Source: Streptomyces brevispora
Lineage (GTDB): Bacteria; Actinomycetota; Actinomycetes; Streptomycetales; Streptomycetaceae
Length of the DNA: 64,000 nt
Direction of reading: 5' to 3'
NCBI RefSeq assembly: GCF_007829885.1
Contig: NZ_VIWW01000001.1
Coordinates: 4,526,001 to 4,590,000, forward strand
Below the pieces are notes generated by a model. The model worked only from the letters and a program-made list of their open reading frames with translations, was not told the DNA's origin and ran no database searches. The translations under genes were made by a program, and so were the position numbers. Every line of letters starts with the position of its first letter. Positions within the stretch are counted from its first letter, which is position 1. Of the stretch, positions 1 through 64,000 are shown piece by piece.

Positions 1-411
1 GCCGAGCAGGGCCTGGCCGAGGAAGAACGAGACGAAGCTGGTGGCCAGGCCGACCAACAGGGCCAGCACGACGGCCACCAGCATCTTGCTGAAGAGGAAC
101 GTGGCGCGCTGCGGCACGGCCGCCAGCGAGGTGCGGATCATGCCGGAGCTGTACTCCGTACCGACCACCAGGACGCCGAAGACCACCATCGCCAGCTGAC
201 CGAGAATCATCCCGGAGAAGCTGATGAGGGTGGGGTCGAAGGTGACCCGCTCCGCCACGGAGAGGTTGCTGAACTGGGAGTTCGTCAGGGCACTGAGCGC
301 GGCGCCCATCGCGACGGTGACGACGAACGCGGAGATCAGGGTCCAGACGGTCGAGGAGACCGTACGGATCTTGGTCCATTCGGAAGTCAGGACCGCGGGT
401 ACCGATGCCAT
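1..411 (-). CDS. ABC transporter permease, N-terminal part (runs off the left edge)
   Basis: The gene is cut by the window edge and 137 codons are visible. After an N-terminal MASVPAVLTSEWTKIRTV the sequence shows three hydrophobic segments (about residues 20-40, 70-95 and 115-137), and the phrase VVGTEYSSGMIRTSLAAVP is typical of ABC-2 type permeases. The ATG at 411 is preferred: it lies 4 bp beyond the stop of the ATPase gene and has a purine-rich AGGGGG about 10 nt upstream. The ATG at 419 is out of frame with the conserved protein. It almost certainly forms one exporter with the upstream ATPase. The substrate is unknown. Confidence 0.85.
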   Translation of the reverse strand, partial: MASVPAVLTSEWTKIRTVSSTVWTLISAFVVTVAMGAALSALTNSQFSNLSVAERVTFDPTLISFSGMILGQLAMVVFGVLVVGTEYSSGMIRTSLAAVPQRATFLFSKMLVAVVLALLVGLATSFVSFFLGQALLG

Positions 412-415
412 CTCG

Positions 416-1453
416 TCATGCCCCCTTGCCGGTGCCGGACCCGCCGGGGGTTCCGGGAGTGCTGTCGGGAGGCCCTGGGGCGGCGCCCGGCTGCCGCTGC
501 CCCCACTGGTCGCCCCAGTGCGGTCCCACCGGCGGCGCGGCGTCCCGTTCCGAGTGCGCGTGGTACTCCACCGAGCCCGCCGTCATCTGCATGAACGCCT
601 CCTCCAGAGAGGCCCGCTGGGAACTCAGCTCATGCAGCACGATGCTGTGCCGGGCGGCGAGCTCGCCCAGGGCCTCGGTGGTGGCGCCGTCGATCTCCAG
701 CGTGCCGTTGCCCGACTCGACCGCGATGATGCCCTCCGCGTGCAGTACGTCGCGCAGCCGCTCCTGCTGCGGCGAGCGCAGCCGTACGTAGCTGCGGGAG
801 TTCTGGTGGATGAAGTCGGCCATCGAGGTGTCGGCCAGCAGCCTTCCCTGGCCGATCACGATCAAGTGATCCGCTGTCAGTGCCATTTCGCTCATCAGAT
901 GTGAGGAGACGAAGATCGTCCGGCCTTCCGAGGCGAGCGTCTTCATCAGATTCCGGATCCAGTGGATTCCCTCGGGGTCCAGACCGTTGACGGGTTCGTC
1001 GAACATCAGGATCTCGGGATCACCGAGCAGCGCCGAGGCGATTCCCAGCCGCTGCCCCATGCCGAGGGAGAAACCCTTGGACTTCTTCTTCGACACCGCG
1101 GTCAGGCCGACGGTGTCCAGGACCTCCGCCACCCGGCTCCGCGGGATCCGGTTGCTCTGCGCGAGACAGAGCAGGTTGTTGTACGCGCTGCGACCGCCGT
1201 GCATCGACTTGGCGTCGAGCAGCGCACCGATGTACTTCAGGGGTTCCTGCAGCTCGCGGTAGTGCTTGCCGTCGATGCGCACCGATCCGCTGGTGGGGTT
1301 GTCGAGATCGAGCATCATCCGCATCGTGGTGGACTTGCCCGCCCCGTTGGGTCCCAGAAAACCCGTCACCATCCCCGGCTTGATCCGGCACGACAACTGG
1401 TCGACGGCAACCTTGCTGCCGAAACGCTTGGTGAGGCCATCAAGCTCGATCAT
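416..1453 (-). CDS. ABC transporter ATP-binding protein
   Basis: This 345-residue ATPase has Walker A GPNGAGKST (34-42), a signature FSLGMGQ (128-134, a loose match to LSGGQ) and Walker B ILMFDEP (148-154), followed by an H-loop in FVSSHLMSEM. Its architecture matches CcmA/DrrA-like ATPases that drive ABC-2 permeases at the cytoplasmic face of the membrane. The last 45 or so residues are a Pro/Gly-rich tail that is unlike the catalytic core. The stop is separated by only 4 bp from the start of the permease gene, so the two are probably co-transcribed and translationally coupled. Substrate is not predictable; drug or lantibiotic self-protection exporters are common relatives. Confidence 0.9.
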   Translation of the reverse strand: MIELDGLTKRFGSKVAVDQLSCRIKPGMVTGFLGPNGAGKSTTMRMMLDLDNPTSGSVRIDGKHYRELQEPLKYIGALLDAKSMHGGRSAYNNLLCLAQSNRIPRSRVAEVLDTVGLTAVSKKKSKGFSLGMGQRLGIASALLGDPEILMFDEPVNGLDPEGIHWIRNLMKTLASEGRTIFVSSHLMSEMALTADHLIVIGQGRLLADTSMADFIHQNSRSYVRLRSPQQERLRDVLHAEGIIAVESGNGTLEIDGATTEALGELAARHSIVLHELSSQRASLEEAFMQMTAGSVEYHAHSERDAAPPVGPHWGDQWGQRQPGAAPGPPDSTPGTPGGSGTGKGA

Positions 1454-1474
1454 GCGTTCACGCTAGAACGGCCG

Positions 1475-1511
1475 CGCGCCCGGCGCCACCACAAAGGTGG
1501 AACCGGGCGCG
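1475..1511 (-). terminator. Hairpin terminator downstream of filP
   Basis: Outer arms CGCGCCCGG (1475-1483) and CCGGGCGCG (1503-1511) are perfect complements and enclose a second stem, CCACC-acaaa-GGTGG (1486-1500). It sits between the filP stop and the start of the ABC ATPase gene, so it can end filP transcription. The base composition lacks a U tract, as is usual in Streptomyces. Confidence 0.7.
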
Positions 1512-1571
1512 TCGGGATCGAACCGGCCGGTGCGTCGGGGACGACCGGTCGTACCGCGTCGTTCCCTGGCG

Positions 1572-2510
1572 TCAGCGGGTCTGCTGGGCCGGGACGCCGC
1601 GGGAGGCGGGCTCCTCGTCGGCGGGGGTGCCGGCGGCGGCCACCGCGGCACCGGTCAGCGTCGCCAGCATCTCGCGGACGTTGGTCAGCTGCGCGTTGAT
1701 CGAGTCGCGGCGGTTGGTGAGCGCCGCCAGCTCGCGCTCCGACTCGCTGCGGATCCGGTCGGCCTTCGCGTTGGCGTCGGCCACGATGTCCTCGGACTGG
1801 CGCTGCGCGGTCTCCACCGTCTGACGGGCCCGGCGCTCGGCGTCCGTACGGAGCTTCTCGGCTTCCAGCCGGAGCTGCTCCGCGCGGTGCTCGATCTCGG
1901 CCAGACGCTTCTCGGCCTTGGCCTGACGGGACGCGAGGTCGCGCTCCGACTGGTCGCGGCGCTTGGCCAGGTTCGTCTCGAAGTCCGCGGCGGCCTGGGC
2001 GGCCTTGGCACGGGTCTCCTCGAAGAGGGCGTCGGCCTCCTCGCGCTTCTGGGCGGCGTCCTTCTGAGCGTCCGTGCGCAGCGTGGTGGCCTCGCCCTTG
2101 GCCTTATCGACGATGCGGACACCGTCGTCCTCGGCCTTGGACTTGCGCTCGGCGGCGAAGGCCTCGGCGTCGTTACGAACCTGCTGGGCGGCGGACTCGG
2201 CGAGCTCGCGGTGCTGCTCGGCGGCGCGACGGGCCTCTTCTCGAAGGTCCTTCGCCTCCTCCTCGGCAAGGCGGAGAATCTTCTCCACGCGAGCGCCGAG
2301 ACCGGCGTACGACGGCTCGGCGTCGCTCACCTGCGCCTGGGCGTTCTGCGTTTCGAGGTGCAGTTCCTCGATGCGCTTTTCCAGAGACGTGATGCGGGCG
2401 AGAGCACTATCACGGTCGGCGACGAGCTTGGTAATGCGGTCATCCACCTGACCGCGGTCGTAACCACGCCGCACATGCTCGAAGCCGAAGGGGGAGGAGG
2501 GGTCACTCAT
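1572..2510 (-). CDS. filP: FilP, coiled-coil filament-forming cytoskeletal protein
   Basis: A 312-residue protein that begins MSDPSSPFGFEHVRRGYD and contains RGQVDDRITKLVADRDSAL, a DivIVA-like N-terminal signature. The rest is an almost uninterrupted alpha-helical coiled coil rich in Glu, Ala, Arg and Lys, with a short Ala-rich tail. In Streptomyces FilP forms a filamentous network behind growing hyphal tips and works with Scy and DivIVA in the polarisome; that role is taken from the family. The ATG at 2510 is chosen over the longer frame because it starts the conserved protein and is preceded by CAGGAAC. The upstream neighbour on the same strand is scy. Confidence 0.95.
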   Translation of the reverse strand: MSDPSSPFGFEHVRRGYDRGQVDDRITKLVADRDSALARITSLEKRIEELHLETQNAQAQVSDAEPSYAGLGARVEKILRLAEEEAKDLREEARRAAEQHRELAESAAQQVRNDAEAFAAERKSKAEDDGVRIVDKAKGEATTLRTDAQKDAAQKREEADALFEETRAKAAQAAADFETNLAKRRDQSERDLASRQAKAEKRLAEIEHRAEQLRLEAEKLRTDAERRARQTVETAQRQSEDIVADANAKADRIRSESERELAALTNRRDSINAQLTNVREMLATLTGAAVAAAGTPADEEPASRGVPAQQTR

Positions 2511-2698
2511 GGGGTTCCTGTCGAAGTAAGACCGGTGAGGTGATAGAGGGAATCCTAGGGGCCCGGACGGCGTGTCATCGAGCAGATGCCGGTTTGATCT
2601 GGAGAATGACACCCCTTTTGAGTGGCTGGACCCCGCAACTCTTGCCACTCGGAGGAATGATTGGCTTTGCTGGGTCGCGGGAGGTCCCCGGAAAGGAT

Positions 2699-5600
2699 CT
2701 ACCCATCGGACGGCTTGCCATTCGAACGAGTGCCCGCGGCGGCCCCGGCCTTGACGCCGTCGGCGCCCTTACCACCCGCCGCCGGGGTCTCGAATGACTC
2801 CAACGCCTCCAGCACGTCCTGGACGCGGGAGATCTCCGTGTTGATGTCCGCGCGCCGGCGCACCAGTACATCGAGTTCGCGCCGGCCCTCGTCCACCGTC
2901 CGCTTGGCCTCGGCCTCGGCGTCGGACCGCAGCTTCTCGGCCTCGCGCACCAGGCTGGCCTTCTTCTGCTCGGCCTCCTTCAGCAACGACTCGGCCCGCT
3001 TCACGGCGGCGATCCGGACCTTGCTCGCCTCCGAACTGGCGTCGGACAGGAGCTCCTTGGCCTTCGCCGCGGCCTCGTCGCGCTGCTCGGTCGCCGCCTT
3101 CATCAGTTTGTCGACGCGCTCGCCGGCCGTCTTCATCTGCTCGGAGGTCTCCCGCCGGGCACGGTCGTGCAGCTCCTCGATCTCGCTCTCCAGGCGGGTC
3201 CTGAGCTCCTCGGCCCGCTCCCGGATGGCGGTGGCGTCCCGGCGGGCGCCGACCAGCAGCTCGTCCGCGTCTGTCCGGGCCCGCTCGACCAGGGAGTTGC
3301 CCTCGACCGTCGCGTCGGAGGTGATCCGGACAGCCTCGTTCCGGGCGGCCCCGACCATCGTGTCGGCCTGCTCCTCGGCCTCGGTGGCGGCGCGCAGCGC
3401 CTCCTCCTGGGCCTTGTTGATCAGCTGGTCGGCCTGCTCGGCGGCGTCGGCCCGGCGCTTCGAGGCCGATTCACGCGCCTCGTCGAGCAGCCGGTCCGCC
3501 TCCTCACGGGCCTCGGCACGCATCTGTTCGGCCGCGGCCTCGGCCTCGCCGCGCAGCCGCTCCGACTCCTCGCGGGTCCGGGCCGCGTGCTCCTGCGCGG
3601 AACCGACGGTGGCCGCCGCCTCCGCCCGCAGCCGCTCCGACTCGCCGGCCGCCTCGTCGCCGATCCGGGCCGCCTGCTGCGCCGCCTCGGTACGGACGCG
3701 CTCGCTCTCGACGGTCGCCTCGGACATCAGACGGTCGGCCTGGACCGCCGCCTCCGACCGCATCCGGTTGGCGTCCTCGCGGGCCTCCGCACGGCTGCGC
3801 GAGGCATCCTGCTCGGCGGAGGCCAGGGCGTCGGACGCCTCGGTGCGCATCCGCTGGCTGTACTCCGCGGCGTCGGCCCGCAGCTTCTCCGCCTCCGCGG
3901 CGGCGTCGGCCCGCAGTTTCTCCGCCTCCGCGGCGGCGTCGGCCCGCAGTTTCTCTGACTCCGTGATCGCCTCGGAGACCGTCCGCTCGGCCATCGCCTT
4001 CGCGGCCTCGGTCTCCTCCTTCGCGACGGAACGGATCCGGGCCGCGTCCTCCCCGGCCCGCTCCCGCTCGGCGTAGGCATCGGAGCGGACCCGGTCCGCC
4101 TCCTCCTGCGCCTCGGACTTCGTCCGCTCCGCGACGTGCTCGGCGGTGGAGCGCAGCCCGGCGATCTCCGCCTCGGCCTGCTCCTGGAGCCCGCTGACCG
4201 CATCCCGTACCTGCTGGGCGGTCTGCTCGGCCGCGGAGACCATCTCGGTCGCCCGGCTGTCCGCCTCCTCGACCAGGCGCTGGGCCTCGGCCTGCGCCTC
4301 CTCGACCCGCTTGCGGGCGGAGGCGAGGAGATCCTCGCTCTGCTCGCGGGCCCGCTCGCGCTCCTGGTTCGCCTCGGCACGTGCCGCGTCGAGGGTCTCC
4401 TCCGCCTCCCGGCGGCGCCGGTTGGCCTCCTCCTGGGCGGCGGCCAGCGCCTCGGCGGCCTCCGTGCCCACCCGCTCCGCCGCGGCCGCGGCCTCCGACC
4501 GCACCCGGTCGGCACTCTCCTGCGCCTCGGCCTTGAGCCGCTCCGCCTCGACGGCCGCCTCACTGCGCAGCCGTACGGCGACGGTCTCGCCCTCCGCACG
4601 GGACTGCGAGGCATCGGCGGCGGCCTCGTCGCGCAGCCGCTGGGCCTCGGCCTCGGCCTGCTCCTGGAGGGTGCGCAGCCGCTCGGCGGCCTCCGCGCGC
4701 AGCCGCTCGGACTCCTCGTTCGTCTCGCGCCGGATGCGCTCCGCGTCGGTGCGCGCCTCGCCCAGCGTCTTCTCGGCCGTGCTGACCCTGGTCTCGGCTT
4801 CGGTGTGCAGCCGGGCCAGCTCCTCGGCCGCCTCGGCCTGCCGGGCCGCGACCGCGCGCTCGGTCTCCTCGCGCAGCTCCGTCGCCGCCTGCTCGGCCGC
4901 GGACGTCGTCGACTCGGCCTGCTCCTCGGACTCGGTGCGCAGCCGCTCGGCCTCGGCGCGGGCCCGCTCCAGGGCCTCCTCGGCCTGCTTGCGCAGGGTG
5001 CCGGCCCGCTCGGTGGCCTCGGTGCGGACCCGCTCGCTCTCGGTGCCCGCGGCGCCGCGCAGCTCCTCCGCGTCCGCCCGCGCCTTGGCCAGCAGCTCCT
5101 CGGCGGTCTTGGCGCCCTCCTCGATCTGCTGGACGGCCTCCCGGCGGGCCTCGCCGCGGATCCGCTCGCCCTCGGCGACCGCTTCGGAACGCAGCTGCTC
5201 GGCCTCGCCGCGCAGCCTGCGTGCCTCCTCCTGGAGCTCGACCGTCTTGGCCCGGTACTCCTTGGTGTCGTCCTTGGCCGCGCCCTTGAGCTGGTCGGCC
5301 TGCTCGGCGGCCTCGCCGCGCAGCCGGTCCGCCTCGGCCTCGGCCTCGCGGCGGATCCGGTCGGCCTCCTCGCCCGCCGACCGGGTCGTCGACCTGGCGT
5401 CGTCCGACGCCTTGGTCAGCACCTCCTCGGCGGCACGGGCCGCCTTGGCGAGCTGGGCCGCGGCGTCCTCCGCGGCGGCGGTGCGCGCGGCGTCGGCCGC
5501 CTCGGAGCGGAGCCGGTCGGCCTCGGCACGGGCATCGGCGAGCGACTGCTCGGCCTCCGCCTTGAGGGCTTCGGCGTCCTTGGTGGCCTCGCCGACGAGC

Positions 5601-6547
5601 CGGGCGATCTCCGACTTGGCGGTACGGGTGCGCTGCTCGTTCTGCGACTCGGCGCCGGCCAGCCGCTTGATCGCGGCCTCCTTCGCCTCGGACAGGACCT
5701 TCTCGGCCTCCAGCCGGGCCTCGCGCAGCTGCGTCTCGGCCTCCTGCATGCGCTGCTCGGCGGTCCGGTTCAGCTCGGCGGTCTGCTGCCGCGTCTGCTC
5801 GGTCTCGGCCGTCGCCGACGCACGCAGCTGCTCGGCGTGGGCGGTGGCCTCCTGCGCCTGGCTGGAGGCGGTGTTCATCAGCCGCTCGGCGTCCCTGCGG
5901 GCCCGCAGCAGGATCGACTCGGCCTCGGACCGGGCGGACTCCGCCTCGGAACCGAGCCGCTGCCGCGTCTCTTCCGCCAGCCGGACGGCCTCGGAGCGTG
6001 CGGCGGTCAGCGCCTGCTCGGCCTCGGCCCGTGACTCCTCCAGCAGCCGACGGGCCTGGGACTCGGTCCTGGCCCGCAACTGCTCGGCCCACGCGACGTT
6101 CTCGTTGACATGGGACTCGACGGTCTGGCGGCGTTCCGCCAGCTCCTGGTCGAGCCGCTGGCGCCGCTGCACGGCCTCGTTGTGCAGCTCGGTCTGGAGC
6201 CGCGCCTGGTGCTCCGCGTGCTCCTGAAGGATCCGCTGCGTCTGGGCACGGGCGTCGCGCAGCTCGCGCTCCGCGTCGGTGCGCAGCTGCTCGGCCTGGA
6301 TCTGGGCGTTACGGAGCATCTGCTCCGCCTGGTAGCCGATGTCCGCGCTGTCGTACGCGGGACGGGTCGCCAGACTGCGGCGGGCCTCGTGCAGCTTGGC
6401 GCGCAAGACCTCGACCTGGTAGCCGAGGTCCTCGGCATGCTGGACGGCCTTCTCCCGGTCGGTCTTCAGCCGGTCCATCTCGGCCTCGAACCGCGAGAGA
6501 TGGTCGTCTTCAGCTCGGTGGCTCTCCTGGCGTTCGTAGCCCCGCAC
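2699..6547 (-). CDS. scy: Scy, giant coiled-coil polarity scaffold
   Basis: A 1282-residue protein, close to the roughly 1300 residues usual for Scy. It opens with a heptad-type coiled coil (SRFEAEMDRLKTDREK, then LGYQVEVLRAKLHEARRSL) and continues as a long hendecad-like repeat rich in A-E-x-L-R-x-E-A units up to about residue 1250. The last 30 or so residues are a loose Gly/Ala tail. In Streptomyces, Scy gathers DivIVA, FilP and ParA at new and existing hyphal tips. At 3870-3960 the 11-residue unit AEKLRADAAAE is repeated at DNA level. It lies upstream of filP on the same strand. Confidence 0.95.
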   Translation of the reverse strand: MRGYERQESHRAEDDHLSRFEAEMDRLKTDREKAVQHAEDLGYQVEVLRAKLHEARRSLATRPAYDSADIGYQAEQMLRNAQIQAEQLRTDAERELRDARAQTQRILQEHAEHQARLQTELHNEAVQRRQRLDQELAERRQTVESHVNENVAWAEQLRARTESQARRLLEESRAEAEQALTAARSEAVRLAEETRQRLGSEAESARSEAESILLRARRDAERLMNTASSQAQEATAHAEQLRASATAETEQTRQQTAELNRTAEQRMQEAETQLREARLEAEKVLSEAKEAAIKRLAGAESQNEQRTRTAKSEIARLVGEATKDAEALKAEAEQSLADARAEADRLRSEAADAARTAAAEDAAAQLAKAARAAEEVLTKASDDARSTTRSAGEEADRIRREAEAEADRLRGEAAEQADQLKGAAKDDTKEYRAKTVELQEEARRLRGEAEQLRSEAVAEGERIRGEARREAVQQIEEGAKTAEELLAKARADAEELRGAAGTESERVRTEATERAGTLRKQAEEALERARAEAERLRTESEEQAESTTSAAEQAATELREETERAVAARQAEAAEELARLHTEAETRVSTAEKTLGEARTDAERIRRETNEESERLRAEAAERLRTLQEQAEAEAQRLRDEAAADASQSRAEGETVAVRLRSEAAVEAERLKAEAQESADRVRSEAAAAAERVGTEAAEALAAAQEEANRRRREAEETLDAARAEANQERERAREQSEDLLASARKRVEEAQAEAQRLVEEADSRATEMVSAAEQTAQQVRDAVSGLQEQAEAEIAGLRSTAEHVAERTKSEAQEEADRVRSDAYAERERAGEDAARIRSVAKEETEAAKAMAERTVSEAITESEKLRADAAAEAEKLRADAAAEAEKLRADAAEYSQRMRTEASDALASAEQDASRSRAEAREDANRMRSEAAVQADRLMSEATVESERVRTEAAQQAARIGDEAAGESERLRAEAAATVGSAQEHAARTREESERLRGEAEAAAEQMRAEAREEADRLLDEARESASKRRADAAEQADQLINKAQEEALRAATEAEEQADTMVGAARNEAVRITSDATVEGNSLVERARTDADELLVGARRDATAIRERAEELRTRLESEIEELHDRARRETSEQMKTAGERVDKLMKAATEQRDEAAAKAKELLSDASSEASKVRIAAVKRAESLLKEAEQKKASLVREAEKLRSDAEAEAKRTVDEGRRELDVLVRRRADINTEISRVQDVLEALESFETPAAGGKGADGVKAGAAAGTRSNGKPSDG

Positions 6548-6561
6548 TGCGCGGTCCCATC

Positions 6562-6644
6562 CTTCCCCGAGCTCTCAACTTCTTCCCCGAACTCTCAACT
6601 TCGTTCGAGCAGGGGATACCCCACTGAGCAGGGGAGACCCCAAC
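6562..6644. repeat. Two adjacent short direct duplications upstream of scy
   Basis: A 20-bp unit is present twice back to back (6562-6581 and 6582-6601, one mismatch, CTTCCCCGAG/ACTCTCAACTT type). A 19-bp unit beginning GAGCAGGGGA follows twice (6607-6625 and 6626-6644). The block looks like a duplicated short intergenic element in the leader region of scy. The second unit has internal GGGG/CCCC complementarity and could form small hairpins. Confidence 0.7.
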
Positions 6645-6668
6645 CCTGGTCGCACACTCCAAACGAGT

Positions 6669-6688
6669 ACCGTTCGCCGGCGAACGGT
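6669..6688. promoter_or_regulatory. Perfect 20-bp palindrome upstream of scy
   Basis: ACCGTTCGCCGGCGAACGGT is a perfect palindrome about 120 bp upstream of the scy start, in the 244-bp gap between scy and mce. No regulator gene is adjacent. It could be an operator, or a hairpin that ends mce transcription, since mce is read towards it. Confidence 0.5.
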
Positions 6689-6791
6689 CCCCCCGGGGAA
6701 TGGTGACAGATCAACGGCTGAGGACGCGGCGCGGCCCCGACCCGGCCCCGGCCCGGAACAGCCCACTCTACCGGGCCGGGTATGCCTCGGG

Positions 6792-7220
6792 TCAGTGCTC
6801 CGTCCGGGACGTGACCAGTTCGGTCAGGACACCGTGGCAGTCCTTGGGGTGCAGGAAGGTGATCCGGGACCCCATCGACCCCGTCCTGGGCTCGTCGTAC
6901 AGCACCCTGACACCCTTCTCCCGGATGTCCGCGGACTCCGCGTCGACGTCGGCCGTACCGAAGGCGAGGTGGTGCACCCCCTCGCCGTTCTTGGCCAGCC
7001 ACTTGCCGACGGCGGAGTCCTCGCGGGTCGGTTCCAGCAGCTGGAGGTAGGAGGCGCCGCCGTCCGACGTCTCGTTGATCTTGAGCATGGCCTCCCTCAC
7101 GCCCTGCTCCTCGTTGACCTCGGAGTGGAACACCTCGAACCCGTAGGTCGAGCGGTAGAACTCGACAGTGGCGTCGAGGTCGAAACAGGCGATCCCGATG
7201 TGGTCGATTCGCGTCAGCAT
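6792..7220 (-). CDS. mce: Methylmalonyl-CoA epimerase
   Basis: A 142-residue VOC-superfamily protein, the usual length for this enzyme. It interconverts (2R)- and (2S)-methylmalonyl-CoA in propionate metabolism. The expected metal ligands are present: His7 in RIDHIGIA, Gln60 in YLQLLEP, His84 in VHHLAFG and Glu134 in VLTELV. The start ATG at 7220 gives MLTRIDHIGIA. It is divergent from the acetyl-CoA acetyltransferase gene and close to meaB; the related acyl-CoA mutase gene icmA lies 11 kb away. These genes link acyl-CoA interconversion to supply of methylmalonyl-CoA, a polyketide extender. Confidence 0.95.
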   Translation of the reverse strand: MLTRIDHIGIACFDLDATVEFYRSTYGFEVFHSEVNEEQGVREAMLKINETSDGGASYLQLLEPTREDSAVGKWLAKNGEGVHHLAFGTADVDAESADIREKGVRVLYDEPRTGSMGSRITFLHPKDCHGVLTELVTSRTEH

Positions 7221-7354
7221 GGAACCAGTGCAGCGCTCCTCGGATGGTTACGCAACGTGCGCGCGATCACACTCGTAGCCGGATGACGGGCGCGGTACCG
7301 CTCAGTACATTCAGGTAAACCCTCGTTCACTCCTATTCCAAGGGGCTGTGCCTC

Positions 7355-8557
7355 ATGTCAGGAACGACAGGTACGACTTCCGTGATCGTCGCGGGCGCCC
7401 GTACGCCCATGGGCCGCCTCCTCGGCTCGCTGAAGAGCTTCTCCGGAGCCGACCTCGGAGGCTTCGCCATCAAGGCGGCACTGGAACGGGCCGGCATCGG
7501 CGGCGACCAGGTCGAGTACGTGATCATGGGCCAGGTGCTGCAGGCCGGGGCAGGGCAGATCCCGGCACGGCAGGCCGCGGTCAAGGCGGGCATCCCGATG
7601 AACGTCCCCGCGCTCACCGTCAACAAGGTGTGCCTCTCCGGGCTCGACGCCATCGCGCTGGCCGACCAGCTGATCCGCGCCGGCGAGTTCGACATCGTCG
7701 TGGCCGGCGGCCAGGAGTCCATGACGAACGCCCCGCACCTGCTCCCGAAGTCGCGCGAGGGCCACAAGTACGGCGCGATCGAGATGCTCGACTCCATGGC
7801 GTACGACGGCCTGACCGACGCCTACGAGAACATCCCGATGGGTGAGTCCACCGAGAAGCACAACACCCGCCTCGGACTGGACCGTGCGGCCCAGGACGAG
7901 ATCGGCGCCCAGTCCCACCAGCGCGCCGCCGCCGCCCAGAAGAACGGTCTCTTCGAGGCCGAGATCACCCCGGTCGAGATCCCGCAGCGCAAGGGCGACC
8001 CGGTCCTCTTCTCCCAGGACGAGGGCATCCGCCCCGAGACGACCGCCGAGTCGCTCGGCAGGCTGCGCCCCGCCTTCGCCAAGGACGGCACGATCACCGC
8101 GGGCACCTCCTCGCAGATCTCCGACGGCGCCGCAGCGGTCGTCGTCATGAGCAGGGCCAAGGCCGAGGCGCTGGGCCTGGACTGGATCGCCGAGATCGGC
8201 GCCCACGGCAATGTGGCCGGCCCGGACAACTCGCTCCAGTCCCAGCCGTCCAACGCGATCCGGCACGCCCTCAAGAAGGAGGGCATCGGCGTCGAGGACC
8301 TCGACCTCATCGAGATCAACGAGGCGTTCGCGGCCGTCGCCATCCAGTCCATGAAGGACCTCGGCGTGACCTCGGACAAGGTCAACGTCAACGGCGGCGC
8401 CATCGCGCTCGGCCACCCGATCGGGATGTCCGGCGCCCGTGTGGTGCTGCACCTGGCGCTGGAGCTGAAGCGGCGTGGCGGCGGCACCGGAGCGGCGGCG
8501 CTGTGCGGCGGCGGGGGTCAGGGCGATGCGCTGATCCTCCGCGTTCCGGGCAAGTAG
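7355..8557 (+). CDS. Acetyl-CoA C-acetyltransferase (thiolase)
   Basis: A 400-residue thiolase that condenses two acetyl-CoA, or cleaves acetoacetyl-CoA. The nucleophilic Cys93 is in VNKVCLSG, the base His is in [16 protein letters not shown], and the second Cys is in [16 protein letters not shown] is also present. Length and motifs fit biosynthetic or degradative short-chain thiolases rather than lipid-transfer-type SCP-x thiolases. It starts at ATG 7355 in a 134-bp gap divergent from mce and is followed 39 bp downstream by meaB, probably in the same transcript. Confidence 0.92.
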
Positions 8558-8596
8558 TACGCGGTACATGTGGAGCACGCGGTGAACGGAGCGGTG

Positions 8597-9556
8597 ATGG
8601 TGGACGTCCCCACCCTGGTGGAGCAGGCCCGTGCGGGCAGACCGCGGGCGGTGGCCCGGCTCATCTCCCTGGTGGAGGGGGCGTCGCCGCAGCTGCGCGA
8701 GGTGATGGCGGCCCTGGCGCCGCTGGCGGGCAACGCCTACGTCGTCGGCCTGACCGGCTCACCGGGTGTCGGTAAGTCGACATCGACGTCGGCGCTCGTC
8801 TCCGCGTACCGGCGGCAGGGCAAGCGGGTCGCCGTGCTCGCCGTCGACCCGTCGTCGCCGTTCTCCGGCGGCGCGCTGCTCGGTGACCGGGTCCGGATGT
8901 CGGATCACGCATCCGACCCGGGCGTCTACATCCGCTCCATGGCCACCCGCGGGCACCTGGGCGGCCTCGCCTGGTCGGCACCGCAGGCGATCCGGGTGCT
9001 GGACGCGGCGGGCTGCGACGTGATCCTGGTGGAGACCGTGGGCGTCGGCCAGTCGGAGGTGGAGATCGCCTCCCAGGCCGACACCTCCGTCGTGCTCCTG
9101 GCCCCCGGTATGGGCGACGGCATCCAGGCGGCCAAGGCCGGGATCCTGGAGATCGGCGACGTCTACGTGGTCAACAAGGCGGACCGGGACGGCGCGGACG
9201 CCACCGCCCGGGAGCTGAACCACATGCTGGGCCTCGGGGAGTCCCGGGGACCCGGCGACTGGCGGCCGCCGATCGTGAAGACGGTCGCCGCCCGGGGCGA
9301 GGGCATCGACGAGGTCGTCGAGGCGCTGGAGAAGCACCGGGCGTGGATGGAGGAGCACGGCGTCCTGGCCGAGCGGCGCGCGGCCCGCGCCGCCCACGAG
9401 GTCGAGACGATCGCGGTCACCCGGCTCCGCGAACGCATCGGCGACCTGCACGGCGACCGCCGCCTCGGCGCGCTCGCCGAACGCATCGTGGCCGGCCGGC
9501 TCGACCCGTACACGGCGGCGGACGAACTGGTGGCGGGGCTCACCGGGGAGGCCTGA
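8597..9556 (+). CDS. meaB: MeaB, G-protein chaperone of B12-dependent acyl-CoA mutases
   Basis: A 319-residue P-loop GTPase. Walker A GSPGVGKST is at residues 54-62, followed by DPSSPFSGGALLGDRVRM, VETVGVGQSEVEI and the GTP-specificity motif NKAD. MeaB protects methylmalonyl-CoA mutase-type enzymes and gates adenosylcobalamin loading. The ATG at 8597 is preferred because GGAG lies 5 nt upstream; an in-frame ATG at 8570 would add nine residues that are not conserved. The last codons (LTGEA) and the stop lie inside the first unit of a 45-47 bp tandem repeat. Confidence 0.95.
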   Translation: MVDVPTLVEQARAGRPRAVARLISLVEGASPQLREVMAALAPLAGNAYVVGLTGSPGVGKSTSTSALVSAYRRQGKRVAVLAVDPSSPFSGGALLGDRVRMSDHASDPGVYIRSMATRGHLGGLAWSAPQAIRVLDAAGCDVILVETVGVGQSEVEIASQADTSVVLLAPGMGDGIQAAKAGILEIGDVYVVNKADRDGADATARELNHMLGLGESRGPGDWRPPIVKTVAARGEGIDEVVEALEKHRAWMEEHGVLAERRAARAAHEVETIAVTRLRERIGDLHGDRRLGALAERIVAGRLDPYTAADELVAGLTGEA

Positions 9557-9686
9557 GAGGTCCCCCCGGACGGTCCCCCGGGACTGACCGGGGAGGCCTG
9601 AGAGGTCCCCCATGGACGGTCCCACCGGGGCTCACCGGGAAGGCCTGAGAGGTCCCCGGGGCCCGTCGGGGAGGCCTGGGCGGTTC
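9542..9686. repeat. Imperfect tandem repeat overlapping the meaB stop codon
   Basis: Units of 45-47 bp start at 9542, 9587 and 9634, with a partial fourth at about 9670. The shared core is ACCGGGGAGGCCTGAGAGGT followed by a GGACGGTCCC-like segment. The first unit encodes the C-terminus of MeaB and its TGA; later copies are noncoding. This looks like slippage duplication of a gene end. Confidence 0.8.
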
Positions 9687-9689
9687 CTT

Positions 9690-9733
9690 CCCCTGTTCCC
9701 GGTGCGGCGTGCGGGCCGCACCGGGAACAGGGG
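9690..9733. terminator. Bidirectional terminator between meaB and the PepSY gene
   Basis: A perfect 19-bp inverted repeat: left arm 9690-9708 starting CCCCTGTTCCCGG, 6-nt loop, right arm 9715-9733. It lies between two convergent genes and can serve both. Confidence 0.85.
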
Positions 9734-9785
9734 GGCGGGACCGCCGGACCACGGCCGGGCCGGGACCGGCGCGGCGGCTGCTTCC

Positions 9786-10385
9786 TCAGTCGTCGTCCCC
9801 GTCGTCCCCGATATCGTCCCCGTGACCGTCGTCCGACCGGTCCACCGTGACCTTCGCCGTCTTCGCGTCCACGTTCAGCCCGTGCTTCTTGCCGTCCTTG
9901 CCCCGGACGTCGACTTCCCAGTGCACCGCACTGCCGCCCCGGCCGTCGTGGTCCTCCAGCTCGATCGAGGTCACCGTGCCCGGGGCCGACCGGACTGCCG
10001 CGTCGGCCGCCGCGTCCAGCGTGACGGAGGTCCTGCGGGGTGCGTGCCGGTCGTTGTCGTCGTTGTCGACGTGCTTGCCGAGCACCTTGCCGTTGCCCGG
10101 GTCCACCGTCACGTCGTGCCAGGACCTGTCGGAGCCGTACACATCGATCTCCCAGACGAGCCGGCCGTCCTCGTCGTCGAGCTCGGCCTCGGTCACCGTG
10201 CCCGGGACGGCCCGGACGGCGGCCTTGGCCGCGTCACCGGCCGCGACCCGGGCCGTGCTGCTCCCGGAGGCGGTACGGGCGCCGCTGCCGCGGCTGTCGT
10301 CGCCCGTGAGGGCGACGGCCGTGGCGGCTGCGCCGCCGACGAGCACGGCTGCGGTGACGGCGGCGATGACGATCTTTCGCTTCAT
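9786..10385 (-). CDS. Secreted protein with two PepSY domains
   Basis: A 199-residue protein with an N-terminal signal or anchor (MKRKIVIAAVTAAVLVGGAAATAVA). Two PepSY-type repeats follow, at about residues 47-105 (AAKAAVRAVPGTVTEAEL ... WHDVTVDPGNGKVLG) and 120-185 (AADAAVRSAPGTVTSIEL ... HWEVDVRGKDGKKHGLNVD). The C-terminus is an acidic Asp/Gly/His tail, DDGHGDDIGDDGDDD. PepSY domains are found in protease propeptides and in periplasmic sensors or modulators. The gene is divergent from a two-component system, and both its tail and the sensor's extracytoplasmic loop are Asp/His rich, which suggests a shared ligand such as a metal ion. Function is inferred only. Confidence 0.85.
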   Translation of the reverse strand: MKRKIVIAAVTAAVLVGGAAATAVALTGDDSRGSGARTASGSSTARVAAGDAAKAAVRAVPGTVTEAELDDEDGRLVWEIDVYGSDRSWHDVTVDPGNGKVLGKHVDNDDNDRHAPRRTSVTLDAAADAAVRSAPGTVTSIELEDHDGRGGSAVHWEVDVRGKDGKKHGLNVDAKTAKVTVDRSDDGHGDDIGDDGDDD

Positions 10386-10454
10386 GAGGGTTCCTCCCGA
10401 TCGGATGGTTCCGTTGCGACGGGGCCCACACTGCCGGTGTGATGCTGAACGCAG

Positions 10455-10483
10455 CCTGAAGCCACCTGAAGGTGTCTTCAGGT
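10455..10483. promoter_or_regulatory. Operator-like repeats CCTGAAG / CTTCAGG upstream of the response regulator
   Basis: CCTGAAG occurs at 10455-10461 and 10465-10471 (10-bp phase, as OmpR/PhoB regulators use), and its inverse CTTCAGG at 10476-10482. Bases 10464-10483 form a perfect 8-4-8 palindrome. The site is 22-50 bp upstream of the regulator start, in the gap shared with the divergent PepSY gene, so it could control both. Confidence 0.55.
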
Positions 10484-10504
10484 TCGGTTTGCGAGGCTGT
10501 GCGC

Positions 10505-11164
10505 ATGCGCCTGTTGATCGTGGAGGACGAGAAGCGGCTGGCGATCTCCCTGGCCCGGGGGCTCACCGCCGAGGGATTCGCCGTGGACGTCGTGCACGAC
10601 GGGCTCGAAGGGCTGCACCGGGCCACCGAGGGCGCGTACGACCTCGTGGTCCTCGACATCATGCTGCCGGGGATGAACGGCTACCGGGTCTGCGCCGCCC
10701 TGCGCGCCGCCGGGAACGAGGTGCCCATCCTGATGCTGACGGCGAAGGACGGGGAGTACGACGAGGCGGAGGGGCTCGACACCGGTGCCGACGACTACCT
10801 GACCAAGCCGTTCAGCTACGTGGTGCTGGTCGCCCGGGTCCGCGCGCTGCTGCGCCGCCGCGGCGGTTCCGCCTCGCCGGTGGTCACCGTCGGGGCCCTG
10901 CGGATGGACACCGCCGCCCGCCGGGTCCACCTCGGCGACGACGAGATCGTCCTCACCGCCAAGGAGTTCGCGGTGCTCGAACAACTCGCCCTGCGGGCCG
11001 GGCAGCTGATCAGCAAGGCGGAGATCCTGGAGCACGTCTGGGACTTCGCCTACGACGGGGACCCGAACATCGTCGAGGTGTACGTGAGCGCCCTGCGCCG
11101 CAAGCTCGGCGCGGCCGTCATCCGTACCGTGCGCGGCGCCGGCTACCGGCTGGAGGCGCTGTGA
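10505..11164 (+). CDS. OmpR-family response regulator
   Basis: A 219-residue regulator. The receiver domain has acidic pocket residues E7, D8 and E9, phosphoacceptor Asp51 in VVLDIMLPG, the conserved Thr in LMLTAKD and Lys in TKPF. A winged-helix Trans_reg_C domain fills the C-terminal half (LTAKEFAVLEQL, VEVYVSALRRKLG, RTVRGAGYRLE). The ATG at 10505 (MRLLIVEDEKR) is the conserved start. The stop overlaps the GTG of the sensor gene (GTGA), so the pair is translationally coupled. It probably regulates the divergent PepSY gene and itself through the CCTGAAG repeats. Confidence 0.93.
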   Translation: MRLLIVEDEKRLAISLARGLTAEGFAVDVVHDGLEGLHRATEGAYDLVVLDIMLPGMNGYRVCAALRAAGNEVPILMLTAKDGEYDEAEGLDTGADDYLTKPFSYVVLVARVRALLRRRGGSASPVVTVGALRMDTAARRVHLGDDEIVLTAKEFAVLEQLALRAGQLISKAEILEHVWDFAYDGDPNIVEVYVSALRRKLGAAVIRTVRGAGYRLEAL

Positions 11165-12621
11165 GATCGGTACGGGCCAGGGCGGCGCTCGGTGCCACCG
11201 TGGTGGTCGCCCTCGCGGTCGTCGCCGCCGGGCTCGGCGTCCTGCTCGTCCTGCGCGCCAACCTCACCGACCAGGCGGGGCTCCAGGCCGAGGTGGCGGC
11301 CCGGGAGACCGCCGGGCAGCTGGCCCTCGACGTCCCCTACGGCAAGCTGGGGATGAGCGACGAGGAGGACCATCCGGTCCAGGTGACCGACGAGGGCGGG
11401 CGAGTGGTCGCCGTCTCCAAGGACCTGGAAGCGATCGCCGGCACCGGCACGGACCGGGTCACCCCGCAGCCCTCGCCCGCCGCCACCGAGAAGAGCGACG
11501 ACGACCACGACGGCCACGACGACCACGGCGGCCACGACGATGACGACGGCGTGAGCATCACCCCCGGCCGCGGTGAGGTCTCCACCGACGCACCGCACTT
11601 CAGCAACGGCACCGCCACCGTCGACGGCGACAGTGCCGACTACCGGTTCGCCTCCATCGAGGCGACCAACTCCGCCGGGCTGACCCTGACCGTCCACGCG
11701 GGCGCCCCGCTCGCCGCGGAGCAGCGGGCCGTCGCGAGCGTGCGCGGTGCGATGTTGGCCGGGCTGCCCGTCGTGCTGCTCGTCGTCGCCGGGGTGACCT
11801 GGCTGGTGACCCGGCGGGCGCTCCGCCCGGTCGAGGGCATCCGGCGCGAGATGGCGGCGATCACCGCGTCCGAGGATCTGAGCCGACGGGTGCCGGAGCC
11901 CGGTTCGCACGACGAGATCGCCCGGCTGGCCCGGACCACCAACGAGACGCTGACTGCCCTGGAGGCCTCGGTCGACCGTCAGCGGCGCTTCGTCGCGGAC
12001 GCCTCGCACGAACTGCGCAGCCCGATCGCCTCGCTCCGCACCCAGTTGGAGGTGGGTGCGGCGCACCCGGAACTGCTGGACGTTGAGGGCGCGGTCGCCG
12101 ACACCGTACGGCTCCAGGTGCTGGCCGCCGATCTGCTGCTGCTGGCCCGGCTGGACGCGGGGGAGCGGCCGGGGAAGGCGCGAGTGGACGTCGGCGCACT
12201 GGTCCACGAGGAGGTCTCGCAGCGCACCGGCGACCGGATTGCGGTGACGGTGTCCGTGCCGGAGCCCGGCGGTCCGGAAGTGACCGGCTCACGCGGCCAG
12301 TTGGCCAGGGTGATAGGCAATCTGCTGGACAACGCGGAGCGGCACGCGGAGAGTTCGGTGGCCGTCGCGGTGCGCGCGGAGCGCGGTGGGGCGGTCGTGG
12401 CGGTCACGGACGACGGGGCCGGGGTGCCGGAGGCGGAGCGCGAACGGATCTTCGAACGCTTCGTGCGCCTCGACGACGCCCGCGCCCGTGACGACGGCGG
12501 GGCCGGTCTGGGCCTCGCCATCGCCCGTGATGTGGCCACCCGGCACGGGGGCCGGCTGACCGTGGCCGGTGCGGGGGAGCACGGCGCCCGGTTCGAGCTG
12601 TGGCTGCCGGGCTCCCGCTGA
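11161..12621 (+). CDS. Sensor histidine kinase with a His/Asp-rich extracytoplasmic loop
   Basis: A 486-residue membrane kinase. TM1 is at about residues 10-32, an extracytoplasmic domain at 33-195, TM2 (GLPVVLLVVAGVTWLVT) follows, then HAMP, HisKA with phosphoacceptor His in FVADASHELRSPIA, and HATPase_c (NLLDNAERH, DDGAGVPEAE, GAGLGLAIA). Residues 113-129 consist almost only of Asp, His and Gly, including His116, 119, 122 and 125. This resembles a metal-chelating stretch and is unusual for this kinase class. The GTG start overlaps the regulator's stop. The kinase probably phosphorylates the regulator encoded just upstream. Confidence 0.92.
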   Translation: MRSVRARAALGATVVVALAVVAAGLGVLLVLRANLTDQAGLQAEVAARETAGQLALDVPYGKLGMSDEEDHPVQVTDEGGRVVAVSKDLEAIAGTGTDRVTPQPSPAATEKSDDDHDGHDDHGGHDDDDGVSITPGRGEVSTDAPHFSNGTATVDGDSADYRFASIEATNSAGLTLTVHAGAPLAAEQRAVASVRGAMLAGLPVVLLVVAGVTWLVTRRALRPVEGIRREMAAITASEDLSRRVPEPGSHDEIARLARTTNETLTALEASVDRQRRFVADASHELRSPIASLRTQLEVGAAHPELLDVEGAVADTVRLQVLAADLLLLARLDAGERPGKARVDVGALVHEEVSQRTGDRIAVTVSVPEPGGPEVTGSRGQLARVIGNLLDNAERHAESSVAVAVRAERGGAVVAVTDDGAGVPEAERERIFERFVRLDDARARDDGGAGLGLAIARDVATRHGGRLTVAGAGEHGARFELWLPGSR

Positions 12622-12691
12622 GCGCTGTCACCGGTGTGCCGGTGCCGCTCGGACCGAGCGCTGTCGCCGGTGTGCCGGTTTCGCTCGGATG
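12620..12691. repeat. 36-bp tandem repeat with hairpin potential after the sensor kinase gene
   Basis: Two 36-bp units (12620-12655, 12656-12691) begin GAGCGCTGTC and each contain CCGGTGTGCCGGT, flanked by GAGCG/CGCTC arms. The first unit overlaps the kinase stop. Each unit can fold as a hairpin, so this is probably a duplicated terminator between convergent genes. Confidence 0.65.
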
Positions 12692-12718
12692 TGGCGTGCG
12701 CGGTGCTTTCGGTCCTGC

Positions 12719-13189
12719 TCAGACGCGGCGTGCGCGCAGATGATCGGCGACCGGGGCCAGGGCCGCGTGCAGCTGCTCCAGCGCCTCCGGCGTCAGCAGG
12801 TCCATGAAGTGCTTGCGCACCGACGCCACGTGGTGCGGCGCCACCTTCCGCATCGTCTCCGCGCCGGCCTCGGTGAGGACCGCGTACAGCCCGCGCCGGT
12901 CGGACTCGCAGTTCTCCCGGCGGACCAGGCCCACGCTCTCCATGCGGGTGATCTGGTGCGAGAGCCTGCTCTTGGACTGCAGGGTGACGGTGGCGAGGTC
13001 GCTCATCCGCAGGCGCTGTTCGTCCGCCTCCGAGAGGTTGACGAGAATCTCGTAGTCGTTGTTGGTCAGGCCGAACGGCTGGAGGTCCCTCTCCAGTTGG
13101 TGCATCAGCAGCCTGCTGACGTCCAGGTGGGTGCGCCAGGCGCACTGCTCCGCGTCGCTCAGCCAGCGGGTGGCCGTCTCGGTCTCCAT
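12719..13189 (-). CDS. MarR-family transcriptional regulator
   Basis: A 156-residue winged-helix protein. The MarR core is visible as FGLTNNDYEILVNLSEADEQ, then RMSDLATVTLQSKSRLSHQI (recognition helix region), then VRRENCESDRRGLYAVLTEAG (the beta-wing with the conserved DRRG-type Asp-Arg). A single Cys in RRENCESD near the wing could allow redox control, but this is speculative. It is convergent with the sensor kinase gene and faces away from the AIM24 cluster. The target genes are unknown. Confidence 0.9.
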   Translation of the reverse strand: METETATRWLSDAEQCAWRTHLDVSRLLMHQLERDLQPFGLTNNDYEILVNLSEADEQRLRMSDLATVTLQSKSRLSHQITRMESVGLVRRENCESDRRGLYAVLTEAGAETMRKVAPHHVASVRKHFMDLLTPEALEQLHAALAPVADHLRARRV

Positions 13190-13312
13190 GTATGGATTCT
13201 ACCTAAGAAGTTGAAATCCGGACGAAGTCAGTTTGTGTGACGCCCCGCACGTACTGGCCGGGTCCCGCAGCCAAAGCGCGGGCCCTCGGCGTCACACTCC
13301 GCAGACTACAGT

Positions 13313-14080
13313 TCACAACCCGAAGCGACGCTGGAGGTCGCCCAGCTGACCGGCGGAGCGACTGGCGGACCCAGGTTGACCCCCGCCGCCGCCCGGAACC
13401 CCCGGCTGCTGCGGCACCGCCCCCGTCGGCTGCTCGGCCATCAGCACCTCGGTGGACTGGAGCAGCACCGTACCCGCGCCCACGAACTCGAACTGGTGCT
13501 CCTCGCCCGAGGCGCCCCCGATCCCGGTGAACGCGCGCAGCCCGCCCAGTACGCCCGTCATGTAGCCGTGGTCGTAGTGGTGGCACGGCGAGGGGCAGTC
13601 CGCCCAGCCCACCAGCGCCTGCGGATCGACCCGCAGCGGCGGCTCCATGAAGACCACCGGACCATTGGACGCCGCGACGAACTTCCCCGTGCCGATCAGC
13701 GTCAGGAACCCCGGCACGATCGACTGCTTCAGCGCCAGCGTCGGCTGGTAGGCGAGCAGATTGCCGGACCGGATCGTCAGGTTCCCGTCCTCCAGGTCGT
13801 ACGAGTTCACATCGAAGGCCCGGTCCGCGAGCAGCATCTTCCCGCTGCCCTCGGCCACCACCCAGTCGCTCGCGTGCAGCGGCGAGTGGAAGCTCGTACG
13901 GACCAGCCGCTCGAAGCGGCCGTGCCCGATGCCGTTGAACTCGATCCGCCCGTAGTAGGCGATCATCTTGCCCTTCTGCAGGAACCACTGGCTCCCCTTG
14001 AGCTCCACGCAGAAGGTGTACGAGTTGACGTTGTCGTCCGACGGCAGTGTCATCGGATCGAAGACCACGGGCGTGCTCAC
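13313..14080 (-). CDS. AIM24 family protein, third gene of a tandem trio
   Basis: A 255-residue AIM24-like beta-helical protein that starts VSTPVVFDPMTLPSDDNVNS. It contains the repeated glycine-rich beta pattern (KGKMIAYYGRIEF, AEGSGKMLLADRAFDVNSYD, GTGKFVAASNGPVVF) and a Gly/Pro/Gln-rich C-terminal tail. The GTG at 14080 is chosen: it overlaps the stop of the preceding AIM24 gene (GTGA), and the longer frame has no conserved sequence. AIM24 in yeast is mitochondrial and affects cristae; the bacterial role is unknown. It contains the motif CPSPCHHYDHG, possibly a metal site. Confidence 0.85.
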   Translation of the reverse strand: MSTPVVFDPMTLPSDDNVNSYTFCVELKGSQWFLQKGKMIAYYGRIEFNGIGHGRFERLVRTSFHSPLHASDWVVAEGSGKMLLADRAFDVNSYDLEDGNLTIRSGNLLAYQPTLALKQSIVPGFLTLIGTGKFVAASNGPVVFMEPPLRVDPQALVGWADCPSPCHHYDHGYMTGVLGGLRAFTGIGGASGEEHQFEFVGAGTVLLQSTEVLMAEQPTGAVPQQPGVPGGGGGQPGSASRSAGQLGDLQRRFGL

Positions 14081-14727
14081 AGCTTCTCCTCCGACGCCTG
14101 GACGTACACCGCACCATTGCCGCTGAGCTCCAGCTGGAACGCCTCGCCGGAGCCGCGCCCCACCATGTCGCGCCAACCGAGCGCGGTGGAGAGCTTGTTG
14201 CGCACATCGCCGTGGTGGGCGACGTACGCCTGCGGGTCCACATGCACATCGCGGCCCGGTGCGATCGGCAGCTCGATCACCCCGCCGTGCGCCATCACCG
14301 CCACCGCGCCGTGCCCCTTGAGCGTCGTGGTGAACAGGCCCTGCCCGGTCACCTGGCCGCGCACCATGCCCATCACCCCGCCCTGCGAGCCCATGAACAT
14401 CGTGCCCTGCTGGAGCGTGCCGTCGAAGGCGAGCAGCCGGTCGGCCTCCACGTAGAGGGTGTCCCCGGCCAGATTGATCACCTGGATGTGATGACCGCCG
14501 TGGCCGAACATCACCGTGCCGCTTCCCTCGACCGTCATCAGCGGGGTCGCCTCGTTCGCCATCCGGCGGCCGATCATCGACATCACCCCGCCCTGACCGC
14601 CCTGGATGTTCGGGGTGAACGACACCTCGCCGCGGTAGGCCAGCATCGCGCCGCGCTGGCTGAACATCTTCTGGCCTGGCAGCACCGTCGCCTCGACCAT
14701 CTTCGAGTTGATCTCACGGAACGGCAT
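14077..14727 (-). CDS. AIM24 family protein, second gene of a tandem trio
   Basis: A 216-residue homologue with the family pattern: GQKMFSQRGAMLAYRGEVSF, VEGSGTVMFGHGGHHIQVIN, GLFTTTLKGHGAVAVMAHG, GSGEAFQLELSGNGAVYVQ. It is compact, without the linker tail of the downstream paralogue. Its ATG shares one base with the upstream gene's stop (TGATG), and its own stop overlaps the downstream GTG, so the three genes are translationally coupled. No enzyme motif is visible. A scaffold or membrane-associated role is a guess from the family. Confidence 0.88.
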   Translation of the reverse strand: MPFREINSKMVEATVLPGQKMFSQRGAMLAYRGEVSFTPNIQGGQGGVMSMIGRRMANEATPLMTVEGSGTVMFGHGGHHIQVINLAGDTLYVEADRLLAFDGTLQQGTMFMGSQGGVMGMVRGQVTGQGLFTTTLKGHGAVAVMAHGGVIELPIAPGRDVHVDPQAYVAHHGDVRNKLSTALGWRDMVGRGSGEAFQLELSGNGAVYVQASEEKL

Positions 14728-15359
14728 CAGACGTTGCCCCCGATCGTGTTCCGCTCGCTGGGCTGGACGTAGACGAGCCCCTCGCCCTCGAAGCGGATCT
14801 GGAAGGACTCGCCCGATCCCTCGCCCATCAGCGTCCGGAAGTTGACCCCGGACTGGAAGTGCTGCTGGAGGCTGCCCTGGTGGGCGATGTAGGCGCCCGG
14901 GTCGACGAAGAGCGGGTACTGGGCGGAGACCCGCAGGGCCACGGCCGAGCCGTCCGACATGATCGCCGCCTGGCCGGTTCCCTCGACGGTGGTGGTGAAC
15001 AGGCCGTTGCCCGTCGCGCCGCCGCGCAGCCCGGTGAAGGTGGTGCCGGTACGCAGCCCGGCGTCGGTGCAGAGCAGATTGCTCGCCTCGACGTACAGCT
15101 TCTCGCCGCGCAGCGAGACGAGATTGATCTCACTCGCACGGTCGGCGAAGTAGCAGGTGCCCTGCCCGGTCACCTCCATCACGGTCATCTGCTCGCCGGT
15201 CAGCCGGCGGGTCACCATGCCGCGCAGACCCTCACCGCCGCCGGTCATCTTCTTGAACGTCATCCGGCCGTCGTACGCGACCATCGAGCCGTTCTTCGCC
15301 TTGACGGCGTCGCCGGCCAGGTCGACGGCGAGCGTCCTGCTGCCTTGGAGTCGAAACAT
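14727..15359 (-). CDS. AIM24 family protein, first gene of a tandem trio
   Basis: About 210 residues beginning MFRLQGSRTLAVDLAGDAVK. Family features are GSMVAYDGRMTFKKMTGGGE, VTGQGTCYFADRASEINLVS, NGLFTTTVEGTGQAAIMSDG and GSGESFQIRFEGEGLVYVQ. An in-frame GTG at 15365 would add two residues; neither start has a clear ribosome-binding site. It is first in the three-gene operon and is divergent from the DUF3817 gene at 15537. It aligns by eye with the other two members over its full length, which implies ancient tandem duplication. Confidence 0.87.
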   Translation of the reverse strand: MFRLQGSRTLAVDLAGDAVKAKNGSMVAYDGRMTFKKMTGGGEGLRGMVTRRLTGEQMTVMEVTGQGTCYFADRASEINLVSLRGEKLYVEASNLLCTDAGLRTGTTFTGLRGGATGNGLFTTTVEGTGQAAIMSDGSAVALRVSAQYPLFVDPGAYIAHQGSLQQHFQSGVNFRTLMGEGSGESFQIRFEGEGLVYVQPSERNTIGGNV

Positions 15360-15536
15360 TGCCACGGGGTGACGGTAGCCGCCGGAAAACGGCCCCGTAC
15401 GGCGATTGAGGACAAGGAGTGCCCGAAGGGCGCGAAACGGCCCCCGCTACCTCGTCCGGCAGGAGTCGGTGCCACAATGGTGACGCTTGTGCCTGCGTTC
15501 ACAAGCCGTAGCCCTCCTCCCACCGAAGGTGCCCCC

Positions 15537-15887
15537 GTGGACATCAAGACCGCTACCGCCCTGCACCGGCTGCGCCTCATCTCGATTCCCGAGGCGCTCT
15601 CCTTCCCGGCGCTGATCATCTTCGGATCGATCCTGAGCCGGGTCTCCGACATCGACTTCCTGATGATGCCGCTCGGCGCCCTGCACGGCGGGCTCTTCGT
15701 GATCTACGTCGTCCTGCTGCTGGACGTCTGGTCCAAGACCAAGTGGCCGCTCAAGCGCGTCGCGTTCTTCTTCCTGCTCTGTGTGCTGCCGTTCGGCGGA
15801 CTGTACGGCGACAAGCTGCTGAAGCAGTACGAGGCCGACGGCGTCATCGCCGCCCGCGCCCGCCGCGAAGGCACGGTCAGCGCATGA
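15537..15887 (+). CDS. DUF3817 small integral membrane protein
   Basis: A 116-residue protein with three hydrophobic segments ([56 protein letters not shown]). The signature [23 protein letters not shown] is characteristic of DUF3817. The GTG at 15537 follows GAAGG at a good distance. The function is unknown; members sit in the actinobacterial membrane. The stop overlaps the next gene's ATG (ATGA). A diverged paralogue lies at 17713. Confidence 0.88.
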
Positions 15888-16177
15888 TCGTCGCCTTCTC
15901 CGTCAGCCCGCTGGGGGTCGGCGAGGACGTCGGTGAGTACGTCGCCGACGCCGTCCGCGTCGTCCGCGAGTCCGGACTGCCCAACCGCACGGACGCCATG
16001 TTCACCTCCGTCGAAGGTGAGTGGGACGAGGTCATGGACGTCGTCAAGCGCGCCGTCGCGGCCGTCGAGGCGCGGGCCGGGCGGGTCTCCCTCGTCCTGA
16101 AGGCCGACATCCGCCCCGGTGTGACCGACGGCCTGACCTCCAAGGTCGAGACGGTCGAGCGGTACCTCGCGGACTGA
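15884..16177 (+). CDS. Thiamine-binding (MTH1187/YkoF-type, DUF77) family protein
   Basis: A 97-residue ferredoxin-fold protein: [20 protein letters not shown], then [20 protein letters not shown], then [22 protein letters not shown]. The length and the E-G-E-W core match the MTH1187 family, in which some members bind thiamine or related pyrimidines. The ATG overlaps the stop of the DUF3817 gene. No thiamine riboswitch was seen nearby, so the ligand assignment rests on family membership only. Confidence 0.82.
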
Positions 16178-16198
16178 CGCCCCCGCCCCGCGCCCCGG

Positions 16199-16226
16199 AG
16201 CCCCCTGCCGCAGCCGGCCGGGGGCT
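16199..16226 (+). terminator. Hairpin after the thiamine-binding family gene
   Basis: AGCCCCC (16199-16205) pairs with GGGGGCT (16220-16226) around a GCCGCAGCCGGC loop that can pair internally. It ends 5 bp before the remains of the ArsR gene, so it separates a live operon from a decayed one. Confidence 0.6.
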
Positions 16227-16230
16227 TCCG

Positions 16231-16876
16231 TCATTCCGGCGCCCGGTGCTGCGACACCGCCAGGGCGATCCCGAGCGGCGTCCGTTCGTACAGCACCTGG
16301 TGGCCGTATCGGCACGACGTGAGCAGCCCGCGGCCCGCAGCACCGACAGGTGCTCCGACACGGAGGAGGGTGCGCGGCCGAGCCGGTGCGCGAGCGCGCC
16401 GGTGCCGGCCGGCTCGTCGGGCGCGCACAGGACGTCGGCGCGGGCCCGGCCGAGCAGCCGGGCGAGCACCTCCGGGGTGCGGTCGTCCGGCTCCGTCCGG
16501 AGTCCGCCGACTCCGCGTGCCGGATAGATGACCGCGGGCAGCCACGGCGCCTCGTACCCGCCGACCACATCGGGCCGGCCGAAGACACTGGGCATCAGCA
16601 CGAGCCCCTGCCCGCCGAGCACCCCATGTCCTCCCGCGCCAGCGCCGGATCGACCGCCCGCACCCTCGCGATCTCCTCCTCGAACGAGGCCAGGGGCCCC
16701 AGCGCCGGCGGGCAGAAGAAGTCCGGGTTGTGGCCGCCCTCGGTCATCAGCAGCCACAGGGGTTCGAGTTCGAGCCCGGCGGCGGCCTGCCGGATCCTGC
16801 GCAGCCACGGCAGGTGATAGCCCTGCCGCTCCGGCCTGGCCAGCACCCGCACGGCGGCCTGGGTCTCCCAGAGCGG
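16231..16876 (-). pseudogene. Truncated and frameshifted ArsR-family regulator
   Basis: The protein can be followed only by changing frame. The fragments are SPLWETQAAVRVLARPERQG to about 16625, then VFGRPDVVGGYEAPWLP through APSSVSEHLSVLRAAG to about 16332, then LLTSCRYGHQVLYERTPLG to a TGA at 16231. The middle part carries the helix-turn-helix (GALAHRLGRAPSSVSEHLSV). The N-terminal 30 or so residues are missing and are replaced at about 16876 by part of a gene on the other strand. Two frameshifts plus the truncation make it nonfunctional unless there are sequencing errors. Confidence 0.75.
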
Positions 16877-17127
16877 GGAGCGACCTGATCCGCGCCGGCT
16901 GCGTCGCCGTGATGGGTCTGCCGGGCACCCCCGTCGCCGGACTGCTCGTGCTGCGCTGCCTGGTGGCCGCCGAGTTCTTCCCGGTGCACCAGGTGGTCGC
17001 CGGGGCCGGGGTGCTGGGCACGCTGTGCCTGCTGCTGCTCGTCGCGGAGGTCCGCGGAACCGCACCCGCTCACCGTATTCGGACCGAAGTTCGAGACGGG
17101 GAGGATCAGCATGTGGCCAGTGGGTAA
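16876..17127 (+). pseudogene. Internal fragment of an MFS-type transporter gene
   Basis: The plus-strand frame reads SDLIRAGCVAVMGLPGTPVAGLLVLRCLV and later VLGTLCLLLLVAEVRG. The first part resembles transmembrane segments 3-4 of a 12-TM major facilitator; the second looks like a terminal helix and hydrophilic tail. There is no start, and most of the transporter is absent. It abuts the ArsR remnant head to head, as expected if a divergent regulator/efflux pair lost its centre by deletion. The tail overlaps the start of the next MarR gene. Confidence 0.6.
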
Positions 17128-17647
17128 GGTCGAAGCCGTGCCGAAGCCGCTCAGTCTCCCCTTCGATCCCATCGCCCGCGCCGACGAACACTGGCAGCAG
17201 CGCTGGGGTCCGGTGCCCTCCATGGGCGCGATCACCTCGATCATGCGTGCGCAGCAGATCCTGCTCGCGGAGGTGGACGCGGTCGTCAAACCGTACGGGC
17301 TGACCTTCGCCCGGTACGAGGCGCTGGTGCTGCTCACCTTCTCCAAGGCCGGTGAGCTGCCGATGTCCAAGATCGGCGAGCGGCTGATGGTCCACCCCAC
17401 CTCCGTCACGAACACCGTGGACCGGCTGGTGCGCTCCGGCCTGGTCGACAAGCGCCCCAACCCGAACGACGGGCGCGGCACGCTCGCCTCCATCACGGAC
17501 AAGGGCCGCGAGGTCGTCGAGACCGCCACCCAGGACCTGGTCGCGATGGAGTTCGGGCTCGGGACGTATGACGCCGAGGAGTGCGGCGAGATCTTCGCGC
17601 TGCTGCGGCCGCTGCGGATCGCGGCACAGGACTTCGAGGAGAACTGA
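17111..17647 (+). CDS. MarR-family transcriptional regulator
   Basis: A 178-residue winged-helix regulator. Visible are the core KPYGLTFARYEALVLLTFSK, the recognition region LPMSKIGERLMVHPTSVTNT, and the wing VDKRPNPNDGRGTLASITDKG. The ATG at 17111 has a strong GGGGAGG 6 nt upstream. A GTG at 17138 starts the more conserved part (PKPLSLPFDPIARADEHW), so the first nine residues are uncertain. It lies upstream of a DUF3817 gene and icmA. The perfect palindrome before icmA is a candidate target, but this is untested. Confidence 0.9.
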   Translation: MWPVGKVEAVPKPLSLPFDPIARADEHWQQRWGPVPSMGAITSIMRAQQILLAEVDAVVKPYGLTFARYEALVLLTFSKAGELPMSKIGERLMVHPTSVTNTVDRLVRSGLVDKRPNPNDGRGTLASITDKGREVVETATQDLVAMEFGLGTYDAEECGEIFALLRPLRIAAQDFEEN

Positions 17648-17712
17648 GAGACGGGGTTCCGGGCCCCGGCCCGCTGCAAGATCGCCCCGGGTGCCCGGTT
17701 AGGGTCGATGGC

Positions 17713-18045
17713 ATGAAACGCAGCGTCCTGACCCGGTACCGGGTGATGGCTTATGTCACCGCCGTCATGTTGTTGATCCTGTGCCTGTGCATGATCTTCA
17801 AGTACGGCTTCGAGAAGGGTGAGGGCCTGACCCTCGTCGTCTCGCAGATCCACGGCGTGCTCTACATCATCTACCTGATCTTCGCCTTCGACCTCGGTTC
17901 CAAGGCGAAGTGGCCGATGGGCAAGCTGCTCTGGGTGCTGGTCTCCGGCACGATCCCGACGGCCGCGTTCTTCGTCGAGCGCAAGGTCGTCCGCGAGGTC
18001 GAGCCGCTGCTCGCGGACGCCCCCGCGGTGACCGCCGAAGCCTGA
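17713..18045 (+). CDS. DUF3817 small integral membrane protein (second copy)
   Basis: A 110-residue membrane protein, MKRSVLTRYRVMAYVTAVML with transmembrane helices at about 10-30, 40-62 and 70-88. It shares the DUF3817 signature HGVLYIIYLIFAFDLGSKAKWP with the copy at 15537, where the matching stretch is [20 protein letters not shown]. The start ATG is 65 bp after the MarR stop. The C-terminus is acidic and hydrophilic. The function is unknown. Confidence 0.88.
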   Translation: MKRSVLTRYRVMAYVTAVMLLILCLCMIFKYGFEKGEGLTLVVSQIHGVLYIIYLIFAFDLGSKAKWPMGKLLWVLVSGTIPTAAFFVERKVVREVEPLLADAPAVTAEA

Positions 18046-18088
18046 ACCGAACCGCCCCGTGCGAAGCGCCGGGCGGTTTGCCATCGAC

Positions 18089-18112
18089 ATTTACTAGGAC
18101 GTCCTAGTAAAT
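18089..18112. promoter_or_regulatory. Perfect 24-bp palindrome in the icmA promoter region
   Basis: The core TTACTAGGACGTCCTAGTAA (18091-18110) is flanked by AT on the left and AT on the right to give a perfect 24-bp palindrome ending 7 bp before the icmA start. It is AT-rich compared with its surroundings. Length and symmetry fit a dimeric operator; the position would block transcription or translation initiation. Regulator unknown; the MarR gene at 17111 is the nearest candidate. Confidence 0.75.
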
Positions 18113-18119
18113 TCGTCTC

Positions 18120-19820
18120 ATGGACGCTGACGCGATCGAGGAAGGCCGCCAACGCTGGCAGGCCCGTTACGACAAGGCCCGCAAGCGTGACGCGGACTTC
18201 ACCACGCTCTCCGGGGATCCGGTCGAGCCCGCCTACGGCCCCCGGCCCGGGGACACGTACGAGGGTTTCGAGCGGATCGGCTGGCCCGGCGAGTACCCCT
18301 TCACCCGCGGGCTCTACCCGACCGGCTACCGCGGCCGCACCTGGACGATCCGCCAGTTCGCCGGCTTCGGCAACGCCGAGCAGACCAACGAGCGCTACAA
18401 GATGATCCTGGCCGCGGGCGGCGGCGGACTCAGCGTCGCCTTCGACATGCCGACGCTGATGGGCCGCGACTCGGACGACCCGCGCGCGCTCGGCGAGGTC
18501 GGCCACTGCGGGGTGGCCATCGACTCCGCCGCCGACATGGAGGTCCTCTTCAAGGACATCCCGCTCGGTGACGTCACGACGTCGATGACGATCAGCGGCC
18601 CCGCCGTGCCGGTCTTCTGCATGTACCTGGTCGCCGCCGAGCGCCAGGGCGTCGACCCGGCCGTGCTCAACGGCACGCTCCAGACGGACATCTTCAAGGA
18701 GTACATCGCGCAGAAGGAGTGGCTCTTCCAGCCCGAGCCCCATCTGCGTCTCATCGGCGACCTGATGGAGCACTGCGCCCGCGACATCCCCGCCTACAAG
18801 CCGCTCTCCGTCTCCGGCTACCACATCCGCGAGGCCGGAGCCACGGCCGCGCAGGAGCTGGCGTACACCCTCGCCGACGGCTTCGGCTACGTGGAGCTCG
18901 GCCTCTCCCGCGGGCTGGACGTCGACACCTTCGCGCCCGGCCTCTCCTTCTTCTTCGACGCGCACCTCGACTTCTTCGAGGAGATCGCCAAGTTCCGCGC
19001 GGCCCGTCGGATCTGGGCCCGCTGGATGAAGGAGACGTACGGCGCGAAGACCGACAAGGCGCAGTGGCTCCGCTTCCACACCCAGACCGCCGGCGTCTCG
19101 CTCACCGCCCAGCAGCCGTACAACAACGTCGTACGGACCGCGGTCGAGGCGCTCTCCGCCGTTCTGGGCGGCACGAACTCCCTGCACACCAACGCCCTCG
19201 ACGAGACCCTGGCGCTCCCCTCCGAGCAGGCCGCCGAGATCGCCCTGCGCACCCAGCAGGTGCTGATGGAGGAGACCGGCGTCGCCAATGTGGCCGACCC
19301 GCTGGGCGGCTCCTGGTACGTGGAGCAGCTCACCGACCGGATCGAGGCGGACGCCGAGAAGATCTTCGAGCAGATCAAGGAGCGCGGCACCCGGGCCCAC
19401 CTCGACGGGCAGCACCCGATCGGCCCGATGACCTCCGGCATCCTGCGCGGCATCGAGGACGGCTGGTTCACCGGCGAGATCGCCGAATCCGCCTTCCGTT
19501 ACCAGCGGTCGCTGGAGAAGGGCGAGAAGCGGGTCGTCGGCGTCAACGTCCACCACGGCTCGGTGACCGGGGACCTGGAGATCCTGCGGGTCAGCCACGA
19601 GGTCGAGCGCGACCAGGTCAGCGAGCTGGCCGGCCGCAAGGGCGGCCGCGACGACGCCCGGGTGACCGCCGCGCTGGACGCGATGCTGGCCGCCGCCCGC
19701 GACGGCTCCAACATGATCGCCCCGATGCTCGACGCCGTACGGGCCGAGGCGACCCTCGGTGAGATCTGCGGGGTGCTTCGCGAGGAATGGGGCACCTACA
19801 CGGAGCCGCCCGGCTTCTGA
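18120..19820 (+). CDS. icmA: Isobutyryl-CoA mutase large subunit
   Basis: A 566-residue adenosylcobalamin-dependent mutase subunit without the B12-binding domain, exactly the known IcmA length. It interconverts isobutyryl-CoA and n-butyryl-CoA with a separate small B12-binding subunit (IcmB), which is not in this window. Two residues separate it from methylmalonyl-CoA mutase: Phe80 in TIRQFAGFG (Tyr in MCM) and Gln198 in IAQKEWLF (Arg in MCM); both match isobutyryl-CoA mutase. The ATG at 18120 follows a long palindrome. MeaB, encoded at 8597, may serve it. It links valine catabolism to butyryl- and methylmalonyl-CoA polyketide precursors. Confidence 0.95.
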   Translation: MDADAIEEGRQRWQARYDKARKRDADFTTLSGDPVEPAYGPRPGDTYEGFERIGWPGEYPFTRGLYPTGYRGRTWTIRQFAGFGNAEQTNERYKMILAAGGGGLSVAFDMPTLMGRDSDDPRALGEVGHCGVAIDSAADMEVLFKDIPLGDVTTSMTISGPAVPVFCMYLVAAERQGVDPAVLNGTLQTDIFKEYIAQKEWLFQPEPHLRLIGDLMEHCARDIPAYKPLSVSGYHIREAGATAAQELAYTLADGFGYVELGLSRGLDVDTFAPGLSFFFDAHLDFFEEIAKFRAARRIWARWMKETYGAKTDKAQWLRFHTQTAGVSLTAQQPYNNVVRTAVEALSAVLGGTNSLHTNALDETLALPSEQAAEIALRTQQVLMEETGVANVADPLGGSWYVEQLTDRIEADAEKIFEQIKERGTRAHLDGQHPIGPMTSGILRGIEDGWFTGEIAESAFRYQRSLEKGEKRVVGVNVHHGSVTGDLEILRVSHEVERDQVSELAGRKGGRDDARVTAALDAMLAAARDGSNMIAPMLDAVRAEATLGEICGVLREEWGTYTEPPGF

Positions 19821-20184
19821 GTGTCGATCCGACCGCACGGCTGGGCCGACCGGGCTCCACCCCGGTCGGCTTCCGCGTTCCTCCGGCGGGGCCCCGCCCC
19901 GCGGAGGTTGGGGCCGCGGGACTTCGGGAGGATTCTCGGAGTGGCCCTGTCACCACCTCTACCCACCGGAGCGGATTGTCCGTCTCTTTCTGCCGCGAAC
20001 CAGGAACGGCAGGAGCCGACGGCGACCGGTGCGGCGGACGAGCTTGTGTGAAGGCATTGTGATGGCCCGTCATGAATGTAATGATCATGACGAGCCCCCC
20101 GGGGGGCGTTCGAAGGGCGCCGCCAGGAGATATTAACTCTGCCGCGTTTCGCACTGCTGCCGTCCTGCCCTGGAGCACCTTCCA
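19821..20184. other. Intergenic region between icmA and the toxin pseudogene
   Basis: 364 bp without a credible gene. It holds the icmA terminator (19845-19870) and a smaller inverted repeat, CGTCATGA/TCATGACG (20068-20092). The sequence AGGAGATATTAACTC about 60 bp before 20185 is unusually AT-rich here. The rest shows no recognisable element. Confidence 0.6.
19845..19870 (+). terminator. icmA terminator
   Basis: Perfect 10-bp inverted repeat GCCGACCGGG / CCCGGTCGGC with a 6-nt loop, 25 bp after the icmA stop and followed by TTCC. Confidence 0.8.
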
Positions 20185-22805
20185 ATGACCAGGGAACGGT
20201 GGATCGTGAAGACCAGAATCCGGAAGAGACCGGGCGGCACCCGGCCTGGTGTGGCCAGGCTGATGACAGCCACGGCGTTCGTCACCGCGCTGTCGACAGT
20301 GACGACGCTCGCCCACGCGGTGCCCAACAAGCCGTCGGCGCCGCAGAGCGCGACGGCCGCGGACGAGGACGCGTCGCCCGTCTATCCCCTCAAGGGGGAG
20401 GTCGCGCACTATGACTTCGAGTGGAGCGAGCCGGAGTACACCCCGACTTCGGGCGAGCTTGAAGGCGGACCGGAGGCCACCCATCACAATGGCATCTACG
20501 CCGGAGAGAGGACGGACAACGAGTCCATTTGGGGCGGCGGATCCGGGGGCCGCACGCTGCGGTTGGACGGGGTGGACGACTACCTCACCGTTCCGGTGCC
20601 GCTGCCCACGGACCAGTCCTTCACTGTCTCGGCGTGGCTGCGCTCGGAGAAGCCGGGCAAGGCCTACACGGTCATCTCGCAGCCGGGTAGCCAGGTCTCC
20701 GGCTTCGAGCTGAGGATCAACGCGGACGGCAAGCCCGCATTCGCCATGCCGAACGAGGACACCGCGGCGACGGCCTGGGACACCGTCACCGGCACGGCTC
20801 CCGTGGCAAGCGGCAACGACTGGAATGGTAACGACTGGACCCATCTCACAGGCGTCTTCGACGCGGCAGCCGGCCAGATCCGGCTGTACGTGAACGGTGC
20901 CCGAGTGGCCACCGCCACCCACGCCAAGGCCTGGCGGCAGGACAGCCGGCCGGCTACTTCCCGGGCCGCATGGACGACGTACGGGTCTGGAGCCGGGCAC
21001 TCAACGACCTCCAGGCGTCCGGCGCGGCCATCCCGCAGGTCATAGCGCGCGGACTACTGCACCACCGGCAACTGGCTGCACGCCGGTGGCCCGAAGGTCA
21101 AGGCCGCCGCCGCACAGGGCCTGGTGGGCCCCGCGGTCAACGCGCGCCTCGCCGTCTACACGTGGGGCGCCGGCACACTCGGAACCGCACGTCGCGAGGA
21201 CCAGGACGACCTGCGGGTGGCAAGCGCCGCCCATTCCACCCGCCAGACCGGGTGGGCGGGTGTCACGAAGCCGTTCGCCGTCCACAACGACGACTACATG
21301 ACGTTCCTGGAAGCACCCAACTACGCGCAGACGATGCTGCAGTTCCTGGGTGACGACGGGACGAAGAACTTCGACGGGCTGCCGCCGACCAAGCCCTCCA
21401 AGGCATCGCTCGACAACGCCATCGTCATCCTCAACCAGCGGAAGGAGGAGTCGAAGGACGAACCGTACGGAGGTGTCTACGGCTTCACCTCCGAGGACGA
21501 CCTCAAGAAGATGTCGGCCAACGAGATCGCCCGATTCATCCGGCTGGGCGGATTCCCCTCGGTGAGCCCGGAGAGCGACTCGCTCGAATTCCGCATGGAG
21601 GTCGAGGAGCTCAAGACCCAGTGGGCCGGCTGCGCGACGGAGGACCCCTACGGCGCGTCCGACAAGTTCAACGACGTGGTGGAAACCGCGGACGCCGAAT
21701 GGCAGGCGGAACAGGCGAGCCAGGCCAAGCAGCGCGGTGACCTCGTCGCTGCCGAGATCCAGGCCTGCAAGGACCTGCGCAAGGCCTCGGACGCGATGAT
21801 CGAGGCGCAGGGCCAGGCCTACATCGTCAGCCGCATGCTGGTCTTCCAGAAGTACTGGCAGGGCAAGCCGAAGACGGATCCCGACTACCCCAAGGCCGCG
21901 GTCTTCACCAACGCCACCACCGCGATCAGCAACGCCAAGAAGGCCATCTCCGCGCAGCTGACGATCGCGAAGAACGCGGCCGCCTCGGCGCAGACCCAGG
22001 CGGGCAAAGCTGCCACGGCACAGACGGACGCAGGGGCTATCGCGCTGGCCAACGGCACCCCGTACGGGCGCGGGCTCACCTACGCCCGGCAGTCCGCGCA
22101 GGTGATCAAGGCCTCGGCCTCCGCCGCACAGTCCTCGTCCAAGGCGATCGAGGCGACGCTGAGCGCGGTCTCGGCCACCGCGGCCGACAGCAAGGCGCTC
22201 TACGCACTCGGCGCCACGCAGTCCCACGCCGCTCAGAACGCCTTCAAGCGCGCGGCGGCGGAAGAGGCCGCCGCGCAGGCGAAGGCCGCCGCCACCGGCG
22301 CCGAACAGCAGGCCACCAAGGCGGCGGACAGCGCCAAGAAGGCCAAGGCCGCGCAGACCAAGGCGGAAGCTGCCGAACAGACCGCCAAACTGGCCGCCGC
22401 AGACGCGAAGTCGAAGCGAGCCACCGCCGAGAAAGAGCGTGACAACGCCAAGGCGCAGAAAGCCATCGCCGCCTCGCGAAGAAGAAGGGCAAGCCGAACA
22501 CCGTATGGACGAACGGGGACATCGCGCAGCAGGCGGTGGACCGGGTGGTCGCCGACTACTTCTACCCGAGAGGCGTCAGGAACAAGGCCGCCTTCGCCAA
22601 GCTGGAGAGGTGGCGGAACACTGCGGGACCGGGCGACTACTTCACCATCAACGGGAAATGGGACGCCTATCCATCGCTGGGCAAGGCCTACCATCCTGAC
22701 GGCAGCACCATCACGACAGCCGGCAACGAGGTGACTGTCCTCCTCAAGAAGTGGACCCACAAGGGACGCGGTGGCTTCGTCGTGTACACCGCCTATCCGA
22801 ACTGA
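20185..22805 (+). pseudogene. Decayed secreted LamG/coiled-coil polymorphic toxin
   Basis: The frame starts at 20185 with a signal-like N-terminus (TATAFVTALSTVTTLAHA). It runs through a LamG jellyroll (GGRTLRLDGVDDYLTVPVPL, FTVSAWLRSEK, WTHLTGVFDAAAGQIRLYVN) and shifts near 20945 to complete LamG (GYFPGRMDDVRVWSRALN). It shifts again near 21050 into DYCTTGNWLHAGGPKVKAAA. A long Ala/Lys/Glu coiled coil follows to about 22470. A third shift near 22480 enters AKKKGKPNTVWTNGDIAQQA and a C-terminal domain ending GGFVVYTAYPN. Domain order (signal, LamG, coiled coil, small C-terminal domain) is that of Streptomyces polymorphic toxins. Three frame breaks mean no full product. An intact gene follows 8 bp downstream. 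Confidence 0.8.
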
Positions 22806-22813
22806 GAGCGTCC

Positions 22814-23467
22814 ATGACAGTGCATCGATTTGACTGGGACTTCGGCTTCAGCCGGCTGACCAAGTTCTTCGCCGGGCCGTGGTCCCACGAACGGACCGTC
22901 GAGGAGACCATCGCGGACGCGGCTACGGGACACACGGACGACCCGCCCGGAGCGGCCGCCTCGGCGATCCTCGAGGACGCCGTCCGGCTGGAGGAGTCGT
23001 CGCTGCCCACCGAGGTGATCGCCACGGTATGGACGGTGGCCTCGGAAGGGGGCTACAACCTCGCTTATTTCGGCGTCGACGGACGGGACTGGCTGCGTCA
23101 GGTCGCGGCTGTCTGCTCCGGGCAGGTGCGGCAGGCCGATCCTGCCCGAGTGCCGGGCGTCGAGCCGGTCAGGGCCGCCGAGGAGTCGGTGGACGCGGTC
23201 GTGGAGGTCATCAGGTCGGCGGCACCTGCCCTGGCGGCCAAGGCAGCCACCTTCCACGGCCATGAGGCCGGCGACGTGGTCCGGGGGCTGGAACTGGTCG
23301 CCACCGAGGTCGATCCCGACCTCGGCCTCCGGCTCCTCCTCCGCGTGCTGAACGCTTGTCGGGTGCCGATCACCGACGCCCAGTACGCCCGGTACGAGGC
23401 CCTCGGCGAGGCGTTCGGCTACGGGCAGTTCCACGTCTCCGATGTGGAGCATCTGACCCGGTTCTGA
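22814..23467 (+). CDS. Hypothetical protein, probable immunity partner of the upstream toxin
   Basis: A 217-residue acidic, soluble protein with no signal peptide or transmembrane segment (MTVHRFDWDFGFSRLTKFFA ... FHVSDVEHLTRF). I do not recognise its family. The ATG at 22814 is 8 bp after the toxin stop, the usual toxin-immunity spacing, and no other gene shares the transcript. The frame is intact although the toxin gene is broken, which would fit selection to keep immunity against kin that still carry the toxin. The immunity role is inferred from position and properties alone. Confidence 0.7.
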   Translation: MTVHRFDWDFGFSRLTKFFAGPWSHERTVEETIADAATGHTDDPPGAAASAILEDAVRLEESSLPTEVIATVWTVASEGGYNLAYFGVDGRDWLRQVAAVCSGQVRQADPARVPGVEPVRAAEESVDAVVEVIRSAAPALAAKAATFHGHEAGDVVRGLELVATEVDPDLGLRLLLRVLNACRVPITDAQYARYEALGEAFGYGQFHVSDVEHLTRF

Positions 23468-23498
23468 GCGGTGCCGAGTACGGGCATGTGAAGGGAAA

Positions 23499-23528
23499 GC
23501 GCCCCGGGGTCCTCAGACCCCGGGGCGC
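23499..23528. terminator. Bidirectional terminator overlapping the TetR gene end
   Basis: Perfect 13-bp arms GCGCCCCGGGGTC (23499-23511) and GACCCCGGGGCGC (23516-23528) with a 4-nt loop. The stop codon of the minus-strand TetR gene (23513-23515) is in the loop, so the hairpin includes the last codons of that gene. Confidence 0.85.
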
Positions 23529-24157
23529 CGTTCGGTCGCCGCCGCGCCCAGCCCCGCGAGCAGCAGCAGCGTGAAGCGCCGGGCCCAGTCCTCGTCGACG
23601 GGCTCGGCGCTCACCAGTGCCCGGTGCACCACCGCACCGGCGATGACGTCGAAGACCAGGTCGGCGGTCAGTGCGGCCATGGCCTCGTCCGCTTCCACCG
23701 GCAACTCCCCGCGTTCCTGCGCCCGCTGCCGGCCCTGGAGAACCAGCCGCTTCTGCCGGTCCACGATCGAGTCGCGGATCCGGGTGCGCAGCGCCTCGTC
23801 GCGGGTCGACTCCGCGATCACCGCCATCAGTGCGGTCTGGGTCTCCGGCCGCTCCAGCAGCGCGGCGAACTGGAGTACCACCGCCTGCACATCGGCGGAC
23901 AGGCTGCCCAGATCGGGCAGTTCCAGCTCGTCGAAGAGGACCGCCACCGCGTCCACGACCAGTTCGTTCTTGCCCGCCCAGCGCCGGTACAGCGTCGTCT
24001 TGGCGACGCCGGCCCGCGTCGCCACATCACCCATCGTCAGCTTCGACCAGCCGAGATCGACCAGCGAGGCTCTGGTCGCCTCGAGGATCGCCTCATCGGC
24101 CGCGGCGTTGCGCGGACGTCCCGTTCGGGAGGGTTTGGGGTGGCTGTGGCTCAGCAT
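23513..24157 (-). CDS. TetR-family transcriptional regulator
   Basis: A 214-residue regulator. The N-terminal TetR helix-turn-helix is clear: DEAILEATRASLVDLGWSKL, TMGDVATRAGVAKTTLYRRW, GKNELVVDAV. The C-terminal domain resembles TetR_C_16/AcrR-like ligand domains (ETQTALMAVIAESTRDEALR). The ATG at 24157 is chosen because the conserved protein begins MLSHSHPKPSRTGRPR. It is divergent from the thioredoxin-TPR gene. A perfect 10-3-10 inverted repeat about 100 bp upstream (24253-24275) is the likely operator, giving autoregulation. The ligand is unknown. Confidence 0.92.
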   Translation of the reverse strand: MLSHSHPKPSRTGRPRNAAADEAILEATRASLVDLGWSKLTMGDVATRAGVAKTTLYRRWAGKNELVVDAVAVLFDELELPDLGSLSADVQAVVLQFAALLERPETQTALMAVIAESTRDEALRTRIRDSIVDRQKRLVLQGRQRAQERGELPVEADEAMAALTADLVFDVIAGAVVHRALVSAEPVDEDWARRFTLLLLAGLGAAATERRPGV

Positions 24158-24475
24158 GACGCGACCATACCCGCCAGTAGCAAGAACCGGCCGGTCCCGT
24201 TGGCCGTGAGACAGATCACCGGGTACTCCTGTGCGGCGGGGGCGGTGGCCAGTTACGCTACGGGTCGTAGCGTAAGGACGACAGCCCAGCTGTTGTGACG
24301 CCACGGACGAACGACAGCCACAGGCGCCGGGTGGGGACCGGGTGCCGAACCGGGCCTTTCAGGGGCCCTCGGACCGTGTCTGTCCGTACACCTCGCACAC
24401 CGGCGGGGGGTCGCGGACGGGCGCGGTTCACGCAACGCTTTCCGGATCGGTGTGCCAAGGGGGGAGGATGTACGT
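24158..24475. other. Divergent promoter region between the TetR and thioredoxin-TPR genes
   Basis: 318 bp without a gene. It contains the TTACGCTACG inverted repeat at 24253-24275. At its right end is a strong GGGGGGAGG ribosome-binding site (about 24459-24467) for the thioredoxin-like gene. Nothing else was recognised. Confidence 0.6.
24253..24275. promoter_or_regulatory. TetR-type operator
   Basis: TTACGCTACG-GGT-CGTAGCGTAA is a perfect inverted repeat with 10-bp arms and a 3-bp centre, the usual geometry for a TetR-family operator. It lies between the TetR gene and its divergent neighbour. Confidence 0.7.
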
Positions 24476-25453
24476 ATGCAGCCTAGGAACATGTCCATGA
24501 GCGGCGTCGTCGACCTCGCCGCGGTGAAGGCGGCCGGTGAGGCCAAGGCGAAGGCGGAGCAGGCCCGTGCCGAGTCCGCCCGGCAGGGTGGCCCCGCCGC
24601 CGTACCCGCTTCCTCCCTCGTGTTCGACGTCGATGAGGCGGGCTTCGAGAGCGATGTCCTGCAGCGCTCCGCCGAAGTCCCCGTCGTCATCGACTTCTGG
24701 GCCGAGTGGTGCGAGCCGTGCAAGCAGTTGGGGCCGCTCCTGGAGCGACTGGCCCAGGAGTACAACGGTCGCTTCGTGCTGGCCAAGGTCGATGTCGACG
24801 CCAACCAGATGCTGATGCAGCAGTTCGGTATCCAGGGCATCCCGGCGGTCTTCGCCGTCGTCGCCGGACAGGCGCTCCCGCTCTTCCAGGGCGCGGCTCC
24901 CGAATCCCAGATCCGGCAGACCCTGGACCAGCTGATCCAGGTCGGCGAGGAGCGGTTCGGGCTCACCGGCATCGTGGTCGACCCGGACGCGGCTCCGGGC
25001 GCGGCCGCGCAGGAGCCCGCCCCGGTGCCCGCGGGCCCGTACGACGCCCTTCTGGAGGCGGCCGCACAGGCGCTGGACGCCAACGACTTCGCCGGTGCCG
25101 TCCAGGCGTACAAGAACGTCCTCTCCGACGAACCGGCCAACAGCGAGGCCAAGCTCGGCCTCGCGCAGGCCGAACTCCTGGCCCGGGTCCAGAAGGCGGA
25201 CCCGCAGCAGGTCCGCAAGGACGCCGCCGAGAATCCGGCCGATGTGCCGGCCCAGCTCGCCGCGGCCGACCTGGATCTGGTCGGCGGTCATGTCGAGGAC
25301 GCGTTCGGGCGTCTCGTCGAGACGGTCCGCCGGACGTTCGGTGACGACCGGGACCGGGTGCGGGTACGGCTGTTGGAACTGTTCGAGGTGATCGGCCCCG
25401 ATGATCCACGGGTCGGCGCCGCGCGTACCGCGCTCGCACGCGTCTTGTTCTGA
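24476..25453 (+). CDS. Thioredoxin-domain protein with C-terminal TPR-like region (YbbN/CnoX type)
   Basis: A 325-residue cytoplasmic protein. A charged N-terminal extension (residues 1-48) is followed by a thioredoxin fold with the active site WAEWCEPCKQ (Cys79, Cys82) and the cis-Pro region GIQGIPAVFAV. After an Ala/Pro linker comes a helical TPR-like domain (AAQALDANDFAGAVQAYKNV, SEAKLGLAQAELL) and a C-terminal GDDRDRVRVRLLELFEVIG typical of YbbN. Such proteins act as redox-linked chaperones or holdases. The ATG at 24476 has a strong upstream Shine-Dalgarno sequence. A good terminator follows. Confidence 0.92.
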   Translation: MQPRNMSMSGVVDLAAVKAAGEAKAKAEQARAESARQGGPAAVPASSLVFDVDEAGFESDVLQRSAEVPVVIDFWAEWCEPCKQLGPLLERLAQEYNGRFVLAKVDVDANQMLMQQFGIQGIPAVFAVVAGQALPLFQGAAPESQIRQTLDQLIQVGEERFGLTGIVVDPDAAPGAAAQEPAPVPAGPYDALLEAAAQALDANDFAGAVQAYKNVLSDEPANSEAKLGLAQAELLARVQKADPQQVRKDAAENPADVPAQLAAADLDLVGGHVEDAFGRLVETVRRTFGDDRDRVRVRLLELFEVIGPDDPRVGAARTALARVLF

Positions 25454-25462
25454 TCTGACAAC

Positions 25463-25499
25463 ACGGCCGCGACTCCTTTCCGGAGTCGCGGCCGTTTTC
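25463..25499 (+). terminator. Rho-independent terminator of the thioredoxin-TPR gene
   Basis: ACGGCCGCGACTCC-tttcc-GGAGTCGCGGCCGT (25463-25495) is a perfect 14-bp stem, followed by TTT. It starts 9 bp after the stop and is the most classical terminator in the window. Confidence 0.92.
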
Positions 25500-25557
25500 G
25501 CGTCGGGGCGATAAGAGAAGCCCGCACTTTACCAAATCTTGATAAAAGCACCGTCTG

Positions 25558-25570
25558 TTACTCGCAGTAA
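25558..25570. promoter_or_regulatory. Small palindrome TTACT-CGC-AGTAA
   Basis: TTACTCGCAGTAA is a perfect 5-3-5 inverted repeat. A related GTTAC-CAGTGA-GTAAC is at 25686-25701. Both sit in the long leader of the DUF6230 operon and share TTAC/GTAA ends. An operator role is a guess. Confidence 0.35.
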
Positions 25571-26050
25571 ATCGCGCCCTGGGATCTGTCCGATTTCGAG
25601 CGTCAATGCCGTGGTTCGTCTGCGGGGCGCGGGCAACCCTGTGTGGCCGCTCGGTGCCGCCCGGTCGTGGGTGGGTTATCGCGCCGTTACCAGTGAGTAA
25701 CGAACCCCCTTGTGTCACAGCCGCGAATGGACCACGATCGGCCACGCTCGGTCCAATGACGTCACTCCGGCTGCCAGTCGGTGCGGCGGCTCCGTTGGGT
25801 CCCCACCGGGTGGGCCGGCGCAGTGGTGCCGGCTCCGGACAGGGGGGTTCCTGTGAATCGCAGGGCCTGTCCGAAGAGGTTGCGCGAACGCGTGGCCAGT
25901 GGTTGTCGCTCGGGGGTGATCGCCGGTGATTCGGGCGCGGTTCACGTCTCCGTTCGCGGGCGCTCTCCTTTCCGAGGACGTAGCACTTCTCCCATCCCAG
26001 GTCGGGCAGGATGCCAGGCCGGAGATGTACGTCCGAGAAGGAGGAAAAGT

Positions 26051-26710
26051 ATGAGTTCCCAGGTTCGCGGTGGCACGAGATGGAAGCGCTTCGCTGTCGT
26101 CATGGTGCCGAGCGTCATAGCCACCGCCGCGGTGGGTGTCGGCCTCGCACAGGGCGCGCTCGCCGCTTCGTTCAGTGTGTCGGGGCAGGAGTTCAAGGTC
26201 AGCGCTGCTGAGCTCGAAGGTTACGACTTCGTGCAGTACGGCAGTGTGGCCACCGAACCCGGCGCCGACCCCAAGGCCTCGGGCAAGGCGCACGCCGTGG
26301 CCGTGTCGGGCTTCAGCAAGGCCTACATCACGAACATGTGCCAGTCGGTCGTCACGCCCAACCTGCCGTTCGGCCTCGGCACCGTCACCATGAGGCTGGA
26401 GGCGGGTGGCAAGGGCCACAAGCGTGTCTACGCCAAGGACCTCTACCTCGATGTGTCGGAGCTCGACGGCGACGCCAAGTTCTCGCACATCGACATCGGT
26501 GTGGCTGCCGGTTCGCTGAAGACGAGCAAGCCCGGGAGCATAGGCATCCAGCCTGGCACCCAGGCCGACCCCAACGGGTTCTCCCAGCGCGCCGAGGAGG
26601 CCGTGCTGACCGGCGTCAAGCAGAAGGCGTGGGCCACGACGGCCGGCACCTTCAACCTCAGCGGGCTGAAGCTGCGGCTCTCCAAGGGCACAGAAGCGGA
26701 GTGCTACTAA
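26051..26710 (+). CDS. DUF6230 family membrane-anchored or exported protein
   Basis: A 219-residue protein with one N-terminal hydrophobic helix (FAVVMVPSVIATAAVGVGLA, about residues 14-33) and then an all-beta-looking domain (FSVSGQEFKVSAAELEGYDF, GTVTMRLEAGGKGHKRVYAK). Some relatives carry an old cholesterol-esterase label, but no GxSxG or other hydrolase motif is visible, so that name should not be transferred. ATG 26051 has an excellent GAAGGAGG. It is first of three genes with the DUF6114 membrane protein and a secreted linker protein. Two Cys residues (in TNMCQSV and AECY) may form a disulfide. Confidence 0.88.
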   Translation: MSSQVRGGTRWKRFAVVMVPSVIATAAVGVGLAQGALAASFSVSGQEFKVSAAELEGYDFVQYGSVATEPGADPKASGKAHAVAVSGFSKAYITNMCQSVVTPNLPFGLGTVTMRLEAGGKGHKRVYAKDLYLDVSELDGDAKFSHIDIGVAAGSLKTSKPGSIGIQPGTQADPNGFSQRAEEAVLTGVKQKAWATTAGTFNLSGLKLRLSKGTEAECY

Positions 26711-26807
26711 GCACCCGTCAGGGTGGCCGGGGCACACACCGTTGGCTTCCGGCCGCCCACCCCTTCTTCTCTCTCACAGCAGTACCGGTTCCAGGGAGCT
26801 GTATTCC

Positions 26808-27398
26808 ATGAGCCCCGAATCCCAAGGGCAGAACGAGCACTACCTCAGCGTCTTCCGGCGGAACTTCCGCACCTGGCGGGGTAACCGACCGTTCTGGGCG
26901 GGCCTGTTCACCATGTTGGGCGGAGTACCCATCGCGTACTTCCCGTACGCGAACATGCACCTCGGCAACGTGACGCTGGCCATGTCCACCACCGCGGGCG
27001 CCGGGTCGCTCATCATCGGGGTCCTGCTCATCACGCTCGGCCTGACGATGTGGTTCCACAGCATCGTCCGGGTGTTCGCCGGTGTCGCCGCGATTCTGCT
27101 GGCCCTCATCTCGATACCCGTCGCCAACATCGGCGGCTTCCTGGTCGGCTTCGTGCTCGCCCTGCTCGGTGGCGCCCTCTCCCTCTCCTGGGCTCCTGGT
27201 GAGCCAGGGGCGGACGAGACCGCGCCCGCAGCGGGAGTTCCCGCCGAGGCGGCACCGGAGGGCCTCTCGTTCACGAAGGACGAGCAGACCGCCGAACACC
27301 CCGGGGGCGCGCTCTACGGGAGCGCAGTTCCGCGGCAGGAGGCGGCGCAGTACGACACGACAGTCGAGGTCGACGGCGGGAGGCATCGTGCGGGGTGA
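26808..27398 (+). CDS. DUF6114 family integral membrane protein
   Basis: A 196-residue protein with four predicted transmembrane helices (about residues 28-50, 57-78, 80-100 and 103-125) after FRTWRGNRPFWAGLFTMLGG, the family signature. The last 65 residues are a hydrophilic, Ala/Glu-rich tail. The stop overlaps the GTG of the following gene. DUF6230 and DUF6114 genes are regularly neighbours in Streptomyces and probably form one envelope assembly. The biochemical role is unknown. Confidence 0.88.
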   Translation: MSPESQGQNEHYLSVFRRNFRTWRGNRPFWAGLFTMLGGVPIAYFPYANMHLGNVTLAMSTTAGAGSLIIGVLLITLGLTMWFHSIVRVFAGVAAILLALISIPVANIGGFLVGFVLALLGGALSLSWAPGEPGADETAPAAGVPAEAAPEGLSFTKDEQTAEHPGGALYGSAVPRQEAAQYDTTVEVDGGRHRAG

Positions 27399-28686
27399 CG
27401 ACGATCAGGCGGACGCCGTGGGCGAGAGCGGGCTCCGGGAGCGAAGAGGACCCCGCCACGCCGCCCCCAGGAAGTCCCTGCTGACCAAGCTGCACATGCC
27501 CGCGGGCAAGAAGGCGTTCGCGCTCGCCGCGATGCCGACCGCGGTGTTCGTCGGGATGGGGCTCACCCCGAAGCTGGCGATGGCCGACGACAACGTGGAC
27601 ATCCCCTTCGCGCCGGGCCCCTGCGTGACCCGCTCCGACGAGCCGAGCGAGTCGGCTTCACCCTCCGCCTCCGCGACGAAGCCGCCGTCCCCGTCCGTCT
27701 CCGCGAGCGACAAGGTCACGCCGGACAGGAGCGACGGCGCCACGCCGAAGCCCTCGGCCACCCCGTCCGCGAGCGCCTCGGGCGACACGGCTGCCGACTC
27801 GGCGAAGAAGAGCACCGACGCCCCGGCAGCCACGCCGAGCGCGACTCCTCCGCCCACCAAGTCGAAGAACCCGCTCGACCCACTGGGGCTCGGCGACACG
27901 CTCAAGGACCTCTTCGACGGACCGGACAAGGAGACGGCCGCCCCGTCCCCGAGCGCCACCACCGCGTCCCCGAAGCCTTCCGCGAGCGCCACCGGCACGG
28001 CCACTGAGAAGGCGGCCGACAAGCCCGTCGAGAAGGCCACGGACGCGGTGAAGGACACGGCCGACAAGACCGCCGACGCCATCCGTGACGCGGCGGACAA
28101 GGCGGGCAAGCCGGTCGAGGAGCTGGACGGGGACGTCAAGGGACTCGACCCCAAGAAGGACGAGGACATCCCGGACGGCGCCAAGCCCTCCTTCCCGTGC
28201 CCGACCGCCGACCCGAAGGCACTGGCCGCGGCCGATCTGGAGCAGGGCATCCCCCGGCTCCCGAACGACCCGTGGATCCTGGAGAGTTCGCTGCTCACCC
28301 TGAACGGACTGGACTACAAGGGCATCGTGGAGGTGGAGAAGGGCGACGGCAGCACGAAGAAGGTGCTGAAGTTCACCGCCTCCTCCGTCGACATCAAGGA
28401 CCTCCACCAGCTGACGGTCGGCCCGATGTCGGATGTCACCGGTCATGTGAAGGCGCGGAAGGGCTCCACCTCCACCATCCGCGACGGCACGGTGACGATG
28501 TACACCGAGGAGCTGAAGGGCAACCTCTTCGGGCTCATCCCGATCACCTTCAGCCCGCAGACCCCGCCCCCGCTGAACGTGCCGTTCGCCTTCTTCACCA
28601 AGGTGAAGGTCACCCAGGCCGGCCAGTTCGGCGGCACGCTGACGGTGCCGGGACTGCAGAACTACTTCACCAAGGGCGCCAACTGA
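27388..28686 (+). CDS. Large secreted protein with Ser/Pro/Ala linker and beta-rich C-terminal domain
   Basis: A 432-residue protein starting at GTG 27388 (GGGAGG upstream) and overlapping the DUF6114 stop. After a basic N-terminus comes a hydrophobic export segment (FALAAMPTAVFVGMGLTPKLAMA). A long low-complexity region rich in Ser, Pro, Ala and Thr follows (about residues 75-210). Then comes an Asp/Lys-rich amphipathic stretch (ADKPVEKATDAVKDTADKTA) like LEA-type repeats, and finally a folded domain of about 160 residues (ILESSLLTLNGLDYKGIVEV ... GGTLTVPGLQNYFTKGAN). The linker suggests reach across the cell wall. Function unknown; a shared fold with DUF6230 is suspected. Confidence 0.85.
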   Translation: MRGDDDQADAVGESGLRERRGPRHAAPRKSLLTKLHMPAGKKAFALAAMPTAVFVGMGLTPKLAMADDNVDIPFAPGPCVTRSDEPSESASPSASATKPPSPSVSASDKVTPDRSDGATPKPSATPSASASGDTAADSAKKSTDAPAATPSATPPPTKSKNPLDPLGLGDTLKDLFDGPDKETAAPSPSATTASPKPSASATGTATEKAADKPVEKATDAVKDTADKTADAIRDAADKAGKPVEELDGDVKGLDPKKDEDIPDGAKPSFPCPTADPKALAAADLEQGIPRLPNDPWILESSLLTLNGLDYKGIVEVEKGDGSTKKVLKFTASSVDIKDLHQLTVGPMSDVTGHVKARKGSTSTIRDGTVTMYTEELKGNLFGLIPITFSPQTPPPLNVPFAFFTKVKVTQAGQFGGTLTVPGLQNYFTKGAN

Positions 28687-28713
28687 CCGACCCGGACCCG
28701 TTCGGGAGCCGCG

Positions 28714-28761
28714 GACACGGCTGTGGGCCGCACCCCTCGGGGTGCGGCCCACAGCCGTGTC
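28714..28761. terminator. Long bidirectional terminator between the secreted-protein gene and pyk
   Basis: Nearly 23-bp perfectly complementary arms (GACACGGCTGTGGGCCGC... at 28714 and its complement ending at 28761) with a 2-4 nt loop. It separates two convergent transcription units. Confidence 0.88.
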
Positions 28762-28780
28762 GCGATCAGTGCCGACGGAA

Positions 28781-30211
28781 TCAGTCGCGCCCCTGGCCGC
28801 CCACGTGGTGCACGCGCACCATGTTGGTCGTGCCCGGGACACCGGGAGGCGAGCCGGCCGTGATGACCATCGTGTCGCCGGCGTTGTAGCGGTCCAGCTT
28901 CAGCAGCTCCGCGTCGACCAGCTCCACCATCGCGTCCGTGTTGTCCACGTGCGGGACCACGTGGGCCTCGACGCCCCAGCTGAGGGCCAGCTGGTTGCGG
29001 GTGGACTCGTCCGTGGTGAAGGCCAGGATGGGCTGGGCCGCGCGGTAGCGGGAGAGGCGGCGGGCGGTGTCGCCGGACTGGGTGAACGCGACCAGGGCCG
29101 CACCGTTCAGGAAGTCCGCGATCTCGCAGGCCGCACGGGCCACCGAACCGCCCTGGGTGCGCGGCTTCTTGCCCGGCACCAGCGGCTGGAGGCCCTTGGA
29201 GAGCAGCTCCTCCTCGGCGGCGACGACGATCTTCGACATCGTCCGGACCGTCTCGATCGGGTACGCGCCCACGGAGGACTCCGCGGAGAGCATGACCGCG
29301 TCCGCGCCGTCCAGGATCGCGTTGGCGACGTCGGACGCCTCGGCGCGGGTCGGACGGGAGTTGGTGATCATCGACTCCATCATCTGGGTCGCGACGATCA
29401 CCGGCTTGGCGTTCCGGCGGCAGAGCTCCACCAGGCGCTTCTGCACCATCGGGACCTTCTCCAGCGGGTACTCGACGGCGAGGTCGCCACGGGCGACCAT
29501 CACACCGTCGAACGCCGCGACGACGCCCTCCATGTTCTCGACGGCCTGCGGCTTCTCGACCTTGGCGATGACGGGGACCCGGCGGCCCTCCTCGTCCATG
29601 ATCTTGTGGACGTCCTTGACGTCACCGGCGTCCCGGACGAAGGAGAGCGCGACCAGGTCGCAGCCCATCTTCAGGGCGAAGCGGAGGTCGTCGATGTCCT
29701 TCTCGGACAGGGCCGGGACGTTGACCGCGGCACCCGGCAGGTTGATCCCCTTGTGGTCGGAGATCACCCCGCCCTCGATGACGATGGTGTGGACCCGGGG
29801 GCCGTCCACGGAGACGACCTTCAGCTCGACGTTGCCGTCGTTGATCAGGATCGGGTCGCCCTTGGCGACGTCGCCGGGCAGGCCCTTGTAGGTGGTGCCG
29901 CAGATCGACTTGTCCCCGGGGACGTCCTCGGCGGTGATGACGAACTCGTCCCCGCGGACCAGTTCGACAGGGCCCTCGGCGAACTTCGCCAGGCGGATCT
30001 TCGGGCCCTGGAGGTCGGCGAGTACGCCGACCGCCCGGCCGGTCTCGGCGGCGGCCTTGCGGACCCGGTCGTAACGACCCTGGTGCTCCGCGTGGGAACC
30101 GTGACTGAAGTTGAATCGGGCCACGCTCATGCCGGCCTCGATCAGAGCGACGAGCTGCTCATGGGAGTCGACGGCGGGACCGAGGGTGCAGACGATTTTG
30201 GAACGGCGCAT
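28781..30211 (-). CDS. pyk: Pyruvate kinase
   Basis: A 476-residue enzyme that converts phosphoenolpyruvate and ADP to pyruvate and ATP. The start MRRSKIVCTLGPA, the substrate/Mg region MSVARFNFSHG, the catalytic Lys region VIAKVEKPQAVEN, MVARGDLAVE and the signature ATQMMESM are all present. The gene lies in the acetate/glycolysis block: ackA and pta follow upstream on the same strand, and pfkA is divergent. Streptomyces carry two pyruvate kinases; by context this is the pyk2-type copy, which I infer from gene order. ATG 30211 is the conserved start. Confidence 0.95.
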   Translation of the reverse strand: MRRSKIVCTLGPAVDSHEQLVALIEAGMSVARFNFSHGSHAEHQGRYDRVRKAAAETGRAVGVLADLQGPKIRLAKFAEGPVELVRGDEFVITAEDVPGDKSICGTTYKGLPGDVAKGDPILINDGNVELKVVSVDGPRVHTIVIEGGVISDHKGINLPGAAVNVPALSEKDIDDLRFALKMGCDLVALSFVRDAGDVKDVHKIMDEEGRRVPVIAKVEKPQAVENMEGVVAAFDGVMVARGDLAVEYPLEKVPMVQKRLVELCRRNAKPVIVATQMMESMITNSRPTRAEASDVANAILDGADAVMLSAESSVGAYPIETVRTMSKIVVAAEEELLSKGLQPLVPGKKPRTQGGSVARAACEIADFLNGAALVAFTQSGDTARRLSRYRAAQPILAFTTDESTRNQLALSWGVEAHVVPHVDNTDAMVELVDAELLKLDRYNAGDTMVITAGSPPGVPGTTNMVRVHHVGGQGRD

Positions 30212-30285
30212 GAGGCGGATCCTATCGGTTTGTTTCACTGCGGAATATTCCGGCTGGTGGAAGATACAAAGGGGCGCGGGGGCGC

Positions 30286-31524
30286 TCAGTTGTCGACCAG
30301 TGCGAAGGTCTGGCCGGCGATCTCCAGCTCCTCGTCCGTAGGCACCACGGCGACCGCGACCCGTGCGTAGTCCGGTGAGATCAGCCGCGGTGAGCCGGAC
30401 CGTACGGCGTTGAGATCCGCGTCCACCACCAGGCCGAGCTCCTCCAGGCCGGCGATCGCAGCCTCCCGCACCGGAGCCGAGTTCTCGCCGACCCCCGCCG
30501 TGAACACCACGGCGTCCACCCGCCCGAGGACCGCCGAATAGGCGCCGATGTACTTCTTCAGCCGGTGGACGTAGATGTCGAAGGCGAGCGCGGCACGTGC
30601 GTCGCCCTCGTCGATCCGGCGCCGGATCTCCCGCATGTCGTTGTCGCCGCAGAGACCGACCAGACCGCTCTTCTTGTTCAGCAGCACGTCGATCTCGTCC
30701 GCCGACATCCCCGCCACCCGCCGGAGGTGGAAGGTGACGGCCGGATCGATGTCCCCCGATCGCGTACCCATGACCAGTCCCTCCAAGGGGGTCAGTCCCA
30801 TCGACGTCTCCACGCACCGGCCGCCCGCCACCGCGGACGCCGAGGCTCCGTTGCCCAGGTGCAGCACGATGACGTTGACGTCCTCCGGGGCGTGGCCCAG
30901 CAGCTCGGCCGCCTTGCGCGAGACGAACGCGTGCGAGGTGCCGTGGAATCCGTAGCGCCTGATCCGGTGCGCGTCGGCCGTCGCCACGTCGATCGCGTAC
31001 CGGGAGGCGTACTCCGGCATCGTGGTGTGGAACGCGGTGTCGAAGACCGCCACCTGCGGCAGGTCGGGGCGCAGCGCCCGTGCGGTGCGGATGCCGGTGA
31101 TGTTCGCCGGGTTGTGCAGCGGCGCCACCGGGACCAGGCGCTCGATCTCCGTCAGCACCTCGTCGGTGATCACCGTCGGCTGGGTGAACCGCAGCCCGCC
31201 GTGCACCACCCGGTGGCCGATCGCCGCGAGTTCCGGGGAGTCCAGGCCGAGCCCGTCGGCGGCCAGCTCCTCGGCCGCCGCCCTGAGCGCCGCGTCGTGG
31301 TCGGGGATCCGGCCGGTGCGCTCCCGGCTCGCGCCACCGCCGCCGACCAGCGGGGTGTGGACGAGCCGGGAGGTCTCCTCGCCGATCCGCTCGACGAGAC
31401 CGGAGGCGAGCCGGGAGTGGTCGCGCATGTTCAGGAGCTGGTACTTCACGGAGGAGGAGCCGGAGTTGAGGACGAGCACCCGGCTCGGCCCCACAGCTGC
31501 TGCGGCACCTTCGGTGGTGGTCAT
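30286..31524 (-). CDS. ackA: Acetate kinase
   Basis: A 412-residue ASKHA-fold kinase: VLVLNSGSSSVKYQLL at the N-terminus, GHRVVHGG, VFDTAFHTTMPEYA, HLGNGASASAV and FTAGVGENS. It makes acetyl phosphate plus ADP from acetate and ATP, or the reverse. The ATG at 31524 lies 5 bp after the stop of pta, so pta and ackA form an operon and pta is translated first. Together they give overflow acetate metabolism or acetate activation. pyk follows 74 bp downstream. Confidence 0.95.
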   Translation of the reverse strand: MTTTEGAAAAVGPSRVLVLNSGSSSVKYQLLNMRDHSRLASGLVERIGEETSRLVHTPLVGGGGASRERTGRIPDHDAALRAAAEELAADGLGLDSPELAAIGHRVVHGGLRFTQPTVITDEVLTEIERLVPVAPLHNPANITGIRTARALRPDLPQVAVFDTAFHTTMPEYASRYAIDVATADAHRIRRYGFHGTSHAFVSRKAAELLGHAPEDVNVIVLHLGNGASASAVAGGRCVETSMGLTPLEGLVMGTRSGDIDPAVTFHLRRVAGMSADEIDVLLNKKSGLVGLCGDNDMREIRRRIDEGDARAALAFDIYVHRLKKYIGAYSAVLGRVDAVVFTAGVGENSAPVREAAIAGLEELGLVVDADLNAVRSGSPRLISPDYARVAVAVVPTDEELEIAGQTFALVDN

Positions 31525-31529
31525 GCGGG

Positions 31530-33611
31530 TCACTCCTCGTCCTGCGCCTGGATCGCCGTAATGGCCACGGTGTTGACGATGTCCTGGACGAGCGCGCCCC
31601 GGGACAGGTCGTTGACGGGCTTGCGCAGCCCCTGGAGGACCGGGCCGACGGCCACCGCTCCCGCCGAGCGCTGCACGGCCTTGTACGTGTTGTTGCCGGT
31701 GTTCAGGTCCGGGAAGATCAGGACCGTCGCCTGGCCCGCCACCTCGGAGCCGGGCAGCTTCGTCGCGGCGACGCTCGGCTCCACCGCCGCGTCGTACTGG
31801 ATCGGGCCCTCGATCATCAGCTCCGGGTGGCTCGCGCGCACCCGGTCCGTCGCCTCGCGGACCTTGTCGACGTCGACTCCCGTGCCCGAGGTCCCCGTCG
31901 AGTACGACAGCATCGCGATCCGCGGCTCCACACCGAAGCGGGCGGCGGTGACCGCGGACTGCACGGCGATGTCCGCGAGCTGCTCCGCGTTCGGGTCCGG
32001 GTTGACCGCGCAGTCGCCGTACACCAGGACCTTGTCGGCGAGGCACATGAAGAAGACCGAGGAGACGATCGAGGTGTTCCCCTTGGGCCCCTTCGTCTTG
32101 ATGATCTCGAAGGCCGGGCGGATCGTGGCCGCCGTGGAGTGCACGGCCCCGGAGACCATGCCGTCCGCGAGCCCCTCCTGGACCATCAGGGTGCCGAAGT
32201 AGTTGACGTCCGAGACCACGTCGTAGGCGAGCTCGACCGTCACCCCGCGGTGCGCGCGCAGCCGCGCGTACCGCTCCGCGAAGGCCTGGCGCAGCTCGGA
32301 GGTCTGCGGGTCGATGAGCTGGGTGCCGGCCAGATCGATGCCGAGATCGGCGGCCTTCTTACGGATGACGTCGGGGTCGCCGAGCAGCGTGAGATCGCAG
32401 ACGTCGCGCCGCAGCAGTACGTCGGTGGCCCGCAGCACCCGCTCCTCGGCGCCCTCGGGCAGGACCACCCGGCGCCGGTGCGCACGGGCCTGTTCGAGGA
32501 GTTCGTGCTCGAACATCATCGGCGTGACCCGGCCGCTGCGGGCGACCGAGATCCGGTCGAGGAGCGCCCCGGTGTCGACATGGCGCTCGAAGAGTCCCAG
32601 CGCCGTCTCGGCCTTGCGCGGCGTCGCCGCGTTCAGCTTGCCCTCCAGGGCGAAGAGCTTCTCGGCGGTGGGGAAGGAACCGTCGGCCACCGCGACGACC
32701 GGGGTACCCGGTGCGAGCCGCGCGGCCAGCTTGAGTATCTCCTCACCGGGCCGCTCGTTCAGCGTCAGCAGCACACCCGCGATGGGCGGTGTCCCGGCGC
32801 TGTGCGCGGCCAGCGAACCGACCACCAGGTCCGACCGGTCCCCGGGCGTCACCACCAGGCACCCCGGCGTCAGCGCGTTCAGCAGGTTCGGCAGCATCGC
32901 GCCGCCGAACACGAAGTCCAGCGCGTCCCGGGCCAGCCCCGCCTCGTCGCCGAGCAGCACCGTGCCGCCCAGCGCCGCGGTCAGCTGGGCGACCGTCGGC
33001 GCCGAGAGGGCCGGGTCGTCGGGCAGGACCGAACAGGGGACGGGCAGCGTCGCCGCGAGCCGGTCCGCGATGACGTCGCGGTCCGCGGACGCCACCCGGT
33101 TCACGATCATCGCGAGGACGTCGCAGCCCAGCCCCGCGTACGCGCGGTAGGCGTTGCGCGTCTCGGCCCGCACGGACTCCGCGTTCTGGTCCTTGCCGCC
33201 GACCACCGCGATCACCGAGGCGCCGAACTCGTTGGCGAGGCGGGCGTTGAGGGCCAGCTCGTCGGGGAGCTGGGTGGCCGCGAAGTCGGTGCCGAGCACG
33301 AGGACCACCTCGTACTTCTGGGCCACCCGGTGGAAGCGCTCGACGAGCCGGGAGACCAGTTCGTCGGTACCCTGTTCCGCCTGGATCGCGGAGGCCTCGT
33401 GGTAGTCCAGCCCGTAGACCGTCGCCGGGTCCTGGGAGAGCCGGTAGCGGGCCCTCAACAGCTCGAACAGCCGGTCGGGGTCGTCGTGGACCAGCGGGCG
33501 GAACACCCCGACCCGGTCCACCTGACGGGTCAGGAGCTCCATGACCCCCAGATCGACGACCTGGCGGCCGTCTCCCCGGTCGATCCCGGTCACGTACACG
33601 CTGCGCGTCAC
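31530..33611 (-). CDS. pta: Phosphate acetyltransferase (long, three-domain form)
   Basis: A 693-residue enzyme that makes acetyl phosphate from acetyl-CoA. It has the long architecture: an N-terminal P-loop-like region (about 1-215) with SVYVTGIDRGDGRQVVDLGV, a DRTGG domain (about 215-330), and the catalytic PTA_PTB domain (about 370-690) with YSTGTSGTGVDVDKV and VLIFPDLNTGNNTYK. The GTG at 33611 matches the family start (TRSVYVTGI). The N-terminal P-loop is degenerate, as in other long Pta proteins. It is divergent from pfkA across a 258-bp gap. Confidence 0.95.
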   Translation of the reverse strand: MTRSVYVTGIDRGDGRQVVDLGVMELLTRQVDRVGVFRPLVHDDPDRLFELLRARYRLSQDPATVYGLDYHEASAIQAEQGTDELVSRLVERFHRVAQKYEVVLVLGTDFAATQLPDELALNARLANEFGASVIAVVGGKDQNAESVRAETRNAYRAYAGLGCDVLAMIVNRVASADRDVIADRLAATLPVPCSVLPDDPALSAPTVAQLTAALGGTVLLGDEAGLARDALDFVFGGAMLPNLLNALTPGCLVVTPGDRSDLVVGSLAAHSAGTPPIAGVLLTLNERPGEEILKLAARLAPGTPVVAVADGSFPTAEKLFALEGKLNAATPRKAETALGLFERHVDTGALLDRISVARSGRVTPMMFEHELLEQARAHRRRVVLPEGAEERVLRATDVLLRRDVCDLTLLGDPDVIRKKAADLGIDLAGTQLIDPQTSELRQAFAERYARLRAHRGVTVELAYDVVSDVNYFGTLMVQEGLADGMVSGAVHSTAATIRPAFEIIKTKGPKGNTSIVSSVFFMCLADKVLVYGDCAVNPDPNAEQLADIAVQSAVTAARFGVEPRIAMLSYSTGTSGTGVDVDKVREATDRVRASHPELMIEGPIQYDAAVEPSVAATKLPGSEVAGQATVLIFPDLNTGNNTYKAVQRSAGAVAVGPVLQGLRKPVNDLSRGALVQDIVNTVAITAIQAQDEE

Positions 33612-33869
33612 GCGTGCTCTCCCGTCCTTGCCTGGCAGGTTTGGGTGATATCGCCTGTTTGACGATACCTGCGGGGGCTGAGGGGCCGCCCGCCGGGCGA
33701 AGGTCCCCGTTCGCAGCCGCCGGTGCCGCCGCCGCGAGCGGCCGGCAGCCCTGTGAGCAGCCGAAAGCGCGAGGGACGTACCTGGCATGGGACAATCACC
33801 GTGGCTCACGGTACGGGGGAATCTGTAGTTACCGGCGGACAGGCCCTAGCGAGCAGGAGATTAAGCACG

Positions 33870-34895
33870 ATGCGCATCGGAGTTCTCACCGCAGGCGGCG
33901 ACTGCCCAGGCCTGAACGCAGTGATCCGCTCGGTCGTGCACCGTGCCGTGGTGGGTCACGGCGACGAGGTCATCGGGTTCGAGGACGGCTTCAAGGGCCT
34001 CCTCGACGGTCACTTCCGCCCCCTCGACCTCAACGCGGTCAGCGGCATCCTCGCCCGCGGCGGCACCATCCTCGGCTCCGCCCGGCTGGAGCGCGACCGG
34101 CTGCGTGAGGCCGCCGAGAACTGCGCCGAGCTGAGCCGCCGTTACGGCATGGACGCGCTGATCCCGATCGGCGGAGAAGGCACCCTCACCGCCGCCCGGA
34201 TGCTCTCGGATGCCGGAATGCCCGTCGTCGGCGTGCCGAAGACCATCGACAACGACATCTCGGCCACCGACCGCACCTTCGGCTTCGACACCGCGGTCGG
34301 CGTCGCCACCGAGGCCATAGACCGGCTGAAGACCACCGCCGAGTCCCACCAGCGCGTCATGGTCGTCGAGGTGATGGGCCGCCACGCGGGCTGGATCGCG
34401 CTGGAGTCCGGAATGGCCGGCGGGGCGCACGGCATCTGCCTGCCCGAGCGGAAGTTCCAGGTCGAGGACCTGGTCAAGATGGTCGAGGAACGCTTCGCAC
34501 GCGGCAAGAAGTTCGCGGTCATCTGCGTCGCCGAGGGCGCGCACCCGGCCGAGGGCTCGATGCCGTACGCCAAGGGCGAGATCGACCAGTTCGGCCACGA
34601 GCGCTTCCAGGGCATCGGCAACCGCCTCGCCGTCGAGCTGGAGACCCGGCTCGGCAAGGAGGCCCGGCCGGTCATCCTCGGCCACGTGCAGCGCGGCGGC
34701 ACGCCGACCGCGTACGACCGGGTGCTCGCCACCCGCTTCGGCTGGCACGCGGTGGAGGCGGCGCACCGGGGTGACTTCGGCCGGATGACGGCCCTGCGCG
34801 GCAACGACATCGAGATGGTGCCGCTCGCCGACGCGGTGACGCAGCTGAAGCGGGTCCCTCTGGACCGGATGCACGAGGCCGAGTCGGTCTTCTGA
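33870..34895 (+). CDS. pfkA: 6-phosphofructokinase, group III actinomycete type (ATP- or PPi-dependent not decided)
   Basis: A 341-residue phosphofructokinase: MRIGVLTAGGDCPGLNAVIR, GGEGTLTAARML, VPKTIDNDISATDRTFGF with the catalytic Asp region, and VMGRHAGWIAL. Length and the GGEGT sequence match the PfkA group of Streptomyces and Amycolatopsis, some of which use PPi; GGEGT with the PKTIDND motif favours an ATP enzyme here, but this is not certain. ATG 33870 follows a GCAGGAG-like ribosome-binding site. It is divergent from pta-ackA-pyk, placing upper and lower glycolysis at one locus. Confidence 0.92.
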   Translation: MRIGVLTAGGDCPGLNAVIRSVVHRAVVGHGDEVIGFEDGFKGLLDGHFRPLDLNAVSGILARGGTILGSARLERDRLREAAENCAELSRRYGMDALIPIGGEGTLTAARMLSDAGMPVVGVPKTIDNDISATDRTFGFDTAVGVATEAIDRLKTTAESHQRVMVVEVMGRHAGWIALESGMAGGAHGICLPERKFQVEDLVKMVEERFARGKKFAVICVAEGAHPAEGSMPYAKGEIDQFGHERFQGIGNRLAVELETRLGKEARPVILGHVQRGGTPTAYDRVLATRFGWHAVEAAHRGDFGRMTALRGNDIEMVPLADAVTQLKRVPLDRMHEAESVF

Positions 34896-34973
34896 CCGGG
34901 CCGACCGGGCCGAACCCGATGCGTGCGGCCGGGTCGGACGCCCTGACCGGGCCGACCGGACAACGAACAGCGG

Positions 34974-35018
34974 CGAGCGGGCCGTGGCCGTCCCTCATGG
35001 ACGGTCACGGCCCGCTCG
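34974..35018. terminator. Bidirectional terminator after pfkA
   Basis: Arms 34974-34993 and 34999-35018 (CGAGCGGGCCGTGGCCGTCC and its near complement, one mismatch) with a CTCAT loop. It lies between convergent genes. Confidence 0.85.
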
Positions 35019-35064
35019 TCATGGTGCGGCCGGCCCCGGGGCGGACCTCACGACCGCATGGCCC

Positions 35065-35748
35065 TCACGCCTCGGCCGTCTGCCAGAAGTGCTCCACTAT
35101 GCCCGCCAGGAACGCCCGGCCGGCGTCGCCCGCCGCGCTCTCCCGATCCGTCCCCGTACTGCTCCAGCTCAGCGTGGACACCATCAGCGACTGATAGTCG
35201 GAGTGCAGCTGTTCCAGGACGCCCTGGAGCAGCCGCCGCTCCACCGGCACCAGCTTCGCGACCGGCCGCACATGCGCCTGCCAGCGCGTCGTCACCGCGC
35301 TGCGCAGCAGTTCGGCCAGTTCCTCGTCCCGCCCGCTCGCCGTCACGAAAGCGGCGGTCGTCAGCCCCAGCGCCTTGGTGAGCGCCGCGGACTGGCGCTC
35401 GTTGCCCCGCCACCGTCCGGACTCCTCCATGCGCAGATACGCGGAGGTGGCCATGCCCAGCAGCCCCGCCAGCTCTTCCGCCGCCAGCTCCCGGGCGACC
35501 CGGTGCTCGCGCAGGGTCCGGGCCGCGGTGAGGAGTTCACCCGGCGCGCACCACAACACCCCGGCCAGCGCGGCGAGTTCGTACTCACTGGGCAATTCGA
35601 GCCCACGCTCCCAGGCGGCGACGGTCTCGGCGCTGATCCGGAGTCCGTACTGGGCGCCGAGGCCGTAGGCGACGTGGCCGGGAGCCATCCCCAGGGCCTC
35701 GCGCAGTCTGCGCGCGGCGGGGGCGTTGAAAGGTGGGGTGGGGTGCAC
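35065..35748 (-). CDS. XRE-like helix-turn-helix regulator
   Basis: A 227-residue protein with two DNA-binding-like repeats. The first is ARRLREALGMAPGHVAYGLG with ISAETVAAWERGLELPSEYE, an XRE recognition helix and turn. The second is AEELAGLLGMATSAYLRMEES, an incomplete HTH-like repeat. The C-terminal half (YQSLMVSTLSWSSTGTDRES) is conserved but of unknown role. The GTG at 35748 starts HPTPPFNAPAARRL. It is convergent with pfkA and next to, but not clearly linked with, the C4-dicarboxylate two-component genes. Target unknown. Confidence 0.85.
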   Translation of the reverse strand: MHPTPPFNAPAARRLREALGMAPGHVAYGLGAQYGLRISAETVAAWERGLELPSEYELAALAGVLWCAPGELLTAARTLREHRVARELAAEELAGLLGMATSAYLRMEESGRWRGNERQSAALTKALGLTTAAFVTASGRDEELAELLRSAVTTRWQAHVRPVAKLVPVERRLLQGVLEQLHSDYQSLMVSTLSWSSTGTDRESAAGDAGRAFLAGIVEHFWQTAEA

Positions 35749-35885
35749 GGCCCTACCGTAAGAGGTTCGGAGCCGGTCTGACTACGGTGGGTTCCATCGA
35801 GACCACGGCTCGTAGGAACGTCCTAATGGGAAAGCCGGACGGCCGCGCACCCGATACGGGGTCCCGGGACGCTCCGGATACCCGG

Positions 35886-36569
35886 TCAGCGAGCCTCGGC
35901 CACCCACCGGTAGTGCAGCTCCGGACGCCCGATCTGTCCGTACTGCGGACTGCGCGCGGCCCGGCCCGCCGTCACCAGATGCTCCAGGTAGCGGCGCGCG
36001 GTGATACGGGAAATCCCCAGCTCCACGCCGGTGGCCGCCGCCGTCACGCCGTCCGGCGCCGAGCGCAGCACCCGGGTCACCGCCTCCAGCGTCGGACCGC
36101 TCAGGCCCTTGGGCAGCCGTGCGGGCTGCGGGGAGCGCAAGGTGGCGAGTGCGCGGTCGACCTCGTCCTGGCCGCTCGCCTCACCGGCCGCCGCCCGGAA
36201 CTCGGCGTAGCGGACGAGCCGGTCGCGCAGGGTGGCGAAGGTGAACGGCTTCAGCACGTACTGGACGACACCGAGCGACACCCCTTCGCGGACCACGGCC
36301 AGATCACGCGCCGAGGTCACGGCGATCACATCGGCCGCGTGCCCGGCGGCCCGCAGCGAGCGCAGCAGGTGCAGACCGTGCCCGTCGGGCAGATACAGAT
36401 CGAGCAGCAGCAGATCGACCTGGGTACGCTCCAGCGCCCGCACCGCCTCGGCACGGGAGCGCGCGACCGCGGCCACCGCGAACCCCGGGACGCGGTCCAC
36501 GTACAGCCGGTGGGCGTCGGCGGCGACCGGATCGTCCTCGACGACCAGCACCCTGATCACCGGGTTCAT
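35886..36569 (-). CDS. CitB/DcuR-type response regulator
   Basis: A 227-residue regulator. The receiver has E11/D12/D13, phosphoacceptor Asp57 in LLLLDLYLPDGHG, the conserved Thr/Ser in IAVTSARD and Lys in VLKPFTF. A C-terminal winged-helix/HTH follows (GVTAAATGVELGISRITARR, YLEHLVTAGRAARSPQYGQI) as in DcuR, CitB and DctR. The start overlaps the sensor's stop (ATGA). Together with the sensor it should control the divergent dicarboxylate transporter gene at 38394. Confidence 0.93.
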   Translation of the reverse strand: MNPVIRVLVVEDDPVAADAHRLYVDRVPGFAVAAVARSRAEAVRALERTQVDLLLLDLYLPDGHGLHLLRSLRAAGHAADVIAVTSARDLAVVREGVSLGVVQYVLKPFTFATLRDRLVRYAEFRAAAGEASGQDEVDRALATLRSPQPARLPKGLSGPTLEAVTRVLRSAPDGVTAAATGVELGISRITARRYLEHLVTAGRAARSPQYGQIGRPELHYRWVAEAR

Positions 36570-38263
36570 GTGGCCCTTCCTCTCCGCACACCGCTGCCCG
36601 CGGGCAACGGCAGCCGTACGGTGAACTCCGCGCCGCCGTCCGGCCCCCGCTCCAGCGTGACCACCCCGCCGTTGCGGTGCGCGGCCTGCCGCACGAGTGC
36701 CAGCCCGATCCCGCGGCCGGCGCCGTGCGTCGACCAGCCGCGCCGGAACACCTCCGCGGCATCGGCGGGGTCGACGCCCGTCCCGTTGTCGGCGACCCGC
36801 AGCAGGAGCTCGCCGTCCCCGGCGAGTGCGGTGACAGTGACCCGGGCGCGTGCCGGACGGTGCGCCGACGGGGCACGCTGGGCGGGCACGGCGCCGTCAC
36901 CGGCATCGTCCACCGAGCCGGGGCCCGTCGCCGCCTCCGACGCCGCGTCCACCGCGTTGTCGATCAGATTGCCGAGGATGGTCACCAGATCGCGCTGCGG
37001 CAGCGCCTCGGGCAGGACCCCGTCGTCGATCAGGCTGTCGTCCGCCAGCACCAGCTCCACCCCCCGCTCGTTCGCCTGCGCGGCCTTGCCCAGCAGCAGG
37101 GCCGCCAGCACCGGTTCGGCGACCGCGCCGACGACGCGGTCGGTCAGGGCCTGGGCCAGCTCCAGCTCCGCGGTCGCGAAGCCGACCGCCTCGTCGGCCC
37201 GGTCCAGCTCGATCAGTGACACCACCGTGTGCAGCCGGTTCGCCGCCTCGTGGGCCTGCGAGCGCAGCGCCTGCGTGAAGCCCCGCTCCGAGTCCAACTC
37301 GCCGGACAGCGCCTGCAGTTCCGTGTGATCGCGCAACGTGACGACCGTGCCGCGCCGTTCACCGCCCACCACCGGACGGGTGTTGACCACGATCACCCGG
37401 TCCGCCGTCAGATGCACCTCGTCGACCCGCTCCTCGGAGGCGAGCAGCGCCCCGGTCAGCGGCGCGGGCAGATCGAGTTCGGAGACCCGGCGCCCGACCG
37501 TACCCGGAGCCAGCCCCAGCAGCTCCCGGCCCGCGTCGTTGATCAGCGCGATCCGGTGCTGCCCGTCGAGCATCAGGAGCCCCTCGCGTACCGCGTGCAG
37601 CGTGGCCTCGTGGTAGTCGTGCAGCCGGCTCAGCTCGGCGGCGTTCATCCCGTGGGTGTGCCGTCGCAGCCGGGCGTTGATCACATAGGTGCCGACACCA
37701 CCGAGCGCCAGCGCCGCACCCGCCGCCAGTCCCAGCGCGCCCAGCTGCGCCCGCACCTGCGTGGAGACCCGCTCGACCGTGATGCCCGCACTGACCAGGC
37801 CGACGATCCGGCCGCCGTCCCGGACCGGGGTGACGACCCGGATCGAGGGGCCGAGCGTGCCGGTGTACGTCTCCGAGAACGTCTCGCCGCGCAGGGCCCG
37901 CGCCGTGTGCCCGAGGAAGGTCTCGCCGATCCGGTCGGCGTCCGGGTGCGTCCAGCGGACCCGGTGCGGATCCATGATCGTGACGAAGGCGATCCCGGTG
38001 TCCCTGCGGACCCGCTCCGCGTACGGCTGGAGGACGGCCGACGGGTCCGGGGCGCGGATCGCCTCCCGAACCGACGGCGAACCGGCCACCGCCAGGGCCA
38101 CCGCCCTGACCTGCCGGGTCGCGGTCTCCCGGGCCTGCGCGCTGCCCGAGACGTACGCGAAGAACGCGCACCCCGCCACGACGGCCGCCACCAGCACCAC
38201 CTGCATGGCGAAGAGCTGTCCGGCCAGGCTGCGCGGACGGGCGCGAGGACGGGGAATGCGCAT
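36566..38263 (-). CDS. CitA/DcuS-type sensor histidine kinase
   Basis: A 565-residue membrane kinase. TM1 is at about residues 16-38. The extracytoplasmic PDC/sCache domain follows (YAERVRRDTGIAFVTIMDPH, GPSIRVVTPVRDGGRIVGLV), then TM2 at about 178-202, a cytoplasmic PAS domain (HEATLHAVREGLLMLDGQHR), the dimerisation box with His in LRSQAHEAANRLHTVVSLIE, and HATPase_c (ILGNLIDNAVDAA, RGIGLALVRQ). This is the domain order of sensors for citrate and C4-dicarboxylates. The HATPase contains an Ala/Pro-rich insertion (DDAGDGAVPAQRAPSAHRPA). ATG 38263 is the likely start. Confidence 0.93.
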   Translation of the reverse strand: MRIPRPRARPRSLAGQLFAMQVVLVAAVVAGCAFFAYVSGSAQARETATRQVRAVALAVAGSPSVREAIRAPDPSAVLQPYAERVRRDTGIAFVTIMDPHRVRWTHPDADRIGETFLGHTARALRGETFSETYTGTLGPSIRVVTPVRDGGRIVGLVSAGITVERVSTQVRAQLGALGLAAGAALALGGVGTYVINARLRRHTHGMNAAELSRLHDYHEATLHAVREGLLMLDGQHRIALINDAGRELLGLAPGTVGRRVSELDLPAPLTGALLASEERVDEVHLTADRVIVVNTRPVVGGERRGTVVTLRDHTELQALSGELDSERGFTQALRSQAHEAANRLHTVVSLIELDRADEAVGFATAELELAQALTDRVVGAVAEPVLAALLLGKAAQANERGVELVLADDSLIDDGVLPEALPQRDLVTILGNLIDNAVDAASEAATGPGSVDDAGDGAVPAQRAPSAHRPARARVTVTALAGDGELLLRVADNGTGVDPADAAEVFRRGWSTHGAGRGIGLALVRQAAHRNGGVVTLERGPDGGAEFTVRLPLPAGSGVRRGRAT

Positions 38264-38393
38264 GCCCACAGTCTGCCTGGCCGAAAACATATGAACGAAA
38301 TGCACGTAAGGGTGACCGGGGTCACAGGGGGCGGAATAGTCGCCGGAGCCCCCAGGGACGGGGGAGGGACAAGGACGAACCGAGGAGACCCCC

Positions 38394-39761
38394 GTGGGAG
38401 TGGCCGCCGCCAAGCGGGACCGTACGAAGTATCTGTATCTCGCCGTGATCGTGGCGGTGGGGCTCGGGATCATCGTGGGCTTCGCCGCCCCCGGAGTCGC
38501 CGTCGAGCTGAAGCCGCTCGGCACCGCCTTCGTCAATCTGATCAAGATGATGATCTCGCCCATCATCTTCTGCACGATCGTGCTGGGCGTCGGCTCGGTC
38601 CGCAAGGCCGCCAAGGTCGGCGCGGTCGGCGGCCTCGCCCTCGGCTACTTCCTGGTGATGTCGACCGTCGCGCTCGGCATCGGCCTGGTCGTCGGCAACA
38701 TCCTCGAGCCGGGCACGAGCCTGCACCTCACCGACGCGGCACGGGCCGCCGGTGAGCACCAGGCGAGCGGCGGCGGCGAATCGACGGCCGACTTCCTCGT
38801 CGGCATCATCCCGACCACCATGGTCTCCGCCTTCACCGGCGGCGAGGTCCTCCAGACCCTGCTGATCGCACTGCTGACGGGCTTCGCCCTGCAGGCGCTC
38901 GGCCCGGCCGGCGAGCCGGTGCTGCGCGGCATCGGCCACATCCAGCGACTCGTCTTCCGCATCCTGTCCATGATCATGTGGGCCACCCCGGTCGGCGCGT
39001 TCGGTGCGATGGCCGCGGTGGTCGGGGAGACCGGCGTCGACGCGCTGAAGTCCCTCGCCGTCATCATGATCGGCTTCTACGTCACCTGTGCGATCTTCGT
39101 CTTCGCGGTGCTCGGCGCGATCCTGCGGCTCGTCGCCGGGGTGAACCTGCTGCTCCTGCTGAAGTACCTGGGCCGCGAGTTCCTGCTGATCCTGTCGACC
39201 TCCTCGTCGGAGTCCGCGCTGCCGCTGCTGATCGCCAAGATGGAGCACCTCGGGGTCAGCAAGCCCGTCGTCGGGATCACCGTCCCGACCGGCTACTCGT
39301 TCAACCTGGACGGCACCGCGATCTACCTCACGATGTCGTCGCTCTTCATCGCCAACGCGATGGGCGACCCGCTGAGCGCGACCCAGCAGATCTCCCTCCT
39401 GCTCTTCATGATCATCGCCTCCAAGGGGGCGGCCGGGGTCACCGGCGCCGGTCTCGCCACCCTCGCGGGCGGGCTCCAGTCGCACCGCCCCGAACTGGTC
39501 GACGGCGTCGGCCTGATCGTCGGCATCGACCGGTTCATGAGCGAGGCCCGCGCCCTGACGAACTTCGCGGGCAACGCGGTCGCCACGGTCCTGGTCGGCA
39601 CCTGGACCAAGGAGATCGACAAGGAACGCGTCGACCGGGTGCTCTCCGGCGAGCTCCCCTGGGACGAGTCGATGCTCGACGCGGACGACGCGCACGGCGG
39701 CGGCACGGACGTCCCCGAGCCGCGCGAGGGCGAGCGCGAGGTCTCGATGACGAAGGCGTAG
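38394..39761 (+). CDS. dctA: Dicarboxylate/cation symporter, DctA type
   Basis: A 455-residue DAACS-family transporter with eight hydrophobic helices and two re-entrant loops. Diagnostic sequences are FVNLIKMMISPIIFCTIVLG, the serine-rich STSSSESALPLL loop, TGYSFNLDGTAIYLTMSSLF and the substrate region LTNFAGNAVATV. It imports succinate, fumarate or malate with cations. The last 50 residues are an acidic cytoplasmic tail. The GTG at 38394 has GAGGAG 7 nt upstream. It is divergent from the CitA/DcuS-type two-component genes, which presumably induce it. Confidence 0.93.
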   Translation: MGVAAAKRDRTKYLYLAVIVAVGLGIIVGFAAPGVAVELKPLGTAFVNLIKMMISPIIFCTIVLGVGSVRKAAKVGAVGGLALGYFLVMSTVALGIGLVVGNILEPGTSLHLTDAARAAGEHQASGGGESTADFLVGIIPTTMVSAFTGGEVLQTLLIALLTGFALQALGPAGEPVLRGIGHIQRLVFRILSMIMWATPVGAFGAMAAVVGETGVDALKSLAVIMIGFYVTCAIFVFAVLGAILRLVAGVNLLLLLKYLGREFLLILSTSSSESALPLLIAKMEHLGVSKPVVGITVPTGYSFNLDGTAIYLTMSSLFIANAMGDPLSATQQISLLLFMIIASKGAAGVTGAGLATLAGGLQSHRPELVDGVGLIVGIDRFMSEARALTNFAGNAVATVLVGTWTKEIDKERVDRVLSGELPWDESMLDADDAHGGGTDVPEPREGEREVSMTKA

Positions 39762-39780
39762 CCGCCACCACGACCCCCAT

Positions 39781-39825
39781 GCGCGCCGGGCCGGTACGGG
39801 CACACTCCGTACCGGCCCGGCGCGC
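39781..39825 (+). terminator. dctA terminator
   Basis: A perfect 19-bp inverted repeat (39781-39799, GCGCGCCGGGCCGGTACGG; 39807-39825) with a 7-nt loop, 19 bp after the stop. It also insulates the MerR gene that follows. Confidence 0.9.
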
Positions 39826-39884
39826 GCCCGTTCCCGTCCGGACGTCCTTGCCCTGACGTCGGCGTCAAGGTCTACGGTCGTCCC

Positions 39885-40289
39885 ATGCGAATCGGGGAGC
39901 TGGCCGAGCGGGCCGGAACGACGACGCGGACTCTGCGCTACTACGAGTCGCGCGGGCTGCTGCCCACGCGGCGGGCGGAGAACGGGTACCGCACGTACGA
40001 CGAGGGCGATCTGCGGCTGCTCCAGCAGATCCGGACCCTGCAGGACTTCGGGTTCGACCTGGAGGAGACCCGGCCCTTCGTCGAGTGCCTGCAGGCCGGT
40101 CATCCGGCCGGTGACGCCTGCCCCGCCTCCCTCGCCGTCTACCGGCGCAAGCTCGGCGAGCTCGACTCGCTCATCGAGCAGCTGCGGACGGTCCGTACGG
40201 AGGTGGGCGCCCAGCTGGCCCGCGCCGAACTCGAGGCGTCGTCCGAGCTGCCCGGCGGCCCCGAACCACGATGCGAACTGGGAGGATGA
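39885..40289 (+). CDS. MerR-family transcriptional regulator
   Basis: A 134-residue regulator with the MerR N-terminus MRIGELAERAGTTTRTLRYY, ESRGLLPTRRAENGYRTYDE and the dimerisation helix. Cys residues in FVECLQAGHPAGDACPAS are placed where metal- or redox-sensing MerR proteins carry ligands, so it could sense thiol stress or a metal. The thioredoxin gene starts 3 bp downstream, so it almost certainly regulates its own operon. An ATG start at 39885 is clear. Confidence 0.93.
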   Translation: MRIGELAERAGTTTRTLRYYESRGLLPTRRAENGYRTYDEGDLRLLQQIRTLQDFGFDLEETRPFVECLQAGHPAGDACPASLAVYRRKLGELDSLIEQLRTVRTEVGAQLARAELEASSELPGGPEPRCELGG

Positions 40290-40292
40290 CAG

Positions 40293-40634
40293 ATGATCCA
40301 GGTGGAGGGCGTCGCCGAGGTCACCGACGAGACCTTCGACGCGGAGGTGCTGGGGGCGGGGCTCCCCGTCCTCGTCGAATTCACCGCCGACTGGTGCGGA
40401 CCGTGCCGCCAGCTCGCCCCCGTACTGGGAGCGATCGCGGCCGAGGAGAGCGAGCGCGTCAAGATCGTCCAGATCGATGTCGACCGGAATCCCGGGATCA
40501 CCTCCCGGTACGCGGTGCTGTCGATGCCGACCCTGATGGTGTTCCGGTCGGGCGAGCCGGTGAAGTCGATGGTCGGCGCCCGGCCGAAGCGCCGGCTGCT
40601 CCAGGAGCTGGAGGACGTGTTCGAGACGGTGTGA
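40293..40634 (+). CDS. Thioredoxin
   Basis: A 113-residue thioredoxin with the classical active site FTADWCGPCRQLAP (Cys35, Cys38), the buried Asp in LVEFTAD and the cis-Pro loop VLSMPTLMVF. It reduces protein disulfides in the cytoplasm. It is co-transcribed with the MerR regulator, which suggests it is induced by the regulator's signal. Terminated by a perfect 13-bp hairpin shared with glgB. Confidence 0.95.
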   Translation: MIQVEGVAEVTDETFDAEVLGAGLPVLVEFTADWCGPCRQLAPVLGAIAAEESERVKIVQIDVDRNPGITSRYAVLSMPTLMVFRSGEPVKSMVGARPKRRLLQELEDVFETV

Positions 40635-40641
40635 GGCCACT

Positions 40642-40673
40642 GGCCCCGCGGGTGAGGGAACACCCGCGGGGCC
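40642..40673. terminator. Bidirectional terminator between thioredoxin gene and glgB
   Basis: GGCCCCGCGGGTG (40642-40654), loop AGGGAA, CACCCGCGGGGCC (40661-40673): a perfect 13-bp stem between convergent genes. Confidence 0.9.
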
Positions 40674-40683
40674 GGTTCGTCGC

Positions 40684-43158
40684 TCACGCCGGCTTGAACC
40701 ACACCGTCGCCAGCGGCGGCAGCGTCGGAGCCATGCTCGTCGCCCTGCCGTGGGCCGGTACGGCCTCCGGCTTCAGCGGCCCGTCGTTGCGCACGTCGCT
40801 GCCGCCGTACCGTTCCGCGTCCGTGTTCAGGACCTCCACCCACGCCTGCGGGCCGTCCGGCACCCCGATCCGGTAGTCGTGGCGGACCACCGGCGAGAAG
40901 TTGCAGACGGACAGCAGCGGTGACCCGTCCGCGTCGAAGCGCAGGAACGCGAAGACGTTGTCCTCGGCGGCGCCCCCCTCCACCCAGGCGAACCCCTCCG
41001 GGACCGTGTCGCGCTGCCAGAGCGCGGGCGTCGCCCCGTACACCGTGTTCAGATCGCTGACCAGGGTCCGTACGCCCCGGTGGTCACTCTCCGCCGCGTA
41101 CGACGGATCGAGCAGCCACCAGTCCGGGCCGTGGCCCTCCGACCACTCCGCCCCCTGCGCGAACTCCTGCCCCATGAAGAGGAGTTGCTTGCCCGGGTGG
41201 GACCACATGAAGCCGAGATAGGCGCGGTGGTTGGCGCGCTGCTGCCACCAGTCGCCGGGCATCTTGCTGACCAGCGACCGCTTGCCGTGCACGACCTCGT
41301 CGTGCGAGACCGGCAGCACATAGTTCTCGCTGTACGCGTACACCATCGAGAAGGTCATCTCGTCGTGGTGGTACTTGCGGTGCACCGGCTCCTTCGACAC
41401 GTACTCCAGCGAGTCGTGCATCCAGCCCATGTTCCACTTCAGCCCGAAGCCGAGCCCGCCGAAACCGCCGGGGCCGACGTGATGCGTGGCGCGGGTGACA
41501 CCGTCCCAGGCGGTGGACTCCTCGGCGATGGTCACGACGCCGGGGCTGCGCCGGTAGACCGTGGCGTTCATCTCCTGGAGGAAGGCGACGGCGTCCAGGT
41601 TCTCCCGGCCGCCGTGCTCGTTCGGGGACCACTCGCCGTCCTCGCGCGAGTAGTCGAGGTAGAGCATCGAGGCGACGGCGTCGACCCGCAGCCCGTCGAT
41701 GTGGAACTCCTCGCACCAGTAAGTGGCGTTGGCGACCAGGAAGTTGCGCACCTCGGTGCGGCCGAAGTCGAATTCGAGCGTGCCCCAGTCCGGATGCGCG
41801 GCCCGCTGCGGGTCCGAGTGCTCGTACAGCGGCCGGCCGTCGAACTCGGCGAGCGCCCACTCGTCGCGCGGGAAGTGGGCCGGCACCCAGTCGACGATGA
41901 CGCCGATCCCGGCCCGGTGCAGCGCGTCGACCAGGAAGCGGAAGTCGTCCGGTGTGCCCATCCGGGAGGTCGGGGCGAAGAAGCCGGTGACCTGATAGCC
42001 CCACGAGCCGCCGAAGGGGTGCTCGGAGACCGGCATCAGCTCCACGTGCGTGAACCCCAGATCGCGTACGTACGCCGGGAGTTGCTCGGAGAGCTGGCGA
42101 TAGGTGAGACCGGGGCGCCAGGACGGCAGGTGCACCTCGTAGACGGAGAGCGGCGCCTCGTGCACCGGGACGTCACCGCGACGGGCCATCCACTCCTGGT
42201 CCCGCCAGACGTGGTGCGAGGCCGTCACGACCGAGGCGTTGGCGGGCGGGACCTCGGCATGGCGGGCCATCGGGTCGGCGCGCAGGGTGTGCGAACCGTC
42301 CGGGCGGCAGATGTCGAACTTGTAGAGCGCCCCCTCCCCGATCGCGGGCAGGAACAGCTCCCACACCCCGCTGGAGCCGAGTGAGCGCATCGGGAAGCCG
42401 GTGCCGTCCCAGTAGTTGAAGTCGCCCGCGACGCGTACCCCGCGGGCGTTGGGGGCCCAGACCGTGAACCGGGTTCCGGTGACGCCCTGGTGCTCCATCG
42501 GCTGGGCACCCAGCGCGGTCCACAGCTCCTCGTGCCGGCCCTCGCCGATCAGGTGCAGATCGAGGTCGCCGAGCGCGGGCAGGAAGCGGTACGGGTCCTG
42601 GACCTCGATCTCGTTGTCCTCGTAGGCGACCAGGAGCTGGTACTCGGGGACCGCCGGCATCGGCAGGAGCGCGGAGAAGAATCCGTCGCCGTCCTCGTGC
42701 AGCGGGGTCCGCAGCCCGTCGGCCAGCACGGTGACGGACCGGGCGAAGGGGCGCAGCACCCGGAACGTGACCCCGTCGGGGATCCGGTGTGCGCCGAGGA
42801 AGTCGTGCGGTGCGTGGTGCTCACCCGCCAGGAGCCGGCCCCGGTCGCCGCCGTCCAGGGCCGGGGCCGGGCGGACCCCCTGGTCGGCCGCGGCGCTGCG
42901 GGGACGAGGCGGGGCCGCGGCCGCTCGCTTCGCCCGTTTGGCGGGAGCGGGAGTGGCGGCGGGAGCGGGAGTGGCAGCGGTGATCGGTGTGGTGACCGGA
43001 GCCGGGGGCGGGGTGCTCGCTTCCGGCGGTGCGAGGGTCCCGGTCGCAGGGCCGGCGGCGGTGGCGTCCGCGTGCTCGGCCGGAGCCGTGGCGAGCGTTG
43101 CTTCGGGGGTGGTCGGAGCGGGATCGGGCGCGTTGCGGGACGGCTTGCGGGCGGTCAC
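40684..43158 (-). CDS. glgB: 1,4-alpha-glucan branching enzyme
   Basis: An 824-residue GH13 enzyme that makes alpha-1,6 branches. A low-complexity Pro/Ala/Thr N-terminal extension (residues 1-110, with AKRAKRAAAA) precedes two CBM48-like domains (GVTFRVLRPFARSVTVLADG; GTRFTVWAPNARGVRVAGDF). The catalytic barrel has ELMPVSEHPFGGSWGYQVTG, the nucleophile Asp in GLRVDAVASMLYLDYSRE, the acid Glu in TIAEESTAW and SHDEVVHGK. The GTG start is at 43158. Last gene of the minus-strand glgE-treS-pep2-glgB block, it branches the glucan made by GlgE. Confidence 0.95.
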   Translation of the reverse strand: MTARKPSRNAPDPAPTTPEATLATAPAEHADATAAGPATGTLAPPEASTPPPAPVTTPITAATPAPAATPAPAKRAKRAAAAPPRPRSAAADQGVRPAPALDGGDRGRLLAGEHHAPHDFLGAHRIPDGVTFRVLRPFARSVTVLADGLRTPLHEDGDGFFSALLPMPAVPEYQLLVAYEDNEIEVQDPYRFLPALGDLDLHLIGEGRHEELWTALGAQPMEHQGVTGTRFTVWAPNARGVRVAGDFNYWDGTGFPMRSLGSSGVWELFLPAIGEGALYKFDICRPDGSHTLRADPMARHAEVPPANASVVTASHHVWRDQEWMARRGDVPVHEAPLSVYEVHLPSWRPGLTYRQLSEQLPAYVRDLGFTHVELMPVSEHPFGGSWGYQVTGFFAPTSRMGTPDDFRFLVDALHRAGIGVIVDWVPAHFPRDEWALAEFDGRPLYEHSDPQRAAHPDWGTLEFDFGRTEVRNFLVANATYWCEEFHIDGLRVDAVASMLYLDYSREDGEWSPNEHGGRENLDAVAFLQEMNATVYRRSPGVVTIAEESTAWDGVTRATHHVGPGGFGGLGFGLKWNMGWMHDSLEYVSKEPVHRKYHHDEMTFSMVYAYSENYVLPVSHDEVVHGKRSLVSKMPGDWWQQRANHRAYLGFMWSHPGKQLLFMGQEFAQGAEWSEGHGPDWWLLDPSYAAESDHRGVRTLVSDLNTVYGATPALWQRDTVPEGFAWVEGGAAEDNVFAFLRFDADGSPLLSVCNFSPVVRHDYRIGVPDGPQAWVEVLNTDAERYGGSDVRNDGPLKPEAVPAHGRATSMAPTLPPLATVWFKPA

Positions 43159-43231
43159 AGGGACAGCCTCCTCGGGGGTGTGGGCGGGGCGGGGGATGGG
43201 GGTGCCGGCGGGCCGCGCGCGGTGGCGGGCG

Positions 43232-44629
43232 TCAGTCGGTGACGGCGGCCAGGCGGTGGATGGCGGCCATCGGGACCGGAAGCCAGTCGGGCCGGTGCCG
43301 TGCCTCGTACAGCACTTCGTACACCGCCTTGTCGGTCTCGTGGGCCCGCAGCAGCTCCGGTTCGCCGCGGGGGTCGATGCCCGCGGCCTCCGCGTACCCG
43401 TCGCAGTAGGCGGACCGGCAGCGCGCCGCCCAGTCGGCGTTCCAGGGCCGGTGCGAGCGGGCCGCGTAGTCGAAGGAGCGGAGCATTCCGGCGATGTCGC
43501 GCGCCGGTGGCTGCGGGCTGCGGCGTTCCGGGAGCGGGCGGGCCGGTTCGCCCTCGAAGTCGATCAGCGACCAGAAGCCGTCGCTCCCGCGCAGGGTCTG
43601 GCCGAGATGGAGATCGCCGTGTACCCGCTGGGCCGCCCAGCTCCGCCCCAGGTGACTCAGCGCCGTAACGGCGTCGAAGGCGGCCCGCAGCCCGGGGACG
43701 TACGGCACCAGCTCCGGCACCGCGTGGGCGGCCGCCTCCAGCCGCCGCACCATGCCGGCGGCCAGCTCGTCGGTCTGCGCACGGCGCAGGGCGGGCGTGG
43801 GCAGCGCCGCGGCGAGCGCGGTGTGCACCTCGGCGGTGGCCCGCCCCAGCGCGCGGGCCTCGGGCCCGAAGTCATGGCCCGCCGCGAGTGCGCGCAGGGC
43901 GAGCTGCCAGCCGTCCTGCGCACCGCGCAGGAACGGCTGGAGTACACCGAGCGTGAGCTGTTCCGCCGCGGTGGACTCGAACCAGGCGACGGGGGCCGGG
44001 ACGCGCCCGCACCCCTCGCGGGCGAGCGCGAGGGGCAGTTCGAGATCGGGGTTGGTGCCGGGGAACACCCGGCGGAAGATCTTGAGGATGTAGGAGTCGC
44101 CGTAGACGAGCGAGGAGTTGGACTGCTCGGTTTCCAGCACCCGGGGCGCGAGGCCGTCGGGGACCGGGGCCGCGCCCCGGCCGAACCGGAGGGTACCGAG
44201 ACGCCCCGGGATGCGCAGCCGCTCCAGCAGCAGAGCGGCGAGGCGCGGGTCGTGCAGCCCGTCGTAGACGCTCCGGCCGGCCAGCGGACCGCCCGTCACA
44301 TGGCCGATGAGGGCGGGCGCCAGCCGGGGCGGCAGCGTGGCCCGTACGCCGAGCAGCAACTGGTAGCAGTCGATGGGCGGCTGGGCGGGCATGGTGGGCT
44401 GGTGGACCCGGACCAGCAGATGCAGGAGCCCGGGGCCGGCGGTGGGGCCGCCGGACCTCTTCACCGGCAGTATCTCGGTCGCCGACACGAGCGAGAAGGC
44501 CGTGATCGGCCGGCCCTTGCCGGCGAACCACCGCTGCCTGGGCAGCCATTCATGCAGCAGCGGTCCGAGAGACGGGAGCAGGGCTGTGCTGTTCGCCAGG
44601 GTGACCTGAGCGGATGCAGCCTCCGACAT
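43232..44629 (-). CDS. pep2: Maltokinase (Pep2)
   Basis: A 465-residue kinase that phosphorylates maltose to maltose-1-phosphate with ATP, feeding GlgE. Family features are LPRQRWFAGKGRPI at the N-terminus, the aminoglycoside-phosphotransferase-like catalytic core RVHGDLHLGQTL, and the metal-binding LIDFEGEPARPL. The ATG at 44629 (MSEAASAQVTLAN) has AAAGGA 6 nt upstream. In many actinomycetes pep2 is fused to treS, but here they are separate genes with a 225-bp gap that carries a terminator-like hairpin. glgB follows 73 bp downstream. Confidence 0.93.
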   Translation of the reverse strand: MSEAASAQVTLANSTALLPSLGPLLHEWLPRQRWFAGKGRPITAFSLVSATEILPVKRSGGPTAGPGLLHLLVRVHQPTMPAQPPIDCYQLLLGVRATLPPRLAPALIGHVTGGPLAGRSVYDGLHDPRLAALLLERLRIPGRLGTLRFGRGAAPVPDGLAPRVLETEQSNSSLVYGDSYILKIFRRVFPGTNPDLELPLALAREGCGRVPAPVAWFESTAAEQLTLGVLQPFLRGAQDGWQLALRALAAGHDFGPEARALGRATAEVHTALAAALPTPALRRAQTDELAAGMVRRLEAAAHAVPELVPYVPGLRAAFDAVTALSHLGRSWAAQRVHGDLHLGQTLRGSDGFWSLIDFEGEPARPLPERRSPQPPARDIAGMLRSFDYAARSHRPWNADWAARCRSAYCDGYAEAAGIDPRGEPELLRAHETDKAVYEVLYEARHRPDWLPVPMAAIHRLAAVTD

Positions 44630-44816
44630 GGCATCGCGTCCTTTCCCCGGGCACACCACAGGATGCGAAGAGTGTCCCGGATTGCGGCATTGGCTGTCCG
44701 GCTGTGCGGGACGTGTCGGGTCAGGATGATCCGTACGGACTCGACTCGAAGGGAACGAAACGCCAGGAGGATCCTGGAAGGGTCCTGAAGCGTTCGATAT
44801 GGTGGGAGAGTGCCCC

Positions 44817-44844
44817 GTGCGGAGCGGCGGAAACCGCCCCGCAC
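44817..44844 (-). terminator. Hairpin after treS
   Basis: GTGCGGAGCGG-cggaaa-CCGCCCCGCAC (44817-44844): 11-bp stem with one mismatch, 10 bp after the treS stop. It may attenuate read-through into pep2. Confidence 0.65.
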
Positions 44845-44854
44845 CGGCTTCCGG

Positions 44855-46561
44855 TCAGCTCGGCGGCGCGTCCTTGCGCAGCCGGAACCAGTAGAACCCG
44901 TGTCCCGCGAGAGTCAGCAGATAGGGCCACTCACCGATGGCGGGGAAGCGCACCCCGCCGATCAGCTCCACCGGATGACGCCCGTTGAAGGACCTCAGAT
45001 CGAGCTCCGTCGGCTGCGCGAACCGCGAGAAGTTGTGCACGCACAGCACGAGGTCGTCCCCGTGCTCACGGGTGAAGGCGAGCACCGCGGGGTTGGTCGA
45101 GGGCAGTTCGCTGTACGAGCCGAGGCCGAACGCGGGGTTCTGCTTGCGGATCTCGATCATCCGGCGCGTCCAGTGCAGCAGCGACGACGGCGAGGCCATC
45201 GCCGCCTCGACGTTGGTGACCTGGTAGCCGTAGACCGGATCCATGATCGTGGGGAGGAAGAGCCGCCCCGGATCGCTGGAGGAGAATCCGGCGTTCCGGT
45301 CGGGCGTCCACTGCATCGGGGTGCGCACGGCGTCCCGGTCGCCCAGCCAGATGTTGTCGCCCATCCCGATCTCGTCCCCGTAGTAGAGGATCGGGGAGCC
45401 CGGCAGGGACAGCAGCAGCGCGGTGAACAGCTCGATCTGGTTGCGGTCGTTGTCCAGCAGCGGTGCCAGGCGCCGCCTGATGCCGATGTTGGCCCGCATC
45501 CGCGGATCCTTGGCGTACTCCGCGTACATGTAGTCGCGCTCTTCGTCGGTGACCATTTCGAGCGTCAGCTCGTCGTGGTTGCGCAGGAAGATGCCCCACT
45601 GGCAGCCGGACGGGATCGCCGGCGTCTTGGCCAGGATTTCGGAGACCGGGTAGCGGCTCTCGCGCCGCACGGCCATGAAGATCCGTGGCATCACGGGGAA
45701 GTGGAACGCCATGTGGCACTCGTCGCCGCCGGCCCGGTAGTCGCCGAAGTAGTCGACGACGTCCTCCGGCCACTGGTTGGCCTCGGCGAGCAGCACGGTG
45801 TCCGGGTAGTTGGCGTCGATCTCCTTGCGGACCCGCTTGAGGAAGCCGTGGGTCTCCGGGAGGTTCTCGCAGTTGGTGCCCTCGCGCTGGTAGAGGTAGG
45901 GCACGGCGTCGACCCGGAAGCCGTCGATGCCGAGGTCCAGCCAGAAGCGCAGGGCGGAGATGATCTCCTCCTGCACCGCCGGGTTCTCGTAGTTGAGGTC
46001 GGGCTGGTGCGAGAAGAACCGGTGCCAGTAGTACTGCTTGCGCACCGGGTCGAAGGTCCAGTTGGACGTCTCGGTGTCGACGAAGATGATCCGGGCGTCC
46101 TGGAACTGCTTGTCGTCGTCGGCCCAGACGTAGTAGTCGCCGTACGGACCCTCGGGGTCGGTGCGGGACTGCTGGAACCAGTCGTGCTGGTCGCTGGTGT
46201 GATTCATGACGAAGTCGATGATCACGCGCATTCCGCGCTGGTGCGCGGCGTCGACGAACTCGACGAAGTCGGCGAGGTCGCCGAACTCCGGCAGTACGGC
46301 GGTGTAGTCGGAGACGTCGTAACCACCGTCGCGCAGCGGCGACTTGAAGAACGGCGGCAGCCAGAGGCAGTCGACGCCCAGCCACTGGAGGTAGTCCAGT
46401 TTGGAGGTGATTCCCTTCAGATCTCCGATGCCGTCGCCGTTGGAGTCCTGGAAGGAACGCACGAGGACTTCGTAGAAGACGGCACGCTTGAACCAGTCGG
46501 GATCGCGGTCCTTGGCCGGGGTGTCCTCGAACGTGTCGTGGACGGGCTCATTGACGATCAT
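44855..46561 (-). CDS. treS: Trehalose synthase (maltose alpha-D-glucosyltransferase)
   Basis: A 568-residue GH13_16 enzyme that interconverts trehalose and maltose. Motifs are [34 protein letters not shown] with the nucleophile Asp, [14 protein letters not shown] with the acid Glu, and [13 protein letters not shown]. The start ATG overlaps the glgE stop (ATGA), so the two are translationally coupled. It supplies maltose for Pep2. The C-terminal beta-domain ends [20 protein letters not shown]. Length is typical of the unfused enzyme. Confidence 0.96.
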
Positions 46562-48741
46562 GGTGTGGGTGACCCTCCGGTCGGCGGGGACGGTCGCAGG
46601 ACGGCGATGTGCGCGGGCGTCACGCCCGGCTCAAGGCGCACATAGAAGGTCCTGCCCCAGTGGTAGGAAGTGCCGGTGAGCTCGTCGCGCACCGGCACGC
46701 TCTCGTGCCGGTCCAGGCCGAGTTGCGGCATGTCCAACGAGACGGTCGCCTCCTGGGTGTGGTGCGGGTCGAGGTTGACGACCATCAGAACGATGTTCGA
46801 ACCGGAGCGCTTGCTGTAAACGATCAGGGCGTCGTTGTCGGACGAGTGGAAGTGCACGTCACGCAGCTGCTGCAGCGCCGGGTGGCGGCGCCTGATCCGG
46901 TTGAGCGTGGTGATGAGCGGGGCCAGCGACCGGCCCTCACGCTCGGCGGCTTCCCAGTCCCTGGGCCGGATCTCGTACTTCTCCGAGTCGAGGTACTCCT
47001 CACTGCCGCTGCGGACCGGGGTGTTCTCGCAGAGCTCGTACCCCGCGTACACCCCCCAGGTGGGGGAGAGCGTCGCCGCGAGCACCGCCCGTGTCTCGAA
47101 GGCGGGCCGGCCGCCGTCCTGGAGATATCCGGGAAGGATGTCGGGGGTGTTCACGAAGAAATTGGGCCTCATGAAGGAGGCCGTCTCACCGGACAGTTCG
47201 GTGACGTAATCGGTGATTTCCTGCCGGTTGTTGCGCCAGGTGAAGTAGGTGTACGACTGCTGGAACCCGACGGTGGCGAGTGCGTGCATCATCGCGGGAC
47301 GGGTGAATGCCTCGGCCAGGAAGATCACATCGGGATCGGTGCGGTTGATGTCGGCGATCACCTTCTCCCAGAAGATCACCGGTTTGGTGTGCGGATTGTC
47401 GACGCGGAAGATCCGTACCCCGTGGTCCATCCAGAACCGGAGGATGCGCAGGGTCTCCGTGACGATTCCGCTCAGATCCTTGTCGAAAGCGATCGGATAG
47501 ATGTCCTGGTATTTCTTGGGCGGATTCTCCGCGTAGGCGATGCTGCCGTCCGCTCGGTGATGGAACCACTCGGGGTGCTCCGTCACCCAGGGGTGGTCGG
47601 GGGAGCACTGGAGGGCGAAATCCAGGGCGATCTCCATGCGCAGGTTACGGGCGGTCTCGACGAAATGGCCGAAGTCGTCGAGAGTGCCGAGACCGGGATG
47701 GACGGCATCGTGACCGCCCTCGGCCGAACCGATCGCCCAGGGCACCCCCACATCGTGCGCGGCGGGGGAGAGGGAGTTGTTCGGCCCCTTGCGGTGGGTG
47801 GTCCCGATGGGGTGGATCGGCGGCAGGTAGACCACGTCGAACCCCATCGCGGCGACCGCCGGCAGCCGCTCGGCAGCCGTGCGGAAGGTGCCGCCGATGA
47901 TGCGGGGAGGCCGCGCCGAGGCCGCTCGCGCCTTGGCCGCGCGGCCCTTCCCCGCAGGTTTCGCCGGCGGGGCCGGTTCGGCCCTGGCGCCCTCGGAACG
48001 GGGGAACAGCTCGTACCAGGAACCGAACAGGGCGCGCCGGCGCTCGACGACGAGCGGCATCGGGCGCGAGGCCGTGACCAGCTCACGCAGCGGGTGACCG
48101 GCCAGCGCCTCGTCCGCCTCGGGGGTGAGCGCGGCGGCCAGCCGGGCTGCGGCCGGGCGGGCCGCGTCACGCAGGGCGTCGACCGCGGACAGCACCGCCT
48201 CACGGCCGTCCCGCTTCGGCACGCCGCCGGCGGCCCGCTCGTACAGCTCGGCGCCCTCCGCCAGGACGAGCGCGGTGTCGATCCCCGCCGGGATCTTGAT
48301 CCGGGCGGTGTGCCGCCAGGTGGCCACCGGATCGCTCCACGCCTCGACCGTGTACGTCCAGCGGCCCTCGGCGTCCGGGGTCACGTCGGCGCCCCAGCGG
48401 TCGGTGCCCGGAGCGAGCTCGCGCATCGGTGTCCAGGGGCCGGACCGCCCGCTCGGGTCCCGCAGGACGACGTTGGCCGCGACCGCGTCATGGCCCTCGC
48501 GGAAGACGGTCGCGGTGACCTGGAAGGTTTCACCGGAAACCGCCTTGGCGGGCCTTCTTCCGCAATCGACGAGGGGGCGGACGTCGAGGACGGGAATTCG
48601 ACCGATCATGGAATCACCTGGGGACTGGAGCTCGGACTCAACAGGGCGCGTTGTGGCTGCGGACGGCTGAACGCGCGCGCCGCGATGACGGGGGTCCGTC
48701 CTTTCTAGCTGCTCCGTTGACGACTGGTGGGATGTGGGCAT
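46558..48741 (-). CDS. glgE: Alpha-1,4-glucan:maltose-1-phosphate maltosyltransferase
   Basis: A 727-residue GH13_3 enzyme that extends glucans using maltose-1-phosphate. The conserved core starts [19 protein letters not shown] at residue 45. Motifs are [39 protein letters not shown] (nucleophile Asp), [14 protein letters not shown] (acid Glu) and [13 protein letters not shown]. The ATG at 48741 is preferred: AGGAG lies 6 nt upstream, and homologues also carry a short N-terminal extension of the MPxxHxSS kind. It is the key polymerase of the locus and first of the minus-strand operon. Confidence 0.95.
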
Positions 48742-49373
48742 GGCCGCTCCTGTCCGCGTTCACTCGAATGGCACTCGAATGGATGGGGCGAGGGTGTGGT
48801 GCACGGGTGTGGACCGAATGCGCGCGGGCCGTACCGATCGCATACGAACCGCGGGCGGATTGCCGCCGAACAGCGGATGAATCGTCTGTGGGCCTGAGGT
48901 GGATCGCCTTCGGCTGTCATCCGAATGCATCCGTTCCGGGTACCGGAGAAGCCTTCCCATGGATGCCGGTGGGCCAATCCGGTGGTTTGTTAACTACTCG
49001 GGCGTATCTGTGACGTTCTGAATGCGCCGGGCTCCGCCGCGCGTGCGCGGGGTCGCGGAAATCCGGCGCACGCGGGGACGGCGGGCGCCACTGGGAAGCC
49101 TTCCCTGTGGGGCGAAGGCCCACAAGGCCGTACGAGGTGAGGGAATCGGCCATAACGCCTGTGACGCATGTGTCCGCAGCCGCGTCCAGTGCCGGGCGGT
49201 GCCCGGGAGGGCGGAGCGGAAGGGGCGGTCGGCCCGCCCGGGGTCGCACCCCACCGGACGGCCGCGCGCCGTGGTTGCGGAGGGCCGCACACGGTTAACG
49301 TCGAGAGTGACGGAGCGGCGCACACCGTGGTGCGTCCCCTCGGATTCGGACGTCCCCTGTAAAGGTGGAAAAC
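48742..49373. other. Divergent glgE-glgP intergenic region
   Basis: 632 bp without a credible gene. It holds a tandem 11-bp repeat near the glgE start (48761-48782), an AT-richer segment TTTGTTAACTACTCG at about 48987-49001, and GGTTAACGTCGAGAGTGACG near 49292. These could be promoters for the two opposing operons. The sequence has few features otherwise. Its length suggests complex control of glycogen/maltose metabolism. No recognised riboswitch. Confidence 0.55.
48761..48782. repeat. Exact tandem 11-bp repeat in the glgE leader
   Basis: CACTCGAATGG occurs twice in direct contact (48761-48771, 48772-48782), 20 bp upstream of the glgE start. It may be a regulatory direct repeat or simple slippage. 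Confidence 0.6.
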
Positions 49374-51977
49374 GTGAAGGCCATTCGTCGATTCACCGTG
49401 CGCCCCGTCCTCCCCGACACCCTTCAACCGCTCAGCGACCTCGCCCGTAACCTGCGCTGGTCCTGGCACACCGAGACCCGTGAGCTCTTCGAGGCCGTCG
49501 ACCCGGTGGCCGGCCGGACGGCGGACGGCGACCCCGTGCGCCTGCTCGGTGCCGTGTCCGCCGGGCGGCTCACCGAGCTGGCCCGGGACGAAGAGTTCCT
49601 GCGCCGGCTGACCGCGGTGTCCGCCGGTCTCCGGGACTACCTCCAGGGCCCCAGGTGGTACCAGGAACAACTGGCGCAGGGCGTCGAGTTGCCCGCCGCC
49701 ATCGCCTACTTCTCGCCCGAGTTCGGGGTGACCGCGGCCCTGCCCCAGTACTCCGGGGGACTCGGCATCCTGGCCGGCGACCACCTCAAGGCCGCCAGCG
49801 ACCTGGGCGTGCCCCTGGTCGGCGTCGGCCTGCTCTACCGCCACGGCTACTTCCGCCAGAGCCTCTCCCGGGACGGCTGGCAGCAGGAGCACTATCCCGT
49901 CCTCGACCCCAACGAACTGCCGCTCACCCTGCTGCGCGAAGCCGACGGAACACCCAGCGAGGTGGTCCTGGCGCTCCCCGGCGGCCGGTCGCTGCACGCC
50001 CACATCTGGCAGGCCCTGGTGGGCCGGGTGCCGCTCCTCATGCTCGACTCCGACGTCGAGGGGAACGCACCCGGCGAGCGCGAGGTCACCGACCGGCTGT
50101 ACGGCGGCGGCAGCGAACACCGGCTGCTCCAGGAGATGCTGCTGGGCATCGGCGGCGTGCGCGCCGTACGGACCTACTGCCGGCTCACCGGCCACCCGGC
50201 GCCCGAGGTGTTCCACACCAACGAGGGCCACGCCGGGTTCCTCGGCCTCGAACGCATCCGGGAGCTCTCCGGCACCGGCCTGGACTTCGGCTCCGCGGTG
50301 GAGTCCGTACGGGCGGGCACCGTTTTCACCACCCACACGCCGGTGCCGGCCGGGATCGACCGGTTCGACCGCGAACTCGTCGCCCGTCACTTCGGTGACG
50401 ACGGAGAGCTGCCGGGCGTCTGTGCCGAACGCGTCCTGCAACTGGGCATGGAGACGTACGACGGCGGCGACCCCGGCGTCTTCAACATGGCCGTGATGGG
50501 CCTGCGGCTCGCCCAGCGGGCCAACGGCGTCTCCACCCTGCACGGCGCGGTCAGCCGGGAGATGTTCGCCGGGCTCTGGCCGGGCTTCGACGCCCCGGAG
50601 GTGCCGATCACCTCCGTGACCAACGGGGTCCACGCACCCACCTGGGTCGCCCCCGAGATCTACCGGCTGCGGACCGAGTCCGGGGGCACCCCCGGACGGT
50701 GGGACGCCGCCGCCGGCATCCCCGACCGGCAGCTCTGGGACCTGCGCCGGACCCTGCGCGAACACCTGGTGACCGAGGTGCGGCAGCGGCTCCACGCCTC
50801 CTGGCGCACCCGCGGCGCGCAGGCCGCCGAACTCGGCTGGATCGACGGCGTGCTGGACCCCGACGTGCTGACGATCGGCTTCGCCCGCCGGGTGCCCTCG
50901 TACAAGCGGCTGACGCTGATGCTGCGCGACCGCGACCGGCTGCGGAGGCTGCTCCTCCACCCGGAGCGCCCGATCCAGATCGTCGTGGCGGGCAAGGCGC
51001 ATCCGGCCGACGACAGCGGGAAGCGGCTGGTCCAGGAGCTGGTCCGGTTCTCCGACGACCCCCGGGTGCGTCATCGCATCGTCTTCCTGCCCGACTACGG
51101 CATGGCGATGGCCCAGAAGCTCTACCCGGGGTGCGATGTCTGGCTGAACAATCCGCTGCGCCCGCTGGAGGCGTGCGGTACGAGCGGGATGAAGGCCGCG
51201 CTCAACGGCTGTCTCAACCTGTCGGTTCTCGACGGCTGGTGGGACGAGTGGTTCGAACCGGACTTCGGCTGGGCGATCCCGACGGCCGACGGCTCCGCCA
51301 TGGACGAGGACCGGCGCGACGACCTTGAGGCCAACGCGCTCTACGAGCTGATCGAGGACCGGGTCGCGCCCCGCTTCTACGACCGCGGCGGCGAGGGGCT
51401 CCCGGAGCGCTGGATCGAAATGGTCCGCCGCACGCTGGGCACCCTCGGCCCCAAGGTCCTCGCGGGGCGCATGGTCCGTGAGTACGTGGACCGGCTGTAC
51501 GCCCCCGCGGCGCTCGCCCAGCGCTCCCTGGACGCCACCACCGCACGGCAGCTCGCCGACTGGAAGGCCAGGGTCCGGGCGGCCTGGCCGCGGGTGGCGG
51601 TCGACCATGTCGAGACGGTGACGCCCACCGAGGCGGGCGGCTCGGCGGAGCTGGGCTCGACGCTGGCGCTGCGGGTCCGGATCAGCCTCGGGACGCTGGA
51701 GCCGGACGACGTGGAGGTGCAGGCGGTGGCCGGCCGGGTGGACTTCGCCGACTCCATCACGGACGCCCAGGTGTTCCCGCTGAAGCCGGCCGGGGGCCAG
51801 GACCTGGAGGGGCGCTGGCTGTACGACGGCCCGCTCGCCCTCGACCGCACGGGCGCCTACGGGTACACCGTGCGGGTGCTGCCCTCCCATCCGCTGCTGG
51901 CCGGTGGCGCCGAACTAGGCCTGGTCGCACAGCCGGCGGGTGCGGCGGGCGAGGGCGCGGGGCTGCTGATGCGCTGA
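49374..51977 (+). CDS. glgP: Alpha-glucan phosphorylase
   Basis: An 867-residue GT35 enzyme with the N-terminal DUF3417 domain (SDLARNLRWSWHTETRELFE), as in the actinobacterial short-chain glucan phosphorylases. Diagnostic sequences are AIAYFSPEFGVTAALPQYSG, FHTNEGHAGF, GFARRVPSYKR, and the PLP-lysine region LEACGTSGMKAALNGCLN. It releases glucose-1-phosphate from glucan ends. The GTG at 49374 (KAIRRFTVRPVLP) is chosen because AGGTGG lies 5 nt upstream; a GTG at 49365 would add three residues. It is divergent from glgE. Confidence 0.94.
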   Translation: MKAIRRFTVRPVLPDTLQPLSDLARNLRWSWHTETRELFEAVDPVAGRTADGDPVRLLGAVSAGRLTELARDEEFLRRLTAVSAGLRDYLQGPRWYQEQLAQGVELPAAIAYFSPEFGVTAALPQYSGGLGILAGDHLKAASDLGVPLVGVGLLYRHGYFRQSLSRDGWQQEHYPVLDPNELPLTLLREADGTPSEVVLALPGGRSLHAHIWQALVGRVPLLMLDSDVEGNAPGEREVTDRLYGGGSEHRLLQEMLLGIGGVRAVRTYCRLTGHPAPEVFHTNEGHAGFLGLERIRELSGTGLDFGSAVESVRAGTVFTTHTPVPAGIDRFDRELVARHFGDDGELPGVCAERVLQLGMETYDGGDPGVFNMAVMGLRLAQRANGVSTLHGAVSREMFAGLWPGFDAPEVPITSVTNGVHAPTWVAPEIYRLRTESGGTPGRWDAAAGIPDRQLWDLRRTLREHLVTEVRQRLHASWRTRGAQAAELGWIDGVLDPDVLTIGFARRVPSYKRLTLMLRDRDRLRRLLLHPERPIQIVVAGKAHPADDSGKRLVQELVRFSDDPRVRHRIVFLPDYGMAMAQKLYPGCDVWLNNPLRPLEACGTSGMKAALNGCLNLSVLDGWWDEWFEPDFGWAIPTADGSAMDEDRRDDLEANALYELIEDRVAPRFYDRGGEGLPERWIEMVRRTLGTLGPKVLAGRMVREYVDRLYAPAALAQRSLDATTARQLADWKARVRAAWPRVAVDHVETVTPTEAGGSAELGSTLALRVRISLGTLEPDDVEVQAVAGRVDFADSITDAQVFPLKPAGGQDLEGRWLYDGPLALDRTGAYGYTVRVLPSHPLLAGGAELGLVAQPAGAAGEGAGLLMR

Positions 51978-52002
51978 CGTCCCGTTCTCCCGGCCGCGCG
52001 AG

Positions 52003-52030
52003 GGCCCGGCACCGCTCCATCGGTGCCGGG
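52003..52030 (+). terminator. glgP terminator
   Basis: GGCCCGGCACCG (52003-52014), loop CTCCAT, and CGGTGCCGGG (52021-52030) give a 10-bp perfect stem, with TCCTTCGATTT following. It lies 26 bp after the stop. Confidence 0.8.
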
Positions 52031-52055
52031 TCCTTCGATTTCTGAACACACATGC

Positions 52056-52084
52056 TTGACGTGTGCATGCGATGGCTTTACGTT
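52056..52084 (+). promoter_or_regulatory. Possible sigma-70-type promoter for the alginate lyase gene
   Basis: TTGACG (52056-52061) and TACGTT (52079-52084) are 17 bp apart. The gene starts about 110 bp downstream. A short AT-rich stretch sits around them in an otherwise GC-rich region. Confidence 0.45.
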
Positions 52085-52192
52085 CCTCACTCATCGCAGG
52101 GTTCACAGTTCGACCCAGGGTTCATGTGTATGAACTTTTCTGCTTCCGGGTCGAGTTGCCGGACCTCCCCCGCACCGGAAGGCACCCCCCAC

Positions 52193-53410
52193 ATGCGCAC
52201 CGGAACCATCGGGCGCGGCCTCGGCCTCGCCACCGCACTCGCGGCACTGATCACCGGCCTCTGCATGGCCCCGGCCACGGCCGTCCGGGCCGCCCCGGAA
52301 CCCGCCCCGGCGGTGGCCGCGGCCCCCGCCGCCTTCACCCACCCCGGCGTACTCGTCAGCCGCCCCCAGCTGGACTTCGTACGCGCCAAGGTGCAGGCCG
52401 GCGCGCAGCCCTGGAAGAGCGCCTACGACCAGATGATGGCGAGCAAGTACGCCTCGCTCACCCGGACGGCCAAGCCCCGGGCCGTCGTCGAGTGCGGCTC
52501 GTACTCCAACCCCAACTACGGCTGCACCGACGAGCGCGAGGACGCGATAGCCGCCTACACGCTCTCGCTGGCCTGGTACATCACCCAGGACAGCCGCTAC
52601 GCCGCCAAGGCCGTCGAGATCATGGACGCCTGGTCGGCCGTGATCAAGGACCACACCAACAGCAACGCCCCGCTCCAGACCGGCTGGGCCGGCTCCTCCT
52701 GGCCGCGCGCCGCCGAGATCATCAAGTACACCTACAGCGGCTGGCCGAACGCGGGCCGGTTCGCCACCATGCTGCGCGACGTCTATCTGCCCAAGGTCAT
52801 CAACGGCTCGAACAGCAACGGGAACTGGGAACTGAGCATGACCGAGGCCGCGATCGGCATCTCGGTCTTCCTGGAGGACCGCACCTCGTACGACAGGGCG
52901 GTCACCAAATTCCGCGGACGCGTTCCCGCGTACATCTATCTGACCTCGGACGGCGCGCTGCCGAAGGCGGCGCCCGGCAGCGGGCTGGACACCCGCGACA
53001 AGATCATCAAGTACTGGCAGGGCCAGTCGACCTTCATGGACGGCCTCTCGCAGGAGACCTGCCGCGATCTCACCCACACCGGCTACGGCATCTCCGCCGT
53101 CTCGCACATCGCCGAGACCGGCCGGATCCAGGGCCAGGACCTCTACCCGGAGATCGCCGACCGGCTGCGCCACGCGCTGGGTCTGCACGCCAAGTACCAG
53201 CTGGGCGAGGCCGTTCCGTCGTCGCTCTGCGGCGGATCGCTCAAGGACAACCTCGGCCCGGTCACCGAGGTCGGGTTCAACGCGCTGCACAACCGGATGG
53301 GCATCGCGATGACCAACACCCAGACCCTCACGCAGCAGCGCAGGCCCGCCGGGACCGACAACCTGTTCGTCGCCTGGGAGACGCTGACCCACGCGGACAA
53401 CCCGAACTGA
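52193..53410 (+). CDS. Secreted alginate lyase-like enzyme
   Basis: A 405-residue protein with a signal peptide (MRTGTIGRGLGLATALAALI, hydrophobic core, cleavage near AVRAA at about residue 33). The mature region has the alpha/alpha-toroid pattern of PL5-type alginate lyases (Alginate_lyase domain): LVSRPQLDFVRAKV, IAAYTLSLAWYITQDSRYAA, GWAGSSWPRAAEIIKYTYSG and NGNWELSMTEAAIGISVFLE. Actual substrate (alginate or another uronate polymer) is not proven. ATG 52193 has GGAAGG about 11 nt upstream. It is convergent with the M4 protease gene, from which a strong hairpin separates it. Confidence 0.85.
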   Translation: MRTGTIGRGLGLATALAALITGLCMAPATAVRAAPEPAPAVAAAPAAFTHPGVLVSRPQLDFVRAKVQAGAQPWKSAYDQMMASKYASLTRTAKPRAVVECGSYSNPNYGCTDEREDAIAAYTLSLAWYITQDSRYAAKAVEIMDAWSAVIKDHTNSNAPLQTGWAGSSWPRAAEIIKYTYSGWPNAGRFATMLRDVYLPKVINGSNSNGNWELSMTEAAIGISVFLEDRTSYDRAVTKFRGRVPAYIYLTSDGALPKAAPGSGLDTRDKIIKYWQGQSTFMDGLSQETCRDLTHTGYGISAVSHIAETGRIQGQDLYPEIADRLRHALGLHAKYQLGEAVPSSLCGGSLKDNLGPVTEVGFNALHNRMGIAMTNTQTLTQQRRPAGTDNLFVAWETLTHADNPN

Positions 53411-53418
53411 GCGTGGAA

Positions 53419-53452
53419 CCGCCCGGGAGGAGTGGGTACTCCTCCCGGGCGG
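53419..53452. terminator. Bidirectional terminator between alginate lyase and M4 protease genes
   Basis: CCGCCCGGGAGGAGT (53419-53433), loop GGGT, and its exact complement (53438-53452): a perfect 15-bp stem, 8 bp after the lyase stop. Confidence 0.92.
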
Positions 53453-53491
53453 GATGCCGCGTCAGCCGTGGTGCACGCCGTGCGGCTGGGT

Positions 53492-55540
53492 TCAGAAGGT
53501 CAGCTTGAAGCTGTTGATCTTTCCGGTGTCGCCCGAGTAGACGTCCTGGACCTTCAGCTTCCAGGTCCCGTTCGCCACGTTCGACGAGGCGTTGACCGTG
53601 TACGTGGTCTGGACGTTGTCCGCCGAGTCGGTGGGGGACGAGTTCTTCAGGCGGTAGGTCGTGCCGTTCGGGGCGACGAGGTCGATGACCAGGTCACCGC
53701 GGTAGGTGTGGGTGATGTCCACGCCGACCTTGAGGGCGCTGGGGGCGTTGCCGGTGCGGCCGGTGACGTTGATCGAGCTGGTGACGGCCGCGCCGCGGTC
53801 CGGGATGGCCGTGACGGTGTTGTTCTCGAAGACCGTGCCGCCGGGGTCGGTGCCGCCGCCGGGACGCGTGCCGACGTTGATGCCGGCCCAGGCGTCGCCC
53901 ACGGCCTTGTACTCGGCGCTGGTGGTGCCGTACAGCTCACCGGCCGCGGCGAGCGTGCCCGTGCGGGCGGACGCGTAGTTCGTGTTGGAGCTGAACTTGG
54001 TGGTGAGCGCCTTGAACCAGATCAGCGCGGCCTTGTCGCGGCCGATGCCGGTCACCGGCAGGCCGTCGGAGGTCGGGGAGTCGTACGAGACGCCGTTGAT
54101 GGTCTTGGCGCCGCTGCCTTCCGAGAGAAGGTAGAAGAAGTGGTTGGCCGGGCCCGACGAGTAGTGGACGTCGATGTTCCCGATGCCCGAGTACCAGGCG
54201 TCCTTGGACGCGCCGTCCTTGCTCGGCTTGTCCTGGTAGCGCAGCGGGGTGCCGTTGCCGTTGATGTTGATCTTCTCACCGATGAGGTAGTCGCCCTTGT
54301 CGGTGGCGTTGTCGGCGTAGAACTCGACGGCGGTGGCGAAGATGTCGCTGGTCGCCTCGTTGAGGCCACCGGACTCACCGCTGTAGACCAGGCGGGCGGT
54401 GTTGGAGGTGACGCCGTGCGTCATCTCGTGCGCCGCGACGTCCAGTGCGGTCAGCGGTGAGGCGTTCCCGCTGCCGTCGCCGTACGTCATGCAGAAGCAG
54501 CTGTCGTCCCAGAAGGCGTTGACGTAGTTGTTGCCGTAGTGGACCCGGGAGTACGCCCCGACGCCGTCGCCCCGGATGCCCGTCCGGCCTTGGACGTTCT
54601 TGTAGTAGTCCCAGGTCTCGGCCGCACCGTAGTGGGCATCCGCCGCCGCGGTCTCCGCGTTCGAGGGGGTGCCGTCGCCCCAGACGTCGTCGGTGCCGGA
54701 GAAGAGGGTGCCCGTGCCGGACGAACCGTGGTTCAGGTTGTACGTCTTGTGGTTACCGCGGGTGGTGTCGGTCAGGTTGTACGTCCCGGAGGTGTTGAGG
54801 GTGACCTGACCGCTGTACTCCGTGTTGCCGACGCCGTTCTCGATGGCCTGCCACTCGTAGAGCTTCGCGCCGGTGGTCGCGTCGGTGACGACGTGGAGCG
54901 CGTTCGGGGTGCCGTCCTCCTGGAGCCCGCCGACCACGGTCTCGTAGGCGAGCTGCGGCTTGCCGCTCGCCATCCAGACGACCTTGCGCGGCGCCTTCTC
55001 GGCCACCGTCCTGTCCGAGCCCGCGGCCTTGGCCGCACCGAGCGCCTGCTTCTGGGCGGTCGCCGGGGCGACGTCCGCGGTCGTGTCCACGGCCTTCAGC
55101 TGGGCGGTGGTGGCCTTGGAGGCCTTGGTGACGCTCTCGGTCGTGCCGGCCTTCGACTCCTGGACGATCAGGTCGCCGCCGAGGACCGGAAGTCCGCTGA
55201 AGGTGCGCTCGTAACGGGTGTGCGTGGTGCCGTCGTTGTCCTGGATGACGTCCCGGACGACGAGCTTCTCCTGCGAGCCGAGGCCGAGCTCCTTGGCGGT
55301 GGCCGCCGTGCTCGCGTTCGCGTCGCGGATCAGCTCCGCACGCTGGGAGGGCGAGAGCTGCTTGGGCAGCGCACCGTGAATGGCGCCGGCCGAGGCCGAG
55401 GCCGAGGCCGAGGCGGTGGCGCCGGGGGCGTCGGCCGGTGTCGCGGTGGCGGTGCCGGTCTGGACTCCGGCGGCCAGGAGGGCTGCTGCGGCTATCAGAG
55501 CGCCGGTCGCGGTGGCACGACGGCTGGGCGTGGATCTCAC
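53492..55540 (-). CDS. Secreted M4 (thermolysin-type) metalloprotease with P-domain
   Basis: A 682-residue preproprotease. After a signal peptide (about 1-34) comes an FTP/PepSY propeptide (ISRSTT-free region around RYERTFSGLPVLGGDLIVQE, GKPQLAYETVVGG). The catalytic domain has the zinc motif HEMTH (His371, Glu372, His375), the third ligand Glu395 in GGLNEATSD, and the active-site His region in NIDVHYSSGPANHFFYLL. The C-terminal 100 residues are a proprotein-convertase P-domain (VGVDITHTYRGDLVIDLVAP, GTWKLKVQDVYSGDTGKINS). The GTG at 55540 has AGGAG 6 nt upstream. It probably degrades extracellular protein. Confidence 0.93.
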   Translation of the reverse strand: MRSTPSRRATATGALIAAAALLAAGVQTGTATATPADAPGATASASASASAGAIHGALPKQLSPSQRAELIRDANASTAATAKELGLGSQEKLVVRDVIQDNDGTTHTRYERTFSGLPVLGGDLIVQESKAGTTESVTKASKATTAQLKAVDTTADVAPATAQKQALGAAKAAGSDRTVAEKAPRKVVWMASGKPQLAYETVVGGLQEDGTPNALHVVTDATTGAKLYEWQAIENGVGNTEYSGQVTLNTSGTYNLTDTTRGNHKTYNLNHGSSGTGTLFSGTDDVWGDGTPSNAETAAADAHYGAAETWDYYKNVQGRTGIRGDGVGAYSRVHYGNNYVNAFWDDSCFCMTYGDGSGNASPLTALDVAAHEMTHGVTSNTARLVYSGESGGLNEATSDIFATAVEFYADNATDKGDYLIGEKININGNGTPLRYQDKPSKDGASKDAWYSGIGNIDVHYSSGPANHFFYLLSEGSGAKTINGVSYDSPTSDGLPVTGIGRDKAALIWFKALTTKFSSNTNYASARTGTLAAAGELYGTTSAEYKAVGDAWAGINVGTRPGGGTDPGGTVFENNTVTAIPDRGAAVTSSINVTGRTGNAPSALKVGVDITHTYRGDLVIDLVAPNGTTYRLKNSSPTDSADNVQTTYTVNASSNVANGTWKLKVQDVYSGDTGKINSFKLTF

Positions 55541-55916
55541 GCGGACTCCTTCTGCAAGGGGGGTACCGGCGGCAGAGCGAGCCGTCCGGGCAGAGCAGGC
55601 AGTGCGCAGAACGGGGTGAAGAGTGTCAGCAGATGGAGGCACCTGTCAGGACCGCGTCAACAAGATGGCCGAAATTCGTTCGTTGCCGTAATGGTCATGT
55701 TCGTTAAGCGGACGTTTCGCCGATCATCACCGCGATGTCGCCCGGGGTCCTCCGTAGCGCGAATTCCAAGCGGACAGCGAGGTCGGGCGCGAAGTCGTCG
55801 TGTTCGAAAAGAGTGTGAAGAACCTGAAAATGCCACCCTGTCGAGACAGCTTCGAACTGTGGCTCGTTCCGCGCCGTCCACTCCTCGTCGGACAGTGCGG
55901 CGTCCCGGCGCGGCCG
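55541..55916. other. Intergenic region between M4 protease and ABC exporter genes
   Basis: 376 bp with no credible gene. It includes the AAGGAG ribosome-binding site of the protease gene (near 55551) and an AT-rich stretch at 55660-55720 that may hold its promoter. The left exporter gene (55917) ends at its right edge. No strong hairpin was seen. Confidence 0.5.
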
Positions 55917-57821
55917 TCAGACCAGGCTCTCCCGCCAGACGCGGTGCAGGCCCGCGAACCGGCCTGTGCCGCCGATGAGTTCGGCCGGGGCGCCGTCCTC
56001 CACGATGCGGCCGTGCTCCATGACCAGGACCCGGTCCGCGATCTCCACGGTCGACAGCCGGTGGGCGATCACCACCGCGGTGCGGCCGTGCAGCACGGTG
56101 TCCATCGCCCGCTGCACCGCCCGCTCGCCCGGGATGTCGAGGGAGCTGGTCGCCTCGTCGAGGATCAGCACCGCCGGGTTCGCGAGCAGGGCACGGGCGA
56201 AGGCGACCAGTTGGCGCTGACCGGCCGAGATCCGGCCACCCCTCTTGCGTACGTCGGTGTCGTACCCGTCGGGCAGACCGCTGATGAAGTCGTGGGCGCC
56301 GATCGCCTTGGCGGCCTGCTCGATCTCCTCACGGCTCGCGTCCGGGCTGCCGATCGCGATGTTCTCGGCGACGGTCCCGGAGAACAGGAAGGCCTCCTGG
56401 GTCACCATCACCACCCCGCGCCGCAGTTCGGGGACGGCGAGATCCCGCAGATCGGCCCCGTCCAGCAGCACCCGGCCCTCGGTCGGGTCGTAGAAGCGGG
56501 CCAGCAGCTTGGCGAGCGTCGACTTGCCGGCGCCCGTCGAACCGACCACGGCCACCGTCTGGCCCGCGGGGATCGTCAGACCGAAGCGGGGCAGCACCTC
56601 ACCACCCGTGCGGTAGGAGAAGCTCACCGAGTCGAAGACCACCTCGCGGCCCGGGAGCTCGCCCGTGAGCGGCGGCAGCTCCCGCGGCTCCAGGGCCTCC
56701 GGAACCGTGGGGGTCTGCGCCAGCAGACCCGCGATCTTCTCCAGCGAGGCCGCGGCGGACTGATAGGAGTTGAGGAACATGCTGAGCCGGTCGATCGGGT
56801 CGTAGAGCCGCCGCAGATACAGCACCACCGCGGCCAGCACACCGAGCGCCAGGGTCCCGGAGGCGACGCGGTAGGCACCCCACAGCACGATTCCGGCCAC
56901 CGCGGTGTTGGCGACCAGCCGGGAACCGACGACGTACCGCGCGTTCTCCAGCATCGCGTCGCCGTTCGTTCGCCGGTGCTCGTGGTTCAGCTCCCGGAAG
57001 GTCGCGTCGTTGACCGGCTCACGACGGAAGGCCTGGACGGGACGGATCCCGTTCATCGTCTCCGCGAACTTCACGATGACCGCGGCGATCGCCGTCGACC
57101 GCTCGGCGAAGATCACTCCGGCCCGGCGCTGGTAGAGCCGCACCAGCAGATACAGCGGGACGAAGGAGAGCACGGCGACGGCGCCCGTCGCGAGATCCAG
57201 CCAGAGCAGCATCAGGGAGATGGAGACGAAGGAGAGGACGACACCGATCAGTTCCTGCAGCCCCTCGCTGAGCAGCTCCCGCAGCGACTCCACATCGGTG
57301 GTGGAGCGGGAGATCAGCCGTCCCGAGGTGTACCGCTCGTGGAAGTCCACGCTCAGGGCCTGGGCATGACGGAAGATCCGGCCGCGGAGATCGAGCAGGG
57401 CGTCCTGGTTGACCGCTGCGGAGACCCGGATGAAGGCGTACTGCATGGCCCCCGCGCCGACGGAGCAGAGGGCGTAGCCGATGCCCACGGCGATCAGCGG
57501 CCCGTAGTCCTTGTCCCGGAACGCGGGCACCCCGCTGTCGATGGCGTACCCGACGAGCAGCGGACCGGCCTGCACCGCCATCTGCTGGATCAGCAGGAAC
57601 AGCGCGGCCACCACGACCCGGCCGCGGTGCGGGCGCAGCAGCGAGGCGAGCAGCTCGCGCGTCGCCCCACGGGGCGTGGGCAGGTCGTCGCGGTCGAACG
57701 GGTCCCCGGGCCGCTTCGCCGGGGCCTCGCCCGCTGGTTCCGGGGCGTACGGGGGCGCCGTCTCCTCGTTCTCGCCGCTGCCGTCGGGCCCCTTCGGGCG
57801 CCCGGTCGTCGTGCTCGTCAT
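55917..57821 (-). CDS. ABC exporter half-transporter (second gene of a heterodimer)
   Basis: A 634-residue fusion of a six-helix transmembrane domain (about residues 65-350) and a nucleotide-binding domain with Walker A VVGSTGAGKSTLAK, signature RISAGQRQLVAFAR and Walker B AVLILDEATSSLD with the catalytic Glu. A His in VVIAHRLSTVEIA completes the site. The N-terminal 50 residues are a Pro/Glu-rich cytoplasmic extension. The start overlaps the stop of the partner gene (ATGA). Probably exports drugs or lipids as a heterodimer with the product of 57818-59689. Substrate unknown. Confidence 0.92.
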   Translation of the reverse strand: MTSTTTGRPKGPDGSGENEETAPPYAPEPAGEAPAKRPGDPFDRDDLPTPRGATRELLASLLRPHRGRVVVAALFLLIQQMAVQAGPLLVGYAIDSGVPAFRDKDYGPLIAVGIGYALCSVGAGAMQYAFIRVSAAVNQDALLDLRGRIFRHAQALSVDFHERYTSGRLISRSTTDVESLRELLSEGLQELIGVVLSFVSISLMLLWLDLATGAVAVLSFVPLYLLVRLYQRRAGVIFAERSTAIAAVIVKFAETMNGIRPVQAFRREPVNDATFRELNHEHRRTNGDAMLENARYVVGSRLVANTAVAGIVLWGAYRVASGTLALGVLAAVVLYLRRLYDPIDRLSMFLNSYQSAAASLEKIAGLLAQTPTVPEALEPRELPPLTGELPGREVVFDSVSFSYRTGGEVLPRFGLTIPAGQTVAVVGSTGAGKSTLAKLLARFYDPTEGRVLLDGADLRDLAVPELRRGVVMVTQEAFLFSGTVAENIAIGSPDASREEIEQAAKAIGAHDFISGLPDGYDTDVRKRGGRISAGQRQLVAFARALLANPAVLILDEATSSLDIPGERAVQRAMDTVLHGRTAVVIAHRLSTVEIADRVLVMEHGRIVEDGAPAELIGGTGRFAGLHRVWRESLV

Positions 57822-59689
57822 CGGGTGCTGTTCCCTTCGGCGGGGGCGTCCGCGCCCGCGACGTCATCGGCCGGTGTGACCGCTGCGGTCACACCGGTGA
57901 GGTCCTCGCCAGAAGGGCTCTCCGCGCCCGACATCAGCAGGGCGTACTCGGCATTGCCGCGCAGCAGTTCCTGGTGGGTGCCGACCGCGCTGATCCGGCC
58001 CTCCGACAGCAGCGCCACCCGGTCCGCGAGCATCACGGTGGACGGCCGGTGGGCCACCACCACCGCCGTGGTCTCCCGCAGCACACTGCGCAGCGCGGCC
58101 TCGACGAGCGTCTCCGTGTGCACGTCCAGCGCGGAGAGCGGGTCGTCGAGCACCAGGAAGCGCGGCCGGCCGACGACGGCGCGGGCCAGCGCGAGACGCT
58201 GCCGCTGACCGCCGGAGAGGCTCAGCCCCTGTTCGCCGACCTGGGTGTCGACCCCGTGCGGCAGATCGTGGACGAAGTCGGCCTGTGCGACCGAGAGCGC
58301 CCGCCGCAACTCGTCGTCACCGGCCCCCTCGGCGCCCATCAGGACGTTCTCCCCGACACTCGCGGAGAAGAGCGTCGGCTCCTCGAACGCCACGGACACC
58401 AGCTCCCGCAGCCGCTCGCGCGGCATCGAGGTGATGTCCTCGCCGTCCAGGGTGATCCGCCCCGAAGTGGCGTCGTGCAGCCGGGGCACGAGCGCGGTGA
58501 GCGTGGTCTTGCCGCAGCCCGTGGCCCCGACCAGGGCCATCGTCTCGCCGGGACGGATCCGCAGATCGATCCGGGCCAGCACGGGGACGGAACCCTCCTC
58601 CGCGTCCGGGTAACGGAACTCCACCCCCTCGAAGACCATGCCGCCGTGACGTTCCCGGTCCCCGTCGGCGTCCTCGCGGTACGCGGAGGTGTCCTCCTCC
58701 TCGGCCACGTCCATCACCTCGAAGAACCGCGCGGTCGCCGACGCCGACTCCTGGCTCATCGCCAGCAGGAAGCCGATCGACTCGACCGGCCAGCGCAGCG
58801 CCAGCGCCGTGGAGAGGAAGGCGACCAGCGTGCCCGCCGAAAGGCCGCCGTCCGCGACCTCGATCGTGCCGAGCACCAGTGCCGCCCCGATGGCGATTTC
58901 CGGGATCGTCGTGATGAGCGCCCAGATGCCCGCGAGCAGCCGCGCCTTGTCCAGCTCCGTGGCGCGCAGCCGCTGCGAGAGGGCCCGGAACGCGAGGGCC
59001 TGGCTGCGGTGCCGTCCGAAGCCCTTGACGATACGGATGCCGAGCACGCTCTCCTCGACCACCGTCGTCAGATCGCCGACCTGGTCCTGGGCCCTGCGCG
59101 CCACCAGCGCGTACTTCGACTCGAAGACCGAGGAGGCGATCACCAGCGGCACGACGGGGACGAGCAGCACCAGGCCGAGTGTCCACTCCTGGGCCAGCAG
59201 AATCACGAAACCGACCACGATCGTGGTCGAGTTGACCACCAGATAGGTCAGGGGGAAGGCCAGGAACATCCGCACCAGCATCAGGTCGGTGGTCCCGCGC
59301 GACAGCAGCTGGCCCGATGGCCAGCGGTCGTGGAAGGACACCGGCAGTCGTTGCAGATGCCGGTAGAGGCCGGCCCGCATCGACGCCTCGACACCGGACA
59401 GCGGACGCGCCACCACCCAGCGCCGGATGCCGAACAAGAACGCCTCGGCGATCCCGAGCAGCAGCAGATACAGTGCGCCCAGCCAGACCCCGCCGGGATC
59501 CCGGTGGGCGACCGGGCCGTCGACCATCCACTTCAGCACGAGCGGGATCACCAGGCCGAGGCACGAGGCGACGACCGCGACCAGGACCGCGATGGACAGC
59601 CGGGCCCGTACCGGCTTCACGTACGGCCACAGCCGCATCAGGGTGAGCACGGCGGACCGGTCCTTGGGCACTGCATGTTGTTCGGGCAT
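57818..59689 (-). CDS. ABC exporter half-transporter with a degenerate catalytic site (first gene)
   Basis: A 623-residue TMD-NBD protein. TMD residues 25-320; NBD with Walker A LVGATGCGKTTLTALV, canonical signature LSLSGGQRQRLALAR, and Walker B FLVLDDPLSALDVH, where the usual catalytic Glu is Asp. Its partner keeps Glu but has a variant signature (ISAGQ), so the heterodimer would have one consensus and one degenerate ATP site, as in TM287/288-like exporters. It is translated first and couples to the partner gene. An Ala/Asp-rich tail (VTAAVTPADDVAGADAPAEG) follows. Confidence 0.92.
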   Translation of the reverse strand: MPEQHAVPKDRSAVLTLMRLWPYVKPVRARLSIAVLVAVVASCLGLVIPLVLKWMVDGPVAHRDPGGVWLGALYLLLLGIAEAFLFGIRRWVVARPLSGVEASMRAGLYRHLQRLPVSFHDRWPSGQLLSRGTTDLMLVRMFLAFPLTYLVVNSTTIVVGFVILLAQEWTLGLVLLVPVVPLVIASSVFESKYALVARRAQDQVGDLTTVVEESVLGIRIVKGFGRHRSQALAFRALSQRLRATELDKARLLAGIWALITTIPEIAIGAALVLGTIEVADGGLSAGTLVAFLSTALALRWPVESIGFLLAMSQESASATARFFEVMDVAEEEDTSAYREDADGDRERHGGMVFEGVEFRYPDAEEGSVPVLARIDLRIRPGETMALVGATGCGKTTLTALVPRLHDATSGRITLDGEDITSMPRERLRELVSVAFEEPTLFSASVGENVLMGAEGAGDDELRRALSVAQADFVHDLPHGVDTQVGEQGLSLSGGQRQRLALARAVVGRPRFLVLDDPLSALDVHTETLVEAALRSVLRETTAVVVAHRPSTVMLADRVALLSEGRISAVGTHQELLRGNAEYALLMSGAESPSGEDLTGVTAAVTPADDVAGADAPAEGNSTR

Positions 59690-59864
59690 CAGGGGCGAGC
59701 CTACGGTTCACCACTGACATCCCTCATCCTTTTTTCTCGCCCGGCCGCGGTCCGGCGGGGCGACGGCCCCCTACGTCGTAGCGCCCCATCAACCGATCGG
59801 CTGATGACGATTCGAGCGCGATGGCGGATGCCGCGTGCGGCCCTTCGCCCGGATGCTCGTGGAC

Positions 59865-60803
59865 ATGGCAATCATCGAAGTGAGCGGGGTGCACAAGGCC
59901 TACGCCGGACGCCCCGCGGTGGACGGGGTGAGCCTCACCGTCGACGAGGGGGAGATCTTCGGGATTCTCGGCCCCAACGGTGCGGGCAAGACCACCACCG
60001 TCGAATGTGTCGAGGGACTGCGGGTCCCCGACTCCGGTACGGTCCGGGTCGCCGGGCTCGACCCCGTCGCCGACCACGACCAGGTGACCCTGCTGCTCGG
60101 CGCCCAGCTCCAGGAGAGCGAACTCCAGCCCAAGATCACGGTGGGTGAGGTGCTGGAGCTGTACAGCGCGTTCTACCCGAACCCCGCCGACTGGCGGTCG
60201 CAGGCGGAGCGGCTCGGCCTGCACACCAAGCTGACCACCCGGTACGGCCGGCTCTCCGGCGGCCAGAAGCAGCGGCTGTCGATCGCGCTCGCGCTCGTCG
60301 GGAATCCCCGGGTCGTGGTCCTCGACGAGCTGACCACCGGGCTCGATCCACGGGCCCGGCGCGACACCTGGCAGCTGATCGAGGACGTACGGGACAGCGG
60401 CGTCACGGTCCTGCTCGTCACGCACTTCATGGAGGAGGCCCAGCGGCTCTGCGACCGGATCGCCGTGATCGACAAGGGCAGGGTCGTCGCCCTCGACACC
60501 CCGTCCGGGCTGATCGCCAGGGCCGGGAGCTCCACGGTCATCTCCTTCACACCCTCGCGGCCGCTCGACGACGCCGAGCTGGCGCGGCTGCCCGGCGCGG
60601 CCTCGTGCGAGAGCCGCAACGGCCGGATCGTCATCAACGGCACCGACGAGACCGTCAACGCCGTGATCTCGCTGCTGGCCCGGCTCCGCGTCACCGCGCA
60701 CCAGTTGCGCGTCGCCGAAGCCACTCTGGACGACGCCTTCCTCGACCTCACCGGACAACCCGGCCCCGCGCAGCGGCACCAACTCACGGAACGGGCAGTC
60801 TGA
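59865..60803 (+). CDS. ABC transporter ATP-binding protein
   Basis: A 312-residue ATPase with Walker A GPNGAGKTTTVE, signature RLSGGQKQRLSIAL and Walker B VVVLDELTTGLDPRAR. In this Walker B, Leu follows DE where Pro is usual (DEP). The C-terminal domain (RPLDDAELARLPGAASCESR) is as in DrrA/CcmA-type subunits. ATG 59865 (MAIIEVSGVHKAYAG) is the conserved start. The permease gene begins 1 bp after its stop, then a NarL-type two-component pair follows, so the transporter may be made with its sensor. Substrate unknown; drug or antibiotic export is common. Confidence 0.92.
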   Translation: MAIIEVSGVHKAYAGRPAVDGVSLTVDEGEIFGILGPNGAGKTTTVECVEGLRVPDSGTVRVAGLDPVADHDQVTLLLGAQLQESELQPKITVGEVLELYSAFYPNPADWRSQAERLGLHTKLTTRYGRLSGGQKQRLSIALALVGNPRVVVLDELTTGLDPRARRDTWQLIEDVRDSGVTVLLVTHFMEEAQRLCDRIAVIDKGRVVALDTPSGLIARAGSSTVISFTPSRPLDDAELARLPGAASCESRNGRIVINGTDETVNAVISLLARLRVTAHQLRVAEATLDDAFLDLTGQPGPAQRHQLTERAV

Positions 60804-60804
60804 G

Positions 60805-61587
60805 ATGGCCACGGCGAACCCCGCCCCCGCGCCCCGCACCGCCCTTTCCGGTGCCTCGGTGGCGGTCCTGAAGTCCGAGACCCGGCTCTTCCTGCGGGAA
60901 CCCGGCAGCCTGTTCTGGATCATGGTCTTCCCGACCGTGCTGATGACGATCCTGGGACTGATCCCGTCCTTCCGGGACCCCGACGACGCACTCGGCGGCC
61001 GGCGCGTCATCGATCTGTACGTACCCGTGGCGGTGCTGCTCGCCATGATCATGGCCGGCCTCCAGGCCATGCCGCCCGTACTCACCGGCTATCGCGAGCG
61101 CGGCATCCTGCGCCGCATGTCCACCACACCGGTACGGGCCTTCGCCCTGCTCGGCGCGCAGATCGCGCTGCACGGAGTCGCCGCGCTCGGCTCCGCCCTG
61201 CTGGTGACGGCGGTCGGCCGGATCGCCTTCGGCGTGCGGCTGCCCAGACAGCCCTTCGGCTATCTGCTGGCCCTGCTGCTCGCCGTCGCCTGCGTGCTGG
61301 CCCTGGGCGCGCTGGTCTGCGCGGTCTCCCGCACCACCAGGATCGCGGGCGCCATCGGCTCGGTCGTCTTCTTCCCGATGATGTTCACCGCGGGTGTCTG
61401 GGTGCCGGTGCAGACGATGCCCGACACACTCCGGCACATCGTCCAGTTCACCCCGTTCGGCGCCGCCTCCCAGGCGCTGGACCAGGCCGCGGCCGGTGAC
61501 TGGCCGAACTGGGCGTACCTCGGTGTGGTGGCGCTGTGGACCGCGCTGGTGGCAGTGGCGGCCACCCGCACGTTTCGGTGGGAGTAG
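60805..61587 (+). CDS. ABC-2 type transporter permease
   Basis: A 260-residue membrane protein with six hydrophobic helices (about residues 38-60, 75-95, 115-140, 148-172, 178-200 and 232-252). It carries RETRLFLREPGSLFWIMVFP-like text at the N-terminus (VLKSETRLFLREPGSLFW) and TGYRERGILRRMSTTPVRAF, both typical of ABC2_membrane permeases. It forms the channel for the ATPase encoded immediately upstream. Confidence 0.92.
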   Translation: MATANPAPAPRTALSGASVAVLKSETRLFLREPGSLFWIMVFPTVLMTILGLIPSFRDPDDALGGRRVIDLYVPVAVLLAMIMAGLQAMPPVLTGYRERGILRRMSTTPVRAFALLGAQIALHGVAALGSALLVTAVGRIAFGVRLPRQPFGYLLALLLAVACVLALGALVCAVSRTTRIAGAIGSVVFFPMMFTAGVWVPVQTMPDTLRHIVQFTPFGAASQALDQAAAGDWPNWAYLGVVALWTALVAVAATRTFRWE

Positions 61588-61611
61588 GAGGATCCGGGGG
61601 AGACTTCACCC

Positions 61612-62892
61612 ATGAGCACGGGGGAGCGGGAAAGAGAAGTCGTGAAGCGGGTGGCGACGGCCGAGCAGTGGTGGGAGCGGTTCTTCCGGTACGGACCGTA
61701 CGGACTGCTCCTCCTGGCCACCGCGATCTCGGCCGTGTCCAGTTCACTCATCATGTCCCGCGCGGACGTGTACGCGGCCGCGGTCCTCGTCCCGGTGGCG
61801 CTCGTCCTCCAGCTCTGGTGGGGCCGCGTCGCCTCCGGACCGGGGTCACGGGCGGCGCAGTTCTACTTCGTCGCCCGCACCCTGCTGGCCTTCGGGCTGA
61901 CCTGGTGCAACCCGTTCTTCTCCATCTTCACGACGCTCGGCTACTTCGACGCCGGCCGGCTGCTTCCGCGACGGGCCATGCGGGCCGGGCTGCTGGCCAC
62001 CGCCGTCATCATGGCGGGCTCGCAGTCCGGCAGCGGTATGCCGCCGGCCAGTCCCATGAACTGGATCGCCTTCGTCATCCTCTTCGCCCTGCACGGGACG
62101 CTCACCATGATCTTCGCCCAGATCGGCGACCGGGAGGCGGAGCAGACCCGCACCCAGGCCGACACCATCGCCGCACTCGAATCCGCCAACGCCCGTCTCG
62201 AAAGGGCCATGGCGGAGAACGCCGGACTGCACGCCCAGCTCCTGGTCCAGGCCCGCGAGGCCGGGGTGGCCGACGAGCGGAGCCGGATGGCGGCCGAGAT
62301 CCACGACACCATCGCGCAGGGGCTGGCCGGCATCATCGCCCAGCTCCAGGTCGTGACGTCCGCGGCCGGCACCGATCCCGGGCCGGCCGGGGAACACCTC
62401 GTCCGGGCCCTCGCCCTCGCCCGGCACAGCCTGGGCGAGGCGCGCCGCTCGGTGCACAATCTGCTGCCCGCCGCGCTGGAGCACGACGACCTGCCGGGCG
62501 CCCTCGAGAAGACCGTCACCACCTGGTCCGAACGCACCGGCGTCCGCGCCGAGTTCACCGTCACCGGCACGGCCGAGCCGCTGCACGACGAGATAGGCGC
62601 CACCCTGCTCCGGATCGCCGAGGAGGCGCTCGCCAACGCCGGCCGCCACGCCGCCGCGTCCCGGGCCGGCGTCACCCTGTCCTACATGGGCGACGAGATC
62701 ACGCTGGACGTGCGGGACGACGGCCGCGGCTTCGACCCGCACGCGCTGCCGCCGTACCGGGGCGCCGGCGGATTCGGGCTCGGCGGCATGCGGGCACGCG
62801 CCGAACGCATCGCGGGCACGGTCGAGGTGGAGACCGGACACGGCCTCGGCACCGCGGTCTGCGCCCGGGTCCCGCTGGTCCGCAACGACTGA
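61612..62892 (+). CDS. NarL-type sensor histidine kinase
   Basis: A 426-residue kinase. The first half (residues 20-175) has five or six hydrophobic helices and no evident extracytoplasmic domain, so it may sense an intramembrane signal. A coiled-coil linker (IAALESANARLERAMAENAG) leads to HisKA_3 with phosphoacceptor His231 in RMAAEIHDTIAQGLAGII. HATPase follows (EEALANAGRHAAASR, DDGRGFDPHALP, GFGLGGMRARAE). It starts 24 bp after the permease stop, in the same operon, and likely senses the cargo or envelope stress. Its partner is the LuxR-type regulator. Confidence 0.93.
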   Translation: MSTGEREREVVKRVATAEQWWERFFRYGPYGLLLLATAISAVSSSLIMSRADVYAAAVLVPVALVLQLWWGRVASGPGSRAAQFYFVARTLLAFGLTWCNPFFSIFTTLGYFDAGRLLPRRAMRAGLLATAVIMAGSQSGSGMPPASPMNWIAFVILFALHGTLTMIFAQIGDREAEQTRTQADTIAALESANARLERAMAENAGLHAQLLVQAREAGVADERSRMAAEIHDTIAQGLAGIIAQLQVVTSAAGTDPGPAGEHLVRALALARHSLGEARRSVHNLLPAALEHDDLPGALEKTVTTWSERTGVRAEFTVTGTAEPLHDEIGATLLRIAEEALANAGRHAAASRAGVTLSYMGDEITLDVRDDGRGFDPHALPPYRGAGGFGLGGMRARAERIAGTVEVETGHGLGTAVCARVPLVRND

Positions 62893-62951
62893 GGCGGCTG
62901 CCGGACGACCTCTGGGACGGCACGGCCCCGGGCACAGTACGGTGGGCCGCT

Positions 62952-63602
62952 ATGGCTCAGGAACCCGCACGCGTCATCACGCTGATCGTCGTCGACGACC
63001 ACCCCGTCGTACGGAACGGACTGCGGGGCATGTTCGATTCGGCGGCGGAGTTCCGGGTGCTCGGCGAGGCGGCGGACGGTGTCGAGGGCGTCGAGATGGC
63101 CGTCCGGCTCGATCCCGACGTCGTCCTGATGGACCTTCGGATGCCCGGCGGCGGCGGAGTGGCGGCGATCACCGAACTGACCCGGCGCGGCGCCCGCTCC
63201 AGGGTCCTGGTCCTCACCACGTACGACACCGACTCCGACACCCTGCCAGCGATCGAGGCCGGGGCGACCGGATACCTGCTCAAGGACGCCCCGCGCGAGG
63301 AGCTGTTCACCGCGGTGCGCGCCGCCGCCGACGGCCGCACCGTCCTGTCGCCCGCCGTCGCCTCCCGGCTCATCTCACGGGTGCGCACCCCCCTCCCGTC
63401 CGGCAGCGAGACGCTCTCCGCGCGCGAGCGCGAAGTGCTCGAACTCGTCGCCAAGGGGACCTCGAACCGGGAGATCGCCGCCGTACTGTTCATCAGCGAG
63501 GCCACGGTGAAGACCCATCTCACCCATGTCTTCGCCAAGCTGGGCGCCAAGGACCGCGCGGCCGCCGTCGCCGTGGCGTACGACCGCGGCATCCTGGGCT
63601 GA
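62952..63602 (+). CDS. NarL/LuxR-family response regulator
   Basis: A 216-residue regulator. The receiver has Asp15/Asp16, phosphoacceptor Asp61 in VVLMDLRMPG, Thr in LVLTTYDTD and Lys in YLLKDAPREEL. The C-terminal LuxR-type HTH is LSAREREVLELVAKGTSNRE with FISEATVKTHLTHVFAKLG. It starts 59 bp after the kinase stop and is the last gene of the ABC/two-component operon. It is expected to activate the exporter genes upstream. Confidence 0.94.
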   Translation: MAQEPARVITLIVVDDHPVVRNGLRGMFDSAAEFRVLGEAADGVEGVEMAVRLDPDVVLMDLRMPGGGGVAAITELTRRGARSRVLVLTTYDTDSDTLPAIEAGATGYLLKDAPREELFTAVRAAADGRTVLSPAVASRLISRVRTPLPSGSETLSAREREVLELVAKGTSNREIAAVLFISEATVKTHLTHVFAKLGAKDRAAAVAVAYDRGILG

Positions 63603-63611
63603 CCTCCCGGC

Positions 63612-64000
63612 TCACTCCCGTACCCGCAGCAGCAGGACCGATCTCGCCGGCACCGTCAGGCCCGTGTCGCCCCGGTGGACGGTGCCCGGTGCGGCGGACT
63701 GGTCCTCCCGTGAGGTGTCCAGGACCAGTTCGTACGCCTGCGCCCACGGCGGTCCCGGCAGCCGGAAGTCCGCCGGGCGGTCACCGGCGTGCAGCACCGC
63801 CAGGAAGCTGTCGTCGGTCACCGGCTCGCCGCGGGCGTCCCGGCCCGGGATGTCGCGCCCGGAGAGGTAGAGCCCGACCGTCGCGGCCGGTGCGTACCAG
63901 TCCCCCTCCGTCATCTCGGCCCCCTGCCGGGTGAACCACGCCAGGTCCCGCAGCCCGTCCGGGGCCTGCGCCCGGCCGGAGAAGAACGCCCGGCGGCGCA
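63612..64000 (-). CDS. glgX: Glycogen debranching enzyme GlgX, C-terminal part (runs off the right edge)
   Basis: 129 codons plus one base of a gene that continues beyond the window. The visible protein reads RRAFFSGRAQAPDGLRDLAW then FTRQGAEMTEGDWYAPAATV, GLYLSGRDIPGRD, and SFLAVLHAGDRPADFRLPGP to the end. This matches the C-terminal beta-sandwich of GH13_11 debranching enzymes, which hydrolyse alpha-1,6 branches of phosphorylase-limited glycogen. The catalytic region is outside the window. It is convergent with the NarL-type regulator (9-bp gap). It fits functionally with glgP at 49374. Confidence 0.85.
   Translation of the reverse strand, partial: RRRAFFSGRAQAPDGLRDLAWFTRQGAEMTEGDWYAPAATVGLYLSGRDIPGRDARGEPVTDDSFLAVLHAGDRPADFRLPGPPWAQAYELVLDTSREDQSAAPGTVHRGDTGLTVPARSVLLLRVRE

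What the first reader, a model, noticed from the sequence alone, without database searches (positions are those of the whole stretch)
20185..23467. Broken polymorphic toxin with an intact, immediately adjacent immunity-like gene
The gene at 20185-22805 has signal peptide, LamG, coiled coil and small C-terminal domain in the order of Streptomyces polymorphic toxins, but needs three frame changes (about 20945, 21050 and 22480) to be read. The following 217-residue gene begins 8 bp later and has no visible frame break. A retained immunity gene beside a dead toxin is what would be expected if relatives still deliver the toxin. The immunity protein family is not one I know.
Basis: partly seen in the sequence, partly recalled or inferred. 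Interest (0 to 1): 0.8.

Follow-up and report, generated by a model that had tools for sequence, protein, structure and literature searches.

The report
Dead RNase toxin beside intact immunity
A Streptomyces bacterium carries the recently broken remains of a secreted RNA-cutting weapon next to a still intact antidote gene, an ordinary outcome of bacterial warfare that points to a large, poorly catalogued antidote family often found without its weapon.

Summary
The gene at 20185-22805 is the remnant of a ~1690-residue secreted polymorphic toxin that is intact in S. californicus and one unnamed species (LamG, Ala-rich stalk, PT-HINT, RNase A-type tip). The break near 22480 is a deletion of roughly 2.5 kb. 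It removes ~820 residues, with the PT-HINT module and the His-x4-His segment seen in 54 of 54 full-length related domains; the toxin is dead in frame, processing and active site. The 217-residue gene is its cognate immunity gene: relatives in 90 of 392 Streptomyces genomes, an RNase A-type domain directly upstream in 57 of 100 loci. It has no Pfam or NCBIfam hit; 13 of 33 family members weakly match CdiI_2. At family level it gains some support: 37 of 100 loci match no RNase A-type toxin tested, nine lie behind smpB-ssrA, and six of those have median dN/dS 0.50-0.59. New member of a known kind; moderate interest.

The parts
20185..21045 (+). Toxin remnant, N-terminal piece: signal-peptide-like start and most of the LamG domain, ending at a premature TAG
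   Evidence: corresponds to the intact 1690-residue S. californicus toxin up to about residue 238
20944..21045 (+). Toxin remnant, end of LamG in a shifted register
   Evidence: (PF13385 profile positions 130-148, E 0.00039)
21046..22470 (+). Toxin remnant, Ala-rich stalk; matches residues 289-760 of the intact toxin at 83% identity
22473..22487 (+). Zone of a deletion of roughly 2.5 kb relative to the intact orthologues; about 820 residues missing, including PT-HINT and the first part of the RNase A-type domain with its His-x4-His segment
22482..22805 (+). Toxin remnant, C-terminal stub of the RNase A-type domain (keeps the T-x-Y end, lacks the N-terminal histidines)
   Evidence: 88-89% identical to the S. 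californicus domain
22814..23467 (+). Cognate immunity gene, 217 residues, intact, 8 bases after the toxin stop
18120..19820 (+). Neighbour: methylmalonyl-CoA mutase, upstream flank shared with S. californicus, S. cyaneofuscatus and G509; not found in the held stretch of G230 (L034)
   Evidence: PF01642 E 1.6e-207
23513..24304 (-). Neighbour: TetR-family regulator, downstream flank; lies upstream of the toxin in G230 (L034)
   Evidence: PF00440 E 2.4e-11
24452..25453 (+). Neighbour: thioredoxin-TPR protein, downstream flank shared by all four orthologous loci
   Evidence: PF00085 E 1e-24

Best explanation
The locus is a recently killed member of a Streptomyces polymorphic toxin-immunity pair. 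The intact form, seen in relatives, is a secreted ~1690-residue protein: signal peptide, LamG (probably holding the protein on the producer's surface), an Ala-rich stalk, a PT-HINT module that should cut itself to release the tip, and a C-terminal RNase A-type domain that should cut RNA in the target cell. The gene behind it encodes a probably helical cytoplasmic protein that most likely binds that domain and blocks it, as CdiI does for CdiA-CT of Yersinia kristensenii. In this genome three deletions broke the toxin; the largest put the stalk next to the second half of the RNase domain, out of frame, and removed the PT-HINT module and the histidine segment. The immunity gene is intact mainly because the loss is recent and the gene is a small target. 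Shown: the breaks, the deletion, the domain assignments, the pairing across species, the recency. Inferred: RNase activity, release by PT-HINT, binding and neutralisation.
For: Intact orthologues with the same order. LamG and PT-HINT (E 4.5e-17) in the intact protein; PT-HINT-like sequence in 51 of 57 toxin ORFs next to immunity homologues. The toxin-domain profile matches the solved Y. kristensenii CdiA-CT RNase 5e3e_B over its whole length (E 3.3e-5, the only chain at E <= 1); of its active-site residues (PMC9086364 passages) the window keeps only the C-terminal Thr/Tyr part. His-x4-His in 54 of 54 domains that cover the profile from position 4 or earlier to 126 or later (48 by the strict pattern, six read from the printed list); three partial matches (L094, L096, L140) were left out by that filter. 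Pairing with RNase A-type domains in 57 of 100 loci, two of them stubs, median 47 bases between the two domain matches. Equal N/S on broken and intact branches. In the own genome one stalk match and one RNase A-type match over the cut-off, both at this locus.
Against: No function was tested. The immunity protein itself has no family hit, and its model is too poor to compare (mean pLDDT 47.5). The CdiI link rests on weak profile hits in relatives (13 of 33); the CdiI chain 5e3e_A appears at E 0.56 in one PDB search, below chance-like MHC hits, and not at all at E <= 10 in a second. The arginine of the Yersinia active site was not placed in the Streptomyces domain. LamG was found in 0 of 57 other toxin ORFs and the stalk in 3 of 57, but only about 3.5 kb upstream were held, so how general the full architecture is stays open.
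Confidence: 0.85

Rival explanations
1. Selection keeps the immunity gene here as an orphan defence because neighbouring Streptomyces still deliver the toxin.
For: Two intact toxins in close relatives. S. cyaneofuscatus keeps the immunity gene with no match to the toxin upstream. In G509 the toxin is split by a frame change in PT-HINT while immunity is whole: 3 of 5 orthologous loci have no readable toxin, 5 of 5 have whole immunity. Six orphan copies behind smpB-ssrA have median dN/dS 0.50 and 0.59 (second and first domain; ranges 0.41-0.77 and 0.24-1.11), like 11 toxin-paired ones (0.48 and 0.45), and no stops, whereas neutral drift left 14-46% of simulated lineages stop-free.
Against: At this locus the toxin died too recently to tell. 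On the S. cyaneofuscatus orphan branch N/S is the highest of the four (11 N, 5 S, 0.79), which hints at relaxed constraint. Immunity copies are also frame-broken in some loci, with matches split over different frames in L091, L093, L122 and L123.
Confidence: 0.35
2. The breaks are sequencing or assembly errors and the toxin is intact in the organism.
For: Two of the three changes are small and lie about 100 bases apart.
Against: The third is a deletion of roughly 2.5 kb, not a base-call error. Long ORFs cover most of the window. The genome is given as 100% complete in 3 contigs and holds no other copy of the stalk.
Confidence: 0.05
3. The C-terminal stub and the immunity gene are a repurposed small module (for example the stub's coding region carries the immunity gene's promoter or ribosome coupling, or the stub is a decoy).
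For: Four other loci (L096, L109, L130, L140) keep a C-terminal stub, with no match to the histidine segment at E <= 0.01, directly upstream of a whole immunity gene. Stand-alone half RNase A domains occur elsewhere in the genus.
Against: 37 of 43 loci without the RNase A-type domain show no match to the toxins tested, so immunity is kept there without a recognisable stub. The window stub shows no clear change of constraint (4 N, 4 S on its branch), though that is very little data.
Confidence: 0.08

Closest known systems
CdiA-CT/CdiI of Yersinia kristensenii (RNase A-type toxin with all-helical immunity protein; PDB 5e3e)
   Same: The toxin-domain profile aligns to 5e3e_B from end to end; a small, probably all-helical protein is encoded next to it (helices at low confidence; CdiI helical per the table passage).
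   Different: LamG plus PT-HINT in the intact relatives; CdiA filament parts and CdiB were not looked for. Immunity is about twice as long (217 against 104 residues of 5e3e_A). In the window the part with the catalytic histidine is deleted.
Polymorphic toxins with N-terminal laminin-G and a self-cutting module (Zhang et al. 2012, PMC3482391, passages seen)
   Same: N-terminal laminin-G thought to anchor the toxin to the producer's wall, autoproteolytic release of a variable tip, adjacent immunity gene, poly-immunity proteins.
   Different: The passages I read there (found by five terms) do not describe this toxin-immunity pair; the rest of the paper was not read.
Streptomyces umbrella toxins (UmbC; PMC13274773, passages seen)
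   Same: Streptomyces, coiled-coil stalk, variable toxin tip, predicted RNase tip in S. griseus with a predicted immunity gene downstream.
   Different: UmbC has a ring of eight degenerate repeats; Pfam reported no repeat family here. UmbA and UmbB genes were not looked for.
Orphan immunity genes (T6SS and others; PMC12247911, PMC10539506, starts of abstracts seen)
   Same: Immunity genes kept without a cognate toxin, which may protect against foreign toxin.
   Different: Here secreted toxins of a Gram-positive genus; protection untested.

Membership tests
RNAse_A_bac toxin domain (PF18431) | Profile match over the domain | tested here: met
   Window stub 26.9 bits, just under the cut-off of 27; 31.9 bits, over it, when the search reads on through a TGA; 135 of 392 genus genomes over the cut-off
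RNAse_A_bac toxin domain (PF18431) | N-terminal catalytic histidine segment (His-x4-His in this clade) | tested here: not met
   Absent from the window by deletion; present in 54 of 54 full-length relatives
RNAse_A_bac toxin domain (PF18431) | C-terminal Thr-x-Tyr active-site residues | tested here: met
   YTAYP end in the window and the closest relatives; Thr-x-Tyr/Phe/His in 53 of 54 full-length relatives
Polymorphic toxin system | Secreted multidomain protein with releasing module and C-terminal toxin, immunity gene directly downstream | tested here: met
   Met by the intact orthologues L033 and L034 (secretion judged from sequence); the window copy lacks PT-HINT and an open frame
CdiI_2 immunity (PF18593) | Profile match of the window protein itself | tested here: not met
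   P0004: 0 families
CdiI_2 immunity (PF18593) | Profile match of homologues in the corresponding region | tested here: inconclusive
   13 of 33 at E <= 0.05, best 8.2e-7; of 8 relatives scanned singly one passes the cut-off (L109, 26.8 against 26.7) and one has no hit; region corresponds to P0004 residues 42-99; PDB searches do not settle it
Two-partner CDI system (CdiB/CdiA) | CdiB transporter and CdiA filament | not tested
   CdiB was not searched for; Pfam reported LamG and Hint-type families in the intact toxins and no filament family
Umbrella toxin (UmbC) | Ring of eight degenerate repeats with stalk | tested here: inconclusive
   No repeat family found by Pfam in the intact toxins or in the window pieces; degenerate repeats could be missed and no structure of the toxin was modelled

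The most novel reading that the evidence does not exclude
Streptomyces carry a genus-wide antidote family, distantly CdiI-like and often fused in tandem, that lives a life of its own: once toxins die or leave, the antidotes are kept as inherited or acquired protection, including at a recurrent site behind smpB-ssrA, and the window shows one such antidote at the moment its weapon has just been lost.
Probability: 0.35. Interest if true: 0.55.

Novelty: new member of a known kind. Interest (0 to 1): 0.36.

Why it matters
It gives a step-by-step series for one toxin-immunity pair (intact, frame-broken, active-site-deleted, gone) in closely related Streptomyces, and an immunity family present in 90 of 392 genomes whose window member no Pfam or NCBIfam model recognises. 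That makes it possible to ask directly whether antidotes outlive their toxins because they protect or only because they are small targets.

Tried and rejected
Structure: the immunity protein was modelled from three sequences (window, L032, L033); mean pLDDT 47.5, all helical, not good enough for a fold search, so none was run. PDB profile searches of the immunity family gave MHC class I chains on top (best E 0.027, 0.0046); rejected as chance. Sequencing error rejected because of the large deletion. A programmed-frameshift reading was considered and rejected because the histidine segment is absent. The idea that retention at this locus proves selection was tested by branch-wise counts and is not supported. 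Limits: the branch test is parsimony on three sequences, drops codons that differ in all three and leaves out the ~100-base shifted stretch; the neutral N/S of 2.9 and the GC-biased spectrum are my assumptions. One search used rows printed only (the tool said that more were not listed); the window genome's own row, rows that were further copies beside a listed one and one duplicate-contig row were left out, giving 100 loci. Of 128 well-covered immunity domains (70 listed after a redundancy filter), alignment A1 held 32 plus the window protein; A2 held 22 toxin domains plus the window stub. The remnant search used 51 RNase A-type toxin sequences (S. californicus and the 50 of 57 neighbours' ORFs over 400 codons) at E <= 1e-5, so other kinds of toxin upstream are not excluded. 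Orphan dN/dS used 6 of the 9 ssrA-linked loci. The comparison loci for dN/dS were chosen by me, 11 paired and 6 plus 3 orphan loci; the three other orphans (L058, L059, L061) gave 0.38 and 0.60.

Full report
What is there. The gene opens at 20185 and reads through a secretion-signal-like start and most of a LamG domain to a TAG at 21043-21045; the end of LamG lies in a second register; the stalk is open in the first register from 21046 to about 22470; the C-terminal stub lies in the second register again, to 22805. The immunity-like ORF starts 8 bases later at 22814 and is whole.

What the intact gene looks like. A scan of GTDB genomes with the 217-residue protein returned the orthologous locus in S. 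cyaneofuscatus NRRL B-2570 (L032) and S. californicus NRRL B-2098 (L033), and whole-genome searches added G230 (L003, L034) and G509 (L191). S. californicus and G230 have an unbroken toxin of 1690 residues directly upstream of immunity. Pfam finds LamG (E 9.8e-29) and PT-HINT (E 4.5e-17) in the former. The window keeps residues 1-759 and 1580-1690 of that protein: about 820 residues are missing.

What was lost. The C-terminal domain belongs with PF18431, the bacterial RNase A domain known from CdiA-CT of Yersinia kristensenii; an alignment of 22 relatives plus the window stub finds that solved chain, 5e3e_B, and no other chain at E <= 1, at E 3.3e-5. The review PMC9086364 (passages seen) lists its active site as His175, Arg186, Thr276 and Tyr278. 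In Streptomyces a His-x4-His segment stands at the domain's start in 54 of 54 full-length domains and Thr-x-Tyr/Phe/His at its end in 53 of 54; 'full-length' means covering the profile from position 4 or earlier to 126 or later, and three of the 57 upstream matches fell outside. The window has the end and not the start. Together with the lost PT-HINT module this leaves no plausible route to an active, delivered toxin.

The partner gene. Of 392 Streptomyces genomes, the own one included, 90 have a homologue of the 217-residue protein. I fetched 100 loci made from the printed rows. In 57 of 100 an RNase A-type domain (two of them stubs) lies on the same strand within 500 bases upstream, with a median of 47 bases between the two domain matches; 51 of those 57 toxin ORFs also have PT-HINT-like sequence, while LamG was seen in 0 and the stalk in 3, with only about 3.5 kb upstream held. 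Many loci carry two copies fused in one ORF of about 430-575 codons. This repeated pairing identifies the gene as the cognate immunity gene. The protein itself hits no Pfam or NCBIfam family; 13 of 33 family members match CdiI_2 (PF18593) at E <= 0.05, best 8.2e-7, one of eight scanned singly just over the curated cut-off, in the region that corresponds to residues 42-99 of the window protein. No NCBIfam family was matched by more than one of the 33. That CdiI_2 was built on the Yersinia protein is my recollection, not a result. A direct profile search gave the Yersinia CdiI chain at E 0.56 once and not at all with a second alignment, so I call it a possible distant relative, not a member.

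Does the immunity gene persist because of selection? Counting changes private to each branch, the toxin pieces show 42 nonsynonymous and 61 synonymous changes in the window lineage, against 93 and 136 in the two intact lineages (Fisher p = 1.0). Under a simple mix of constrained and neutral time, having been dead for 20% of the branch is already unlikely (P 0.009) and 10% is allowed (P 0.105). So the death is recent and the whole immunity gene next door says nothing yet. The immunity gene was under constraint on that branch (12 N, 20 S, ratio 0.21), but most of that time precedes the death.

Relatives supply the longer view. S. cyaneofuscatus has only immunity; no match to the toxin is left, and a response regulator and a glycosyltransferase-28 gene (Pfam) and a sensor-kinase-like ORF (by eye) stand between the mutase and the immunity gene. 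In G509 the toxin is 96% identical to that of S. californicus but changes frame within PT-HINT; I cannot say whether that is real. All five immunity genes are whole. Across the genus 43 of 100 loci have no RNase A-type domain upstream, and 37 of these match none of the 51 toxin sequences tested. Four loci (two among the 57, two among the 43) carry stubs without a match to the histidine segment, with whole immunity. Nine of the 43, and none of the 57, lie behind smpB and the tmRNA gene, eight within about 270 bases and one (L117) about 0.9 kb away. Six of these have dN/dS medians of 0.50 (second domain) and 0.59 (first), close to 11 toxin-paired copies at 0.48 and 0.45, and no stops, where neutral drift left 14-46% of simulated lineages stop-free. 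Against this, the orphan in S. cyaneofuscatus has the highest N/S of its group (0.79 on few changes), and immunity copies are frame-broken in L091, L093, L122 and L123. The family-level case for kept orphan immunity is therefore fair but not strong.

Verdict. A real, recent pseudogene of a known kind of weapon with its intact antidote. Literature searches for Streptomyces with polymorphic toxin, immunity and RNase A (7 papers), for Streptomyces with polymorphic toxin and orphan immunity (2 papers), and for the two Pfam names (10 papers) listed no paper whose title describes this pair; most were seen only as listings, and the original Yersinia structure paper was not held.

Noticed in passing
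L053, L056, L057, L063, L065, L069, L093, L117, L128: Copies of this immunity family, mostly fused doubles and without a recognised RNase A-type toxin, lie behind smpB and the tmRNA gene ssrA in nine Streptomyces genomes, eight of them within about 270 bases; in L093 one copy is frame-broken.
   Followed up: partly
L195:3050-3358, L196:2427-2735: Stand-alone 103-residue half RNase A domains (PF18431 positions 25-113 in L195) lie two genes downstream of RNase A-type toxins; one search lists further short matches lacking the domain's start. They may be decoys, immunity proteins derived from toxin, or remnants.
   Followed up: partly
L096, L109, L130, L140: Four other loci where only a C-terminal stub of the RNase A-type domain was found directly upstream of a whole immunity gene.
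   Followed up: partly
L191:2886-8058: G509: toxin 96% identical to that of S. californicus but with a frame change inside PT-HINT; immunity whole.
   Followed up: partly
L197:982-2196, L197:4813-6501, L198:1325-2881: The window's own genome has three other PT-HINT matches, one with a colicin-DNase/WHH-type tip, so the strain probably has other weapons of this kind.
   Followed up: partly
L034:140-718: In G230 the TetR gene lies upstream of the toxin instead of downstream of the immunity gene, so the pair sits on the other side of that gene than in the window.
   Followed up: no
L032:1608-4964: In S. cyaneofuscatus a sensor-kinase-like ORF, a response regulator and a glycosyltransferase-28 gene lie where the toxin stands in relatives.
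   Followed up: no

Follow-up and report, generated by a model that had tools for sequence, protein, structure and literature searches.

What does a set of three tightly spaced genes in Streptomyces brevispora do for the cell: does it build part of the wall, or does it help the cell to feed? The original prediction, made for the window (the whole 64,000-nucleotide stretch that was analysed), had them as an uncharacterised envelope system, a membrane base with a component reaching through the wall. Our preferred reading, to which we give a probability of roughly 0.58, is that the operon is a secreted lipid-ester acquisition system, whose most likely function is to acquire lipid esters from outside the cell or to hydrolyse them there. 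The genes and their immediate surroundings are these:

24452-25453: thioredoxin-domain gene, upstream neighbour of the operon
26051-26710, + strand: DUF6230 protein, 219 aa (PF19741, AF2 model, conservation)
26808-27398, + strand: DUF6114 membrane protein, 196 aa (PF19609, hydropathy)
27388-28686, + strand: protein 3 (P3), 432 aa, GTG start, with a probable signal peptide, Cys79, a linker, Cys271 and a C-terminal beta domain
28719..28756, no strand assigned: inverted repeat of ~17 bp, read directly, between the operon and a convergent pyruvate kinase gene

The window sequence, its open reading frames and Pfam confirmed all three genes at these coordinates, and their predicted crowding was correct, with an 11-bp overlap between DUF6114 and P3 and a 97-bp gap between DUF6230 and DUF6114. 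Both named families were matched over the full profile and well beyond the gathering cut-offs (PF19741, E 2e-54, 184.2 bits versus 27.5; PF19609, E 9e-33, 113.6 bits versus 27.9), and neither Pfam entry has a function attached. For P3 we found no Pfam or NCBIfam family; a SOG2 Pfam match (E 0.41) was rejected as low complexity. The pyruvate kinase gene is the downstream neighbour, and the inverted repeat is probably a terminator shared by it and the operon.

The source genome has a single copy each of DUF6230 and DUF6114. At the level of the order (119 genomes), DUF6230 was found in 117 genomes and DUF6114 in the identical 117, with G002 and G023 devoid of both, and the locus was present in 104/104 sampled genomes of the window's genus. 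Throughout all fetched loci, other classes included, 136 of 138 DUF6230 domains had DUF6114 downstream in the same orientation, at most 353 bp away, and in the other two cases the contig or stored stretch ends there. The thioredoxin-domain gene was upstream in all of the 80 named Streptomyces loci and P3 downstream in 77 (the remaining three being truncated contigs), while pyruvate kinase was matched in 65, the flank being too short in most of the others. Gene order and synteny are thus conserved across the genus far beyond chance. The survey of co-occurrence proposed with the original prediction therefore bore out its idea of a co-conserved unit of one membrane component and exported components. 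At the scale of the phylum (296 genomes), DUF6230 was patchy (19 genomes), reaching other classes and again adjoining DUF6114.

Within this stable setting the operon is evolving much faster than the neighbouring genes, with median identities to the window of 66% (DUF6230), 57% (DUF6114) and 60% (P3) versus 84% for the thioredoxin-domain protein and 90% for pyruvate kinase. In S. pratensis, Sfla_1909-1911, two hypotheticals and a cholesterol esterase (Sfla_1911), are all among the 59 highly divergent core genes within the species (PMC4239341). The window DUF6230 is closest to L006-L009 (86-89%) and the window P3 to L012/L022 (85-87%), which may reflect allele exchange inside the operon.

P3 lies outside both PF19741 and PF19609, although its C-terminal domain turned out to be related to DUF6230. 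Two parts of the protein matter here:

27625..28197, + strand: linker between the invariant cysteines, holding a conserved NPLDPLGLGDALKDLFDG-type helix
28255..28677, + strand: C-terminal domain, remote DUF6230 relative (hhalign, strand order)

The C-terminal domain (approximately residues 290-430) aligned to the DUF6230 profile with an hhalign score of 36.6 (E 5e-5, 139 columns), versus 20.6 for the best of 150 column shuffles and 13.2 for the reversed control; with the signal peptide omitted, the match had a probability of 75%. The AF2 models of both proteins contain confident all-beta domains whose strands, compared by eye from strand lists, run in the same order, down to a small C-terminal strand pair (200-202/207-212 in DUF6230, 417-419/424-429 in P3).

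The two cysteines are conserved in 77/77 full-length P3 orthologues, one just past the signal peptide and one ahead of the beta domain, separated by 186-251 residues; a third cysteine occurs in two orthologues. Because these invariant residues bracket the linker, it is probably a loop closed by a disulfide between Cys79 and Cys271 rather than a wall-spanning arm, and the C-terminal domain is probably held close to the N-terminus. Most of the linker was modelled with low confidence, with two predicted short amphipathic helices, one in the conserved NPLDPLGLGDALKDLFDG block. The N-terminal segment has little hydrophobic character and, in 77/77 orthologues, terminates in an AxA site, and is therefore probably a signal peptide; neither end carries a lipoprotein or LPXTG anchor motif. 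The claim that P3 reaches through the wall did not survive the combination of invariant cysteines at the linker ends and a cleavable-looking N-terminus.

DUF6114 probably has four hydrophobic segments (counted from hydropathy and partly by eye), an Arg-rich N-terminus and a cytoplasmic tail. In four loci (L003, L144, L151 and L155), and weakly in L146, DUF6114 and the P3 domain form one open frame directly after DUF6230. These fusions functionally link the second and third genes, and they fit a topology in which both ends of DUF6114 lie inside the cell while the P3 domain is outside. At L151:4284-8075, in one Streptomyces, two successive DUF6230 genes precede a 739-aa DUF6114-P3 fusion.

The first gene has a published name. 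SCO5420, named cholesterol esterase, was induced almost 37-fold on Tween 40, and pyk2 is SCO5423 (PMC7494193); the spacing from SCO5420 to pyk2 (three genes) is the same as in the window. By synteny and name, rather than by comparison of entry sequences, the window DUF6230 appears to be the SCO5420 counterpart, and thus a member of the published cholesterol esterase family. Members of this family (SCO5420, SLIV_11405, Sfla_1911 and SACTE_4612) share with the window the gene name and a position flanked by a thioredoxin-domain gene and pyruvate kinase, and they are exported and lipid induced. The name reportedly originated in the enzyme purifications of Xiang et al. (2006, 2007), and annotation together with synteny suggests that the purified enzyme was a DUF6230 protein. 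During growth of S. scabiei on suberin, two extracellular proteins named cholesterol esterase were detected, such annotated proteins were located outside the cell, and C9Z6Y6, a cholesterol esterase by name alone, ranked first in abundance among the extracellular lipid-class proteins (PMC5158115). We found no papers on SCO5421, SCO5422 or DUF6114. "Uncharacterised" was only half right: it overlooked the published esterase name and the Rfam che1 element in the leader. In the literature the cholesterol esterase is a lone enzyme, whereas the window DUF6230 is tied to DUF6114 and to a hidden paralogue. The original prediction had also considered a known enzyme acting alone; the name is indeed known, yet DUF6230 is almost never found without DUF6114.

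The DUF6230 protein consists of a signal peptide (approximately residues 1-39) and a mature all-beta domain with conserved Cys97 and Cys218. The N-terminal segment described in the original prediction as a single anchor is present, but it ends in ALA-A and so looks like a cleavable signal peptide. Unlike what the family name would suggest, the protein has no classical catalytic set. Among 41 diverse DUF6230 proteins, no His column reached 50% and the conserved positions contained no Ser-His-Asp triad; the conserved polar residues include Ser44, Cys97, Gln98, Ser99, Asp134 and Cys218. The AF2 model is all beta, with pLDDT over 90 for most of the mature part. Without a conserved histidine or an alpha/beta model, a classical serine lipase or esterase of the alpha/beta-hydrolase fold was ruled out, and a canonical esterase mechanism is doubtful.

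Sequence-profile searches of the PDB with both beta domains gave nothing convincing, and the structural matches were weak (best Foldseek E 5e-3 for DUF6230 and 0.069 for P3, VIA Z 3.0 for each). The candidates returned for the two domains (acetoacetate decarboxylase, HIN-200, hepatitis E E2s and galectins) were all weak and scattered, and we therefore claim no fold for either. With no conserved histidine, no alpha/beta fold and no clear PDB match, DUF6230 would be either an unusual type of enzyme or a lipid binder.

The region upstream of the operon (25454-26050) was described as a long promoter. It exists at that length, but it is more than a promoter, since it contains, in this order:

25464..25498, + strand: perfect 13-bp stem (CGGCCGCGACTCC / GGAGTCGCGGCCG) followed by TTTT, read directly
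25558..25570, + strand: palindrome 1, TTACTCGCAGTAA, probably a TetR-type operator
25687..25700, + strand: palindrome 2, TTACCAGTGAGTAA, 129 bp from palindrome 1, the spacing being nearly constant
25836..25925, + strand: che1 RNA (Rfam RF02935), full-length match, 97.2 bits (gathering 54.1), E 1.6e-14
25964..26044, + strand: conserved hairpin at the ribosome-binding site (RBS), from sequence conservation and pairing

The stem is the probable terminator of the thioredoxin-domain gene; a simple terminator scanner, which requires five T, did not list it. The leader of ~600 bp (25454-26053) is largely conserved in blocks, one of which (GAATG.ACCACGATCGGC.ACGCTCGGTC, at ~25726-25754) lies outside the palindromes and che1.

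At least one TTAC-palindrome was present upstream of the operon in 81/81 Streptomyces orthologues, with two ~129 bp apart in nearly all of them; its expected count in the window was 0.00, and none appeared in background sequence. Genome-wide, the pattern occurred 10 times, versus 2 for the reversed control. Other occurrences lie 5-40 bp ahead of thiolase and FabG-type reductase genes in an intergenic region (L191), 5-40 bp ahead of an acyl-CoA dehydrogenase gene adjoining a FasR-like TetR gene (L198), ~80 bp ahead of an Fe-S protein gene (L192) and at an F420-dependent oxidoreductase/aldo-keto reductase pair; other Streptomyces have counterparts of two of these sites, the one at the acyl-CoA dehydrogenase gene and the one at the Fe-S gene. 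A palindrome common to the operon leader and to thiolase, acyl-CoA dehydrogenase and Fe-S genes points to a fatty-acid-degradation regulon. It resembles the TetR-type (FasR-like) regulons of fatty-acid degradation, with the same palindrome, TTACYN3-4RGTAA, at beta-oxidation genes and as a putative operator here. At L198 a TetR_C_32 regulator with weak FasR similarity (L198:729-1376) is divergent from the acyl-CoA dehydrogenase gene (L198:1552-2775), with the palindrome between them, and its product is a candidate regulator of these sites. SCO3201 was rejected in this role, its site, TGGCAGATTCTGCCA, being different (PMC7324645). A TetR-family-like regulator gene also lies near the operon in the window (23513-24304, - strand), and TetR genes flank DUF6230 loci in L140 and L157 (by Pfam) and apparently in L145 and L156.

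The che1 RNA was detected in 104/119 genomes of the order, only in the window's genus and in 100 cases over the cut-off; where positions were compared, this DUF6230 gene followed it at a distance of a few hundred bases. The motif is credited to Weinberg et al. 2017 (PMC8388888) and its function is stated as unknown (PMC11678152). In S. lividans, che1-SLIV_11405 is an RNA-seq-validated cis element listed under "cholesterol metabolism" (PMC8079986). Rfam types che1 as an sRNA gene, whereas in the window it sits inside the operon leader and is followed by a conserved RBS hairpin outside the Rfam model, which favours a role in cis. In this hairpin, TCTCCTTT (25964-25971) pairs with the Shine-Dalgarno region GAAGGAGG (26037-26044) and GGACGTA (25976-25982) with TACGTCC (26028-26034), while neither the sequence nor the length of the apical part is constant. 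Departures mostly preserve pairing, and double changes were seen in 2 of 29 pairs; with strands this invariant, the hairpin rests on conservation and energy and not on covariation. The computed probability that the Shine-Dalgarno region is unpaired was 0.43 in the full leader, 0.20 without che1 and 0.28 with the che1 3' segment shuffled. These values are suggestive of an RNA switch, in which the 3' segment of che1 could compete for the RBS-masking strand.

Under the reading that we prefer, a TetR-type regulator would be released from the two palindromes in fatty-acid-degrading conditions, and the operon would be transcribed with its che1 leader. DUF6230 would be exported, lose its signal peptide and, outside the cell, hydrolyse lipid esters, in keeping with the published family name, or at the minimum bind them, the esters in question being sterol esters, Tween-like acyl esters or suberin-type lipids. 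P3 would be a second exported copy of the DUF6230 fold with a disulfide-closed linker, whose short amphipathic helices may touch lipid or DUF6114. The latter would be the membrane partner receiving or positioning the other two, possibly in a three-protein complex with hand-over of lipid, and released acyl chains would thereby enter the cell and beta-oxidation. As the operon is apparently switched on with fatty-acid breakdown, it probably helps the cell to feed on lipid esters and not to build wall. This function is supported by context, the Tween induction and the regulon motif speaking to physiology and not to biochemistry, and it leaves room for either hydrolysis or lipid binding as the mechanism. 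In its fullest form, which we consider rather unlikely to hold in every part, the operon would be an actinobacterial lipid-uptake machine made of two paralogous all-beta secreted proteins (with no PDB match), one of them disulfide looped, and a four-helix membrane protein, under acyl-CoA-type control and a che1 leader competing for the RBS-masking strand, any ester hydrolysis proceeding without a conserved histidine.

The closest competing explanation, possible though somewhat doubtful, does away with catalysis: DUF6230 and P3 would be non-enzymatic lipid binders or carriers (a shuttle or chaperone) with DUF6114 as the membrane dock, and the published esterase activity would be very weak or come from a co-purified hydrolase. 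The missing histidine and Ser-His-Asp set, and a confident all-beta model unmatched in the PDB, agree with this, two paralogous beta domains plus a small membrane protein would suit a carrier, and the DUF6114-P3 fusions place a beta domain beside the membrane. However, the family name derives, as far as the titles of the papers tell, from enzyme purifications, and conserved Ser44, Ser99, Asp134 and Cys97 would allow an unusual mechanism.

The other two explanations are weaker. That nothing but shared regulation keeps the genes together, with DUF6230 an independent secreted hydrolase and DUF6114 and P3 serving a separate function, could draw on the paralogous loci L150 and L157, where DUF6230 and DUF6114 occur with no detectable P3 domain; we consider it improbable, since DUF6230 lacks DUF6114 only at sequence ends, the P3 domain is homologous to DUF6230 and fusions join DUF6114 to P3. 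Slightly less probable still is the structural envelope complex of the original prediction, with P3 spanning from the membrane through the wall. A membrane protein with exported proteins and a long Ser/Pro/Ala linker would look the part, and high within-species divergence is typical of surface proteins (PMC4239341), but the cysteines at both linker ends, the AxA site and weak N-terminal hydrophobicity of P3, the fatty-acid regulon link and the Tween induction all stand against it.

The lipid-ester acquisition reading replaces a doubtful annotation as a lone "cholesterol esterase" with a testable system of a paralogous pair, an obligate membrane partner and a fatty-acid regulon, and it gives the orphan che1 RNA a concrete cis-regulatory hypothesis. 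Part of the system was already known, by its family name and by che1; what is new here is the architecture of two paralogues with a membrane partner, together with the loop bracketed by cysteines, the RBS hairpin and the proposed regulon.

Additional copies of the pair occur elsewhere. Seven Streptomyces genomes have a second DUF6230-DUF6114 pair no more than ~0.5 kb from a CYP125 gene (L152:1515-2744, L154:5547-6794, and also G088, G113, G049, G076 and G054), the product of which matches solved steroid C26-monooxygenases at E ~1e-154; this neighbourhood probably arose once, within one clade. A DUF6230-DUF6114 pair from another class has FadB-type, P450, SDR and TetR genes nearby, and both settings speak for the lipid-ester reading. 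Other paralogous pairs are found beside MpaB/Lcp-type oxygenase genes (L146:2326-3177 and L148:2751-3578). A 3.1-Mb actinobacterial genome (G179, locus L139) has several tandem DUF6230-DUF6114 units, with one DUF6230-like domain located within a 304-aa protein.
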